DNA from: Deltaproteobacteria bacterium
Lineage (GTDB): Bacteria > Desulfobacterota > Syntrophia > Syntrophales > Smithellaceae
Direction: 5' to 3'
Length of the DNA stretch: 49,186 bases
Assembly (NCBI GenBank): GCA_026388535.1
Contig: JAPLJP010000167.1
Span: 1 to 49,186, forward strand
Positions within the stretch are counted from its first letter, which is position 1, and every line of letters begins with the position of its first letter. A program made the position numbers and the translations under genes. Shown here one piece after another: positions 1 to 49,186 of the stretch. Below the pieces are notes generated by a model. The model searched no databases. It saw nothing but the letters and a program-made list of their open reading frames with translations, and was not told where the DNA came from.

Positions 1-178
1 ACTGGCCGAGCGGGCCGAGATCCGCTAGACATGTCCGTTTGTGATTATGATCGTAGCCTAACCAGGCGTTGTAGCCGACGGTCACACTTGCATTTCGGCC
101 CTACGGTGTGAGAGTAACGTTGACAGGGATGAGTCGAGGGCTGGCCGGCAAGCGCGCCCGCGGCTAAACGCTACGCTA
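1..178. other. unassigned leading sequence, possible contig-end artefact
   Basis: I see no convincing gene here. The stretch is richer in G and C than the A/T-rich DNA that follows and has no reading frame resembling a known protein. It contains a short hairpin (CACAC/GTGTG, about 86-110). An 8-base string near the first bases (TGGCCGAG) recurs in inverted orientation at the very end of the window. Low-quality or chimeric assembly ends are one explanation; a fragment of unrelated DNA is another. Confidence 0.3.
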
Positions 179-511
179 TCATTCCAGAAATCCTAATTCC
201 TGCAAGATCTCTCTTGCCCTGTCGGCTTCTTCAACCTTTACAAGCAGGCGTGCGTAAGCTCCTCCTCCAACCATCAGGTTAGGGCTTTCTCCCTCAAAAT
301 AATATGTTATGCCGTCGCCATCAAGGACAGATTTTATGAAGGCTATATCGCTTTGCTGATATGTCGAATAGATTTCAACAAGATTGACATAACCGACTTC
401 AGATTCCTGCTCCGGCGGCAACTGGGAGACCAGATCAGTGCCGCAATCGACGCACTTAAAAAATCCTTCTCTATATTCGCTTTTGCATTTTGGGCAGAAC
501 ATGACCTTCAT
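179..511 (-). CDS. small zinc-ribbon protein with DUF2007-like domain
   Basis: A 110-residue protein. The N-terminus has a four-cysteine zinc ribbon (CPKC at residues 6-9, CVDC at 20-23). The rest (about 45-105) resembles the DUF2007 'putative signal-transducing protein' fold: a strand-helix pattern in which 'QSDIAFIKSVLDGDGI' is followed by an exposed loop with glycines and a closing helix 'ADRAREILQELG'. Proteins of this kind are widespread in bacteria and their function is unknown; metal binding by the cysteines is inferred. A good promoter lies upstream (TTGACA and TATCAT separated by 16 bases). The gene stands alone. I am fairly sure it is real and moderately sure of the family. Confidence 0.75.
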   Translation of the reverse strand: MKVMFCPKCKSEYREGFFKCVDCGTDLVSQLPPEQESEVGYVNLVEIYSTYQQSDIAFIKSVLDGDGITYYFEGESPNLMVGGGAYARLLVKVEEADRAREILQELGFLE

Positions 512-563
512 TCTTTCTTATCATTTCTATATTAAAATATTATTACTGTATTCCCGCATCTTG

Positions 564-591
564 ATGATAGCACAGGGAGTATAACTGTCAA
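564..591 (-). promoter_or_regulatory. sigma-70 promoter for the zinc-ribbon gene
   Basis: On the minus strand, TTGACA (586-591) and TATCAT (564-569) are separated by 16 bases and lie about 50 bases before the start codon of the zinc-ribbon gene. Confidence 0.55.
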
Positions 592-650
592 CATTAACCG
601 TATTCACAAGAACTATTGCCGCCGCTATGTCATATTTTATTTAGAAATGG

Positions 651-656
651 TATAAT
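651..656 (+). promoter_or_regulatory. putative -10 box for the PEBP-family gene
   Basis: A perfect TATAAT lies 47 bases before the upstream start codon at 703. The matching -35 region (around 628-633) is poor, so the promoter may rely on an activator or be weak. Confidence 0.35.
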
Positions 657-702
657 TCATCAAACCGGCGTTAGCTTATCAAGAAATATGGAGTGAATAT
701 TA

Positions 703-1269
703 ATGAAAAACTATTTCTTTTGTTTTTTCGCAGCCATTTGTTTTATTGTGGGCAGTGTAAATTCGCCTGCTCAGGCAAAAGGTCAAATAAATACCAAAAT
801 AAAAGGAGGCAAAACCATGGAAATAACAAGTTCGTCGTTTAACCATGAAGATATGATTCCGACTAAGTATACCTGTGACGGCCAGAACATTTCGCCGCCA
901 CTTGCGTGGAACGGCGCGCCCGAAAAAACAAAAAGCTTCGCGCTCATCTGCGATGATCCCGACGCGCCCGCTGGCACGTGGGTGCACTGGGTCGTTTTTG
1001 ATATTCCGGCAAATGTCAATTCCCTGCCGGAAAAAGTTTCCCGGCAGGAAGAAATCGCTGGCTTGGGAAAAAGCGGCAAGAACACTTCCCAGCGTTACGG
1101 CTACGACGGTCCCTGTCCGCCAAGCGGCACACACCGCTACTACTTTAAATTGTACGCTCTGGACACAATGCTGAATATGAAAGCCGGATTATCCAAAGAA
1201 GAACTGCTCAAAGTAATGAAGGGACACTTGCTGGCGGAAGCACAGTTAATGGGCAGATACAAAAGATAA
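703..1269 (+). CDS. YbhB/YbcL-family (PEBP, Raf-kinase-inhibitor-like) protein
   Basis: A 188-residue protein of the phosphatidylethanolamine-binding family. Signatures are DDPDAPAG (84-91), HW (95-96) and the GYDGPCPPSGTHRY block (133-146), which together form the conserved anion-binding pocket. The bacterial family has no settled function. From the start at 703 there is a signal peptide (about 1-26, ending in AQA), predicting export. An internal ATG at 817 carries a much stronger ribosome-binding site (AAAGGAGG at 802-809) and would give a 150-residue cytosolic protein, close to the usual family size. Two products from one gene are therefore possible. A weak hairpin follows at 1311-1328. 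Confidence 0.88.
   Translation: MKNYFFCFFAAICFIVGSVNSPAQAKGQINTKIKGGKTMEITSSSFNHEDMIPTKYTCDGQNISPPLAWNGAPEKTKSFALICDDPDAPAGTWVHWVVFDIPANVNSLPEKVSRQEEIAGLGKSGKNTSQRYGYDGPCPPSGTHRYYFKLYALDTMLNMKAGLSKEELLKVMKGHLLAEAQLMGRYKR
802..809 (+). promoter_or_regulatory. strong internal ribosome-binding site
   Basis: AAAGGAGG sits seven bases before an in-frame ATG at 817, just after the predicted signal peptide of the PEBP-family protein. It is far closer to consensus than the site before the first ATG (703), so it bears directly on the choice of start. Confidence 0.6.
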
Positions 1270-1395
1270 AGAACAATCTGCATTAAAGCGGTATTATTTG
1301 AAAGGTGTTTTTGAAATCATAATTTCAATCTTATATATTCCGCAATTACTTATTTTACTTATGTGGAACAAGTAGAACGGTCGTTATGTGATACT

Positions 1396-2283
1396 TTATG
1401 CGTTTTTATTGTTTATTGTCAGAAATAAGTTAACCCCTGTTGGCTCGGATTTAATTGAGATTGAGCCGTGATTAACACCCGCCTTGCCGGCCAATTCAGT
1501 CAACTCATTTATGTCTCTATGGAATAAAAACCATTCCACCAATTCCATACAATCTCTTGTTGGATTTGATTTCGAAAAATTACCAATAACCATTTGTCCG
1601 TTTATTTTTAACATTTTCATTAATGAGCGCAACAGAAATACAAACTTTTCATTGTCAAGATAATCAAAAAGTCCTGCAGACCAGATTAAATCGTACTTTT
1701 TTTCCGTATGGAAGCGAAATGCATTTTCACAAAAGAAAGTTATATCCGAATCATTGAGGAGTTTTTTGGAGTATTCTATGGCATTTGAATCCATATCCAG
1801 ACAATAAAAATGTATTTTGGAAAATGGATGTTCCCTTTTGTATTCATAAATATCACGACATGGGCCACAACCTATATTCAACACGGCCGGTTCCAGAACC
1901 GGAGATTTGTCAATTTCAGATAATAAGTTCTTAAAATATTCTTTCCTGTTTCGCACTGCATTTGCCGAAGTCTGCCAATGAAAGAATTTATCCCAATTTT
2001 CAAGATTTTTTTTTGGTGAAATCCATCTCATATAAATTTTATCTATTATTTCATAATCACCTCGGTAACCATGGGGTTTTTTGTAAACAAATCCTTGCAT
2101 CGTTTCTTCCGAAAAAACTTCCCCGCAGGCTGCCCACAGTTCCCTAATTTGAGCACGAGAAATCTTGCCTTCTTTACGCAAAGAGTTTAAAGAACAATAA
2201 TAATCGTTAAGCTCATCATACTCTCTTGGTTCAGGACCTCCCCGTTCCACAAGTGATACCAAGTAATTTGTTAACTTTATCAT
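1396..2283 (-). CDS. class I SAM-dependent methyltransferase
   Basis: A 295-residue protein with a Rossmann methyltransferase domain. Motif I is VLNIGCGPCRD (134-144); the acidic residue that would bind the ribose of S-adenosylmethionine lies in CLDMDS (161-166); motif II/III corresponds to YDLIWSAGLFDYL. The N-terminal block KPHGYRGDYE (69-78) resembles a motif seen in methyltransferases annotated as 3-hydroxy-palmitate methyl ester synthases (PhcB-like), so a small-molecule or fatty-acid methyl transfer is possible, but the substrate cannot be read from sequence. The start has a good AAGGAG nine bases upstream. It is followed at 27 bases' distance by no same-strand partner; the GGDEF gene lies upstream on the same strand. 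Confidence 0.8.
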   Translation of the reverse strand: MIKLTNYLVSLVERGGPEPREYDELNDYYCSLNSLRKEGKISRAQIRELWAACGEVFSEETMQGFVYKKPHGYRGDYEIIDKIYMRWISPKKNLENWDKFFHWQTSANAVRNRKEYFKNLLSEIDKSPVLEPAVLNIGCGPCRDIYEYKREHPFSKIHFYCLDMDSNAIEYSKKLLNDSDITFFCENAFRFHTEKKYDLIWSAGLFDYLDNEKFVFLLRSLMKMLKINGQMVIGNFSKSNPTRDCMELVEWFLFHRDINELTELAGKAGVNHGSISIKSEPTGVNLFLTINNKNA

Positions 2284-2309
2284 CAGTTATGACTCCTTTT
2301 CTGTAACTA

Positions 2310-3953
2310 TTATTCAAAACAAGTTCTGTCTTTTCCGTTCTTTTTACCACGATACATGAGATGGTCAACCCTACTGACAAAAGCCTTCATGTCTTCATTT
2401 TTCCTGTATTGCGCAAGTCCTATGCTCACTGTAAGATACACTATTTTCCCCGGCACCGGAGAAAAACTCTCTTTTTTTAATTCCTCTCTGATTCTTTCCG
2501 CGATAATAAGGCCTTCCTCTTTTGTTGTTATGGGAAGAATGATCGTAAATTCCTCACCACCATAACGATAGGCGGAATCAGCCTTGCGGAGACATCTTTT
2601 TATCACCTGGCCTAATCTTATTAAAACCTGATCTCCTTCAATATGGCCGTAAGTATCATTAAACACCTTGAAATCGTCGAGATCAAGAAGAAGAAGCGTC
2701 AACGGATATTCATGGCGTTCCAGTCTGTCTATTTCCATTCTGAGCTGATTGTAAAAATTTCTGGAATTATACAGTTGGGTAAGATCATCAATAATACTCA
2801 GTTCACGATACCTTTCTTCACTGTCCTTTAATTCCTTTTCCAGCTGCTTACGTTCAGTGATATCGCGGGATACAGCCTGAAAGCCTGTAATTTTTCCATC
2901 TTCAACAATTAACTGAGTGTTTTGTCCCAGCCAAATTTCACGGCCGTCTTTTTTTATTACAGGATATTCTGAATATGTATTTTTAATTCCCCTTATAAAC
3001 TGACGACCGAAAAATTTAACTGCTTTTTCACGCATATCCGGATGGATAAGTTCCAGATAATGCTTTCCTATAATTTCCTCTTCCTCATACCCCGTAATAC
3101 GTATTGTCGAAACATTGGCAAAAATAAAATATCCACTTTCGTCCGTCCGAAAGACTATATCACTCGCATTTTCCACTAATGCCCGATATCGTTCTTCACT
3201 CTCCCGCAAAGCATCCTCCGCCTGCTCATGGCCGGCTATTTCCTGTTCCAGCTCCCGATTAATAATCTGATAATCAGCCGTTCTCTTTTCTACGCGCTCT
3301 TCCAGTTCCTCATTGACCTTGATAACCTTTTCCTGTTCAATTTCCAATTGTCGTGTCAAGAAATAATCACGCCGGGCATAAAATTCGATGAAATAACAGG
3401 CCATCATTCCAAGACAATTCGCGCTGATAAGGAAAAAGCTGTTGCTGAGCAAAATTTCAAAGGGCGTGGGACGGATCCAGATGGCTGCTATTTCGTACAA
3501 TGCCACTATCACCCAACCATACAATGAGGCCCATAGGAACCGAACGCGAATGAAGGTGTAACCCAACATGAAAACAAGCATCAGGCCCGCATAATAATAA
3601 TAACTGACCGGTGCGGGAGCAATAACAATCATGCAGACAATGCCCCCACCGGCCATAATGAGGACCCCCGCCAGGAAAGGCTGCATATACCGTTCAAAGG
3701 ACTTTGAAAAAGACGCCCATAAAGTTCCAAAAAGTACGGGACATACGATAACAAAACGAATAAACCATATCGTATATTTTTGTTCCGGCATGAGTACCGC
3801 ATCCAGGATGCCGAAAGCTGCGTAAAGTATGGCTCCCAGGACTAGAAATACACGGAGCTGGGGTAGTGACACCCGAAAGTAATGGCTTAGAAATGACGCT
3901 TCGAGATTCGAAGATTCACCGGAAAATTTAAGTGTCAACGGATGCAGTTTCAT
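2310..3953 (-). CDS. membrane-bound PAS-GGDEF diguanylate cyclase
   Basis: A 547-residue signalling protein. Residues about 33-195 hold roughly six hydrophobic segments (a MASE-like integral sensor), followed by a coiled coil (200-250), a PAS domain with its PAC motif (about 252-370) and a GGDEF domain (385-547). The catalytic loop is GGEEF (465-469), a functional variant; metal ligands are in LDLDDF (423-428). The inhibitory I-site RxxD is present as RKAD (456-459), exactly five residues before GGEEF, so product inhibition by cyclic di-GMP is expected. It should make cyclic di-GMP at the inner membrane in response to a signal sensed in the membrane and PAS modules. A PilZ protein (23.2 kb) is a possible receptor in the same window. 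Confidence 0.93.
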   Translation of the reverse strand: MKLHPLTLKFSGESSNLEASFLSHYFRVSLPQLRVFLVLGAILYAAFGILDAVLMPEQKYTIWFIRFVIVCPVLFGTLWASFSKSFERYMQPFLAGVLIMAGGGIVCMIVIAPAPVSYYYYAGLMLVFMLGYTFIRVRFLWASLYGWVIVALYEIAAIWIRPTPFEILLSNSFFLISANCLGMMACYFIEFYARRDYFLTRQLEIEQEKVIKVNEELEERVEKRTADYQIINRELEQEIAGHEQAEDALRESEERYRALVENASDIVFRTDESGYFIFANVSTIRITGYEEEEIIGKHYLELIHPDMREKAVKFFGRQFIRGIKNTYSEYPVIKKDGREIWLGQNTQLIVEDGKITGFQAVSRDITERKQLEKELKDSEERYRELSIIDDLTQLYNSRNFYNQLRMEIDRLERHEYPLTLLLLDLDDFKVFNDTYGHIEGDQVLIRLGQVIKRCLRKADSAYRYGGEEFTIILPITTKEEGLIIAERIREELKKESFSPVPGKIVYLTVSIGLAQYRKNEDMKAFVSRVDHLMYRGKKNGKDRTCFE

Positions 3954-4226
3954 TATGCAACTAATAAATTACGACTAATTGCTTTATTTGCGTAAATTAA
4001 ACTATTCTATTCTACAGTACGATGCAGGCGTTTTCCTCCAGTCAACATGTTTTGGAGAGACGCCGTAGTATTATATCGGCTCATGACTACGATGAAATTG
4101 TCTTAAATACTTGTTATGAGTATCATACCTGCCATAAAATAACAATTAAACACTTATCCCGGCAGTTATATTTTGCGGTGCGAAAAAAGCATATTCCGGA
4201 GAATAATGTCTTAAATAAATCTTATT
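3954..4226. other. intergenic region, no gene seen
   Basis: This A/T-rich gap lies before the diguanylate cyclase and after the ligase, both on the minus strand. A frame is open from 4022 on the plus strand, but its product has no recognisable features and it runs into the ligase gene. I see no strong terminator or promoter. Confidence 0.4.
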
Positions 4227-5603
4227 CTATCTTTTCTCAGAGAGGAAAAATTTTTCAATTCGGCGGCGGTCAATTTTGCCGGTGTCTGTTCTGACTATGG
4301 ACGAAACAATTTTAACGCGGCGGGGAACAGCGTAAGGTTCCAGCCTATCTATTAACAGTTTTCTCAAGTGAGTTTCCGTCAGGTCGCAAGCTACAACCGC
4401 CGCTATAACGCTTTCACGTCCCTTATCCGTGGGCAGTGCCACAACAACAGCATCGCGGACTGTGGGAAATTTTTTTATTTTGTTCTGCACATCCAGCAAG
4501 TCAACTCTTTTCCCGGCGACCTTGACAATACCATCGGCTCTGCCCTTCAGAACAAAACGATTATCCTTGTCTTCACGGGCATCATCGCCGGTTAGACAGA
4601 AACCATCGGCGTCGCGCTTCATTTCCGCGGACACGAAATCAGATTTGACGGAAAGCCTGCTGGCCGTCAACTTCCAGGATACGATATCGAACGCTTTCCA
4701 GCTATCCGTATGTTCGCTTATGTTACGCGCGGCAACGCCGCCGGTTTCCGTGGAACCATAGATTTCCGTTATTCCCAAGCCTGTTTTTTTATAGAAATAC
4801 AAACCATCGGAACGATCTAATGCACCGGAAGAAGAAAACGCAACCCTGAGCGAAGGAAGCGACAAATTATCAACTTTCATAACGCGGTAATGAATGGGCA
4901 CGCTGACCAGCACGGAAGCTTTATGTTTATTGATCGTGGAAATGATTTCCTGCGGGAAGGTATAAATATCCGGCAACACCTGCGCACGCGCGACAAGAGG
5001 AACCAAAACGGAGAAAAGCAGTCCGTAAATATGATAAGGCGGAACGGTGGCCACAAAAAGGTCTTTATCCGACAGGGCGAATTTTTTCTTTAAATAGAAA
5101 GCCTCCGCGAATAAATTGCGGGGGGATTTTGACCAGACTTTCGGTTTGCCGGTTGAGCCGCCGGTAAAAAGACGTAAAAACGGCTTGTCCGGATCACGGA
5201 TTGATCCAGGTTTGATGTTTTCTATCGCGGCAGGAAGCGGCGTTATTACTTCCACGCCCGCCGGCATTTCTTCCGGATGATCGGTTATGGCAAAATCAAA
5301 ACCGGCGGCGGCATACATTTCCGCCAGAGCACGGGCGGAAAAGGAATAGGGCAGAATCAGCTGACAGGAACCGGCAAGCGAAGCCAGCACGCAGGCGGCG
5401 GCTACTGCCTTGTTTGTGGTGCAGAGGCAAAGAGTCTTATCTTCGCCGCGCCGCGCCAGAGTTTTTTTCAGGCCGGCGGCTAATTCAAACACATCGCCAT
5501 AATTATATCCGGAAAAAGTAAATTCTTTCCGGAAAACGGTTTTGGACGGCTCCAGAAATTTCTCATACAAACTGATAAATTTATCTTTTTTCACGTCGGT
5601 CAT
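4227..5603 (-). CDS. AMP-forming acyl/aryl ligase (aryl-polyene-type)
   Basis: A 458-residue member of the ANL (adenylate-forming) superfamily. The P-loop-like A3 motif is FTGGSTGKPK (146-155), A5 is YGSTETGG, A7 is TGDDA, and the C-terminal catalytic lysine lies in TGKIDRR. At 458 residues it is shorter than typical acyl-CoA synthetases (500-550), as are the ligases of aryl-polyene and xanthomonadin clusters, which activate an aryl starter acid and load it on an acyl carrier protein. It is transcribed divergently from the dehydratase-FabG-LolA operon, sharing a 140-base control region. The role in starter activation is inferred from context; no ammonia lyase that would make a coumarate-type starter is seen in the window. 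Confidence 0.82.
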   Translation of the reverse strand: MTDVKKDKFISLYEKFLEPSKTVFRKEFTFSGYNYGDVFELAAGLKKTLARRGEDKTLCLCTTNKAVAAACVLASLAGSCQLILPYSFSARALAEMYAAAGFDFAITDHPEEMPAGVEVITPLPAAIENIKPGSIRDPDKPFLRLFTGGSTGKPKVWSKSPRNLFAEAFYLKKKFALSDKDLFVATVPPYHIYGLLFSVLVPLVARAQVLPDIYTFPQEIISTINKHKASVLVSVPIHYRVMKVDNLSLPSLRVAFSSSGALDRSDGLYFYKKTGLGITEIYGSTETGGVAARNISEHTDSWKAFDIVSWKLTASRLSVKSDFVSAEMKRDADGFCLTGDDAREDKDNRFVLKGRADGIVKVAGKRVDLLDVQNKIKKFPTVRDAVVVALPTDKGRESVIAAVVACDLTETHLRKLLIDRLEPYAVPRRVKIVSSIVRTDTGKIDRRRIEKFFLSEKR

Positions 5604-5691
5604 ATTCAGGCAATTTATTTTAATCTTTTTTTGTTATTTACCGCAAAAGAAGAAAAAAAGCACTTATTATCAAAAAGATGAACAATTCTTA

Positions 5692-5725
5692 TTGACTTCT
5701 ACGCGGTTTTTTCATTAATTATGTA
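5692..5725 (+). promoter_or_regulatory. putative promoter of the dehydratase operon
   Basis: TTGACT (5692-5697) lies in the context ATTCTTATTGACTTCT, which closely matches the -35 context of the two duplicated promoters at 10686 and 12698 (ATTCTTGTTGAYTTCC). The -10 region is less clear (TAATTA or TATGTA around 5716-5725). The shared context suggests that the two arms of the locus are controlled together. Confidence 0.45.
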
Positions 5726-5746
5726 AAACCTTTCCAAAAGTTGCCT

Positions 5747-6187
5747 ATGCTTGACATTGATATTGAAAGTTTGATCCCGCATCGGGAGAAGATAAAAATT
5801 ATCAGTGGAATTCTGGAAATAAAAGAAACCACTGCCATTAGTACCGCTTTGGTAAATCCCCAATGGCCTCTTTATGACGGAGACTCTGTAAATTCACTGG
5901 TTTTGATTGAGGCAATTGCCCAAACGGCGGCTATTGTTGAGGGTTACAAGAGAAGACAGCGTGGCAAATCCGGCGTCAAGGGCTGGCTGGTCGGCGTCAA
6001 AAACGCCGAATTTAATACAACGAAAATACCGGTAAATACAAACTTGATTATCATGATTGAAAGCAAGTATTCTTTTGATAATTACGGCGTGGTGGAAGGA
6101 ACCGTTAAAGCCGGCGAGAAAATCCTGGTCACAGCCACTCTTCAGGCACTGCGCCTGAATGAAGACAATAAAGCAATTATTTTTTAA
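5747..6187 (+). CDS. hot-dog-fold 3-hydroxyacyl-ACP dehydratase (ApeP/FabZ-like)
   Basis: A 146-residue protein with the PHRE motif near residues 12-15 and the alternating strand pattern around a central helix (LVLIEAIAQTAAI) typical of hot-dog dehydratases from aryl-polyene clusters. It would remove water from a 3-hydroxyacyl-ACP to give the trans-enoyl product kept in a conjugated chain. I chose ATG 5747 over TTG two codons upstream (5741); neither has a strong ribosome-binding site. It starts a plus-strand run with the reductase (16-base gap), the LolA-like gene and the lipoprotein. The catalytic acid in the helix appears as E of 'LIEA'. The family is clear; the exact substrate is inferred. 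Confidence 0.8.
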   Translation: MLDIDIESLIPHREKIKIISGILEIKETTAISTALVNPQWPLYDGDSVNSLVLIEAIAQTAAIVEGYKRRQRGKSGVKGWLVGVKNAEFNTTKIPVNTNLIIMIESKYSFDNYGVVEGTVKAGEKILVTATLQALRLNEDNKAIIF

Positions 6188-6203
6188 GGAGCGCTATTAA
6201 TAT

Positions 6204-6932
6204 ATGGACGAGAAAAAAACAGCGATAGTCACAGGAGCAAGCCGCGGCATAGGCCGGGCTACAGCCGTGGAACTGGCAAAAACCGGATATTTTGTAATTA
6301 TAAACTTTAAGTCCAATGAGGCGGCGGCGGCGGAAACATTAAAGCTTGTGCAATCCGCCGGCGGAGATGGAGAAATTTCTCAATTTGATGTTGCCGATAA
6401 TGTACAGACTAAAGACGCTGTCAAAGCGATTATCGAACGTCATAAAAATATTCAAGTGCTCATTAACAACGCCGGCATCAATGCCGACGGTCTTTTTATG
6501 CTGCTTAGTGAAGAAGAATGGGACAGCGTTATCAACACAAGTTTGAAAGGTTTTTATAACATCACAAAACCTGTTTTGCGCGAAATGGTGCGACACAAAT
6601 GCGGTTCCATCGTTTCCGTTTCGTCTCTTTCGGCGCTGATGCCCAATCGCGGCCAGGCAAATTATGCCGCGGCCAAAGCTGGAATGATTGCCGCCTCCCG
6701 TTCACTGGCCTCTGAAGTGGCGCGCTTCGGCATTCGCGTTAATGTAGTCGCCCCTGGTTTAATTGAAACCGATATGATCAAGGACGCGCCGGTTGCCGAA
6801 ATCAAAAAAATGATTCCCATGGCACGTTTGGGCAAGCCGGAAGACGTGGCCAATGTCATCCGTTTTTTGTGTTCAAGCGACGCCTCATATATTACCGGAC
6901 AGGTTATTGGCATTAATGGCGGAATATGTTGA
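6204..6932 (+). CDS. 3-oxoacyl-ACP reductase (FabG/ApeQ-like)
   Basis: A 242-residue short-chain dehydrogenase. The cofactor motif TGASRGIG is at 10-17, NNAG at 88-91, and the catalytic Ser141-Tyr154-Lys158 set is complete. The PG motif and 'INGG' end are as in FabG. It should reduce 3-oxoacyl-ACP to 3-hydroxyacyl-ACP with NADPH. Together with the preceding dehydratase and the ketosynthase and ACP 8 kb downstream it completes an elongation cycle lacking only enoyl reductase, which is what a polyene-making system needs. Its stop codon overlaps the next start (TGATG), suggesting translational coupling. Confidence 0.92.
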   Translation: MDEKKTAIVTGASRGIGRATAVELAKTGYFVIINFKSNEAAAAETLKLVQSAGGDGEISQFDVADNVQTKDAVKAIIERHKNIQVLINNAGINADGLFMLLSEEEWDSVINTSLKGFYNITKPVLREMVRHKCGSIVSVSSLSALMPNRGQANYAAAKAGMIAASRSLASEVARFGIRVNVVAPGLIETDMIKDAPVAEIKKMIPMARLGKPEDVANVIRFLCSSDASYITGQVIGINGGIC

Positions 6933-7567
6933 TGCAAAATTACCGCGTTTTATACAATTTCGTTTGTATCCTTGCCGGCATTTTTTTATTTTTCAGCCTG
7001 TTTAATCATGCCGGGGCAAGTGATTTTTCGCAATTGCGCAAGGAATCGGCTAAAATCAAAACCATCCAGGCCCAGTTTGTACAAAAGAAATTTATGAAAA
7101 TTTTATCCAAGCCCCTTATCTCGGAAGGCTGTTTTTATTATGCCGCGCCCGATTCTTTCCGCTGGGAATATTTTAAGCCTCTAAGGAACATCGTTATTGC
7201 TTATAAAAATAATACCAAACGCTATATATATTCAGACGGAAAAATGGTGGAAGAAAAAACGGGCGGCGCGCAGGCAATGAAAATCGTGCTCAATGAAGTC
7301 GCCGGCTGGATGAACGGCAGGTTCGATCAAAATCCGTCATTTAAAGCAGTCCTTAATGAAGGGGCAAACACCAAAATCACGCTGACACCGTCGGAAAAAA
7401 GCATGGCCGGCATGATTGAGAAAATCGAGATTACCCTTTCTAAAAAAGCGGGAACTGTTCAGTCTGTAAAAATTTTTGAAGGCTCCAATAACTTCACCCA
7501 AATAAATTTCAACAACGTGGAAATCAATAAAGTGATTAATCCCTCTGTATTTCAGGATGTCCAATGA
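6932..7567 (+). CDS. LolA-like outer-membrane lipoprotein carrier
   Basis: A 211-residue periplasmic protein with an N-terminal signal peptide (hydrophobic core at about 8-24) and the LolA pattern 'IKTIQAQFVQKKFMKILSKPLISEGCFYY...PDSFRWEYFKP'. LolA carries lipids or lipoproteins across the periplasm; LolA-like proteins are standard members of aryl-polyene clusters, where they are thought to help move the lipid product to the outer membrane. I chose ATG 6932, which overlaps the reductase stop and sits eight bases after GGCGGA, over ATG 6926. Its own stop overlaps the next start (ATGA). Family assignment is secure; cargo is inferred. Confidence 0.85.
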   Translation: MQNYRVLYNFVCILAGIFLFFSLFNHAGASDFSQLRKESAKIKTIQAQFVQKKFMKILSKPLISEGCFYYAAPDSFRWEYFKPLRNIVIAYKNNTKRYIYSDGKMVEEKTGGAQAMKIVLNEVAGWMNGRFDQNPSFKAVLNEGANTKITLTPSEKSMAGMIEKIEITLSKKAGTVQSVKIFEGSNNFTQINFNNVEINKVINPSVFQDVQ

Positions 7568-8265
7568 AGAGTATACCTCTTTTAATATTAACCTTTTTTC
7601 TTTTCTCCTGCCAGACACTGCCGTTGATCAAGTCACCTGTTTCTCCGGCAGACGAAAATGCTTTAACTTGTCCTTCTCCTTTTTTAAAAGAAAAGTACCG
7701 GCTGGTGCACGCCATAGAAACCCGTGTTGCCGGCAGGACACAAAGCGCGATTATCGGCGTAACTGTGGCCGATCCTTCCACCCGCTCTCTCTCCTGCGCC
7801 ATCATGACCGCGGAAGGAATGGTGCTATTTGAAGCTGAGTCCGGTCCGGGCGCGCTTAAAGTAAATCGGGCTCTGCCTCCTTTCGATTCCGAAGATTTCG
7901 CGAAAAATATGATTGAAGATATCAAGTTGATATTTTTCGCGCCGGAAGGAAAAATCCAAGTAAAAGGCTATCTTCCTGACGGATCAACAGCGTGCCGCTA
8001 TTTTGAAGAAAACGGTGACTTAATTGACGTAATAGGAAATAAATCAACAGGTACAGAAATAAAGCGCTACTCATACTCAGGGGCTCTGAAAAGACATATC
8101 AGTTTCAACAAGACGGCAAAAAATATTTACGAACGTATTGAGCTTCTGGCAAACGAACAATTTAATTATTCGCTGTTGATGACTCTTATCGAAGCCCAGC
8201 CGGTAAAAAGCGAATTGCTAAAAAAAAGAAAAACCCGAAAAATATCAAAAGTCAAATCCCCGTAG
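7564..8265 (+). CDS. lipoprotein, possibly DUF3261-like aryl-polyene partner
   Basis: A 233-residue lipoprotein. The signal peptide ends in a lipobox LFSC (Cys16), and a proline-rich linker follows. The remainder is predicted to be mostly beta-strand with a basic, lysine- and arginine-rich tail. Its position right after a LolA-like gene, with start and stop overlapping, matches the DUF3261 lipoprotein of aryl-polyene clusters, but I cannot confirm the family from sequence alone. It is probably a LolB-like partner anchored in the outer membrane. It ends the first arm and converges on the lipase gene. Confidence 0.65.
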   Translation: MKSIPLLILTFFLFSCQTLPLIKSPVSPADENALTCPSPFLKEKYRLVHAIETRVAGRTQSAIIGVTVADPSTRSLSCAIMTAEGMVLFEAESGPGALKVNRALPPFDSEDFAKNMIEDIKLIFFAPEGKIQVKGYLPDGSTACRYFEENGDLIDVIGNKSTGTEIKRYSYSGALKRHISFNKTAKNIYERIELLANEQFNYSLLMTLIEAQPVKSELLKKRKTRKISKVKSP

Positions 8266-8322
8266 GTCTTTATTTCACTTGGCAATTACTATTCAACAAA
8301 TAGAGGAATTTTGTGTACAAAA

Positions 8323-8350
8323 AAGGGGCTGCCTTTTTGGGCAGCCCCTT
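8323..8350 (-). terminator. intrinsic terminator of the lipase gene
   Basis: A perfect 11-bp stem (AAGGGGCTGCC, 8323-8333, with its complement 8340-8350) and six-base loop. Read on the minus strand it is followed by a run of T residues, so it terminates the lipase transcript; on the plus strand the U-tract is absent, although the hairpin may still slow polymerase from the lipoprotein gene. Confidence 0.85.
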
Positions 8351-8380
8351 CATAAAAAATTTATAAAAATTAACTAAACA

Positions 8381-9319
8381 CTAATAGCCATTTGCCTTTA
8401 ACTCTTTAACGACATTGACATAGAATCTAGGCGCATCAAAACCGGGAGTGAATCCTAACATCTGACCAATTTCATATAAATGATTGACACCAGGGAACAG
8501 CAGTGAAGTAGTTAAAGCGCCTCTCCATGTACCCAGCTTGGCGCTCTTGATTGACACAAGACAGTCATTGTCGCCCGCGCCCAGAGCTTTCATGAGAACC
8601 CACAGCGGCCCTATGAATAACTGGTCGGGAGTTACACCGACATAGTTGATCTTGCCGCCCCACGACTGATACATAATCCCCGGAACATTAGGAGTATTTG
8701 GATTAAATATATTTTGTACATAGTTTGTGGTAAGGTTGTACAGTCCCTTCATGCAATTTTTATCTTCCTGATCATAAAAGAAAATACCGTAAAATGCATT
8801 TACCGCGGCAGAGATAACATTGCCCGCAATTTTACCTAAAACCGGAACGCCATTATCCAAGTTCCACAAAAGATCAGCTATTTCAGCTCCTCCGTTCACG
8901 CCGCTTATGCTGGTCAGAGAGGCGACATAGTTCCTTGCCGGCCCTTTTCCTGGTATGCTGAGATTAGTTGTCAAGTGCCTGCTGTCCAGAGGTCCCATTG
9001 AATGAGCAATGATATTTATTTTAGTCCATTGGGGGTTAACGGCAAACTGCTCTCCCAACTCATTTGCCACTTGCTGGGCTCGTTCCGCAATTCCATTCAT
9101 GGGGTCCTGGTTAGTCACGTATACAGTGGCTCCGCAATCCCTCAGTGCGCCGGGAATCCCCCACCAGTAGTTTATTCCTACCAAGTTTTGATCCTTCATC
9201 CCCATCCCATGCACTAGAATAATTGGATATTTTGTTGCACAACTGGTGCTGGCATACACCGGAATTACACCACCGAATAATACCATCGCACCGATTACTA
9301 ATAAGAAAAATCTTTTCAT
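8381..9319 (-). CDS. secreted triacylglycerol lipase (foldase-dependent family)
   Basis: A 312-residue alpha/beta hydrolase with a signal peptide (1-23). The oxyanion loop is HGMG (37-40), the nucleophile elbow AHSMG (Ser107 at 105-109), the acid probably Asp252 (GDNDC) and the base His280 (VNH). Cys189 and Cys253 could form the disulfide known in family I.1/I.2 lipases. In that family the elbow reads AHSQGGLDSRY; here it is AHSMGPLDSRH, a noticeable departure. A likely foldase gene lies upstream on the same strand. It should hydrolyse long-chain acylglycerols outside the cell after periplasmic folding. The start has a GGGGG ribosome-binding site. A 22-bp direct repeat pair lies just upstream. 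Confidence 0.9.
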   Translation of the reverse strand: MKRFFLLVIGAMVLFGGVIPVYASTSCATKYPIILVHGMGMKDQNLVGINYWWGIPGALRDCGATVYVTNQDPMNGIAERAQQVANELGEQFAVNPQWTKINIIAHSMGPLDSRHLTTNLSIPGKGPARNYVASLTSISGVNGGAEIADLLWNLDNGVPVLGKIAGNVISAAVNAFYGIFFYDQEDKNCMKGLYNLTTNYVQNIFNPNTPNVPGIMYQSWGGKINYVGVTPDQLFIGPLWVLMKALGAGDNDCLVSIKSAKLGTWRGALTTSLLFPGVNHLYEIGQMLGFTPGFDAPRFYVNVVKELKANGY

Positions 9320-9397
9320 AATTTACCCCCATAAAAATTTGTTAAATTAAAACGAAGGACAACTAATTCAACATCACTTAACGAATGAATAGTTTAC

Positions 9398-9457
9398 TAT
9401 GGGCAACAACGTACAGTTTGGAAAATGAAGCAATGTATAGGAGACAACGCACAGTTT
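9398..9457. repeat. 22-bp direct repeat pair upstream of the lipase gene
   Basis: Two imperfect copies (9398-9419 and 9436-9457, 18 of 22 bases identical, 38-base period) share the core CAACGYACAGTTT. They lie 80-140 bases before the lipase start, a usual place for regulator-binding sites. No regulator gene is adjacent. Confidence 0.5.
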
Positions 9458-9562
9458 GAAATGTGGGAAATAAATATTAATATTTTTTATTTTTGTCAAG
9501 TGAAAATAAAGACAATTATTTAATTATTTTGCCAAGCTTGTATCTTAAATATAAAGAGATTT

Positions 9563-10576
9563 TTATTTTCTTTTAAACTTTTCTTCTGTGGCCCTCTGAA
9601 TTGCCAATCTTCTACGAAAAGCGTCGGCATCTTCTCCAAACATCTGATTTTGCAGTTCCTGCACCTTATTTTCTTTTTCTGCTTTATCAAGGCTAGGATC
9701 GTTCATTATTTCGCTCTCGCTGGCTTTATAATCACCTTCTTTTTTTTCATTATCAGCTACAGCCTTGTCAACATCCTCCAGCCTCTTTACCTGATCTTTC
9801 GTAAATATCTCCTCACGGATCGTGCGTATCTGTGCCTGCTTCTCATATTCATTCATGCCTGAAAAATCCTTCTCGTACATTGCCAGCTTTTCCTTATACC
9901 GAACATAAGGCTCGGCATAAGCATCCACTTTATCTGCTTCCTCTCCCCACATATCCTCGTTCAGTTGCTTAAGCTTTTTCTCCTTTTCGGCGCCATACAT
10001 ATTCTTATCGCCGAGTATCGCCGTGCGCCTCATCGGATATTCTTCAGCCTTTACGCTGGCGCCGAACAGAATATCAGCCACATCCCGGCCAAAAACCTCC
10101 CGCCGGTAATCCTGAATCTTGTGGAGAAAGTCTATCGCTTCTTCTGTAGTTTTGGGCATTCCCCATTGCCTTGTTTTTTCGCCGAGGCTCAACTGATAGG
10201 ATAAAAACTTTCTATAAAAAGCAAAAATCTTATCCGCCATATCTGAGGGCATTATCGAGTAAAGATATTTATTGATATTTTCAAGAAGGTCTTTCTCGTT
10301 ATCGAATTCCTTGAAATTGTCGGTCAGGAACATGAAAAATTTTAAAGTATAGGGATTGACGATTTCATCCTTGAAGTAATCCTTCGTGTTTTGTTTCTTG
10401 AAATCAATCACCTCATAATATGTTTCAATATCCTTCAGCTTTATATTGGAGCTTTTATCAAACACAAATCCTTTGTCGCTCTTTTCAGGTTTTGTCATGT
10501 GAGTGATAACCAAAGCTATAATAACAACTATCAAAAGGGGAATGCCCACAAGCGCGATTATCTTCTTTTTATTCAT
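9563..10576 (-). CDS. lipase-specific foldase (lipase secretion chaperone)
   Basis: A 337-residue protein with one N-terminal membrane anchor (about 5-27) and a long helical, charged periplasmic part. Repeated motifs such as 'YRREVFGRDVADILF', 'QIRTIREEIFTKDQVKRL' and 'ELQNQMFGEDADAFRR' are the helical repeats of the Lif/LimK family, which wraps round the lipase to fold it. The length is normal for the family. The RxxFDY motif important in Pseudomonas foldases is only loosely matched here (NFKEFDNE). It precedes the lipase on the same strand (243 bases between), so it is transcribed first, the reverse of the usual lipase-then-foldase order. It has AGGAG at the start and a consensus promoter. 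Confidence 0.85.
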   Translation of the reverse strand: MNKKKIIALVGIPLLIVVIIALVITHMTKPEKSDKGFVFDKSSNIKLKDIETYYEVIDFKKQNTKDYFKDEIVNPYTLKFFMFLTDNFKEFDNEKDLLENINKYLYSIMPSDMADKIFAFYRKFLSYQLSLGEKTRQWGMPKTTEEAIDFLHKIQDYRREVFGRDVADILFGASVKAEEYPMRRTAILGDKNMYGAEKEKKLKQLNEDMWGEEADKVDAYAEPYVRYKEKLAMYEKDFSGMNEYEKQAQIRTIREEIFTKDQVKRLEDVDKAVADNEKKEGDYKASESEIMNDPSLDKAEKENKVQELQNQMFGEDADAFRRRLAIQRATEEKFKRK

Positions 10577-10633
10577 TAAAGATATCTCCTGTTATGGTCT
10601 TTTTGATAAGCAATTTTTCTTGGAGTGGAAAGG

Positions 10634-10662
10634 AGTATAAGAAGAACATCTTTTTGTGTCAA
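10634..10662 (-). promoter_or_regulatory. near-consensus sigma-70 promoter of the foldase-lipase genes
   Basis: On the minus strand TTGACA (10657-10662) and TATACT (10634-10639) are exactly 17 bases apart, about 60 bases before the foldase start. It stands back-to-back with the plus-strand promoter copy at 10694-10722. Confidence 0.75.
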
Positions 10663-10685
10663 TGGAATTTTGACCATTAATTTAC

Positions 10686-10756
10686 AATTCTTGTTGATTT
10701 CCAGAAGGCTAATTAATACAAATAAATAATTCAAGGAAACATAAAATGAGAAATCA
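10686..10756 (+). repeat. upstream copy of duplicated promoter/start segment
   Basis: About 71 bp nearly identical to 12698-12764. It includes a -35 (TTGATT, 10694-10699), a 17-base spacer, a -10 (TACAAA, 10717-10722), an AAGGA ribosome-binding site and an ATG at 10746 followed by codons for M-R-N, as at the oxidoreductase start 2,012 bases away. After that the frame diverges and stops after about 21 codons. It looks like the severed start of the oxidoreductase gene left behind by an insertion. Confidence 0.85.
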
Positions 10757-10818
10757 GGTTTACCCATCTTGCATACAAAAGTTTAGAATTCTGATTGTTC
10801 ATATTGAGTAAAGAAGTA

Positions 10819-12231
10819 TTATTCCCTATCAGCAGGCGCAGTGCGGTAGATATTCAGACGATGTTCCCGCAACAGCCGCAGGGAATCACGAAACAGTTCG
10901 GGGAATTCCGAAAGTTCCTCAGGCGTGGCTGTATCAACCCTCATCGCGATAGAGCGGATTTGTTCGAAATAAGCCTTTCGGGAAGGCTGAATACGCCATT
11001 CAACGGCAGCAGTCAGAAGCAATCCCGCGAAAATCATCACGAAGCCTGCGTAAAGGGTACCCTTCAGTAGAGCATTTAACCTAACCGGTCGGGTGAGGAT
11101 GAATATGAAGATCCAGGCCATGGCTACTAGTCCGTAGATGCTGACGCAGGTATAGTGAGACGCCATACCGTAGGATGTCATGCCATAGTCTATCTCATAT
11201 GCGACGAACCGTCCCATCGTCATGAACCCGAGATACCAGATTGTCTGCATGATTAGAAATAACGGCAGATAGGTTCTCTCATACATTCTTGATCTGAAGA
11301 AGAGAACCAGTGCTAAAGCGTAAAGAAACAAGACGACCAGTCCTACTGCGACGATAGTATGAAATGAAAAATAAGCGCAAGCGAAAAAGGCATCAACACC
11401 TACAATGCTGGCGCCAAAGGCGGCGAGAAGAAACTGTAGTGCTTCGAAAGGATAAGCTAGTACGATATCCACGTGATGGAAGAGGGAATCACCAGGAAAA
11501 TAGTCATTATAGCTGATTCTGTACATATATAGGAACGCCATCGCTGATAGAAAAATACTGATCATAAGTGCACGGAACCAGAAATTTTTTGTCAGATGTG
11601 AACGGCGGGTAAGCAAGTAGCACAAAAAGGTCGAGCCCAGCGCCGGTGCAAAAGCGAAGCTATGTGTGCCCCCAAAAACCAGCACGGCCAGGGCAGGCAT
11701 AATAAAAGCCAGCGGCCAGTATTTCCGGGCGCCTGTCGTCAGAAATAATTCTAGACTGATAAAGCTGGCGATGAAGAACGGCATGGGTGACTGGAAGACG
11801 AATCCATATCCGAAGCTAAGCCCTTCCCACTGGATCACATTGAATATAAGCAAAGTAAGAACAAGAAATGTTGCCGCAATGAACTCGGGTGAGCGATCCG
11901 GTGCCAGACTTTTACGGTAGTCCCGGTAAATTAAAAGGGCGGAACTTAGCATAAGGAAGGGAACCAGCAGAATGATAAGTCTGGAGTTCATGGAGAACCA
12001 TTTGATATTGGCAATCTGCAGGAGATTGTAACCAAGTATTCTCGCGGCTATGGTTGGTCGCCAAAGATCGGCGAATGTAAGAGTACCTTTGAGATAGCTT
12101 TCAATGAATCCTCCTTTGATAAGGTACATATCATCTCGATAAGCTAAGTCAGTGGCTGTGGTCCACACATATATAAAGACCAATGCAAAGGGAATCAGCA
12201 AGGATAGAGAGAAAATTATTTTGGCTCTCAC
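10819..12231 (-). CDS. polytopic membrane protein, possibly GT-C-type
   Basis: A 470-residue protein with about eleven hydrophobic segments spread over residues 5-420 and a soluble basic C-terminus. An early YRDDMY motif just after the first segment resembles the acidic loop signature of GT-C membrane glycosyltransferases, but no other family signature is clear, so function is open. It lies alone on the minus strand inside a ~1.9 kb segment bounded by the two promoter-copy repeats, and interrupts what appears to have been a divergent foldase/oxidoreductase arrangement. I could not find a strong ribosome-binding site; the start is uncertain. It is likely acquired independently of its neighbours. 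Confidence 0.7.
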   Translation of the reverse strand: MRAKIIFSLSLLIPFALVFIYVWTTATDLAYRDDMYLIKGGFIESYLKGTLTFADLWRPTIAARILGYNLLQIANIKWFSMNSRLIILLVPFLMLSSALLIYRDYRKSLAPDRSPEFIAATFLVLTLLIFNVIQWEGLSFGYGFVFQSPMPFFIASFISLELFLTTGARKYWPLAFIMPALAVLVFGGTHSFAFAPALGSTFLCYLLTRRSHLTKNFWFRALMISIFLSAMAFLYMYRISYNDYFPGDSLFHHVDIVLAYPFEALQFLLAAFGASIVGVDAFFACAYFSFHTIVAVGLVVLFLYALALVLFFRSRMYERTYLPLFLIMQTIWYLGFMTMGRFVAYEIDYGMTSYGMASHYTCVSIYGLVAMAWIFIFILTRPVRLNALLKGTLYAGFVMIFAGLLLTAAVEWRIQPSRKAYFEQIRSIAMRVDTATPEELSEFPELFRDSLRLLREHRLNIYRTAPADRE

Positions 12232-12697
12232 AGGCGTTTTTTCTCCAATTTTAGAAACCAGAAATATTAACCCTCAAGCAACCTTTGGAAGCCGATTCCG
12301 ATAAGTTTCACCCCTGTGCGTGATCTTTAGGTCATGCACAGGGTTTTACTTTTAGAATTGGCATTTTACAAATAAATAATTCAATGTTTTTCAAGTAACG
12401 CCATTGATTTAATGCTTAATTATCTACGCCAATATTTTTTAATAATCAAACAATTATTATGTCAGCACCCTTTTTATAAATTGTAAAGGTGCAGAACAGA
12501 TTGCTGTATTTTTGCCATTTGGCGCCGCAGTGCGCCTTTGGACGGGATGCTATAACATTACTATATATTGAGAGAAGAAACAGAGCAATCTTTTCATTTC
12601 CCAATCCACATCGCCGCAAAAAATCAATTTTTTATTCGGCGTCGGTAATGACATCAATTATATATTTTGTCGCCGGAACAATATAAAAAAGAAGAAG
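12232..12697. other. 466-base non-coding stretch inside the inserted segment
   Basis: No convincing gene. It contains a 12-bp hairpin with a following T-run (12312-12347) and very A/T-rich DNA. An open frame at 12489-12686 gives 65 residues without recognisable features and I do not count it as a gene. Confidence 0.5.
12312..12347 (+). terminator. terminator-like hairpin without an obvious gene
   Basis: Arms 12312-12323 and 12332-12343 pair over 12 positions (one G-U on the RNA), with an 8-base loop and a TTTT run after it on the plus strand. No plus-strand gene ends here. It might terminate an unseen small RNA, be a remnant that travelled with the inserted segment, or act in the leader of the minus-strand membrane protein gene. 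Confidence 0.55.
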
Positions 12698-12764
12698 AAT
12701 TCTTGTTGACTTCCAGAAGGCTAATTAATACAAATAAAAAATCAAGGAAACAAAATGAGAAATC
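12698..12764 (+). promoter_or_regulatory. promoter and start of the oxidoreductase gene (downstream repeat copy)
   Basis: TTGACT (12706-12711) and TACAAA (12729-12734) with a 17-base spacer, then AAGGA seven bases before ATG 12755. This is the second copy of the segment at 10686-10756, and the functional one since it leads into a full gene. Confidence 0.7.
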
Positions 12765-14242
12765 CAGTAGAAGGTAAGAACATTGTTATTATCGGCGCAG
12801 GCGTCGGCGGGCTGAGCGCGGGAATTATTTTGTCGCTTCTGAATTTTCAGGTGACGGTTGTGGAAAAAAATCCTCTGCCCGGAGGTTTGATGCGTTCTTA
12901 CCGCCGTTCGGGATTTGATTGTCCTGTCGGCGTACACTATGTCGGCGCTCTGGGCGAAAAAGAGCCTCTGGGCAAAATGTTCCATATTCTGGGCATACCG
13001 GTTGACGAACTTTTTATCCCTATGGGACAGGAAGGAATCATTGACCGTTATATTTTTGATGATTTGATTTTCGATTTACCCACAAGCATTGACTCGCTGG
13101 AAAAAAACCTGAGAAGTACTTTTCCCGAGGACACGGCGGCTCTTGATGCAATCATGATAAATTTGCGCGAAATTTCCCGACGCATGATGGACCCTTCTTT
13201 TTTGCTCAATCAGGGCGATCCTTTTCAAAATATGGAATACTATCAATCCATGGGAGAATTACTGGATACTCTTCAAGTCTCCGTGGGATTACGGGCAATA
13301 TTATCCGTACCCTGTAATCTTATCGGTGTACCGCTTAACGATTGCCCCGTCATTTTCCACCACATGGTTTTAGCCAGCTATTTATTTTCTTCCTGGAGAT
13401 TGAAGGAAAGCGGCAGTAAAATGACTGAAGTTTTTGTCCGGCGTTTTAAGGAATCAGGGGGCTCGCTCATCCTGAATAACGGCATCAAAAAAATATCTCT
13501 GGCTGAAGGCAAAGTGACTGGAGTAATTCTGGAATCAGGAACTAATCTTCCTGCTGATGCCGTTGTTGCCGCTATACATCCGAAAATATTGCTCGAATTA
13601 CTGGAGCCAGAATCCTTGCGTCCCTCTTACCGGCAACGCATCCTGGGGCTGAAGGAAACGGAAGGAGTTATCGGGGTTCAGATAAGCGTGGATTCCGCGG
13701 CAAATCCCGAAATTAATTATAATATTTACCGGCTCCATAGAGACGAAAATGGTATTATTAAAGATGGCTTCTTTTACCAATTACGCGGCGGCAATTCTCA
13801 TGGCGCAAATCTGCTTTCTATTATTACGAAATCATCATACAGTGAGTGGAGCCAATGGGAAAACACGGTTCCCGGCCAACGCGGCAAAGACTATGAAGAA
13901 AAGAAAATGAGCATCGCCGAGAGTCTTCTGAAAAAAGCTCAGGAAATTTTTGGAGATATGAAAGACGCCCGGATACTCGATGTTTATACTCCTCTCACCA
14001 TCCGGGATTATGTGAATTGCCCCGAAGGCGCTTGCTACGGAATATTGCGCTCGTCGCGTCAGTTGCTCAAAGCTATTTCTTTAAATAATATTCCCATTCC
14101 CGGCCTGTGTCTTGCGGGACAAAACGCTTTGGCGCCGGGAGTTTTAGGCAGTATAATGGGTTCTTTTAACGCGGCAAGACAAATTATCGGCGCGGAAAGA
14201 TTTGCTCAGGAAATCAAGTGGGATACGCCATCACGGGTGTAA
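12755..14242 (+). CDS. phytoene-desaturase-like FAD-dependent oxidoreductase
   Basis: A 495-residue flavoprotein of the CrtI/CrtISO/RetSat superfamily. The dinucleotide-binding motif GAGVGG is at 14-19, followed by EKNPLPGG and the HYVG segment; the C-terminus has the closing FAD motif 'LCLAGQNALAPGVLGSIMGSFNAARQI'. Relatives desaturate, saturate or isomerise conjugated polyene chains. Sitting beside ACP, ketosynthase and acyltransferase genes, it could act on an ACP- or lipid-bound polyene, for example setting double bonds or their geometry; this is inference. It has its own promoter, a duplicate of which lies 2 kb upstream. Confidence 0.87.
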   Translation: MRNPVEGKNIVIIGAGVGGLSAGIILSLLNFQVTVVEKNPLPGGLMRSYRRSGFDCPVGVHYVGALGEKEPLGKMFHILGIPVDELFIPMGQEGIIDRYIFDDLIFDLPTSIDSLEKNLRSTFPEDTAALDAIMINLREISRRMMDPSFLLNQGDPFQNMEYYQSMGELLDTLQVSVGLRAILSVPCNLIGVPLNDCPVIFHHMVLASYLFSSWRLKESGSKMTEVFVRRFKESGGSLILNNGIKKISLAEGKVTGVILESGTNLPADAVVAAIHPKILLELLEPESLRPSYRQRILGLKETEGVIGVQISVDSAANPEINYNIYRLHRDENGIIKDGFFYQLRGGNSHGANLLSIITKSSYSEWSQWENTVPGQRGKDYEEKKMSIAESLLKKAQEIFGDMKDARILDVYTPLTIRDYVNCPEGACYGILRSSRQLLKAISLNNIPIPGLCLAGQNALAPGVLGSIMGSFNAARQIIGAERFAQEIKWDTPSRV

Positions 14243-14311
14243 ACCCCAAGGCAAGCAGTTATTAGATTCGCTTCTGAAGTTTGGGTCTCTGATCCCACTT
14301 CGCTTCGCTCC

Positions 14312-14367
14312 GGGGATAATTCGACCAGCAAATTCTAGTACGCTACGCTTCTATAATTTGGGTCTCA
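14312..14367 (+). repeat. dispersed stem-loop element, copy 1
   Basis: Conserved left flank GGGGATAATTCGACCAGCAA, a stem (CAAATT-TAG pairing with CTA-AATTTG, 14329-14338 and 14351-14360) and right flank GGGTCTCA. Copies with the same flanks but different stems lie at 45036-45092 (inverted) and 30999-31051. A partial flank (TTTGGGTCT) also occurs just upstream around 14279-14287. It fills the gap between the oxidoreductase and the ACP gene. Confidence 0.7.
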
Positions 14368-14445
14368 CTAATATAAAACATTGAAAAGCACCGCAATATT
14401 TGCTAAAAGCGGCAGAATCAAATTCAGAAAGTTAATTCCAAATCT

Positions 14446-14715
14446 ATGACACGTCAGGAAATTGAACGCGAAGTTATAAATGTTTTTCAGCGGGAGTTTG
14501 AAATCGAAAACCCCGGCATGGATGATGATTTGCGCGAAACATACGAATTCGACAGCATTGATGCCATCGAACTCTTGCTGGCGATAGAAAATTTCCTGGG
14601 TTCGGAAATAAGCCAGGAAGAAAAAAAACAAGCCATAAATATCCGCACAATTAATCAGATTTGCGACTATATTGAAAAGATCGCGAAAAAACGAAACCTT
14701 CTTTCACCGGCATAA
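14446..14715 (+). CDS. acyl carrier protein
   Basis: An 89-residue acidic four-helix carrier protein. The phosphopantetheine attachment serine is Ser37 in the motif FDSIDAIE. It would hold the growing acyl chain for the ketosynthase whose gene starts seven bases downstream. Carrier proteins with the DSID rather than DSLD motif are common in aryl-polyene-type loci. No phosphopantetheinyl transferase is seen in the window. The ribosome-binding site is weak. Confidence 0.92.
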   Translation: MTRQEIEREVINVFQREFEIENPGMDDDLRETYEFDSIDAIELLLAIENFLGSEISQEEKKQAINIRTINQICDYIEKIAKKRNLLSPA

Positions 14716-14722
14716 AATAATT

Positions 14723-15961
14723 ATGGAACGCAGAGTTGTTATCACAGGTTCTTCGGCTATAACACCTATTGGTCATGGAAAAGATCAAATAGTGACAAGC
14801 CTGCTAAATGGAGTATCAGGTGTAAAACCATTGCGTGAAGATGAATTCCTCGGCCGCTATATTCATTCACGGGTTTATGGGACGGTAGATTATCCCATTG
14901 ATTATGATTTTAAAAGAAATCACCGCAAGACCATGGGACCGGTGGCCTATTACGCCTGCCAGGTGGCCAAAGAAGTTCTGGAGCAGTCGGGACTCACCGA
15001 GGATTTTATCACGTCCGGAAGGCTGGGCGTGGCGTTTGGTTCCATTCACGGATCTCCGACAGTACAGCGAAATATTTACCGCATTTTTTTTGGAGCTACC
15101 GAAAAAGGAGCGGTACAAGGGATTGGAGCAGTTGATTATCTGAAATCAATGGTGCACACAACGGCTGTAAATATCACGAAGATGTTCGGCATTACCGGAC
15201 GCGTCATATCTTCGGGAACAGCCTGCACAACAAGTTCTCAGTCGATAGGTTACGGCTATGAGTCTGTCAAATTCGGTATGCAGGACGCCATGCTCTGCGG
15301 CGGCGCTGATGAATATGATACGATCACGGTAGCCGTTTTCGATAATCTGCTGGCGTGCTCCACAGCGTTCAATGACGAACCGCACAGGACTCCCCGCCCG
15401 TTTGACAAATTGCGCGACGGGCTTGTGGTGGGAGAAGGCGCAGGCGCGGTGATGCTGGAAGAATTTGAATTTGCCAGAAAACGCGGCGCAAATATCCTGG
15501 GTGAAGTCATCGGCTTTGCCTGCAACAACAACGGCGGCGATCTGATTTTGCCGAATTTAAAAGGCATAACCAATACACTTAAGCTCGGCGTGGAAAACGC
15601 CAAAATTAATCCTCAGGATGTTGACCTGATCAGCGCTCATGCCACCGCCACAAAGATGGGCGACATCATTGAAGCGCAAGCCATCAGCGACGTCTTTGGT
15701 AACAATCCTTATGTGGTGGGTTTAAAAAGTTATACCGGACATACAATGGCCGCCTGCGGTGCGATTGAAACAATAATGTCTCTCTATATGATGCAGGAAG
15801 GATTTATCGCGCCGACATTAAATTTGGAAGAAGTTGATGAACGCTGCGCCATGCTTAAGCACGTGCAGAAAATATTACAGCAGCCGGTAAACATAGCGGC
15901 CATCCAAAATTTCGCTTTTGGCGGCGTCAATACCATTCTGCTGATAAAAAAATTCTCCTGA
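14723..15961 (+). CDS. beta-ketoacyl-ACP synthase (FabF-like)
   Basis: A 412-residue condensing enzyme. The catalytic triad is complete: Cys168 (TACTTSSQ), His306 (AHATATKMGD) and His340 (SYTGHTMAACG). It therefore condenses rather than only setting chain length. Aryl-polyene clusters usually have two or three ketosynthase-like genes, including a chain-length partner; only this one is present here, so it may act alone or pair with a protein elsewhere. I chose ATG 14723 because upstream starts would overlap the ACP gene; the homology begins right after it (RRVVITG). It is followed after seven bases by the acyltransferase. Confidence 0.92.
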   Translation: MERRVVITGSSAITPIGHGKDQIVTSLLNGVSGVKPLREDEFLGRYIHSRVYGTVDYPIDYDFKRNHRKTMGPVAYYACQVAKEVLEQSGLTEDFITSGRLGVAFGSIHGSPTVQRNIYRIFFGATEKGAVQGIGAVDYLKSMVHTTAVNITKMFGITGRVISSGTACTTSSQSIGYGYESVKFGMQDAMLCGGADEYDTITVAVFDNLLACSTAFNDEPHRTPRPFDKLRDGLVVGEGAGAVMLEEFEFARKRGANILGEVIGFACNNNGGDLILPNLKGITNTLKLGVENAKINPQDVDLISAHATATKMGDIIEAQAISDVFGNNPYVVGLKSYTGHTMAACGAIETIMSLYMMQEGFIAPTLNLEEVDERCAMLKHVQKILQQPVNIAAIQNFAFGGVNTILLIKKFS

Positions 15962-15968
15962 GAGTAAA

Positions 15969-16778
15969 ATGTCCTTTGTCCGATTTTTTCATTTTATAAT
16001 TGATTTGTTCGTAACGTTGATTTTGTGGTGTTATTTTCTTTTCGGTTATTTGTTTATTTTATTATTTTTGTATATACCCGCCTATGTTTTCGCGGAAAAT
16101 ACAGCCACCGCGCTGCAAAATTTAAACCACGTTCATTTGAAGTGCTTTTTCGCGTTGACAAGATTAATTGTTCCCCGCACAAAATTTAAAATTCCCAAAG
16201 ATGTGCGGGAAATCCATTCATCCATCGTTATTTGCAATCATTTGTCCTATCTTGATCCTATTTTACTCGTATCGCTTTTCCAACGGCAGAAAACCATTGT
16301 GAAATATACTTTTTTTAAAGTTCCCATTTTCGGCTGGTTTTTAAAAAATTACGGTTATATTTCCTCCGGTTCCAGCGACATGACGGGACCGGCAATGATC
16401 AACAATCTGGAGGATATCAAGAAACATCTGGCAGAGGGAGGAATTGTATTTGTGTTTCCGGAAGGAACCAGAAGCCGCGACGGAAATCTTGCTCCTTTCA
16501 ATAAGGGTGTATTTACCATAGCCCGTTACTGCAACGCTTCACTGAAACTTATCTTTATTAATGGTACTAATAAACTATTTCAGCCCGGCCATTTCCTGTT
16601 TAACACTGGCGATTTTAATGAAATTAAATTAGAATTAATTGGTTCTTTGGAACCGGATTACAAGGGCAACAATTTTTCCATTTCCGCTGTCGCTGATGAG
16701 GCCAGAAATATTTTTGAAGAAAAAATCGCGAAGATTAAATCAATGGGAACAGAGACGCCCAAAAAAGCTTACAGATAA
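15969..16778 (+). CDS. PlsC-like lysophospholipid acyltransferase
   Basis: A 269-residue membrane-associated acyltransferase. One or two N-terminal hydrophobic segments (about 7-42) precede the HX4D active site NHLSYLD (His91, Asp96) and the acyl-acceptor motif FPEGTR (163-168). The family moves an acyl chain from ACP or CoA to lysophosphatidate or related acceptors. In aryl-polyene loci a similar enzyme joins the finished chain to a lipid carrier; that role is inferred here. It ends the second arm and is followed by a compound hairpin. Confidence 0.87.
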   Translation: MSFVRFFHFIIDLFVTLILWCYFLFGYLFILLFLYIPAYVFAENTATALQNLNHVHLKCFFALTRLIVPRTKFKIPKDVREIHSSIVICNHLSYLDPILLVSLFQRQKTIVKYTFFKVPIFGWFLKNYGYISSGSSDMTGPAMINNLEDIKKHLAEGGIVFVFPEGTRSRDGNLAPFNKGVFTIARYCNASLKLIFINGTNKLFQPGHFLFNTGDFNEIKLELIGSLEPDYKGNNFSISAVADEARNIFEEKIAKIKSMGTETPKKAYR

Positions 16779-16780
16779 AC

Positions 16781-16839
16781 CCCCGTTATAAAGGATGGGG
16801 CTTTTACCCCGCCATAAATGGCGGAGCTTTCTAACGGGG
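16781..16839 (+). repeat. nested palindromic element
   Basis: An outer 8-bp inverted repeat (CCCCGTTA 16781-16788, TAACGGGG 16832-16839) encloses an inner 7-bp hairpin (CCGCCAT 16809-16815, ATGGCGG 16818-16824). There is no T-run, so it is more like a REP-type repeat than a terminator. It separates the acyltransferase gene from the nitroreductase gene. Confidence 0.6.
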
Positions 16840-16875
16840 TAAAATTAAAAACGAACAAAAATGGAGGAGCAGGCC

Positions 16876-17433
16876 ATGGAATTACAGGAAGCTATCTTAA
16901 AACGCAGGAGTGTAAGAAAGTTTACCGAAGATGTTGTAACTGATGAGGAGATTCGACAGATATTCGAAGCTGTGCGCTGGGCGCCTTCCTGGGCTAATAC
17001 TCAAACATGGGAATTCATAGTTGTCCGCGATAAGGCATTGATTGAAAAGGTAGCCGGCACTTACTCCGAAAAAAATCCGGCGACAAAATGTTCGCTTGCC
17101 GCTTCCGCCCTGATTGTCGCCTGCGCGAAGACCGGCATTTCCGGCTGTTACGGCGGGAAAGAGGTCACTACGATTAAAAACTGGGAAATGTTCGATCTGG
17201 GCATGGCCGTCCAGACACTATGTTTGAAAGCCCATGAATTCGGTTTAGGCACTGTGGTAGTCGGCTTAATGGACCATGAAGCCTGTAAAAAAATTCTTGC
17301 TGTTTCGGAAGACCGTAAAGTCGTTGCTGTCATTCCAATTGGAAAGCCGGCCTCTCCACCAAGAGAAGGTCCGCCGCGCAAATCAATCTCCGAAATGGTG
17401 TATTTGAATTCATTTGATAAGGCGATGTTTTAA
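16876..17433 (+). CDS. nitroreductase-family protein
   Basis: A 185-residue FMN-dependent reductase of the nitroreductase superfamily. 'ILKRRSVRKFT' near the start binds FMN phosphate; 'RWAPSWANTQTWEF' and 'GLGTVVVGL' are the other family blocks. Substrate is unknown; members reduce nitro groups, quinones or other electrophiles with NAD(P)H. I chose ATG 16876 because GGAGGA (16863-16868) lies at the right distance; an ATG at 16861 overlaps this site and is probably not used. It converges on the radical-SAM gene with no clear terminator between. Confidence 0.88.
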   Translation: MELQEAILKRRSVRKFTEDVVTDEEIRQIFEAVRWAPSWANTQTWEFIVVRDKALIEKVAGTYSEKNPATKCSLAASALIVACAKTGISGCYGGKEVTTIKNWEMFDLGMAVQTLCLKAHEFGLGTVVVGLMDHEACKKILAVSEDRKVVAVIPIGKPASPPREGPPRKSISEMVYLNSFDKAMF

Positions 17434-17561
17434 TATCAACGCGGTATATATCTTTATTATTTTGTTAATTAAAAATATTTTTCCGAAATATTAGGATATA
17501 GTATTACCTTTAGAAAAAATGTCAGGAAATAATATGAACAACTAAAGCATATTCCCCGGCG

Positions 17562-18731
17562 TTATGAGGAGAACGGAATGCTTTTCTTTAAGGTTTCCCC
17601 GATATCCCGCATAAAATATTTCAGCATATAATCTGAATAAATAAAATTGGAAACAACATCGCATTCCACCCAGCAACCGGGACAGCATTTAACTTGTTTC
17701 CTTATAGAATCCGCTTTTTCAGAATACCATATTTCTGAAAATGATTGCTCCTTTATATTGCCTATGGCCTCCGGCATCATTGTGCAGGGCATTACATCTC
17801 CGTTAGGCAATAATCTGCAATAAAGGAATGCCACCATGCATGGCAAATTTACTATTTTCCCTTCTTTTAATATTCTTTTTCTGTTTCCCTCTAAAAGAAA
17901 CTTTTCAACCAAATGCCATATATAATTAACATCCGTAATGCCTCTAAATTCGCGGCTGGCTTGCAGAATGTTTTTTATTTTTTCATAAAGTTGTTTCTTC
18001 TCATTTTCCGTATAATGGACGGCCAGCTTTAACTCCCAACTTTTTTCTACATTAGACAATATTTTGCTTTCATGAGGATCAACGGCAATATAAACCTTGT
18101 GCTCTATTCCCATTCTTTTTGCCAGTTGGTTTACAGTCTCTATTTCATTTATATTTTCTTTTGTAATCGTCTGATTGATACCGATATTTAGAGGTATTCT
18201 TTTCCTTAGGGTCGCCAGGGTTTCCAGAGTTTCAACGGCTTTGTTCGCCAGCCCCGCAACGCCTCTTATTTTATCGTGGATTTCACTTACGGCATCCAGT
18301 GACACATGGATACTTAACTTAATATCCTTATCATTAAAAAACGTCACAAAATCCTTTATTTTGTCAGTAAAAAATCCGTTTGTTGTTATATAAAATAATT
18401 TCGGCCGCGCGTTTTTCCAAATCTGATAGACTATTTCCGTAAAATCATTTTTGAGAAACGGTTCTCCTCCGGTAAATCTGATAAGGTCCAGCGAGTTCAG
18501 ACTTCTGTCGCAAAAAGCATCTCCTATTTGCCTGGCGGTAAGCTCCTGACTAATATCCTTAAAGGAATTATCCGTTGTCAAAAGACCGCACATGGAACAT
18601 CTGGCATTGCATCTCCACGTAACGCTATAAGATATAACTCTGGGCTTTAACGGCTTATTATAAAACCTTTTAATTTTTGCTTCATAAATTGTTAACAAGC
18701 CGTCAATAAGATTTTTGTTTTTTATGTTCAT
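17562..18731 (-). CDS. radical-SAM/SPASM-type protein
   Basis: A 389-residue protein with the radical-SAM cluster motif CNARCSMC (CX3CX2C) near residue 39-46, the GGEP motif 'FTGGEPFLKNDF', and a C-terminal region with further cysteines (PCTMM, CCPGCWVEC) that may bind an auxiliary iron-sulfur cluster as in SPASM/twitch proteins. Such enzymes modify peptides, sugars or other small molecules; the substrate is not deducible. It follows the GT2 gene after one base and so is likely co-expressed with it, hinting at a surface-sugar or lipid-linked role. Composition is A/T rich. Confidence 0.82.
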   Translation of the reverse strand: MNIKNKNLIDGLLTIYEAKIKRFYNKPLKPRVISYSVTWRCNARCSMCGLLTTDNSFKDISQELTARQIGDAFCDRSLNSLDLIRFTGGEPFLKNDFTEIVYQIWKNARPKLFYITTNGFFTDKIKDFVTFFNDKDIKLSIHVSLDAVSEIHDKIRGVAGLANKAVETLETLATLRKRIPLNIGINQTITKENINEIETVNQLAKRMGIEHKVYIAVDPHESKILSNVEKSWELKLAVHYTENEKKQLYEKIKNILQASREFRGITDVNYIWHLVEKFLLEGNRKRILKEGKIVNLPCMVAFLYCRLLPNGDVMPCTMMPEAIGNIKEQSFSEIWYSEKADSIRKQVKCCPGCWVECDVVSNFIYSDYMLKYFMRDIGETLKKSIPFSS

Positions 18732-18732
18732 C

Positions 18733-19440
18733 TTAATACTTTTTTAATTTTATATTGATGAGTACTTTTATCATTTCTATGATTGTTTTAATGAAGTTTT
18801 CTGGTGATAGCGAAGTTGATTTCCCGTGAAGTCTCGGATAGGATGAAATAGGAACAACACCTATTTTGTAACCCCGTTTATAAAGCTTTATTATTATTTC
18901 AGCAGGCGCAAACGATCCATTGCAAATAATACTTATGTTATTAACAGCGCTTCGTTTAACTATCCTTAAAGCAGCGCCCATATCCTTGAAATTTGTTCCG
19001 AACAATAATCTTATGGAAAAGTTATAACAAAGAGAGATGAACTTCCTTATGTCGCTGTTAGCGTTATATTCCCTTGCGCCGATTACCATGTCATATTCAG
19101 GCAGCATTGGTATCATTTTTTTGAAATCATAAACGTCATACTGATTGTCACCGTCCGTAAAACAGACATATTCAAATTTATTCGCGTTTAAAAACCCGTC
19201 TTTTAAGGCAACTCCGTATCCAAGATTCTTTTTATGATGAATCACTTTTACTTTTTCATGTTTTTCAGAAAGCTCTTCACATACCTTGCCTGTGTTATCA
19301 GGACTTCCATCATTTATTAAATATATTTCATAATCCTCGGCTATTTCGGAAAATAAGTTTATGGCTTTTTCCACCACTATCGTTATGTTCTTTTCATCAT
19401 AATACGCGGGACAAAAGAAAGAATAACTGCTCTTTTTCAT
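18733..19440 (-). CDS. family 2 glycosyltransferase (polyprenyl-phosphate type)
   Basis: A 235-residue GT-A enzyme. 'FCPAYYDEKNI' starts the nucleotide-sugar domain, 'LINDGSPDNTG' and 'CFTDGDNQYD' hold the acidic residues that bind metal, and the C-terminal part is close to dolichol-/undecaprenyl-phosphate mannosyltransferases. No strong C-terminal membrane segments are present, so it probably works at the membrane face as a soluble or peripheral enzyme. It lies 32 bases after mnmA and one base before the radical-SAM gene. Confidence 0.82.
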   Translation of the reverse strand: MKKSSYSFFCPAYYDEKNITIVVEKAINLFSEIAEDYEIYLINDGSPDNTGKVCEELSEKHEKVKVIHHKKNLGYGVALKDGFLNANKFEYVCFTDGDNQYDVYDFKKMIPMLPEYDMVIGAREYNANSDIRKFISLCYNFSIRLLFGTNFKDMGAALRIVKRSAVNNISIICNGSFAPAEIIIKLYKRGYKIGVVPISSYPRLHGKSTSLSPENFIKTIIEMIKVLINIKLKKY

Positions 19441-19472
19441 AATTCACATCAAATCCCTTCGCGCCGATTTTT

Positions 19473-20543
19473 TCAATCATTCCCGGCAAAAGATAAAACT
19501 TTTTCTATTACGCCGCCACCCAGAACACGGTCATTGGCATAAAAAACCACGGACTGGCCGGGAGTGATTGCTTCCTGTTCTTCGGCGAATATTACTTTCA
19601 GTCTGCCTTTTTCATTTGTCACTTCGCAGAGAGCTTCCTTTTTCCGGTATCTGATTTTCGCGTACACTTGCCGTGGCCAGAATTGGGCAAGCATATTTAT
19701 GTGTCCGGCTAAAAGCCCCTTTGCCATTAAATCTTTCTTTTCACCAACGACTATAAGGTTTTTATCGGAGTCAATGGATACAACATAAAGCGGTGTTTTA
19801 TGGCTGATGCCCAAACCTCCCCGCTGGCCGATGGTGTGAAATATGATTCCCCTATGCCTGCCCAGAATATTTCCCTGCATGTCCACAATCGGACCTTGTT
19901 TTAATTCCGGACCCCGTCTCAAGAGAAACTCCTGATAATTTTTCTGCGTCACAAAACATATATCCTGACTCTCCTGTTTTTCCGCGACAGGCAGGAAAGC
20001 TTTTTTCGCTACTTCCCTTACTTCATCTTTGGTCAGAGCAGCGAGGGGGAAAAGTATATTCCCCAATTTTTCATAAGGAATGGCGTAGAGAAAATATGTC
20101 TGATCCTTCTTTTTATCTTTCGGCCGCTTCAGGCAATAACCATTTTCTTTTTTTTCGATGGCCGCGTAATGACCCGTTGCCAGAAAATCAAATCCAAGCT
20201 TCAAAGCCTTGTCCAGCAGGCTTCCGAATTTTAGATGGCGGTTGCATTCGACACATGGGTTCGGCGTCCTTCCTTTTTTATATTCACTGACAAATTTAGC
20301 GATGACCTTATCTTCCAACTGGGCCGCGTAATCAAAAACATAGTGAGGAATTTTGAGCCGATCGCATACCCTTTTCGCGTCATCAATCGCGGTAGAGCCG
20401 CAACATTTAGCGCTATCGTCCTCCGCAACGATGCCTAAGCACATGGTCACGCCGGAAACGTCATAACCTTCATTTTTTAACAGAAGGGCGGCAACGGATG
20501 AATCGACTCCGCCGCTCATCGCCACTAAAACTTTTTGACTCAT
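19473..20543 (-). CDS. mnmA: tRNA-specific 2-thiouridylase
   Basis: A 356-residue enzyme that inserts sulfur at uridine-34 of tRNA for Lys, Glu and Gln. The PP-loop ATP motif SGGVDS is at 10-15; the catalytic cysteines are Cys97 (PCVEC) and Cys196 (QDICFV), matching the pair in the E. coli enzyme. The length is normal. A consensus promoter lies upstream. Two genes on the same strand follow at short distances (GT2 and radical SAM), perhaps sharing its transcript although unrelated in function. Confidence 0.96.
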   Translation of the reverse strand: MSQKVLVAMSGGVDSSVAALLLKNEGYDVSGVTMCLGIVAEDDSAKCCGSTAIDDAKRVCDRLKIPHYVFDYAAQLEDKVIAKFVSEYKKGRTPNPCVECNRHLKFGSLLDKALKLGFDFLATGHYAAIEKKENGYCLKRPKDKKKDQTYFLYAIPYEKLGNILFPLAALTKDEVREVAKKAFLPVAEKQESQDICFVTQKNYQEFLLRRGPELKQGPIVDMQGNILGRHRGIIFHTIGQRGGLGISHKTPLYVVSIDSDKNLIVVGEKKDLMAKGLLAGHINMLAQFWPRQVYAKIRYRKKEALCEVTNEKGRLKVIFAEEQEAITPGQSVVFYANDRVLGGGVIEKVLSFAGND

Positions 20544-20583
20544 TTTGCCTCTTTTTTATAAGAACTTATTTTTCGTGCGAAAG

Positions 20584-20612
20584 AGTATAAGAATAACGGA
20601 AAGGTGTGTCAA
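20584..20612 (-). promoter_or_regulatory. near-consensus sigma-70 promoter of mnmA
   Basis: On the minus strand TTGACA (20607-20612) and TATACT (20584-20589) are separated by exactly 17 bases, about 40 bases before the start. The surrounding bases resemble the foldase promoter at 10634-10662. Confidence 0.75.
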
Positions 20613-20741
20613 TGAAATATAAATAGAAAAACGTGGGAGCGTTCTTCGATGACCGAGGAAGGGATATATCAATACGGTTGTGCTTTTAGTAAATCGGGTG
20701 CTTTCTATTTTCCCATTAATAAGAAAATCGGATTTCTGGAT

Positions 20742-21119
20742 TCACTGGTTTTTCTTTTCGTCAATATCACCCGGATACATCATTGCTTCCGGTCCCCTCT
20801 CGCGTGTGCGGACTCGAATGACATCCTCCACAGGCGTAACAAAAATAATGCCGTCTCCCGTCTCGCCAGTATAAGCCGATTTGAGAATTGCTTCAATCGC
20901 AGCGTCAAGGTTGCGTTTGTTCAAAACAATATTGATTTGTATTTTGGGAAGCATGTTGACCTGATAAGTTCCGGCGCGTCCGACCAGTTGAATTCCTCCC
21001 TGGCGGCCATGACCGCGCACCTCAAACATATTCATGCCCACAATTCCTATTTCATTAAGGGCTTCCCGGACATCGTTTACTTTATCTTCGCGAATAATCG
21101 CTTCGATTTTTTTCAGCAT
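20742..21119 (-). CDS. PII nitrogen-regulatory protein
   Basis: A 125-residue PII protein. The T-loop reads GHGRQGGIQLVGRAGTY (36-52); Tyr52 aligns with the uridylylated Tyr51 of the E. coli protein, so uridylylation is possible. The second signature GETGDGIIFV follows at about 88. It has a C-terminal extension of about ten charged residues beyond the classical 112. It lies 57 bases after the ammonium-transporter gene, and should bind the transporter and close it when nitrogen is plentiful. The gene order amt then glnK-type is the reverse of the commonest one. Confidence 0.93.
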   Translation of the reverse strand: MLKKIEAIIREDKVNDVREALNEIGIVGMNMFEVRGHGRQGGIQLVGRAGTYQVNMLPKIQINIVLNKRNLDAAIEAILKSAYTGETGDGIIFVTPVEDVIRVRTRERGPEAMMYPGDIDEKKNQ

Positions 21120-21176
21120 GATAAAATCTCCAATTTATAAAAACTATATTGTTAAGCTGTCTATAAAGACAGTAGC

Positions 21177-22403
21177 TTATGAGTATGATCTTTCTCCATG
21201 AGAACTGATATCCAATCCCACTTCTTCTTCCATCGGACTTACTCTTAATCCGATACTCATATTCAGAGCCTTGGCCAGCACATAGGTCATCCCGAAGGAA
21301 AAAACGATGGTGACAATGACGGCCAGAATTTGAATGCTCACTTGAGCGGGATTGCCGAAAAACAAACCGTTGGCTCCATCGGCGTTAACGGCAACGGTAG
21401 CGAATAAACCCGTGGCTATGGTGCCCCAGGAACTGGCCATGCCGTGACAAGCCCAGACATCGAGCGATTCATCCAGTTTGCGTCGATCCCGGAAACGCAT
21501 CGCATAATAAGAAAGTGGCGCGGCTACGGCGCCGATGGCCATAGCGGCCAAAGGTGTAACATAACCACACGCCGGAGTTACCGCAGCCAGACCGACAACC
21601 ATTCCTGTTGCGATCCCCAGAGTACTGGGTCTGCCGTCCAGCCAGGAAAGCATCATCCAGACCAGACCTGCTGTTGCCGCCGAGGTATTGGTCGTCACCA
21701 GGGCGTTTACCGCCACGCCGTTTGCCCCAAGGGCGCTGCCCGCATTAAAGCCGAACCAGCCGACCCACAGTAATCCTGTTCCTAAAACCGTGAGCGGAAT
21801 ATTGTTCGGTTCCATCGGAACATTGCCGTGACCTTTGCGCGGACCGATAACCAAAGCAAACGCCAAAGCCGAAAAACCCGCGGCGATATGTACAACGGTA
21901 CCCCCGGCAAAATCGAGAACACCCATTTCTTTGAGCCAACCTCCTTGTCCCCAGACCCAGTGGCAAAGAGGGTCATATACCAGCGTTGCCCAGAGCAGAC
22001 TGAAAAGCAGGAAACTCTTGAATTTAACCCGCTCGACGAAAGCGCCCGTAATCAAAGCGGGCGTAATGACGGCAAACATCATCTGAAAGGAAGCAAAAAG
22101 TTCATGAGGGATGGTTTTAGCGTAGGCGGCGTTCGGCTCGGCGCCGACTCCCTGAAAACCAAGAAAATTCAAACCGCCAATCAATCCGTTGATGTCCAAA
22201 CCGAAGGCAAGAGAATATCCGTAAAGTACCCACTGAACTCCGATCAGGGACATGAAGATATAACTCAAAGTTAAAGTGGAGAGAACATTTTTCCTCCTCA
22301 CCATGCCGCCATAAAAAAAAGCCAGGGCCGGAGTCATCAAAAGAACAAGAGAACAACACACTAATATCCAGGCCGTATCGCCTGCACTGATTTGCGTACT
22401 CAT
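21177..22403 (-). CDS. Amt-family ammonium transporter
   Basis: A 408-residue channel-type transporter with about eleven membrane segments. The two pore histidines are in 'VVHIAAG' and 'ACHGMASSWG', and the N-terminal 'FYGGMVRRKNVL' block is a family signature. I chose ATG 22403: GGAGG lies six bases upstream, whereas a preceding ATG (22406) is too close. Frames extending further upstream run through the hairpin region and lack homology. It works with the PII protein encoded just downstream. Confidence 0.94.
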   Translation of the reverse strand: MSTQISAGDTAWILVCCSLVLLMTPALAFFYGGMVRRKNVLSTLTLSYIFMSLIGVQWVLYGYSLAFGLDINGLIGGLNFLGFQGVGAEPNAAYAKTIPHELFASFQMMFAVITPALITGAFVERVKFKSFLLFSLLWATLVYDPLCHWVWGQGGWLKEMGVLDFAGGTVVHIAAGFSALAFALVIGPRKGHGNVPMEPNNIPLTVLGTGLLWVGWFGFNAGSALGANGVAVNALVTTNTSAATAGLVWMMLSWLDGRPSTLGIATGMVVGLAAVTPACGYVTPLAAMAIGAVAAPLSYYAMRFRDRRKLDESLDVWACHGMASSWGTIATGLFATVAVNADGANGLFFGNPAQVSIQILAVIVTIVFSFGMTYVLAKALNMSIGLRVSPMEEEVGLDISSHGERSYS

Positions 22404-22406
22404 CAT

Positions 22407-22770
22407 ATCCCTCCCATTTATGTATATCGGGATAAGATAAAAGCAATTATCCTGCCATAATATATTAATTATTAAATACAGTATGTTATGAACTTTATGA
22501 AAATGAGAAAACGCACATGTTTGTGCAGTTTGAAAAATGACGGAACACAATTGTATCGACTTATCGCACAGGCGGGGCAAATGTTCAGCGTTGCAGATGC
22601 TGAACATTTGGGCGAAGGAATTGAATCTGAGATAATCGCCGCGGGCATTGATGGCAATAACGGAGCAGAGAATGGATTTATTTTTTTTAATTTGCATTCG
22701 AATTTATTTTTTATCTGTGCTAAAGATTATTAAAGTAATTAACTATGAATATGCTGGATGGAGGCTTTAT
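22407..22770. other. 364-base divergent region upstream of the transporter
   Basis: It separates the ammonium transporter (minus) from the EF-hand gene (plus). The main structure is a perfect 12-bp hairpin at 22578-22610. An open frame at 22488-22733 (81 residues, plus strand) has no recognisable domain or good ribosome-binding site; I do not call it a gene. Nitrogen-control sites might lie here but none is clear to me. Confidence 0.45.
22578..22610. promoter_or_regulatory. perfect 12-bp inverted repeat upstream of amt
   Basis: CAAATGTTCAGC (22578-22589) and its complement (22599-22610) enclose a 9-base loop, about 175 bases before the transporter start. There is no T-run. It may be a leader-RNA structure or a binding site for a regulator dimer. 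Confidence 0.55.
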
Positions 22771-23199
22771 ATGAAAAGATTTTTGACGGCCATTTTATTA
22801 GTATTTTTTTGCACTGCTATTAGCTTAGCTGATGATAGCGACTTAAAGAAAATTGATAAGAATAATGACGGCAAGATCAGCAAAAAGGAATATATTGATG
22901 CCGTGATAAAAACTTTTAATAAGCTTGATAAAAACACGGATGGTTTTCTGACCAAAGAGGAGCTCAAAACAATCGATAAAATTGATGCGGAAAAGTTTGT
23001 GAAGGAAGAGGACATAAATAAAGACGGCAAAGTATCTAAAGAGGAATTCATCAAAGCCGCTGAAAAGAGATTTAAACTTTTGGATAAAAACAATAACGGA
23101 TTTATCGATCAAAAAGAATGGAATGAAACAAAAGATAGCGTAAACCAAAATAACCCAAAGATTTCTCCTGTTGCGCCATTTATAGTTTTTAGTTTTTAG
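22771..23199 (+). CDS. secreted EF-hand calcium-binding protein
   Basis: A 142-residue protein with a signal peptide (about 1-20) and four EF-hand loops: DKNNDGKISKKE, DKNTDGFLTKEE, DINKDGKVSKEE and DKNNNGFIDQKE. Each keeps the acidic residues at loop positions 1, 3 or 5 and 12, so calcium binding is expected, in the periplasm or outside. I chose ATG 22771, which has a GGATGGAGG ribosome-binding site and begins the signal peptide; an upstream in-frame start would add residues without homology. The role is unknown. The C-terminus is short and hydrophobic. Confidence 0.88.
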   Translation: MKRFLTAILLVFFCTAISLADDSDLKKIDKNNDGKISKKEYIDAVIKTFNKLDKNTDGFLTKEELKTIDKIDAEKFVKEEDINKDGKVSKEEFIKAAEKRFKLLDKNNNGFIDQKEWNETKDSVNQNNPKISPVAPFIVFSF

Positions 23200-23213
23200 G
23201 AATACGGATTCCG

Positions 23214-23657
23214 TTAGCTGGAGGGGAGATAAGACCCTATCGTCTTCTTCTGGTCTTCGTCGAGACCAGAGAATTCAACACCCACTATTTTTTCACTTAC
23301 CCTGACGATTCTGGTCAAGACCTTGACCCAGTCCTCGCTAATCCTAATTTTCAGGTTATAAAAACTGCCAATCTCAAGGCTTATACCGTCATTTTCAAAA
23401 GAAGCGCCGATTTTAGAAATATCTCTAATGATAATTGGAATATCTTTTTCCGCCAAAAGAATACCGGGAAAAGAACATTTCTTTCGCTGTGCGGATCTAC
23501 TGTCAAATATTAATTGATATTTTAATCCACACGTACAAACTCGATCCAGAATTTTGTTCTTTAATTCCTTCCCGGGCCTGGTATGGCTTTTCAAGCCACA
23601 TTGGGGACAAATAACTACTGCCCAACCTAAAGGGCCAATGAGTACTTCCAGAATCAT
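23214..23657 (-). CDS. PilZ-domain protein with N-terminal zinc ribbon
   Basis: A 147-residue protein. Cysteines CPQC (17-20) and CTC (42-44) form a probable zinc ribbon. The C-terminal 80 residues fit a PilZ domain: the second motif DISKIGASF is present, but the first, RxxxR, appears only as RKKCS. Cyclic-di-GMP binding is therefore plausible but not certain. It could sense product of the diguanylate cyclase at 2.3-4.0 kb. It converges on the EF-hand gene with 14 bases between, and is driven by a consensus promoter. Confidence 0.75.
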   Translation of the reverse strand: MILEVLIGPLGWAVVICPQCGLKSHTRPGKELKNKILDRVCTCGLKYQLIFDSRSAQRKKCSFPGILLAEKDIPIIIRDISKIGASFENDGISLEIGSFYNLKIRISEDWVKVLTRIVRVSEKIVGVEFSGLDEDQKKTIGSYLPSS

Positions 23658-23984
23658 ATCTTTTTTCTTTCCAGAAAATTTGACATCTTTACTGCAATCA
23701 TCTGTTCTCCAAGGCTTCCAAGTACTTCACACGTTTATATATTGCTGAATATATTTTGATAAGAATTATCTTTGTCTCTTCGCGGGCACGGATTATATGA
23801 AGAAGTGTCTTGTTTGTCAAAGAAATTATCAACGCAAAAAATATTATATTGGAAATTCACAAATAAATATTTGCTTTTAATAAGGCGTTGGTTTAAATAA
23901 TAAATCAAAGAATCAATAGCGTTGTTTGAAAAGCGGTGTAGCTAATAATTAATACTTATAAGCATTGGCAAGTGAGGAACTGCC
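23658..23984. other. 327-base A/T-rich intergenic region
   Basis: It holds the consensus promoter for the PilZ gene (23792-23820, minus strand) and the region before the decayed sensor gene. No further gene or hairpin is clear. Confidence 0.5.
23792..23820 (-). promoter_or_regulatory. perfect consensus sigma-70 promoter
   Basis: On the minus strand TTGACA (23815-23820) and TATAAT (23792-23797) match consensus at all twelve positions with a 17-base spacer. It points at the PilZ gene, leaving a leader of about 130 bases. Confidence 0.75.
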
Positions 23985-24573
23985 ATGAAAATCAGCCATT
24001 CTTACAAGCTATTCGCTGTCACCATCACCTTACTTCTCACCATAATAGGAATCATTGTTTTCAAAGCGCTCAATATTCAGGACGATGTCATACGGAGCGA
24101 ACAACATCGTTTCCGGTCATTCTTGCTTGCCATTGAATTATTCCAAAGTTCCGAAGACCTGAACCTGACGCGCATGGCGCGCAGTTACGTTTCCACAGGC
24201 AAGACAATCTATGAGAAACGCTACTTCGAAATACTCGATATCCGTAACGGTAAACAGCCGCGCCCAGCGGATTATACTTCCACCTATTGGCATCTTGCCG
24301 GTGTTGGCCGGGGCCCGGCTATCGCACAGGGAGAAACAATAGATTTGCAGGATTTGATGTGGCGTGAATGTATCACCCAACAGGAATCCAAGTTGCGGCA
24401 AAATATTTTATTAGCACAGGCTTTTATCGCCATTACGCTGTGCTTGGTGATGGTGATAATCTTACACGCATTTCGCAGCATTTTGAAACCTATTGAAAAA
24501 TTATCGAGCCAGCCAGCGTATCGACACGGATGAGGCAAACCGCACCGCTGAAGCGTTAAATTATTGGAACTGA
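23985..24573 (+). pseudogene. decayed membrane sensor (receptor domain only)
   Basis: An open frame (23985-24533, 182 residues) encodes a membrane segment (9-31), a periplasmic helical sensor with 'EDLNLTRMARSYVSTG' and 'ILDIRNGKQPRP', as found in many chemoreceptors and sensor kinases, a second membrane segment (about 143-165) and the beginning of a HAMP-like linker. At about 24510 the frame is lost; a different frame then continues with 'QRIDTDEANRTAEALNYWN' and stops at 24573. No kinase or signalling output domain follows. I read this as a truncated and frameshifted remnant; a short membrane sensor protein that is still made cannot be ruled out. Confidence 0.65.
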
Positions 24574-24577
24574 AATA

Positions 24578-25030
24578 ATGAAAGATAAAGAGCTGACAGC
24601 ATATTGCGGATTATACTGCGGAGACTGCATACGTTTTAAATGCAGAGCTTCTGACCTGTCCGCTCTTCTGTTGGATGAACTGGAAAAAAGCCGCTTTCAG
24701 GAATATTCAAAAGTAAAACGCCGTTACATTAAAGAATTGGAACACTATGAATATATGATCACTGTCCTGAAGGAGATCTCATCCATAAAATGTGATGTGC
24801 CTTGCAGGATTGGCGGAGACGGCTGCGGTGGTTCGTGCCAGATAATTAAATGTGCAAAAGATAAAAAGATAGAAGGTTGCTGGGAGTGCGCCGAATTTGA
24901 AACGTGCAGCAATTTTGATTCTCTGAAACCGTTTCATGGCGACGCCCCATTAAAGAATCTGCAAAAAATCAAAGAGCTGGGGATAGAATACTGGGCAAGA
25001 TATCGGGAGACATGTTACCCTTGGCTTTGA
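24578..25030 (+). CDS. cysteine-rich DUF3795-like protein
   Basis: A 150-residue protein whose start 'AYCGLYCGDCIRFKC' and later 'PCRIGGDGCGGSCQIIKCA...GCWECAEFETC' match the DUF3795 cysteine pattern. The cysteines (more than ten) probably bind metal, maybe zinc or an iron-sulfur cluster; no function is established. It begins a plus-strand run of five genes, each with a good ribosome-binding site except this one. Confidence 0.78.
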   Translation: MKDKELTAYCGLYCGDCIRFKCRASDLSALLLDELEKSRFQEYSKVKRRYIKELEHYEYMITVLKEISSIKCDVPCRIGGDGCGGSCQIIKCAKDKKIEGCWECAEFETCSNFDSLKPFHGDAPLKNLQKIKELGIEYWARYRETCYPWL

Positions 25031-25087
25031 TTAAGGAGTTTTTCAAAATCTAAATAATTTTTATAAGTAATTCTAAAAGGAGACTGT

Positions 25088-26038
25088 ATGGATACACGAC
25101 GTAACTTTATCAAGAAAAGCGCTATCGTGAGCGCTGCTTTGTGCCTCCCGGTTTCTCTGACACGTGAAAGCCTGGCAGCTTATCCCGATTTAAAAACACA
25201 CGACCCGAAAAAAGCTCTGATTTTATGGTACAGCCAGACCGGCCAAACACGCAGATACTCCCGTCTAATCGGCTGTATCCTGAAAGGTAAAAATCTTACG
25301 ATAGATGAAAGCGAGATACAGGAATTTGATAAAAAACTGCTGCCGGATTATGATTTAATTATCATCGGCACGCCGGTATTTTATTATGATACTCCGTCCA
25401 ATGTCAGCAACTGGCTGGAAACAATTCCATCCATCAAGGGCACACCGGTTGCGGCGTTTGTTTCTTTCGGCGGCCCGGAAGGTAATCAGCATAACGCCTC
25501 TTGTCACATCCTCAAAATTTTGGCGAACAACGGCGGAGTTCCTGTTGGAAGGGATGCCTTTAGAAATATTCCCTCTTATCCAACGCCCAACTGGAACAGC
25601 GATAATCAAATTTCCGGACAGCATCTGCCCAATGCGGCCACGTTTGATCAGGTGCGCCGCTTTACGGCAGATATGCTGGAGAGAATTTCCCGCAATGAGA
25701 CAATTTCGATTGGATATGAAATAGCTTTGAGAGAAGGTTTGCGGGCGCTGCCTCTGGTCTGGCTGAACAAGAAGGCTATTAACAAACATACTGTTGATGC
25801 TCAAAAATGTATCCGCTGTGGAACCTGTGTGAGAAAATGTCCAACCAAGGCCATCAATCCATTTAAACAAATTGTTGACCGGGATAGGTGTCTGGCCTGC
25901 TTCGGCTGTTTGAATAATTGCCCTGCTGATGCCGTGTTGATGGAATACAGAGGCCAGCGGCTATACGGTTTCCCGGCATATTTAAAGAGAAATAGAATTA
26001 CGATTTTGGAGCCGCCGGAATTCAGCACGTGCAGTTGA
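25088..26038 (+). CDS. Tat-exported flavodoxin-ferredoxin fusion (EFR1 type)
   Basis: A 316-residue protein. The N-terminus has a twin-arginine signal (RRNFIKK, 4-10), then a flavodoxin-like domain starting 'LILWYSQTGQTRRY' (about 48-190) and a C-terminal pair of 4Fe-4S motifs, CIRCGTCVRKCP and CLACFGCLNNCP. This is the EFR1 layout, usually cytosolic; export with cofactors bound would place it in the periplasm. It would pass electrons between FMN and iron-sulfur clusters; partners are unknown. It has AAAAGGAG nine bases before the start. Confidence 0.85.
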   Translation: MDTRRNFIKKSAIVSAALCLPVSLTRESLAAYPDLKTHDPKKALILWYSQTGQTRRYSRLIGCILKGKNLTIDESEIQEFDKKLLPDYDLIIIGTPVFYYDTPSNVSNWLETIPSIKGTPVAAFVSFGGPEGNQHNASCHILKILANNGGVPVGRDAFRNIPSYPTPNWNSDNQISGQHLPNAATFDQVRRFTADMLERISRNETISIGYEIALREGLRALPLVWLNKKAINKHTVDAQKCIRCGTCVRKCPTKAINPFKQIVDRDRCLACFGCLNNCPADAVLMEYRGQRLYGFPAYLKRNRITILEPPEFSTCS

Positions 26039-26087
26039 AATTTTACAATGAACTCTTAAGGTATATTTCAACAGGAGGATAATTTTC

Positions 26088-27284
26088 ATGAACAGCACCC
26101 GTCGATGTTTACTGGCAGCTTTTTTCGTATCAACCGTTTTCTTTATCTGCGGAACTGCACAGGCTCAAACATCTCTCAATTCCCTGCTCAAGCCTTATCT
26201 GACTCAGTACGATCTGCCGGCTATTGCCGCGGCCGTTGTCAAGGATGGAAAAATTATTTCAGCCGGCGCAGTAGGCACGCGCAGGGCGGGCGTAAATATT
26301 CCGGTTACAATAAATGACCGGTTTCACCTGGGCTCGGATACCAAGGCGATGACTGCTTTACTGGCGGCCATGCTGGTGGAAGAAGGAAGGCTTCGGTGGA
26401 ACACGACTCTAGCGGAAGTCTTTCCCGAACTTACGGACAAGATGGATCCGGGATTTCGGCTCGTCACTCTTGAGCAACTGCTCTCGCATACGAGCGGCAT
26501 TCCATCCGACAATGAAGACATAGTCAAGATTTTCGCAGATGCAATGACACAAAATGGAAACCTCGATGATTTACGTTACTGGATCATCCAGCAATGGTGC
26601 AAGCGGCCTCTGGAGTTTGCTTCGGGCACGAAATTCGCCTATTCGAATTTGGGATATACAATCGCAGGCGCTATTATCGAACGTACAGCGGGAAAGACAT
26701 GGGACGAATTGATAACGGAACGAATCTTTATTCCTTTGAAACTGCGTACCGCCGGCCTCGGACAACAATCATCTCTCGGCAGGATCGATGCGCCTCTCGG
26801 TCATGCCATAATTGATGGAAAGGTGAAGGCGATGCTCGCCGGCCTTAACGGCGACATCCCGCCAATAATCGGCCCTGCGGGAATTGCGCACATGTCCATC
26901 CTCGATTTTGCGTACTGGGCAGGATGGAATGCCGGCGAGGGAAAGCGTAAACCTAATCTCGTCAAGCCGGAGACAATTCGCAAGCTCCACACACCGGTCA
27001 TTTCGATACCCGAAAAAAAGGATGCAGCGCCCGGCACACCATCGGGCGGAAAATACGCTCTCGGGTGGGGTGAGTTTACCGTTGATTGGGCTCCTTATCC
27101 ACTGCTCTATCATGGCGGCTCGAATGAAATGAATCTGGCTCATATCTGGATAGACACCAAACGCGATTTTGCGATGGTCATCACTACCAACATCAGCGGC
27201 CCGAAAGCGAATGAGGCGTTACTTAAACTTGCGCGCGAACTGTATACAAACTCCGTGAAGAAACAAAAGTTAAATAGCAAATAA
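26088..27284 (+). CDS. exported serine hydrolase, beta-lactamase/DD-peptidase fold
   Basis: A 398-residue protein with a signal peptide (1-26, AQA). The catalytic SxxK motif is SDTK (about 84-87), the YxN motif is YSN and the KTG equivalent is HGG (LYHGGSNEM). This is the class C beta-lactamase-related family, which includes esterases and peptidases; resistance to drugs is not implied. GGAGG lies before the start. It follows the flavodoxin-ferredoxin gene by 49 bases. Confidence 0.9.
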   Translation: MNSTRRCLLAAFFVSTVFFICGTAQAQTSLNSLLKPYLTQYDLPAIAAAVVKDGKIISAGAVGTRRAGVNIPVTINDRFHLGSDTKAMTALLAAMLVEEGRLRWNTTLAEVFPELTDKMDPGFRLVTLEQLLSHTSGIPSDNEDIVKIFADAMTQNGNLDDLRYWIIQQWCKRPLEFASGTKFAYSNLGYTIAGAIIERTAGKTWDELITERIFIPLKLRTAGLGQQSSLGRIDAPLGHAIIDGKVKAMLAGLNGDIPPIIGPAGIAHMSILDFAYWAGWNAGEGKRKPNLVKPETIRKLHTPVISIPEKKDAAPGTPSGGKYALGWGEFTVDWAPYPLLYHGGSNEMNLAHIWIDTKRDFAMVITTNISGPKANEALLKLARELYTNSVKKQKLNSK

Positions 27285-27292
27285 GGAGAGAC

Positions 27293-28228
27293 ATGAAGAA
27301 ACCCGCTAAAGTCGCCGCAATTCAACTTGCTACCAAGATAGGAGATTCAAGCGCTAATATCGCCAGTTGTGAGCGTTTAGCGCTTCTGGCTGTCCATGAG
27401 GGCGCGCGCTGGATCGCTTTACCGGAATTCTTCACTACGGGAGTCAGTTGGAATCCAAGGATTACCGAGGCCATTCAGAACACTGACGGCGCGGCGGCAA
27501 TTTTCCTGCGTGACTTCTCCGCAAAACGTCAAGTCGTTTTGGGAGGCTCATTTTTATGCAGGCTTCCCGACGGCAGTGTGCGCAACCGTTACTTGTGTTA
27601 CGCCAATGGCTCTCTTGTGGGCAAACATGACAAAGACCTTCCCACGATGTGGGAAAATTATTTCTATGAAGGCGGTGATCCGACCGACAGCGGAATACTA
27701 GGGACCTATGACGACACGCGTATCGGCGCGGCCGTCTGTTGGGAATTCATGCGCACGATGACTGCCCGCCGGCTCCGCAATCAGGTGGATGTGATAATGG
27801 GCGGTTCGTGCTGGTGGAGCATACCTACTAATTTTACAAGCCTGGTCCTGAAACTCTGGGAACCGGCAAACAGTCGCAATGCCCTTGCCGCCATACAGGA
27901 TAGTGCCCGTCTAATCGGTGCGCCGGTTATCCATGCCGCGCATTGCGGCAAGATTGAATGCCCGATGCCGGGGTTGCCGATAAAATATAGAGGTTACTTC
28001 GAGGGTAACGCGGCCATTGTGGATGCAAGCGGCCACGTGTTGGCGCATCGTAGCGCCGAACAAGGCGAAGGCATCGTCTGTACAGAGATTTCGCTGGGCG
28101 CCCAAGAGACTACCGAAGAAATCCCCAATTGTTTCTGGCTGCGCAGTAGAGGCCTTCTGCCAATTTTTGCGTGGCATCAGCAACGTTGGCTGGGGAGGCG
28201 CTGGTATAAACGTCATGCGCGCCGTTAG
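27293..28228 (+). CDS. carbon-nitrogen hydrolase (nitrilase superfamily)
   Basis: A 311-residue enzyme. The catalytic set is Glu (PEFFTTGV), Lys (GKHDKDLP) and Cys (AVCWEFMR). The superfamily hydrolyses nitriles, amides or N-carbamoyl groups; here the Cys is followed by Trp-Glu, as in many amidase branches. Substrate unknown. It starts eight bases after the serine hydrolase gene with AAGGAGAG upstream, so the two are probably co-translated. Confidence 0.88.
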   Translation: MKKPAKVAAIQLATKIGDSSANIASCERLALLAVHEGARWIALPEFFTTGVSWNPRITEAIQNTDGAAAIFLRDFSAKRQVVLGGSFLCRLPDGSVRNRYLCYANGSLVGKHDKDLPTMWENYFYEGGDPTDSGILGTYDDTRIGAAVCWEFMRTMTARRLRNQVDVIMGGSCWWSIPTNFTSLVLKLWEPANSRNALAAIQDSARLIGAPVIHAAHCGKIECPMPGLPIKYRGYFEGNAAIVDASGHVLAHRSAEQGEGIVCTEISLGAQETTEEIPNCFWLRSRGLLPIFAWHQQRWLGRRWYKRHARR

Positions 28229-28276
28229 CAGTATCTGATTGTTAAACTACGAGAGATAAAAAAGGGAGAAATATCC

Positions 28277-29044
28277 ATGAAGCAATTTGTTATCACTCCG
28301 GCAGCAGGGAAACGCCTGATCGGAAAAGCAATCGCCAAACATGCCGCAGTAGTAGAAGCTCTGAAAAAAGGAACCGTTGTCATTGTAGCTGGAACGACCA
28401 ACGGCTATGTGGCAGAAGAAATACTTTTGGCGCTTAAGCAGGTAAAGGAATTCAAGCGTGATCGTTTTTACCGCGGAATCATTCTTCCTCCCAGCCGCCC
28501 GACAACTTCTACAGGAAGAAGCTATGACGAAAACAAATTCCCGGGTGACGTGGTTATCAGAAACGGGATGTTCCAAAAAGGCAAAACCATATTTGATGTG
28601 GTTGAAGATTTACACGAAGGAGATGTCATTCTGAAAGGAGCCAACGCTGTTGATTTAATACAAAGAAGGGCGGCAATCATGATTGGCGCTCCGAAAGCGG
28701 GAACCATCGGAGTTTCTTTGCCTGCAGTGGTCGGCAGGCGCGTCCGTTTGATTCTACCGGTGGGACTGGAAAAGCGCGTTTATGGAAATCTGGATGAACT
28801 GGCGGCAAAGATGAACGCGCCTGGAACAAAGGGTCCCCGGCTTTTGCCCGTGTGGGGAGAAATATTTACCGAGCTGGACGCGATTGAGTTGCTCACCGGC
28901 GCCCAAGCCGAGTTGTCCGCGGCAGGCGGCGTGTGCGGAGCGGAGGGAAGCGTATGGCTGATAGTATGTGGTAAACCAGCACAGGAAAAAGCCGCTGAAG
29001 TTATTATAAAATCAGTCATCAACGAACCGGCGTTTAACTTCTAA
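28277..29044 (+). CDS. conserved hypothetical protein
   Basis: A 255-residue, probably soluble protein that I do not recognise. It has an early '[17 protein letters not shown]' segment, reminiscent of the phosphate-binding turn of RpiA/NagB-type (ISOCOT) proteins, and a central '[12 protein letters not shown]' and '[14 protein letters not shown]' with several glycines in loops. The C-terminal half has a ferredoxin-like alternating pattern. AAAGGGAG precedes the start. As last of the five-gene run, it may act with the nitrilase-type enzyme; a sugar-phosphate or CoA-related substrate is only a guess. Confidence 0.7.
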
Positions 29045-29121
29045 ACGGCATCAGGCGATAACGTCAATCACTGGATTGACCGGTTAAGAGGCTGTAGTAG
29101 TAATAGGGAAAAGGGTCATTG

Positions 29122-29247
29122 CCTGTCCTCCGCTGGCGGAGGTGTCGCGCAGTGACGGAGGTGGAAAAAAGATTTACAGACTGTAGATTGGATAAAAATT
29201 AAAGCTGATTTTATACATCCACCCCCTTAATCCCCCGCCAGCGGGGG
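29122..29247. repeat. inverted pair of palindromic repeats
   Basis: CCTCCGC-TG-GCGGAGG at 29127-29142 and CCCCCGC-CA-GCGGGGG at 29232-29247 are each palindromes, and with neighbouring bases (TGTCC on one side) form an inverted pair about 90 bases apart. They lie in the 239-base gap between the unknown gene and nth. The arrangement resembles a small non-autonomous repeat unit. Confidence 0.6.
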
Positions 29248-29283
29248 ACAAGTAAAATAAATAATGACAGGAATAGTTAATTC

Positions 29284-29940
29284 ATGAAAGACGATCAAAT
29301 CAACAGCGCCATCAAAATATTAAAGAAAGAACTGGCAGTAGGTACAATGCCGATTGTTTCTCATCTGGCGGAGAATCAGCGCGACCCTTTTGTCATTTTG
29401 ATTTCCACTCTCTTGAGCCTGCGGACAAAAGATGAAGTCACCGCTGTGGCCACGGAACGACTCTTCGAACTAGCAACCACGCCGCAAGAAATGCTGAAAG
29501 TTCCTTTGGATAAAATCGCCAAAGTAATTTATCCGGTGGGTTTTTACCGCGTCAAGGCGCAAAACATTCATCATACCTGCCGGGAATTAATCAAACGTTT
29601 TGCCTCCAGAGTGCCTGATACTATTGATGACTTGCTGAGCATCAAAGGCGTTGGCCGCAAAACAGCCAATCTTGTTGTCTCTCTTGCCTATGGCAAGGAC
29701 GCGATTTGCGTTGATACCCATGTGCATAGAATTTCCAACCGATTGGGCTACGTTAAAACAAAAACACCTGATGAAACCGAATTTGCGCTCAGGAAAAAAC
29801 TGCCGCGCCGCCACTGGATTATTTATAATACCATTATGGTTGCCTTCGGCCGAAAAACCTGCAAGCCCGTTTCTCCCCTTTGCAGCCAGTGTCCGGTAGA
29901 TCAGTATTGTGACCAGATCGGTGTGACTATTAAAAGGTAA
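29284..29940 (+). CDS. nth: endonuclease III-like DNA glycosylase/AP lyase
   Basis: A 218-residue base-excision repair enzyme. The helix-hairpin-helix 'LLSIKGVGRKTA' contains the catalytic lysine, the aspartate is in VDTHVHRI, and the C-terminus has the iron-sulfur motif CKPVSPLCSQCPVDQYC (CX6CX2CX5C). It removes oxidised pyrimidines and cuts the backbone. Length is usual. The MBL-fold gene follows after 24 bases. Confidence 0.94.
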   Translation: MKDDQINSAIKILKKELAVGTMPIVSHLAENQRDPFVILISTLLSLRTKDEVTAVATERLFELATTPQEMLKVPLDKIAKVIYPVGFYRVKAQNIHHTCRELIKRFASRVPDTIDDLLSIKGVGRKTANLVVSLAYGKDAICVDTHVHRISNRLGYVKTKTPDETEFALRKKLPRRHWIIYNTIMVAFGRKTCKPVSPLCSQCPVDQYCDQIGVTIKR

Positions 29941-29964
29941 ATTCAAAAGGAGCTTGTCTGAATT

Positions 29965-30852
29965 ATGGACGTTCAATTGGGCCGAATTCGTTTTATTTGC
30001 GGTGATAACGGCGGCAAGTACCCTTTTAATCATTCTGTATATCTGGAAGGTAAAAATGCTCGCATAATCATCGATCCCGCCTCCAGCCTGCAAAAACTTA
30101 CAGATTTGAAACAGAAAGATGGCGTTGATCAGGTATGGTTGTCACACTGGCATGAAGATCATATCAGTTATATAAATCTTTTTAACAATTGCCCTATCAG
30201 GATTTCTGAACGGGATTTTCCGCCGCTGACTAATCTTGAAATATTTTTGGACTGGTACGGGATTAAAGAGACGCATCTCCGTGAACTTTGGAAAAATGTA
30301 ATGCTGGAAAATTTTAACTATCGCCCGAAACAGGAAGCTTTATTTCTTCAGGATGAAAAAACCATTGACCTGGGTTCGCTTTCGGTTCAAGTAATTGCCA
30401 CCCCCGGGCACACGCCGGGACATCTTTCTTTTTTCTTTCCTGACGAAGAAATCCTTTTTATTGGAGATTATGATTTGACATCTTTCGGTCCCTGGTACGG
30501 GGATGTTTTATCCAGTATAGAGCAAACTATACAATCCCTCCACAGGCTAAAAGCTATTCCCGCGCGCATATGGGTCGCATCACACAACACCGGACTTTTT
30601 GAGAAAAATCCGGGAAAACTCTGGGGCGACTTTGAAAATGTTATCTATCAGCGCGAAGATAGGATATTGAAATTTCTGAATGAACCAAAGACTCTGGAGG
30701 AAATTGTTTCCGCCTGGCTGATCTATGGAAAACCGAGAGAACCAAAAGAATTTTTTGAATTTAATGAACGCGCGCTGGTTGGCAAACATATTGAATACTT
30801 GGAGCGGCAGGGAAAAATCACGCTGGATAAAAATAATTACGTTAAACTCTGA
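29965..30852 (+). CDS. metallo-beta-lactamase-fold hydrolase
   Basis: A 295-residue protein. Metal ligands are in HWHEDH (about 54-59), TPGHTPGH and GDYDL; the last acidic residue and a His at 'ASHNTG' complete the two-metal site. A C-terminal helical extension of about 80 residues ('LEEIVSAWLIYGK...') resembles that seen in glyoxalase-II/LACTB2-like hydrolases. It probably cleaves a thioester or phosphodiester; the substrate is unknown. AAAAGGAG lies upstream but 12 bases from the start. Confidence 0.85.
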   Translation: MDVQLGRIRFICGDNGGKYPFNHSVYLEGKNARIIIDPASSLQKLTDLKQKDGVDQVWLSHWHEDHISYINLFNNCPIRISERDFPPLTNLEIFLDWYGIKETHLRELWKNVMLENFNYRPKQEALFLQDEKTIDLGSLSVQVIATPGHTPGHLSFFFPDEEILFIGDYDLTSFGPWYGDVLSSIEQTIQSLHRLKAIPARIWVASHNTGLFEKNPGKLWGDFENVIYQREDRILKFLNEPKTLEEIVSAWLIYGKPREPKEFFEFNERALVGKHIEYLERQGKITLDKNNYVKL

Positions 30853-30998
30853 TTTAAATGGACATAACTTGATAAAATAACGGCAGAAAGAAAAAAGTTG
30901 ACTAGCTTATACCGTTTTGGTATTGTCCTGCGGCTTTAAATCACGGGCATGAAACCCAAAAGCAAACTGCGGTGCATTAATCCCTCCGCCTTTGGCGG

Positions 30999-31051
30999 GA
31001 TTGTTCGACTTACAAATTTTAATGCGCTTTACTTTTAAAATTTGAGTCTCA
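30999..31051 (+). repeat. dispersed stem-loop element, copy 3
   Basis: Left flank GGATTGTTCGACTTACAA, a perfect 10-bp stem (CAAATTTTAA 31013-31022, TTAAAATTTG 31035-31044) and right flank GAGTCTCA. It shares its flanks with copies at 14312 and 45036 but has its own stem. It lies 29 bases before secG and may sit in the leader of its transcript. Confidence 0.65.
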
Positions 31052-31079
31052 CGAATAAATTTTTATAAAGAGAAAATTT

Positions 31080-31424
31080 ATGTATACATTATTGATTATT
31101 TTACATGTTTTGGTTTGCTTTGTTTTGATTCTAATTGTGCTCCTGCAGGCAGGTAAGGGTGCCAATATGGGCGCGGCGTTCGGCGGTTCCAGCCAAACGG
31201 TTTTTGGTTCTTCTGGTGCCGGCACTTTTTTGGGAAAAATGACCGCGGCAATAGCTATAATTTTTATGATTACATCTATGCTGCTTACCTATATGGCAAG
31301 TCACAGAAGTTCTTCGTTAATGGATAGGTCCAAACTTCCGGTTACAGAGCAAACGCTTCCGGTAACTAGTCCCGATGCGGCAAAGCCGCCGGTAATACCC
31401 TCCGCAGCACCGGCAAATAAGTAA
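31080..31424 (+). CDS. secG: preprotein translocase subunit SecG
   Basis: A 114-residue inner-membrane protein with two membrane segments (about 3-21 and 55-75), the loop 'LLQAGKGANMGAAFGGSSQTVFGSSGAGTFLGK' being the family hallmark, and a proline-rich C-terminal tail. It assists SecYE during protein export. It is followed by a tRNA-Leu gene, a common neighbour of secG in proteobacteria. Confidence 0.95.
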   Translation: MYTLLIILHVLVCFVLILIVLLQAGKGANMGAAFGGSSQTVFGSSGAGTFLGKMTAAIAIIFMITSMLLTYMASHRSSSLMDRSKLPVTEQTLPVTSPDAAKPPVIPSAAPANK

Positions 31425-31524
31425 AACTCTTTTCATATTGACAACTTCGCGGCCGGATATGATAAAAGTTCAGACAAACATTGTAAATTTGGCCGCGTTG
31501 ATTGAAATATTAAAGTTTTTTGAT

Positions 31525-31610
31525 GCCGAAGTGGTGGAATTGGTAGACACGCTATCTTGAGGGGGTAGTGGACAAAATCCGTCCGGGTTCAAATCCCGGC
31601 TTCGGCACCA
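31525..31610 (+). tRNA. tRNA-Leu (GAG), genomic-island attachment site
   Basis: Eighty-six bases including encoded CCA. Acceptor arms GCCGAAG and CTTCGGC pair; the anticodon stem CTATC/GGTAG frames loop TTGAGGG with anticodon GAG; the T arm is CCGGG-TTCAAAT-CCCGG. It closely follows secG. Its last 54 bases recur at 37156-37209, making it a probable integration site. Confidence 0.95.
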
Positions 31611-32008
31611 TAAGAAAAATAGAGGGTTAGCTGATTGATCGGTTAACCTTCTTTCTTTTTTAAGGGTACTTGGTCAACGTCTTGGTCAACACTTTTCAAA
31701 CAGAAGCAGTATCATAAGCAAGCCCGGCACCATAAACGATTGAGTAAGCGCTTTATAGAATTCCTGTTTTGCAGGAAATTACTATAAGATCACAATCTGT
31801 AACTACTATCTTATCATTACGCTCTTTATCTGCAGGCAAATCAAAGTTCGTCAAATTGATTTAAGCCGAATTTTGACAATTTCACGGTTGACTGCTATGA
31901 ATAAAAGAAGATTCAATTTGGCAGCTATATGAAAATTATTCCATTTACTCAGATTAATTTACAGTCTCGAATAAAGTTGAAAATACCCTTAGTTGTGCAA
32001 AGGTCTAA
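31611..32008. other. 398-base non-coding left end of the island
   Basis: No gene is seen. Two 10-base direct repeats (CTTGGTCAAC at 31669-31678 and 31681-31690, 12-base period) lie about 60 bases after the tRNA, where integrase arm-type sites often occur. A short string CCCGGCACCATA at 31723-31734 resembles a tRNA 3' end fused internally, perhaps an older att remnant. Confidence 0.4.
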
Positions 32009-32989
32009 ATGAGCAATATTTTGATTACTGGTGCTGCAGGCTTTATCGGATCAAAAACAAGCCAGAAGCTTTTGGAAAATGGCGAAAATGTTGTCGGTGT
32101 TGATAATATCAACGATTACTATGACAAGCGTCTCAAACATCATCGACTGAAGACATTGAAGCAGTTCCCGAACTTTACTTTCTTCAAAGTCAATATTGAG
32201 AACAGGAAATCATTATCAGACGTTTTCCTGAACCACAAAATAGATGCAATTATCAATCTCGCTGCGCGTGCCGGTGTGCGTTACAGCATAAATAACCCGG
32301 ATGTGTATTTAACAACCAATGTACACGGCACTCTTAATCTTTTGGAATTGATGAGAAAGCATGGTATCACAAAAATGGTTCAGGCCTCTTCCTCCTCGCT
32401 TTATGCTGGTCAGGAAATGCCGTTTACAGAAATCTTGCCCGTGAATACTCCTATCTCACCGTATGCCGTCACAAAGAAAGCGGCGGAGATTCTTGCCTAT
32501 TCATATCACTACCTCTTCGGACTCGATATCTCCATACTGCGCTATTTTACTGTCTATGGGCCTGCCGGAAGACCGGACATGAGCTATTTTCGGTTCATCA
32601 AATGGATTGACGAAGGCAATGATCTGATGCTGTACGGTAATGGCGAACAGAGCCGTGATTTTACCTACATTGACGACATCGTTGACGGTACTATTAAATC
32701 CCTGAAACCAATCGGGTATGAAATAATTAATCTCGGAAACAATCATCCTCGCAACATACTTGAATTGATTTCGATTATAGAAAAGGGGTTAAATAAGAAG
32801 GCCAAAATCAAGAATATGCCCATGCAAAAGGCCGATGCAATGGCAACTTGGGCAGATATCAGCAAGGCCAAGAGGCTTCTCGGTTGGGCCCCGAAAGTAT
32901 CTCTTGAGGAAGGCATAGAGAGAACTATCAAATGGAGCACCGAAAACCGGCCATTAATAAAGCGGATTAAAATTGATCTTTCAGTGTGA
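32009..32989 (+). CDS. NAD-dependent sugar-nucleotide epimerase
   Basis: A 326-residue extended short-chain dehydrogenase. The cofactor motif GAAGFIG is at 8-14; the catalytic YxxxK is YAVTK with upstream 'ASSSSLYA'. Sequence style ('YYDKRLKHHRL', 'YFTVYGPAGRPDM') is that of UDP-glucuronate 4-epimerases. It would supply an activated sugar for the glycosyltransferases that follow. First gene in the island; no strong promoter is visible. Confidence 0.88.
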   Translation: MSNILITGAAGFIGSKTSQKLLENGENVVGVDNINDYYDKRLKHHRLKTLKQFPNFTFFKVNIENRKSLSDVFLNHKIDAIINLAARAGVRYSINNPDVYLTTNVHGTLNLLELMRKHGITKMVQASSSSLYAGQEMPFTEILPVNTPISPYAVTKKAAEILAYSYHYLFGLDISILRYFTVYGPAGRPDMSYFRFIKWIDEGNDLMLYGNGEQSRDFTYIDDIVDGTIKSLKPIGYEIINLGNNHPRNILELISIIEKGLNKKAKIKNMPMQKADAMATWADISKAKRLLGWAPKVSLEEGIERTIKWSTENRPLIKRIKIDLSV

Positions 32990-33067
32990 AGATTGAATCT
33001 AAAAACTCAGGTTTATTTGTCATTGCACCACTCTAATCTTTAAATACCTGCTTTGTGGATAATAATT

Positions 33068-34030
33068 ATGAAAATTCATTTAGTACAAACTACTGGTTGG
33101 ATACTGGAAACGATCAGCAGTGAATTAATAAAATTAAAAGCTGCTGACATAAAGCTAACCCGTTCTCGAACTACAAATTTTATGGCGGATATTAATTACT
33201 ATATTAATTGGAAACACTGGAAGTCAATAGATTCAAACTTAAGAAAATCGAATTTTGATATAGTATATTTTACTCATCTGGAAAAAGACGACTCCCTGGA
33301 AATTTTAAATGCCGCGGATTTGATTATCGCTCAGAGTAATCATGGTTTAAAGGACTTATTAGATAAAAAAATCCCGGACCATAAAATAAAAGTGATATCC
33401 GGTATGGGTCCCCGGAAAAATTTAAAATTTAAAAAAATTAAACTGGGGATTTCCGGCAGACCTTACGATTATACCAACAGAAAAAGGCAAGACTTATTAG
33501 TTAAACTCTCAAAGGATTTAAGCAACAGCATATTTCAATTTGTTTTTTCAAATAATTACTGGGATGCGATAGTAAAAGATATGCAAAGAAATAACGCAGA
33601 TTGTATTGTTGTAAGCAATAAATTTTGGGAAACAATTGATTATTGGCTTTCTGTTTCTGAGATTGAGGGAGGGCCAATGGATGTTATTAATGCTTTTTAT
33701 GCGGGAATACCGGTGATCTCCCGGTCTATTGGTTATTTCGATGATATAAAAACAAAAGAAGATTATGTTTTTAATGAATACGCTGATCTTTTATATCAAC
33801 TGAAACAAATAGAAAAAAACAAAATCAATAAATTGTCTAAAATATCAGGCTTTACATGGAATGATTTCAGAGATTGGCATGCTGGTTTATTTAAAGAAAT
33901 AAATAAGTACGGTTATAAAGGCCCCAGAAAACAGACAACTCAAACGAAGGTAGCGGAGTTAACAAGCAAGCTGGCGGCCGTGATTTCAGATAAATATCAG
34001 AAAAAGTTGAAACGGCAGCCACCCATATGA
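33068..34030 (+). CDS. GT-B-like glycosyltransferase (divergent)
   Basis: A 320-residue, A/T-rich gene. The C-terminal block 'VSEIEGGPMDVINAFYAGIPVISRSIGYFDD' is the donor-binding E-x7-E-like region of GT4 enzymes; the N-terminal half shows only weak alternation of strands and helices. I take it as a short or diverged glycosyltransferase. Start chosen at ATG 33068 rather than TTG 33053, as both lack a clear ribosome-binding site and ATG begins the typical strand 'MKIHLVQT'. It overlaps the next gene by four bases (ATGA), implying coupled translation. Confidence 0.65.
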   Translation: MKIHLVQTTGWILETISSELIKLKAADIKLTRSRTTNFMADINYYINWKHWKSIDSNLRKSNFDIVYFTHLEKDDSLEILNAADLIIAQSNHGLKDLLDKKIPDHKIKVISGMGPRKNLKFKKIKLGISGRPYDYTNRKRQDLLVKLSKDLSNSIFQFVFSNNYWDAIVKDMQRNNADCIVVSNKFWETIDYWLSVSEIEGGPMDVINAFYAGIPVISRSIGYFDDIKTKEDYVFNEYADLLYQLKQIEKNKINKLSKISGFTWNDFRDWHAGLFKEINKYGYKGPRKQTTQTKVAELTSKLAAVISDKYQKKLKRQPPI

Positions 34031-35325
34031 AAGTTTTATACGATATAGCGGTACTGGGCAAAGGACACTATGATCTTCATTACAAAACCGGAATTCACAG
34101 AGTTGTTGAAAATATTGCCTTGGCACTGGCGGCCTCCGGAGATTGTGACCTGCACTTTTGCGCAAGTGTTTCCCTGGAAAATGTGAATCAAGCCATAGAC
34201 TATTTACAGGCAAATCACCCATTGGAACACATCCCCCTTATTTCCCTGGGAATTGAAAAGTCTTTTTATGAAAAACTCACGGGCAAGATTAATAGACTTC
34301 TCGAACAACCCCAGCGCGCATTGGAATTGAGCACTCTCCGAAACGCATTCCAGGCACTCCGGGAATCTCTGCATTACGAACGTGCGCGTGCCGGTAAAAG
34401 CTTTCCAATATTGAGTTCGCAAGCTTTATCGACAATAGATTTATACCATTCCCCCTTCCATCCTTTTCCCGGGCGCTTAAAGGCATTAAAGTCCATCAAA
34501 AAAATTGTAACCATTCATGATTTAATACCCATTATTCATCCAAAGTTTTTCGAATTTAATCGTCCTTCTTCAGTTGAGAAAGTGATAAATAACGCGGAAC
34601 CTGACGACTGTTTTATCTGTGTATCTAATTCAACAAAAAATGATTTATGCAATTATCGAAGCAGTATTGACTCTTCCCATGTCTTTGTGACCCACCTGGC
34701 CGCATCGGAATATTTCTATCCCTGTAATGATGAAGAAGAAATTTATTCCATAAAGAAAAAATTCAATATACCCGATGTTCCATACATTCTGAGTTTAAAT
34801 ACTTTAGAGCCACGGAAAAATATCGCTCACACGATTCGCTGCTTTGCAAAGCTGGTTGAACAGGAGAATATCAAAGATCTGTGTCTTGTTATTACCGGCC
34901 GCAAGGGCTGGGGTTACGACAATATTTTTGATGAACTATCGAACGCCTCTTCTCTGAAAGAACGCATTATATATACGGGATATGCAGCTAATGAAAATTT
35001 AGCCGCTTTATACAGCGGCGCGATCGCCTTTGCTTTTCCATCATTTTATGAGGGGTTTGGACTTCCCCCTTTGGAAGCGATGCAGTGCGGCGTTCCGGTC
35101 ATTACTTCCAACACATCTTCTCTGCCGGAAGTCGTCGGCGACGCGGGAATCATAATTTCCCCTGAAGATGGCGACGCCCTGTGTCAAAGTATGCTCGAAA
35201 TTTACCGTAACTCATCTCTGCGAAAATCCCTTTCCGCGAAATCAATCGAGCAGGCAAAAAAATTCAGTTGGCAAAAGTGCGCCGGGGAAACGATTCAAGC
35301 GTATAAGACCGCTTTAAGCGTTTAA
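34027..35325 (+). CDS. family 4 glycosyltransferase
   Basis: A 432-residue GT-B enzyme. The N-terminus begins '[11 protein letters not shown]'; '[11 protein letters not shown]' and '[10 protein letters not shown]' are typical of the mannosyl/galactosyltransferase branch; the donor domain has '[11 protein letters not shown]', the 'GRKGWGYDN' loop and the acidic motif '[16 protein letters not shown]' (E-x7-E). It should transfer a hexose from a nucleotide donor to a lipid- or polymer-linked acceptor in the cytoplasm. Coupled by overlap to the preceding gene. Confidence 0.9.
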
Positions 35326-35374
35326 GCGGAGCCGCCTCTTCTCCGAAACCATTGTTTTGTTTTTATGGAAATGC

Positions 35375-36943
35375 TCACTGTCTTCCTGCGGAACATTGAG
35401 CGGCATAAGCCCTGGTTAGACGATCTGTCAAATTATGTACTGTAAATCCGGAAAGAATCCGCTCCCGTCCTGCATTGCCCATCCGCTTCCGCAAAACAGG
35501 ATCTTTTAACAGCCGCTCCAGACTTCGCGCCATTCCTGTAATATCCCCCACATCATGAAGATAACCGTGTACACCGTCCTCAACAAGATCTGGCACACCG
35601 CCTGCACGAGTTGCCACAACGGGCAGTCCCGCCAGCATTGCTTCCATTACAACATTAGGCATGCCTTCGTGGGATGATGTCAGAAGAAACACCTCCGAAC
35701 ATAGCAAATAATCAAAAACATTTCTCCGCCGCCCTAATAAAATAATTGCCTTATCCGTCCAGTTATTACCCGAACTGCCGTCTAAACCTGCCGCAGTTAT
35801 GCGCGTTTGCAGGTCATCTTTTAGAGGCCCGTCGCCGATATGAACAAGAGACGCCAGGGGGATTTTTTCCCGCAAGGCAAGAAGAATATCCGGAAGATCA
35901 AGATGCCGCTTCTGGGGCACCAGCCGCCCGACAGACACCACCAGAGGCGCCCCGGGAGCAACTCCAATCGTCTCCCGCAAAGCCGCGCCGCTTTTTTCAT
36001 TCGATGAATAAAACCACACCGGATCAACGCCATTAGGCATAACTTCAACTTTCTCCGAAGGTAATCCCAGCCATTTTGTGTAGTCTAATGCTCCGGCAAA
36101 AGAATTACACTCTACTTTGATATGAGAAAATTGGAGTAAAAACTTATAAAGATGGGGCATCCAATCTGCGAAAAAACCGAAATTTGTCGGTTTGGCATTG
36201 CGCCACGAAAGACGTATCATAGGAATTCCGCTTAAAAGCGCCGCGAAACCGCCGTAGCAACAACACCCGTCTAAATAACAATGCACAACATCAACCGGTC
36301 GGCGCAGCATTTCTGCCGTTAAAGCAATTGCGTCAATGCGTATTTCCGCCGGTAAATGTTTGATTAGCGAAATATCCACACCCTGCTGTTTCATGAATTT
36401 AATATCAGAAAAGCTTGGCATCTTAGGTACGGAAATGTCAACACCATGCGCCCTAAGATAAGGGAGGTAATGACCGCTTTCCCCATCGAGACGTAAAACG
36501 CGAACCCGCACATCATATCCGAGTTTCTTAAGCGCGCACGCTAAACCTGCCACTTGCCGTTCTGCTCCCCCCGCGGACATATTGTAAGTGACAAGGCATA
36601 CTGAAGGCTTTCCTTGCCGGCCGGAAGATGAAACCGGTTTCAAAGGAAGAAAAAGATTCTTATCGGGCCATTGGGTATCAAATGGAAGATATATGTCAAT
36701 TCCGCAGGAAATGAACAATTTCATCTTGCACATGTATAGCCGCAAACGAAACACAACACTATTTTGGATAAAGGATTTGAGCCCATTCCTGCGAATACTG
36801 CGAACAGCCCGTATCCCCAATTCTAATCCCGGAATCCAATTTAACATTCCTGGTTTTTGCAGTCCGCTAAATATTTTTAATCGTTCAAAAGAATTCATTA
36901 AGTTGCCATTAAACTTCTCATAGAATCTTTTTTGATAAAACAT
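35375..36943 (-). CDS. family 4 glycosyltransferase with N-terminal extension
   Basis: A 522-residue protein. About 110 residues with no clear domain precede a GT4 enzyme that starts at 'PSVCLVTYNMSAGGAERQ' and has the donor motif 'SSHEGMPNVVMEAMLAG'. The extension includes basic stretches and may attach to the membrane or a partner. It faces the other island genes, converging with the 34 kb glycosyltransferase over 49 bases. Substrate is unknown; the island as a whole probably decorates a surface polysaccharide. Confidence 0.85.
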   Translation of the reverse strand: MFYQKRFYEKFNGNLMNSFERLKIFSGLQKPGMLNWIPGLELGIRAVRSIRRNGLKSFIQNSVVFRLRLYMCKMKLFISCGIDIYLPFDTQWPDKNLFLPLKPVSSSGRQGKPSVCLVTYNMSAGGAERQVAGLACALKKLGYDVRVRVLRLDGESGHYLPYLRAHGVDISVPKMPSFSDIKFMKQQGVDISLIKHLPAEIRIDAIALTAEMLRRPVDVVHCYLDGCCCYGGFAALLSGIPMIRLSWRNAKPTNFGFFADWMPHLYKFLLQFSHIKVECNSFAGALDYTKWLGLPSEKVEVMPNGVDPVWFYSSNEKSGAALRETIGVAPGAPLVVSVGRLVPQKRHLDLPDILLALREKIPLASLVHIGDGPLKDDLQTRITAAGLDGSSGNNWTDKAIILLGRRRNVFDYLLCSEVFLLTSSHEGMPNVVMEAMLAGLPVVATRAGGVPDLVEDGVHGYLHDVGDITGMARSLERLLKDPVLRKRMGNAGRERILSGFTVHNLTDRLTRAYAAQCSAGRQ

Positions 36944-37155
36944 TGCTTTCTTTCAGGAAAAGATAGGGAAATTATGTTTCTATGTCAATTATATTTTAAG
37001 AAATAATTACATATGAAATATTGTCTGAGCGGGAAAAATGGAAAAGCTCTCTTTCTGCGAGAAAGAAACATTACGGCTATAATACTATTTAAAGTGGCTT
37101 TAAAAATTACCGGAACATTTTGGGGAAAGCATCCCTGTATTTCCCTTCATGTATA

Positions 37156-37209
37156 TTGAAGGTGTACTGGACAAAATCCATCCGGGTTCAAATCCCGGCT
37201 TCGGCACCA
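37156..37209 (+). repeat. duplicated 3' part of tRNA-Leu (attachment-site copy)
   Basis: Fifty-four bases match 31557-31610 of the tRNA gene at all but four positions; the last 29, covering the T arm, acceptor strand and CCA, are identical, and the similarity continues for several A-rich bases. It lacks the 5' half, so it is not a functional tRNA. The mismatches lie in the anticodon and variable region, consistent with some drift since integration. Confidence 0.88.
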
Positions 37210-37256
37210 AAAGAAAAAGTTCTTGAAGCATTACTCTACCCGATTCTTCTTTCCTC

Positions 37257-37844
37257 TTATGCGCGGGAGGGCTTGCGGTTCTGCCAAGCAGCAAATCCAT
37301 TTACAATTGCCAAAATAGGCGCCGCCATTGTAGCCACTATGATTTCATCAAACAGACGGCTATGAGAAAAGGGCTTGCCAGCCAAACGCGCGGCAAAAGC
37401 ATCAAATGTGTTGCCGCTTAAGTTTCCCAGAAGAATCATACGTATATAAAGCATGATATCACCGGCAATAGCATCTCCATAAAAACGCTTAAGTTCCAGA
37501 AGATTTTCGGACGATGGATTACGTTCCGTCTGCGCATATTCCTGGGCGAACTGCAAAGCCGGCCTTTCGTAAGCACTAACCTGCGCGCCGATTTCCATTT
37601 GCAGAAGATGCGCCACTTCTTCTGCTTCCACCCCGCTCAACTGCGCCAATGCGCCGTGAAAACGCGCACAATGTCGGCATCCATTCACCGCGGTAACTGC
37701 CAGCATGATTTTTTCCGCCATTGACCAAGCAACCCTCTTCGAGCGGTATGCTCCGATTATCAACTGCAAACGGTTCAAAAGGAAAAAAATGTCCAGGAAA
37801 AACTGGTTAACCCTGTAAACTCGCTTGTGAAATATTTGTGACAT
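37257..37844 (-). CDS. AhpD/carboxymuconolactone-decarboxylase-like protein
   Basis: A 195-residue, all-helical protein with the redox motif CRHCARFH (CxxC plus histidine, about 56-63) of AhpD-type alkylhydroperoxidase proteins. The flanking 'EKIMLAVTAVNG' and 'SGVEAEEVAHLL' are family-like. It would relay electrons in peroxide reduction or act on other substrates; partners are not adjacent. It lies just beyond the island's right end, on the minus strand. Confidence 0.82.
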   Translation of the reverse strand: MSQIFHKRVYRVNQFFLDIFFLLNRLQLIIGAYRSKRVAWSMAEKIMLAVTAVNGCRHCARFHGALAQLSGVEAEEVAHLLQMEIGAQVSAYERPALQFAQEYAQTERNPSSENLLELKRFYGDAIAGDIMLYIRMILLGNLSGNTFDAFAARLAGKPFSHSRLFDEIIVATMAAPILAIVNGFAAWQNRKPSRA

Positions 37845-37931
37845 CCTGCTCTCCTTTCCGATATGTCAATTTTATTTAATAAACGGACAAGCCGATTTGA
37901 TTTTATGGATTGTTCAGGATTTAAACTGTTA

Positions 37932-38777
37932 TCAGCCATTCTTAATTATCTCCTCTATTTCTGCGCCGTATAATTTTATTTTTCGCTGCGATAAATATCT
38001 TTCAAGATGTTCGGTATCCTGCGCTAGTTCCAGTAAATTGTTGTCCGGCAGAAACATGAATATAGCGCGGTTTTCCTCTTTCGCCCGATGGAAACGCCAG
38101 ATATAAAGTTTTTTCAATAACTCTTTTTGTTCCTGATTTAAAGAATGGTAACCTTTGATTTTTGCGTATCCCCGCCGGTCGATCCTTTTCTCACGCCAAT
38201 TAGTGGCGGCAATTTTGTCAAAAGCCTCTCCAGCGGCATCTTTCAAATCTTTCATGCCAAGTTCCGCGGATTGTTTTTCATAAAGCGCTGGAAGATATAT
38301 AACATCCTGAGCCGCGTACTCCAGTTGTTCCTCAAGTAGAGGGCGGTTATCCCAGCGCGAGCGCTGTATTTTTTTACTTTTCTTCAATTCCACACCCACA
38401 AATTCCTTAATCATTTTTTCCAGCGAAAGTTGCTGAAAACCCAAAAGAAGCGCGGCCCGATGAGTATCAAAAATATTTTTAAAATTAAATTTGTAATCTC
38501 TTTTCAGAAGACGTATATCGTTGTCCGCTGCATGGAAAACCTTGACAACGTGCTGATTGTCAAAATATCTGCCTAAAAAAGATATATTCAGATTATTCAA
38601 AGGGTCAAAAACATAGGTTGTGTTATTGGCATGAATCTGGATGAGACAAAGTATTTCTTTAAAATAACGGAACGAATCGTATTCCGTATCAATGCTTAAA
38701 ATTTTCGCCCGCTCAAAATCATTGACAGCGCGCTGTAATTTTTTAGGTGTATCCACCAGAAGCCATTTTGTATCCAT
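37932..38777 (-). CDS. rnd: ribonuclease D-like 3'-5' exonuclease
   Basis: A 281-residue DEDDy exonuclease. The three motifs are DTEYDSF (Exo I), HAADNDI (Exo II) and YAAQDVIYLP (Exo III); a partial HRDC region follows. It is shorter than E. coli RNase D (375), with room for one HRDC domain at most. It trims tRNA precursors in known relatives. It follows the ECF transporter genes on the same strand after 22 bases, and might share their transcript. Confidence 0.9.
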   Translation of the reverse strand: MDTKWLLVDTPKKLQRAVNDFERAKILSIDTEYDSFRYFKEILCLIQIHANNTTYVFDPLNNLNISFLGRYFDNQHVVKVFHAADNDIRLLKRDYKFNFKNIFDTHRAALLLGFQQLSLEKMIKEFVGVELKKSKKIQRSRWDNRPLLEEQLEYAAQDVIYLPALYEKQSAELGMKDLKDAAGEAFDKIAATNWREKRIDRRGYAKIKGYHSLNQEQKELLKKLYIWRFHRAKEENRAIFMFLPDNNLLELAQDTEHLERYLSQRKIKLYGAEIEEIIKNG

Positions 38778-38799
38778 GGCGGGTAACTTAGCCGAAATG

Positions 38800-39588
38800 C
38801 TAATTTAAAGCTACAAAAATGACGAGAGAGAAACTGAAGAAAATAAGAATAAGATAATCGGAGGAAGTAAATTTTAATTCCTCTAAAGATGTACGTTCTC
38901 CCCGCTGATAGCTCCTTGCCTCCATAGCCATTGCCAATTCATCCGCCCGACGAAAAACGCCCAGTAAAATAGTTAGAGTTAAGGACAAAAAAGCTTTAAT
39001 CCGCGTGAGAACACTTGACCGACGCAAATTATAACCTCTGGCTTTTTGGGCAATCTCGACTCTTTCCTTTTCCGTCAGTAAAATGGGCATCAGCCTTAGA
39101 GCCAACATAATCATTACAGCGATATCATCAACAGGTACTCGCAGTAATTTCAAAGGCCGTAAAAAATATTTAATTGCCGCGATCATTTGAGAAGGCGCAG
39201 TAGTCATAGTCAATAAGACTGCGGCCACAATCAGGCACAAAAAACGCCAGACTGCAAAAAATCCCTGCTGTAATCCTGCGCGGGGAAGTAAAATTCCAAA
39301 GAAAGGAACTTCTATCTGAGAGTCGCCTTCATTAAACAAGACATGAACTAAAAAAATCAGAATTATAAAGAACAGAAGCGGTTTGATGGCTTGCCCGATT
39401 GTCCGCAAACTTACGCCGCTTACCAGCATCACAAATAATAAGACGATGCCGGTAATAAATACCAGTGATGGTTTAACCCAAAGAATGACAACGCTTAAGC
39501 CTATCGTGGCGGCAAGTTTTAAGCGGGGATCAAGATTAAAGATGAGCGACTGGCCTTTTATAAAAGAGCCGGTATGATACATAATCAA
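38800..39588 (-). CDS. ECF transporter membrane subunit (EcfT/CbiQ/BioN)
   Basis: A 262-residue inner-membrane protein with about five membrane segments. The coupling motif typical of EcfT, A-R-G/S, appears as 'KARGYN' and 'EARSYQ' (two ARx motifs about 40 residues apart), which contact the ATPase. It overlaps the preceding ATPase gene by four bases. With EcfA and BioY it makes a complete biotin importer. Confidence 0.88.
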   Translation of the reverse strand: MIMYHTGSFIKGQSLIFNLDPRLKLAATIGLSVVILWVKPSLVFITGIVLLFVMLVSGVSLRTIGQAIKPLLFFIILIFLVHVLFNEGDSQIEVPFFGILLPRAGLQQGFFAVWRFLCLIVAAVLLTMTTAPSQMIAAIKYFLRPLKLLRVPVDDIAVMIMLALRLMPILLTEKERVEIAQKARGYNLRRSSVLTRIKAFLSLTLTILLGVFRRADELAMAMEARSYQRGERTSLEELKFTSSDYLILIFFSFSLVIFVALN

Positions 39589-40418
39589 TCCTTAATTTTG
39601 TCGGCTAAGAAACGGATTTGTTCCAAAGCGTCTTCCATGCTGACAATATCTGTGCGCACGGGAAAGCCCGATTCTTTGAGATTGATTAACAGCTCGGTAA
39701 TCTGAGGAAGCTGCATTCCTATTTGCTTCAACATGCCGACTTTCCCGAAGATTTCCCGCGGATTGCCGTCCAGATAAACGCGGCCTTCATTCATAACCAC
39801 AATTCTCTGCGTGAGAGCCGCTTCCGCCATGTTATGCGTGATATGAATGATTCCCACGCCCTCGGAGTGAAGTTTGTCAATGATATTTAAAACGCGCTTG
39901 GCCGCTGCAGGATCAAGAAAAGCGGTTGGTTCATCAAGCGCGATATAGCGCGGTCGCATGGCTAATACACCGGCGAGGGCTACCAGCCTTTTTTCTCCGC
40001 CGGATAAATTTTCGATATTGCGGCAGGCAAGCTCTGTGATTCCAACTCTGCCCAGAGCTTCAGCAACTCTCTTTTTAATTTCCATTGTCGGCAGGCGCAA
40101 ATTTTCCGGGCCGAAAGCGACATCTTCTTCCACTGTCATGCCGACTATTTGGTTATCAGGATTTTGAAAAACCATCCCCATAAGCAACCTGATTTCCGCC
40201 TGATGTTTTGCATCATTCGTATCGAAGCCGCCTATGGTTACTTTGCCGCTTGTAGATATTAGCAAGGCGTTCAAATGTCGAATCAGCGTAGTTTTTCCAC
40301 AACCGTTCGGGCCGATTAAAGCAAGGTGTTCCCCCTCTTTTATTTGCAGGGAAACACCCCGTAGTGCTTCAATTCCTTCCGGCTCATATTTATAATAAAC
40401 GTCTTCTAAGATAATCAA
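39585..40418 (-). CDS. ECF transporter ATP-binding subunit (EcfA/BioM)
   Basis: A 277-residue ATPase. Walker A is GPNGCGKTT, the signature LSGGEKR, Walker B 'YIALDEP', and the switch His in 'ITHNM'. I chose TTG 40418, which begins the family's normal start (IILEDVYYKY) and lies 10 bases after the BioY stop; longer frames overlap BioY by 47 bases. It powers uptake by BioY through EcfT. A C-terminal extension of about 45 residues follows the ATPase core. Confidence 0.9.
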   Translation of the reverse strand: MIILEDVYYKYEPEGIEALRGVSLQIKEGEHLALIGPNGCGKTTLIRHLNALLISTSGKVTIGGFDTNDAKHQAEIRLLMGMVFQNPDNQIVGMTVEEDVAFGPENLRLPTMEIKKRVAEALGRVGITELACRNIENLSGGEKRLVALAGVLAMRPRYIALDEPTAFLDPAAAKRVLNIIDKLHSEGVGIIHITHNMAEAALTQRIVVMNEGRVYLDGNPREIFGKVGMLKQIGMQLPQITELLINLKESGFPVRTDIVSMEDALEQIRFLADKIKD

Positions 40419-40428
40419 CAGATGAATC

Positions 40429-40965
40429 CTATACTTTAACGCGTCCCTTGAGCCGCGAACTGATAATTGCGGCAAGCAGAACTTTTATTATATCACCCGG
40501 AATAAACGGCAAGACACCAACAGCAAGCGCCTTGTGGAAGCTAATCTTCGCCACCAAAGAAAGCTGAAGGCTTCCCAGAAAATAAATTATCGACATTCCT
40601 ATCAGCATGGAAAAGATATGCCAGAAAATACCCGCGCTTTTTTTCATTCTATTTACAATTCCAATGGCAAAAGCCGCAATGATAAAACCCAGTAAATAAC
40701 CTCCGGTGGGGCCGAAGATAACCCCCAGTCCCGCTTTTCCTCCGGCAAAAACCGGTATCCCAACTATTCCAAGCATTACATAAATAAACTGACTTACGGC
40801 CCCCAACTGGCCGCCCAGAAGTATAGCCGCGACATTTAAGAAAAATGTCTGCGCGGTAATAGGCACAGGCGGCAGGGGAATAACTATAAAAGCTCCCGCC
40901 GCGGTGAGAGATCCGAAAAGCGCTGCGTAGACCAGACCTTTAATTGATGTTTTATCAGCAGCCAT
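40429..40965 (-). CDS. bioY: biotin-binding S component BioY
   Basis: A 178-residue membrane protein with six membrane segments. The BioY signatures 'VPITAQTFF' and 'GPTGGYLLGF' are clear, and both belong to the biotin-binding region. It captures biotin and hands it on through EcfT-EcfA encoded immediately downstream. Only 27 bases separate it from the end of the TonB-receptor gene, which is behind a cobalamin riboswitch. Confidence 0.94.
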   Translation of the reverse strand: MAADKTSIKGLVYAALFGSLTAAGAFIVIPLPPVPITAQTFFLNVAAILLGGQLGAVSQFIYVMLGIVGIPVFAGGKAGLGVIFGPTGGYLLGFIIAAFAIGIVNRMKKSAGIFWHIFSMLIGMSIIYFLGSLQLSLVAKISFHKALAVGVLPFIPGDIIKVLLAAIISSRLKGRVKV

Positions 40966-40992
40966 AAATTTATATCTTTGGGGGTTCCTTGC

Positions 40993-43032
40993 TTAAAAAG
41001 TGATTGAAACTCCACCTTTGATAAGCAATCCATCCGCGGGGTAATAAAGATTTTCTCCCCAAGGCGCCATATCTATACCATAAGTTGCGTACTTTACGTC
41101 TGTCAAATTTTCCACGCCGGCAAAAACAATTACTTTTCTCCCTTTGATTTCCGGACGCCAGTAGATAAAGAAATCAAAAAGGCAATGGTCTTTTAATTGT
41201 TCGGCGTCATTATTATAATCATTAGCCAAAAAAGATTTTCCTATATAACGCAGCCGCGGATTGAGAGAAATATTGAAAGGCAGATTTATTTCCAGATTGG
41301 CGTTAGCCATGAAATTAGGAACCAGTGGAATTTCCTTGTCCTTATTTAATCCTTCGGCAAAAACAGCTTTTTGATAGGTGGCATTACCGTAAAAACTGAA
41401 AACTCCCTTTTGTACGTAACTTAAATTAAATTCGCCGCCCACGTGGCTGGTTTTGTCTAGGTTCTTCAATTCCCATGTTACGGGGTCAGCCGAAATTTCG
41501 TCTTCCATATCTATCTTGTAAATAGTTGCCCCTATCTTAAGGTTGTCCAGCGGATAAACAGTTGCGCCTGCCTCATAGCTTTTTCCCTTTTCCTTTTCGA
41601 TATTAATATTAAAAGTGTTAAAGGGGCCGGAACTGTAAAAGGAGGCCTGTTCATCCAGAAACGGATAACGGTACACGCTGGCATATTTTACATACACTTT
41701 GGAAAACTTGCCGAACAGATATGTCAGGCTTCCTTCCCATGCTTCGGCGTTATGTTTTTTATCCGTGTCAAAATCAACGGAAAACGGATTGAGTGTTGTT
41801 GACTTTCCCTTGAATTGAGCGCTTTCCGTCCGATAACCGCCAGTAAGAATTAAACCTGGTAAAATGTAAAATTCATCACGTAAATAAAAACCGAGAGTGT
41901 TTTTTCCAAAATCAACCAAATGTGTTTGGGTTGTTCTTTTCTTATCGGAATATTTATCCAGTGTCATGGTTTCTTGATAATAGTCAACACCGATAGTAAA
42001 TTTGTTGTTAAACATGGCTATTGGCTTTTCCAAAATATATTTCGGTGTAACGCCTACAGTTTTTATGTCATAACTGTTGTACTGGTTCGGTGGCCAGTAC
42101 GAGGCGAAATTACTTCTGAGAGTTTTTACACCGTAATAAAAATCGGTATCCAGACGGCCGAAATTACCCAAAACCGTATTTACCTGCCCGTGCAAATTTT
42201 GATAATTTTCCGTCGCGTCATCATTATCATGGCCGGTCTGAATTTGACGAGGATTTGTTTCCATTTGCGACTTGGTCAGACCGCCGGGCATTTCAAAACC
42301 GGTCTTACTCAACGAACCATCAAGGGACAGCGCCAAAAAAGAACTGGCGTCATAACCTATATTGAATCCTCCTCCGGAAAAAGAATACTTTGACCGGTCA
42401 CGATAACCCCAGCTAAACTGATTTGCGCCATTAAAAGAGCAAGACAATTTCCCCGCAGAACCACTGACTCCAATTTTTTCATCGTGGAAATTATAGCTTC
42501 CGCCTGCCAGAGAAACGTTTAACTGCGGCGCACCTTTGCCCCGTTTTGTTATAATATTGATTACCCCGCCAATTGCCGCGTCACCATAAAGTACGGAACT
42601 GGCGCCGCGAACAACTTCGATACTTTCTATATTGTTAAGCGGTATTTGCATCAGACTGGCCGCTGACATATCCGGTCTGTTCAAACGGCGGCCATCAAGC
42701 AGGATAAGTGTTTTACCGTAAGGATTGTCGCCGCCGAAGCCTCTCATATCAATCATCGCCTGCGCCGTATTGCCGCTGTAACTTCTGAACTGAACACCTT
42801 CAATATTTTCCAGAACTTCTACCAAAGTCGCGGCTCCGGAATTATTTATTTCTTCGGCGGTGATGACGGTGACATTGGCTGGAGCCTTGCGGGTTTCCTG
42901 ATTATCGCGTGTGGCGGTAACGACAACTTCTCCCATTGTGACAATAGTGTCACTGGTTTTTGTATCCTCAGCTTGTACGGTTGAAAAAACAACTACAGAA
43001 AACAACAGAACTAAAACTAAGACTTTCTTCAT
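40993..43032 (-). CDS. TonB-dependent outer-membrane receptor (BtuB-like)
   Basis: A 679-residue outer-membrane transporter. The signal peptide (1-21) is followed by a TonB box-like segment (GEVVVTATR, about 34-42), the plug ('TVITAEEINNSG', 'RGFGGDNPYG', 'VEVVRGASSVLYGDAAIGGVIN') and a 22-strand barrel ending in the aromatic residue of GVSITF. The immediately upstream cobalamin riboswitch makes a vitamin B12 or corrinoid substrate likely. An ABC importer of the B12/siderophore type precedes it. AAGGAG lies before the start. Confidence 0.92.
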   Translation of the reverse strand: MKKVLVLVLLFSVVVFSTVQAEDTKTSDTIVTMGEVVVTATRDNQETRKAPANVTVITAEEINNSGAATLVEVLENIEGVQFRSYSGNTAQAMIDMRGFGGDNPYGKTLILLDGRRLNRPDMSAASLMQIPLNNIESIEVVRGASSVLYGDAAIGGVINIITKRGKGAPQLNVSLAGGSYNFHDEKIGVSGSAGKLSCSFNGANQFSWGYRDRSKYSFSGGGFNIGYDASSFLALSLDGSLSKTGFEMPGGLTKSQMETNPRQIQTGHDNDDATENYQNLHGQVNTVLGNFGRLDTDFYYGVKTLRSNFASYWPPNQYNSYDIKTVGVTPKYILEKPIAMFNNKFTIGVDYYQETMTLDKYSDKKRTTQTHLVDFGKNTLGFYLRDEFYILPGLILTGGYRTESAQFKGKSTTLNPFSVDFDTDKKHNAEAWEGSLTYLFGKFSKVYVKYASVYRYPFLDEQASFYSSGPFNTFNINIEKEKGKSYEAGATVYPLDNLKIGATIYKIDMEDEISADPVTWELKNLDKTSHVGGEFNLSYVQKGVFSFYGNATYQKAVFAEGLNKDKEIPLVPNFMANANLEINLPFNISLNPRLRYIGKSFLANDYNNDAEQLKDHCLFDFFIYWRPEIKGRKVIVFAGVENLTDVKYATYGIDMAPWGENLYYPADGLLIKGGVSITF

Positions 43033-43049
43033 GGAGCTTCTCCTTTCCC
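43032..43049 (-). promoter_or_regulatory. ribosome-binding site within a small hairpin
   Basis: On the minus strand the AGGAG site lies in GGAGAAGCTCC, which folds as a 4-bp hairpin (GGAG/CTCC) ending next to the start codon. This could close the ribosome-binding site and supply the translational part of the riboswitch's control. Confidence 0.45.
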
Positions 43050-43061
43050 CCTCGGGAATAA

Positions 43062-43205
43062 GTAAGTTGGACTCCCATAAAGTTTCCTGGCTCGCGGCGA
43101 CCTACTTTCCACTCCTTCCCGACGCCGGAGCATCAGTGGTTTGATGTGGATTTCGTTCCGCTTACAGTTGCGGGGCAGCGCCGGAATTTAACCGGCTTCC
43201 TTTAT
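43062..43205 (-). promoter_or_regulatory. cobalamin riboswitch
   Basis: Read on the minus strand it has the B12 box region: GCCGGTTAAATTCCGGC, then GCTGCCCCGCAACTG (43165-43180) and GCCAGGAAAC (43082-43091), each in the expected order. The aptamer should bind adenosylcobalamin and shut off the downstream receptor gene. A compact expression platform follows, with a hairpin over the ribosome-binding site. It lies after the ABC ATPase gene, so the importer genes are upstream of it and not directly controlled. Confidence 0.95.
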
Positions 43206-43216
43206 TTGGCAGTCAT

Positions 43217-43993
43217 CTAGGCAATCAACGTCATTCTGGGTAATCCGTTTTGCGGATTTTGATCAATCAGAGTATTGACGTCATAAACCTCTTTTATGTT
43301 TGCCGCGGTAATAACTTCCGCGGGCATTCCTATAGCATAAATTTTTCCAGAGTAAAGCAAAATTATCCGGTCGGCGTTTTGCACGGCCAGATTGATATCA
43401 TGCGTAACAAAAATTACCGTGAGTTTTTGAGCTGTGTTTAATTGCCGCAGTAAAGCTAAAAACTGAGCCTGATGTTTCAAATCCAAAAAAACCGTGCTTT
43501 CATCCAGAAGCAGTACTTCAGGCTCCTGAGCCAGAGCGCGGGCAATCAAGACACGCTGGCGTTCTCCCGCACTGAGCTCATCAAAACGCCGGGAGGCAAA
43601 AGCAAGCGTATCCGTTTTTTCCATCGCTTCATGGACTATCCGGTAATCTTTTTTATCCTCAAAACGATAATTGCTTAAGTGCGGAAATCTTCCCATAAGC
43701 ACGATTTCTTCGGCGTAAAAAGGAAAAGTGACAGCCGTCTCCTGCGGCACGATGGCCACTTTTCGCGCGATTTCCTTTCGCGCCCAGCGGCTCGTTTCTT
43801 TATCATCAATAAGCATTCGCCCGGCATTGGGGAAAAGCGTGCCGTTAATAATTTTCAAAAGCGTTGTTTTGCCGGAACCGTTCGGTCCGATAATCGCCAC
43901 CATTCGAGCTTCATCAATCGAAAACGAAACGCCTTCCATCACTGGTTTCGCGGCATAACTGAAATTAATATTTTCGGCGCTGATTATGGACAT
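43217..43993 (-). CDS. ABC transporter ATP-binding protein (BtuD/FecE type)
   Basis: A 258-residue ATPase. Walker A GPNGSGKTT, signature LSAGERQ, Walker B 'VLLLDEST', and switch 'VTHDINL'. It belongs to the iron-siderophore/vitamin B12 importer branch. I chose ATG 43993, two bases after the permease stop; upstream frames overlap the permease. It powers the FecCD-type permease. No periplasmic binding protein gene (BtuF) is next to it in the window. Confidence 0.93.
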   Translation of the reverse strand: MSIISAENINFSYAAKPVMEGVSFSIDEARMVAIIGPNGSGKTTLLKIINGTLFPNAGRMLIDDKETSRWARKEIARKVAIVPQETAVTFPFYAEEIVLMGRFPHLSNYRFEDKKDYRIVHEAMEKTDTLAFASRRFDELSAGERQRVLIARALAQEPEVLLLDESTVFLDLKHQAQFLALLRQLNTAQKLTVIFVTHDINLAVQNADRIILLYSGKIYAIGMPAEVITAANIKEVYDVNTLIDQNPQNGLPRMTLIA

Positions 43994-43995
43994 GG

Positions 43996-45024
43996 CTAAT
44001 ATGCCTTCCTTTTCAAAAGAAAAATAAAATAAGGCGCGCCGCAAAGCGCTGTGATAACTCCGACTGGCAATTCAGCCGGCGCGAAAACAACTCTGGCTAT
44101 GGTATCGGCGACAATTAAAAAAGACGCGCCGAACAAAGCAGAAACAGGCAAAAGTAAACGGTGGTCGGAACCGAAAATCAGTCGCATTAGATGCGGCACC
44201 ATAATACCCACAAAGCCGATTATGCCGGCCAGAGACACCGCCACGGAAATAATCAGCGAGGTTACAACCAAAAGCCATTGCTTCGTTCTCTCCACATTGA
44301 CACCCAGATGCTCAGCTGTATCTTCGCCCTGCACAATCAGGTTAAGTTTTCGCGACTGCGCGTAAAGCAACACAAAACCGACAATAAGGCATAAAGCCGC
44401 CACGCAAATTTCTTTGAATGACGCGCGCGAAAGATCGCCCATCAGCCAGAACGTAATGCTGTGCAACTCCATGCTGTTGACAATAGAGAGAAAAAAGAGA
44501 ATGGCCGCGGAGAAAAAAGCGTTCACGACAACACCGGAAAGCAAAAGCGAATTATCCAGAAGAGGCCCTCTGGTGCCTCCGGCCATAACAAACACTAAAA
44601 ATACTGTGGCCAGCGCTCCCCCAAAAGCCAACAGAGGCACTCCTAAATAAAAAGAGCTCGCACCGATAAGAATTCCTATAATCGCTCCCAGCGCTGAACC
44701 TCCCGATATTCCCAGAATATAGGGATCAGCCAGAGGATTGCGCAGAATAGCCTGAAAGATAACTCCACCCAGAGAAAGCGCCGCGCCGACGATCCCCGCG
44801 AAAATAATCCGCGGCAGACGCACGGAAAATAAAATTAATTCTTCTTCGGAAGACACAGACAAATTTCCGGTAAGAGCGCTGACAAGGGAATTAAAAACAT
44901 GTCCCAATTCTATATGGACACTGCCCACTGAAAGAGAAACAAGGCAAAGCGCCAAAAATATTAAAATCATCAGGGCGCTGATTTGCAGCACCCGCGCTGA
45001 AGTTACACGGCGGTAAATGGGCAT
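43996..45024 (-). CDS. FecCD-family ABC permease (BtuC-like)
   Basis: A 342-residue permease with about ten membrane segments. 'RLPRIIFAGIVGAALSLGGVIFQAILRNPLADPYILGISGGSALGA' region (cited by parts: RLPRI, NPLADP, GISGG) is the family hallmark, and 'GFVGIMVPHLMRL' contacts the ATPase. I chose ATG 45024, which has AGGAGG at the right distance. It would import a corrinoid or siderophore. A stem-loop repeat lies right upstream (45036-45092) and might form part of its leader. Confidence 0.92.
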   Translation of the reverse strand: MPIYRRVTSARVLQISALMILIFLALCLVSLSVGSVHIELGHVFNSLVSALTGNLSVSSEEELILFSVRLPRIIFAGIVGAALSLGGVIFQAILRNPLADPYILGISGGSALGAIIGILIGASSFYLGVPLLAFGGALATVFLVFVMAGGTRGPLLDNSLLLSGVVVNAFFSAAILFFLSIVNSMELHSITFWLMGDLSRASFKEICVAALCLIVGFVLLYAQSRKLNLIVQGEDTAEHLGVNVERTKQWLLVVTSLIISVAVSLAGIIGFVGIMVPHLMRLIFGSDHRLLLPVSALFGASFLIVADTIARVVFAPAELPVGVITALCGAPYFIFLLKRKAY

Positions 45025-45035
45025 CTTCCTCCTAA

Positions 45036-45092
45036 TGAGACCCAAGCTTCAGAAACAAAGTAATCTGAAGCTTGCTGGTCGAATTATCCCCC
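45036..45092 (-). repeat. dispersed stem-loop element, copy 2
   Basis: In the minus orientation: GGGGATAATTCGACCAGCAA, a perfect 10-bp stem (AAGCTTCAGA 45044-45053 with TCTGAAGCTT 45064-45073) and GGGTCTCA. The flanks match copies at 14312 and 30999; the stem differs. A further C-rich/G-rich inverted pair (CCCCCAAGA around 45088-45096 and TCTTGGGGGG around 45135-45145) adjoins it. Confidence 0.7.
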
Positions 45093-45327
45093 AAGAGATA
45101 TCAGCAACGCGGCGGATATAAACACTAAAACTTATCTTGGGGGGTTAGTACCTTTTTACGGGCTTATATATCCTCTTTGATATGTTTTCCACTATAAAAA
45201 GTTATACATATATTAAATGAGGTGGAAAACAAATTTCATCTCCGGATAATTGAATAAATATTTTTATTGGTTTTTTGTGTGATTAATAACTAAGGACCCG
45301 TCAGTTTCAGCCTGTTGTTAGGCGCAT

Positions 45328-45693
45328 TTATTTTACGGTTGGCTGATATTCCTTTAGTTTTTCCCGAAAATATTTTTCCGATTTAATAGTTTTTCCTTCG
45401 GGAAATTTTATCATATAAGGGTTACCAGTAATAAAAGATTTGGAAGCGCATAGTCTTATAAAGTCATCAGCCGTCTGAACATGACTGCCGGCTTTTTGAA
45501 GTTTCATTCGTAAATGCTCTGCGGCTTCCTTGCCATCATGTTCTGAGCCGTTTCTGATAAATCTTGCTCCTTTTAAATTCTCCACCGATGATATTAAAAA
45601 TTCAATTTTCTTTCTCTCTATATTATCCTGGGCGTTGACCGCCACGGAAAATAGCGCCATAATTACAAATGCTGTTATCAATCTTTTTCTCAT
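45328..45693 (-). CDS. exported DUF5329-like protein
   Basis: A 121-residue protein with a signal peptide (1-21, AQ). The rest fits the YfeK/DUF5329 family: 'IEFLISSVENLKGARFIRNGSEHDGKEAAEHLRMKL' (cited parts: FIRNG, EAAEHL) and 'FIRLCASKSFITGNPY'. Function is unknown; the protein is small, helical and periplasmic. I chose ATG 45693, where the signal peptide starts; a longer frame to 45813 overlaps the hydrolase gene and adds unrelated sequence. It follows that gene by 53 bases on the same strand. Confidence 0.8.
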   Translation of the reverse strand: MRKRLITAFVIMALFSVAVNAQDNIERKKIEFLISSVENLKGARFIRNGSEHDGKEAAEHLRMKLQKAGSHVQTADDFIRLCASKSFITGNPYMIKFPEGKTIKSEKYFREKLKEYQPTVK

Positions 45694-45746
45694 ACTTCTC
45701 TCGTTAACTTCCGTATAATTTATGGTTTTGAGCCTTAAATAAAAAA

Positions 45747-46553
45747 TTAATTTCCTGTTTTGACAAAATCGGTCATCTCTTTGAATAAAGAAGTGTCGGC
45801 GTGCATCGGCCAATCGTTATGACCAGCCCCCTTAATAATCCACATGCGCTTTCTGTCTTCGGGAAGAGCGTTATATAAATTGATTGCGTGTTTAATCGGC
45901 AGGATTTCATCGCGTTCCGCCCCGATTACAGAAATTTTATTTTTAAACGATTTGAGATTTTCGATGCTGTCGTACTTGTCGGTCAGAACCAGCTTCACAG
46001 GAAGAAAAGGGAATATAGACTTGGCGACAGAAGCCAGTGTGTCCCAGGGCGTGATCAATATTATTCCGGCGATGGGAGTAGATGTTTGTTTAGCAATAGC
46101 AGCGGCAACGCCGCAACCCAGAGATTCTCCCACAAGATAAAGCGGTTCTCCATATTGTTCAAACGCCATGCGAACCGTTTTCACGCCATCGGCAACAAAT
46201 GATTTTTCTCCCACCTTTCCGGGACGGCCTCCATACTTTGGATATTCAGCCAGAATAACCCTGAATCCAAGTTCCATAAAAGGCTTTAAATAGAATCCTC
46301 TGTCGAGTGCTGTGCCGCCATTACCGTGGAAAAGAACAATAGTGCCGTTCGGCGCGGGCGCTTCTTGGGCGGCAATTAAACCCTGATAATCCGAAGCCGT
46401 CGCCTGCCAGAGTTTCATATTTTCATACTCAAGCGCTCGAGCGGTAGGCCACTGGGCGCTTGGGAAATAAAGAAATTTGTTTTGCATATTACAGCCTCCC
46501 AAAAACATCACGATGATAAGGAACAACAGAATTATTTTTAATGTCTGTTTCAT
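45747..46553 (-). CDS. alpha/beta-hydrolase lipoprotein
   Basis: A 268-residue protein. The signal peptide ends in the lipobox LGGC (Cys21). The hydrolase has the oxyanion 'FHGNGG', nucleophile elbow GESLG, acid in 'GAERDEIL' and base in 'GAGHNDW'. This is the BEM46/ABHD-like family of esterases and lipases. It should be anchored to a membrane facing the periplasm. Substrate is unknown. It follows the TauE-like gene by six bases. Confidence 0.88.
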   Translation of the reverse strand: MKQTLKIILLFLIIVMFLGGCNMQNKFLYFPSAQWPTARALEYENMKLWQATASDYQGLIAAQEAPAPNGTIVLFHGNGGTALDRGFYLKPFMELGFRVILAEYPKYGGRPGKVGEKSFVADGVKTVRMAFEQYGEPLYLVGESLGCGVAAAIAKQTSTPIAGIILITPWDTLASVAKSIFPFLPVKLVLTDKYDSIENLKSFKNKISVIGAERDEILPIKHAINLYNALPEDRKRMWIIKGAGHNDWPMHADTSLFKEMTDFVKTGN

Positions 46554-46559
46554 TTATTA

Positions 46560-46934
46560 TCAGGCGAACAATCTGTTTACATTACTTACTACCATATAAA
46601 TGCCGATGGAAATAATAGAGACGCCGAAAACTATTTTGACATACGCGTCCGGAACATACTTGGAATAGTGGGCGGCTATCCATGCGGTGCACATAACAGT
46701 CAGAGCGATAATCAAAGCCGCTTTAATATCAACATTGCCATGCCTGTAATATTCTATCGCCGCGGCTATGCCAATTGGCGGAAGCAGTACAGCGATACTG
46801 GTGCCGACAGCCTTGGGGCCGGAAAAACCAGCCAGATAAATCAGGCCGGGAACGATAATGATTCCTCCTCCGATGCCCAGCATTCCCATGAACAATCCGG
46901 CAATAATGCCTAAGAAAATAAAAGCGGGTAGCAA
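46560..46934 (-). CDS. half-size TauE/SafE-like membrane protein
   Basis: A 124-residue protein with four hydrophobic segments and 'GLFMGMLGIGGGIIIVPGLIYL' (cited parts: GIGGG, VPGL), the repeat unit of TauE/SafE (sulfite/sulfonate-type anion exporter) proteins. Full-length members have two such units in about 250 residues, so this one would need to form a dimer. It is intact at both ends, with a natural stop. Substrate unknown. Confidence 0.82.
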   Translation of the reverse strand: MLPAFIFLGIIAGLFMGMLGIGGGIIIVPGLIYLAGFSGPKAVGTSIAVLLPPIGIAAAIEYYRHGNVDIKAALIIALTVMCTAWIAAHYSKYVPDAYVKIVFGVSIISIGIYMVVSNVNRLFA

Positions 46935-47030
46935 TTTGTTGTCCTCCTTTTTTGCTTAAAGATTAAGGTTCCAAATTATCTTTGTCAAGTTTGAATCGGT
47001 TAATATAAGTTTGAAGATGTTATTACGCTA

Positions 47031-47831
47031 TTAACTCCTGTACCAGCACTTCGGCAGAGGAAGAGTAGGATTATTAGTGGTATTATCGTAATCAAATTGG
47101 TTTGGAAAAGCCTTTTGGTACGAATAATTATCAAGGCGGTCTTTTCTAAAAAACGTAAATTCCATTACTTGCGGGATGTCAAGGCCACCTTTTTGTAAAG
47201 AACCACTACAGTTATTAGGGTGGATGTGCACACAATAGTGAGTTCGTAAAATTTTATCGAATACTTGTTCAGCCAACTTAAAGAACGGCCTATGCCACAA
47301 TTGATGGAGTTCATGAAATTCTGCCACTATAATCCTGAATCTCTGCATTAAGGATTCAGATGCAGAGAGAAACACTTCATACTCAGACCCTTCAATGTCG
47401 ATTTGCAATAACAAATCGGAGTTTGTTTCATGGATAGATGAAGCCACCCAATTATCAAGGGTAATGAAATCATTATTTAATGTCGCGCCAACAAACTTCT
47501 TTGTAAAGAAAAACAATTCATGTCCAGGGGCTGGCTCTTCTACAGATTTATCAGCAAGAAAAACCTTTATTCCTAACTCGGCACAATCTTTCTCAAATCC
47601 GGATTCAAAGCCGACCCCGGGCGAGAAACATGCCTGTATTCCCACAAGATCATTCGGAAGCAAGTACCCCCCATCGCCTTTTGGACCTAAGCGAATAAGT
47701 TCTTTCTTGCCGGACAACGGATAAAGTTTTTTCAATAAGGACTGAAGCTCATTCCTGTCTGTCTTTCCGGTCGCAAATGTTTTTGCCATGTTAAAGATTT
47801 TTATTAGACAGGATTTCAAAAGTTGTTTCAT
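47031..47831 (-). CDS. FkbM-like methyltransferase
   Basis: A 266-residue protein with 'LLQIDIEGSEYEVF' (about 148-161), the FkbM-family motif, preceded by a Rossmann domain start 'FSPGVGFESGFEKDCA' and 'VFLADKSV'. It probably methylates a sugar or lipid-linked oligosaccharide. The SAM-binding glycine region (GVGFE) is somewhat atypical. It stands between the TauE-like gene and carB on the minus strand, 96 bases upstream of the former, with no partner. Confidence 0.75.
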   Translation of the reverse strand: MKQLLKSCLIKIFNMAKTFATGKTDRNELQSLLKKLYPLSGKKELIRLGPKGDGGYLLPNDLVGIQACFSPGVGFESGFEKDCAELGIKVFLADKSVEEPAPGHELFFFTKKFVGATLNNDFITLDNWVASSIHETNSDLLLQIDIEGSEYEVFLSASESLMQRFRIIVAEFHELHQLWHRPFFKLAEQVFDKILRTHYCVHIHPNNCSGSLQKGGLDIPQVMEFTFFRKDRLDNYSYQKAFPNQFDYDNTTNNPTLPLPKCWYRS

Positions 47832-47972
47832 TGCTAAACTCGAGACATGTATTTCTCGCGAAGTATTATTCAGCGTATTCAGATTTGAAATAACAAAAGT
47901 ATAAATTATTACACAATTTCTTCGCGGAAATTAAAATTAAAAACTTTTATTGTTTCTTATAAAAGTTCAGGT

Positions 47973-49186
47973 CTACTTAATCTCCGCATGATAACTCTGC
48001 AAAGATTTCGCCCGTCCGTGTCCCTGTTGGAACGCGGCGATGCCCTTTGCCGCGGCAACAGCCGCCGCGACTGTGGTTATATAAGGTATTTTGTATTTTA
48101 TCGCCGCTTTGCGGATGTAAGAATCGTCATATTTGCTCAAGCGTCCCGCCGGGGTGTTAATTACCAGTTGAATTTCGCCGTTTTTGATGGCGTCAACAAT
48201 GTTGGGTCTTCCCTCGTGCATTTTTAAAATTTTCTCAGATGTTAGTCCATTTTCTTTCAGGAATTTATATGTGCCTTCCGAAGCTCTTATTTTAAAGCCG
48301 ATTTTTTTAAACGCGCGCGCCGCTTCCAGAACGCCGCCCTTGTCCTTTTCCTCCACTGTAATCAGAACGGTACCTTCCGAAGGAAGGTTTTGCTGAGTAG
48401 CTTCCTGAGCCTTGTAATAAGCAAGACCGAAAGAATCGGCCAAACCGAGAACTTCTCCGGTCGAGCGCATTTCCGGCCCTAAAATCGGATCAACTTCAGG
48501 ATACATATTGAAGGGGAACACAGCTTCTTTCACACCAAAATGGTGGAAGACTTTGTTTTTCAGTTTCAAGTCCTTAAGCTTTTTACCCAGCATGATTTGT
48601 GTGGCCAGACGCGCCATGGAAATGTTGCACACCTTGGAAACCAGCGGCACCGTGCGGGAAGCGCGGGGATTGGCTTCCAGAATGTAAACGATATCGTTCG
48701 CGATGGCGTACTGAATATTCATTAATCCTACTACGCCGAACTCCACGGCGATTTTTTTCGTGTACTCATTGATTGTGTCAATATGACGCAGGGGGATGCT
48801 GACCGGCGGAATAACGCAGGCGGAATCGCCCGAATGAACCCCGGCAAGCTCAATATGTTCCATCACCGCCGGGACAAAGGCATCCGTCCCGTCCGCCAGG
48901 GCGTCGGCCTCGGCCTCGATCGCGTTCTCCAGGAAACGGTCAATCAGGATGGGGCGTTCGGGGGTGACGTCCACCGCCGCGGCGACATAATGCCGCAGCA
49001 TCTCCTCGTCGTGGATGACCTCCATGCCGCGTCCGCCCAGAACATAAGAGGGCCGGACCATGAGCGGGTAGCCGATGCGTTGAGCCACCACGAGGGCCTC
49101 GTCGAGCGTGCGGGCCATGCCCGACTCGGGCATGGGAATCCCCATCTTCGCCATCATCTGACGAAACCGGTCGCGGTCCTCGGCCA
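47973..49186 (-). CDS. carB: carbamoyl-phosphate synthase large chain, C-terminal part (partial)
   Basis: The frame is open through the window edge; about 404 residues are visible. They cover the second ATP-grasp (carbamate-phosphorylating) half, with 'YPLMVRPSYVLGG', 'EHIELAGVHSGDS' and 'YILEANPRASRTVP', and the C-terminal MGS-like allosteric domain ('RASEGTYKFLKENG', 'VINTPAGR'). The full protein is about 1,070 residues and makes carbamoyl phosphate for arginine and pyrimidines. Within the gene, composition jumps: the last ~350 bases of the window are much richer in G and C than the rest, with different codon choice, though the protein sequence stays in family. Confidence 0.93.
   Translation of the reverse strand, partial: AEDRDRFRQMMAKMGIPMPESGMARTLDEALVVAQRIGYPLMVRPSYVLGGRGMEVIHDEEMLRHYVAAAVDVTPERPILIDRFLENAIEAEADALADGTDAFVPAVMEHIELAGVHSGDSACVIPPVSIPLRHIDTINEYTKKIAVEFGVVGLMNIQYAIANDIVYILEANPRASRTVPLVSKVCNISMARLATQIMLGKKLKDLKLKNKVFHHFGVKEAVFPFNMYPEVDPILGPEMRSTGEVLGLADSFGLAYYKAQEATQQNLPSEGTVLITVEEKDKGGVLEAARAFKKIGFKIRASEGTYKFLKENGLTSEKILKMHEGRPNIVDAIKNGEIQLVINTPAGRLSKYDDSYIRKAAIKYKIPYITTVAAAVAAAKGIAAFQQGHGRAKSLQSYHAEIK

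Follow-up and report, generated by a model that had tools for sequence, protein, structure and literature searches.

The window, the 49,186-nucleotide stretch of deltaproteobacterial DNA analysed here, contains what we interpret, with a probability of about 0.87, as a decayed integrative island at a tRNA-Leu(GAG) gene. The island has the anatomy of a cis-mobilizable element (CIME), carries one epimerase and three glycosyltransferase genes, and is probably immobile. It is framed by two copies of the tRNA 3' end and retains a stub of an integrase gene; some related genomes have the same site empty, and in another (G014, Syntrophaceae MAG fen_1165) an intact sister element occupies the same tRNA. 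It looks like an ordinary fossil island of a known kind.

According to the proposed sequence of events, an element with a tRNA-Leu-specific tyrosine integrase would have inserted into the 3' end of the tRNA-Leu(GAG) gene beside secG. The left copy would be the tRNA end as restored by its attP, and the right copy the original end, pushed 5.6 kb away, while the left end of the element would have brought in a terminator-like hairpin that immediately follows the tRNA and overlaps the integrase stop codon. Loss of the integrase body, and probably of most of the element, through a deletion would have left or exposed a cargo of mosaic origin, the epimerase and three glycosyltransferases.

Duplication of the tRNA end

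ARAGORN identified one tRNA in the window, the tRNA-Leu(GAG) at 31525–31610 on the plus strand (Rfam tRNA model, 51.3 bits), whose 3' part from about position 31557 is the attL copy. The attR copy, which is the original 3' end of the tRNA-Leu moved away from its gene, occupies 37156–37209 on the plus strand, 5,599 bases downstream of the attL copy; past this copy, the sequence matches G008 and G001 at their empty sites. The initial annotation had described a 54-base tRNA end repeated 5.6 kb downstream with four mismatches and the final 29 bases identical, and direct comparison of 31557–31610 with 37156–37209 gave exactly this; the extended repeat measures 67 nt at 91% identity. Such a direct repeat at the far border is a mark of tRNA-integrated genomic islands. 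The copy is not scattered over unrelated sites: across the 193 contigs of the same genome, the sole other strong match to the tRNA and its flank is a tRNA-Leu-like place on contig 65 (84%).

A probable remnant of the right end, ATCCCTGTATTTCCC, is found at 37131–37145 (plus strand), in register with the displaced copy and matching G014 at 14 of 15 positions. The loci examined contain the 10-base core of this motif at two other, unrelated places, and in the comparison of 36944–37152 with G014 (score 27.0, shuffles 27.8) the 15-nt motif alone matches. At 31725–31735, CGGCACCATAA is identical to the tRNA end plus the next bases and is maybe a third, worn att copy; we judge this candidate weak because 4 of 300 shuffles reached its local score and the word recurs a third time at 44194. 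A 22-nt inverted match (91%) between 30119–30140 and 36012–36033 lies within two coding regions and is probably due to chance.

Empty and occupied sites in relatives

We searched 60 genomes, that of the window included, with the tRNA region and read the loci around secG. secG adjoins tRNA-Leu(GAG) in 14 other genomes. In 6 of these (G001, G007, G008, G009, G012 and G021), no more than 300 bases separate the tRNA from a downstream AhpD-like gene or RNase D; in G007, the AhpD-like gene is interrupted by an unrelated insert. When the two flanks of the island in the window were joined, secG, tRNA and AhpD-like gene aligned across the junction in G008 and G001, both of the same genus, and the alignment with G007 was broken by its insert. 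The empty arrangement that the initial annotation proposed to look for, another mark of tRNA-integrated islands, is thus present in G008 and G001. Three sites are occupied, by 36.6 kb (G014), 12 kb (G003) and 3.4 kb (G027), with no displaced tRNA copy found on searching the latter two. The remaining five (G010, G015, G016, G031 and G037) are unclear or different. No sugar gene was seen at this place in any of the 14 genomes, with or without a second copy, although five are unclear and some include little downstream DNA.

In G014, of the same genus, 36.6 kb separate the same tRNA from a 55-nt displaced copy. The adjoining integrase is intact, 390 amino acids long and of the tyrosine type; it matches phage integrase families, is convergent with the tRNA and ends 32 bases from it. 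Together with the empty site in relatives, this occupied site upholds the earlier claim of integration at the tRNA. The G014 island resembles that of the window in its site, its homologous integrase tail and hairpin, and its displaced copy. It differs in its intact integrase and in its cargo, which comprises type ISP restriction-modification, an HKD and Snf2 helicase, CHAT, caspase and patatin. A tree of the flanks places the window genome next to G010 and G014, weakly (support 0.32); one shared integration event is possible.

Further observations concern other occupants of the site. The G014 island (G014:C117 1567–38203; L029, L030), with its second phage-integrase-family gene, looks defence-like. 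In G003 (G003:C9 2250–14269; L038), the 12 kb between tRNA-Leu(GAG) and RNase D hold genes that by eye belong to cysteine, sulfur and NAD metabolism. In G015 and G016 (L039, L040), a hairpin of the element's type directly follows tRNA-Leu(GAG) without an integrase and precedes a FAD-oxidase-like gene (named by eye); these loci are possibly a bare scar. The tRNA-Leu hotspot is thereby visible in Syntrophaceae-like bacteria in stages: empty, a full 36.6-kb island, a decayed island and, apparently, a hairpin-only scar.

An integrase stub and a hairpin at the left end

The left end of the element (31611–31703), comprising the 93 bases after the tRNA, is 84% identical to the end of the G014 integrase gene (G014:C117:38110–38202 over query positions 1–93), with a local alignment score of 124 against 29 ± 4.4 for shuffles; identity to G010 and G037 is 88% and 86%, respectively. 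Within it, on the minus strand at 31643–31699, lie the last 18 codons and the stop codon (31645–31643) of an integrase gene. The translation, LKSVDQDVDQVPLKKKEG, shares 14 of 18 residues with G014 (tblastn, 77.8% over 18 residues, E 0.003). The integrase expected beside the tRNA of such an island is therefore represented by this remnant alone. Beyond 31705, further integrase DNA is not detectable in the window (score 37; shuffle mean 28.7, maximum 44), and 31611–37151 holds no intact integrase ORF. The initial annotation, which saw no recombinase inside the island, was right as to an intact gene and overlooked the C-terminal stub. From the 84% identity and the 18 codons with their stop, it follows that a recombinase was once present and then lost. 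An integrase tail beside the tRNA offers a means to separate islands with 'no integrase' from true satellites.

The terminator-like hairpin (31621–31652, plus strand) has 14 pairs and a loop of 4, followed by TTCTTTTTTA, and its 3' arm contains the integrase stop codon. It is supported by its fold (−20.4 kcal/mol for 31612–31666, z −4.45) and by covariation in 28 relatives. Across 28 of 30 loci (L125 and L140 fall outside the alignment), 98.2% of cells are paired, with changes on both sides in four of the pairs. None of 500 shuffles reached any of five measures, and slid versions pair at 35 to 61%; we take the shuffle test as support, not proof, because relatedness inflates such shuffles. Among 10 control stretches, 8 have no comparable hairpin, including those that follow the displaced copy in the window (−3.7) and in G014 (−5.1), and 2 have hairpins of their own with another sequence (G021 contig 50, −20.6; G003, −9.5). 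The lack of a comparable hairpin after the displaced copies indicates that, in both the window and G014, the element brought the hairpin with it.

The hairpin may act as the terminator of the tRNA. If it really does, its retention may explain why the short integrase tail persists, and integrase tails would have a simple reason for outliving their elements. A broader reading, to which we give slightly less than even odds, is that the left end of this integrase family's elements is a portable tRNA 3' cassette, supplying the 3' half of tRNA-Leu together with a new intrinsic terminator in which the integrase stop codon is embedded. The host would need this cassette once the element is integrated, so that decay would repeatedly leave little more of the element than the hairpin and a short stretch of integrase tail. 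If so, the elements lost could be read from the tRNA-Leu genes throughout the order.

The sugar-gene cargo

Four ORFs without internal stops lie between the two copies, and with Pfam they bear out the initial annotation of an epimerase and three glycosyltransferases. The first (32009–32989, plus strand) encodes an NAD-dependent nucleotide-sugar epimerase/dehydratase of 326 amino acids (Pfam GDP_Man_Dehyd and Epimerase; PHROG nucleotide-sugar epimerase), whose PDB sequence matches include dTDP-glucose 4,6-dehydratase, an 'epimerase domain' protein and UDP-glucose 4-epimerases. It is followed by a putative glycosyltransferase of 320 amino acids (GT1; 33068–34030, plus strand; Pfam Glycos_transf_1 at 26.6 bits against a cut-off of 26.4), which overlaps by four bases the second, of 432 amino acids (GT2; 34027–35325, plus strand; Glycos_transf_1, 112 bits). 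The third, of 522 amino acids (GT3; 35375–36943), is on the minus strand (Glycos_transf_1 and Glyco_transf_4). Neither the epimerase nor the glycosyltransferases reached an NCBIfam cut-off among the best 25 matches. The cargo presumably serves surface polysaccharide work. Its GC content is a mosaic (0.42, 0.33, 0.43 and 0.47 in gene order, against 0.43 for the window), so the description of some genes as very A/T rich suits GT1 and not the other three.

GT1 has no relative in 98 other genomes (E ≤ 1e-10) or in 154 others of the class (E ≤ 1e-8; the sets overlap), and no match in phage records. With GT1 confined to its own genome (1 of 99 and 1 of 155), the cargo is, on this distribution, foreign. 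GT3 has no relative at E ≤ 1e-60 in 59 other genomes. GT2 is 45% identical to a protein of G003, 44% to one of G011 and 48% to a paralogue in its own genome; for the epimerase, G003 has an 87% relative, located elsewhere in that genome (contig 20), and G046 a 56% relative. None of these sugar genes was found in sister loci (25, 20 or 20 loci, in overlapping sets); one set of 20 consists of the loci around secG, where a screen for the epimerase and glycosyltransferases at E ≤ 1e-6 gave no match.

Because no sister element was seen with these sugar genes, we leave their travel with the integrase as one possibility; later recombination could have brought them instead. That ordinary recombination placed them in an already decayed scar, with no travel alongside the integrase, seems to us rather unlikely, if a serious contender. 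The mosaic GC content, the epimerase relative elsewhere in G003 and the different cargo of sister elements would all suit it, but the cargo sits exactly between the att copies and GT1 and GT3 lack relatives in the genomes searched, observations that arrival on an element would explain equally well.

Mobility and comparison with known elements

Of the two terms used earlier, satellite-like or degraded, the second is supported, as an integrase stub remains; a satellite would need an integrase acting in trans, and a search of the same genome for a family integrase at E ≤ 1e-30 found none. For the same reason, the island is probably immobile. A satellite or CIME that still moves, with the integrase of another element recombining the two att copies in trans, is very unlikely, even though both copies remain recognizable with their last 29 bases identical and integrase-less islands of such a kind have been described (PMC3146451, PMC5704250). 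Besides the missing family integrase, the right copy has drifted (4 of 54), and a partly deleted integrase gene favours decay over an integrase-free design. A reading of the second copy as a chance match, or as a fragment of some unrelated tRNA gene, has nothing but the copy's partial length in its favour and is refuted by an ungapped scan of both window strands with the 59-nt tRNA end (53/59 at the copy, 31/59 at the next best place), which excludes a chance match, and by the empty-site match beyond the copy.

A phage satellite or prophage was also considered and rejected: the four cargo genes are all sugar enzymes, with no packaging or structural genes and no intact integrase, and their matches in the phage library are to epimerase and glycosyltransferase families only.

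The decayed island in the window agrees with the outline of CIMEs given in PMC5704250, in that attL and attR are retained, integration genes are lost and cargo lies between. As described there, CIMEs derive from an integrative and conjugative or mobilizable element (ICE or IME) with transfer genes, whereas the island in the window resembles them in anatomy. Among nine proteins of the G014 island scanned with Pfam, no conjugation family was found; the matches were to a helicase, a type ISP methylase, a second phage-integrase-family protein, HTH, DUF4062, patatin, caspase and CHAT/TPR, with one protein unmatched. Among the ssrA genomic islands of Dehalococcoides, 15 without an integration module were suggested to be CIMEs (PMC3146451). 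Like the island in the window, the ssrA islands, as outlined in that report, are bounded by an RNA gene on one side and by a directly repeated copy of that gene's 3' end on the other, with the 3' end of an integrase gene beside attL. They involve a serine recombinase, the tmRNA gene, a 20-bp repeat and dehalogenase cargo (PMC3146451), whereas the island in the window has a tyrosine integrase, tRNA-Leu, a repeat of about 54 bp and sugar genes. NBU1, for which PMC5704250 gives the tRNA-Leu 3' end as the integration site, shares a tyrosine recombinase and this target with the window's element, by description; unlike the island in the window, it is a mobilizable element of Bacteroides with its own integrase. 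A literature search, mostly without full texts, found no description of the window's island.

Recurrent decay at the same left end

A family integrase was found at E ≤ 1e-30 in 18 of 99 genomes searched, many only about 31% identical. Of 22 integrase loci, 19 contain a tRNA (8 Leu, 5 SeC and 6 others). In named records, the integrase or its tail lies beside tRNA-Leu in 12 of 20 loci (6 GAG, 5 CAG and 1 CAA) and beside Phe, His or Arg in 3, with 5 lacking an adjacent tRNA; apart from one record labelled archaeon, the loci come from MAGs of Syntrophaceae and other deltaproteobacteria. Five pattern matches in IMG/VR included none encoding a relative of the G014 integrase. We judged the plasmid matches generic because all fall below 60% identity, with about 25% in the best rows.

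The left-end DNA has 43 listed occurrences, spread over 35 of 149 genomes. Thirty of these were taken as loci, and tRNA-Leu adjoins 25 of the 30 (14 GAG, 11 CAG). By tblastn (E ≤ 0.01, eight references), the integrase is long in 9 loci, broken in 1 (G037), reduced to a tail some 18 to 102 codons long in 7, the window included, and not detected in 13. One long integrase is at tRNA-SeC, and some are cut by contig ends; in the last class, G116 is cut off by a contig edge, and for at least two loci (G027, G030) inspection by eye suggests worn integrase ends. Island decay is thus recurrent among loci with this left end.

One result speaks against so simple a picture: among 25 longer loci, 20 of them with an annotated tRNA-Leu, a displaced copy was found in G074 only, within the DNA examined, many contigs ending early. 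This copy (49 nt, 100%) lies 3.1 kb from the tRNA, without an integrase. The locus (L152, G074:C224 from 8500; 93–3281) is a second integrase-less insert at tRNA-Leu(GAG), its perfect copy adjoining RNase D, and its ORFs are by eye ATPase-like and beta-propeller-like. A hairpin follows both tRNA copies, and the second one, of the same type and after the displaced copy, suggests repeated integration.
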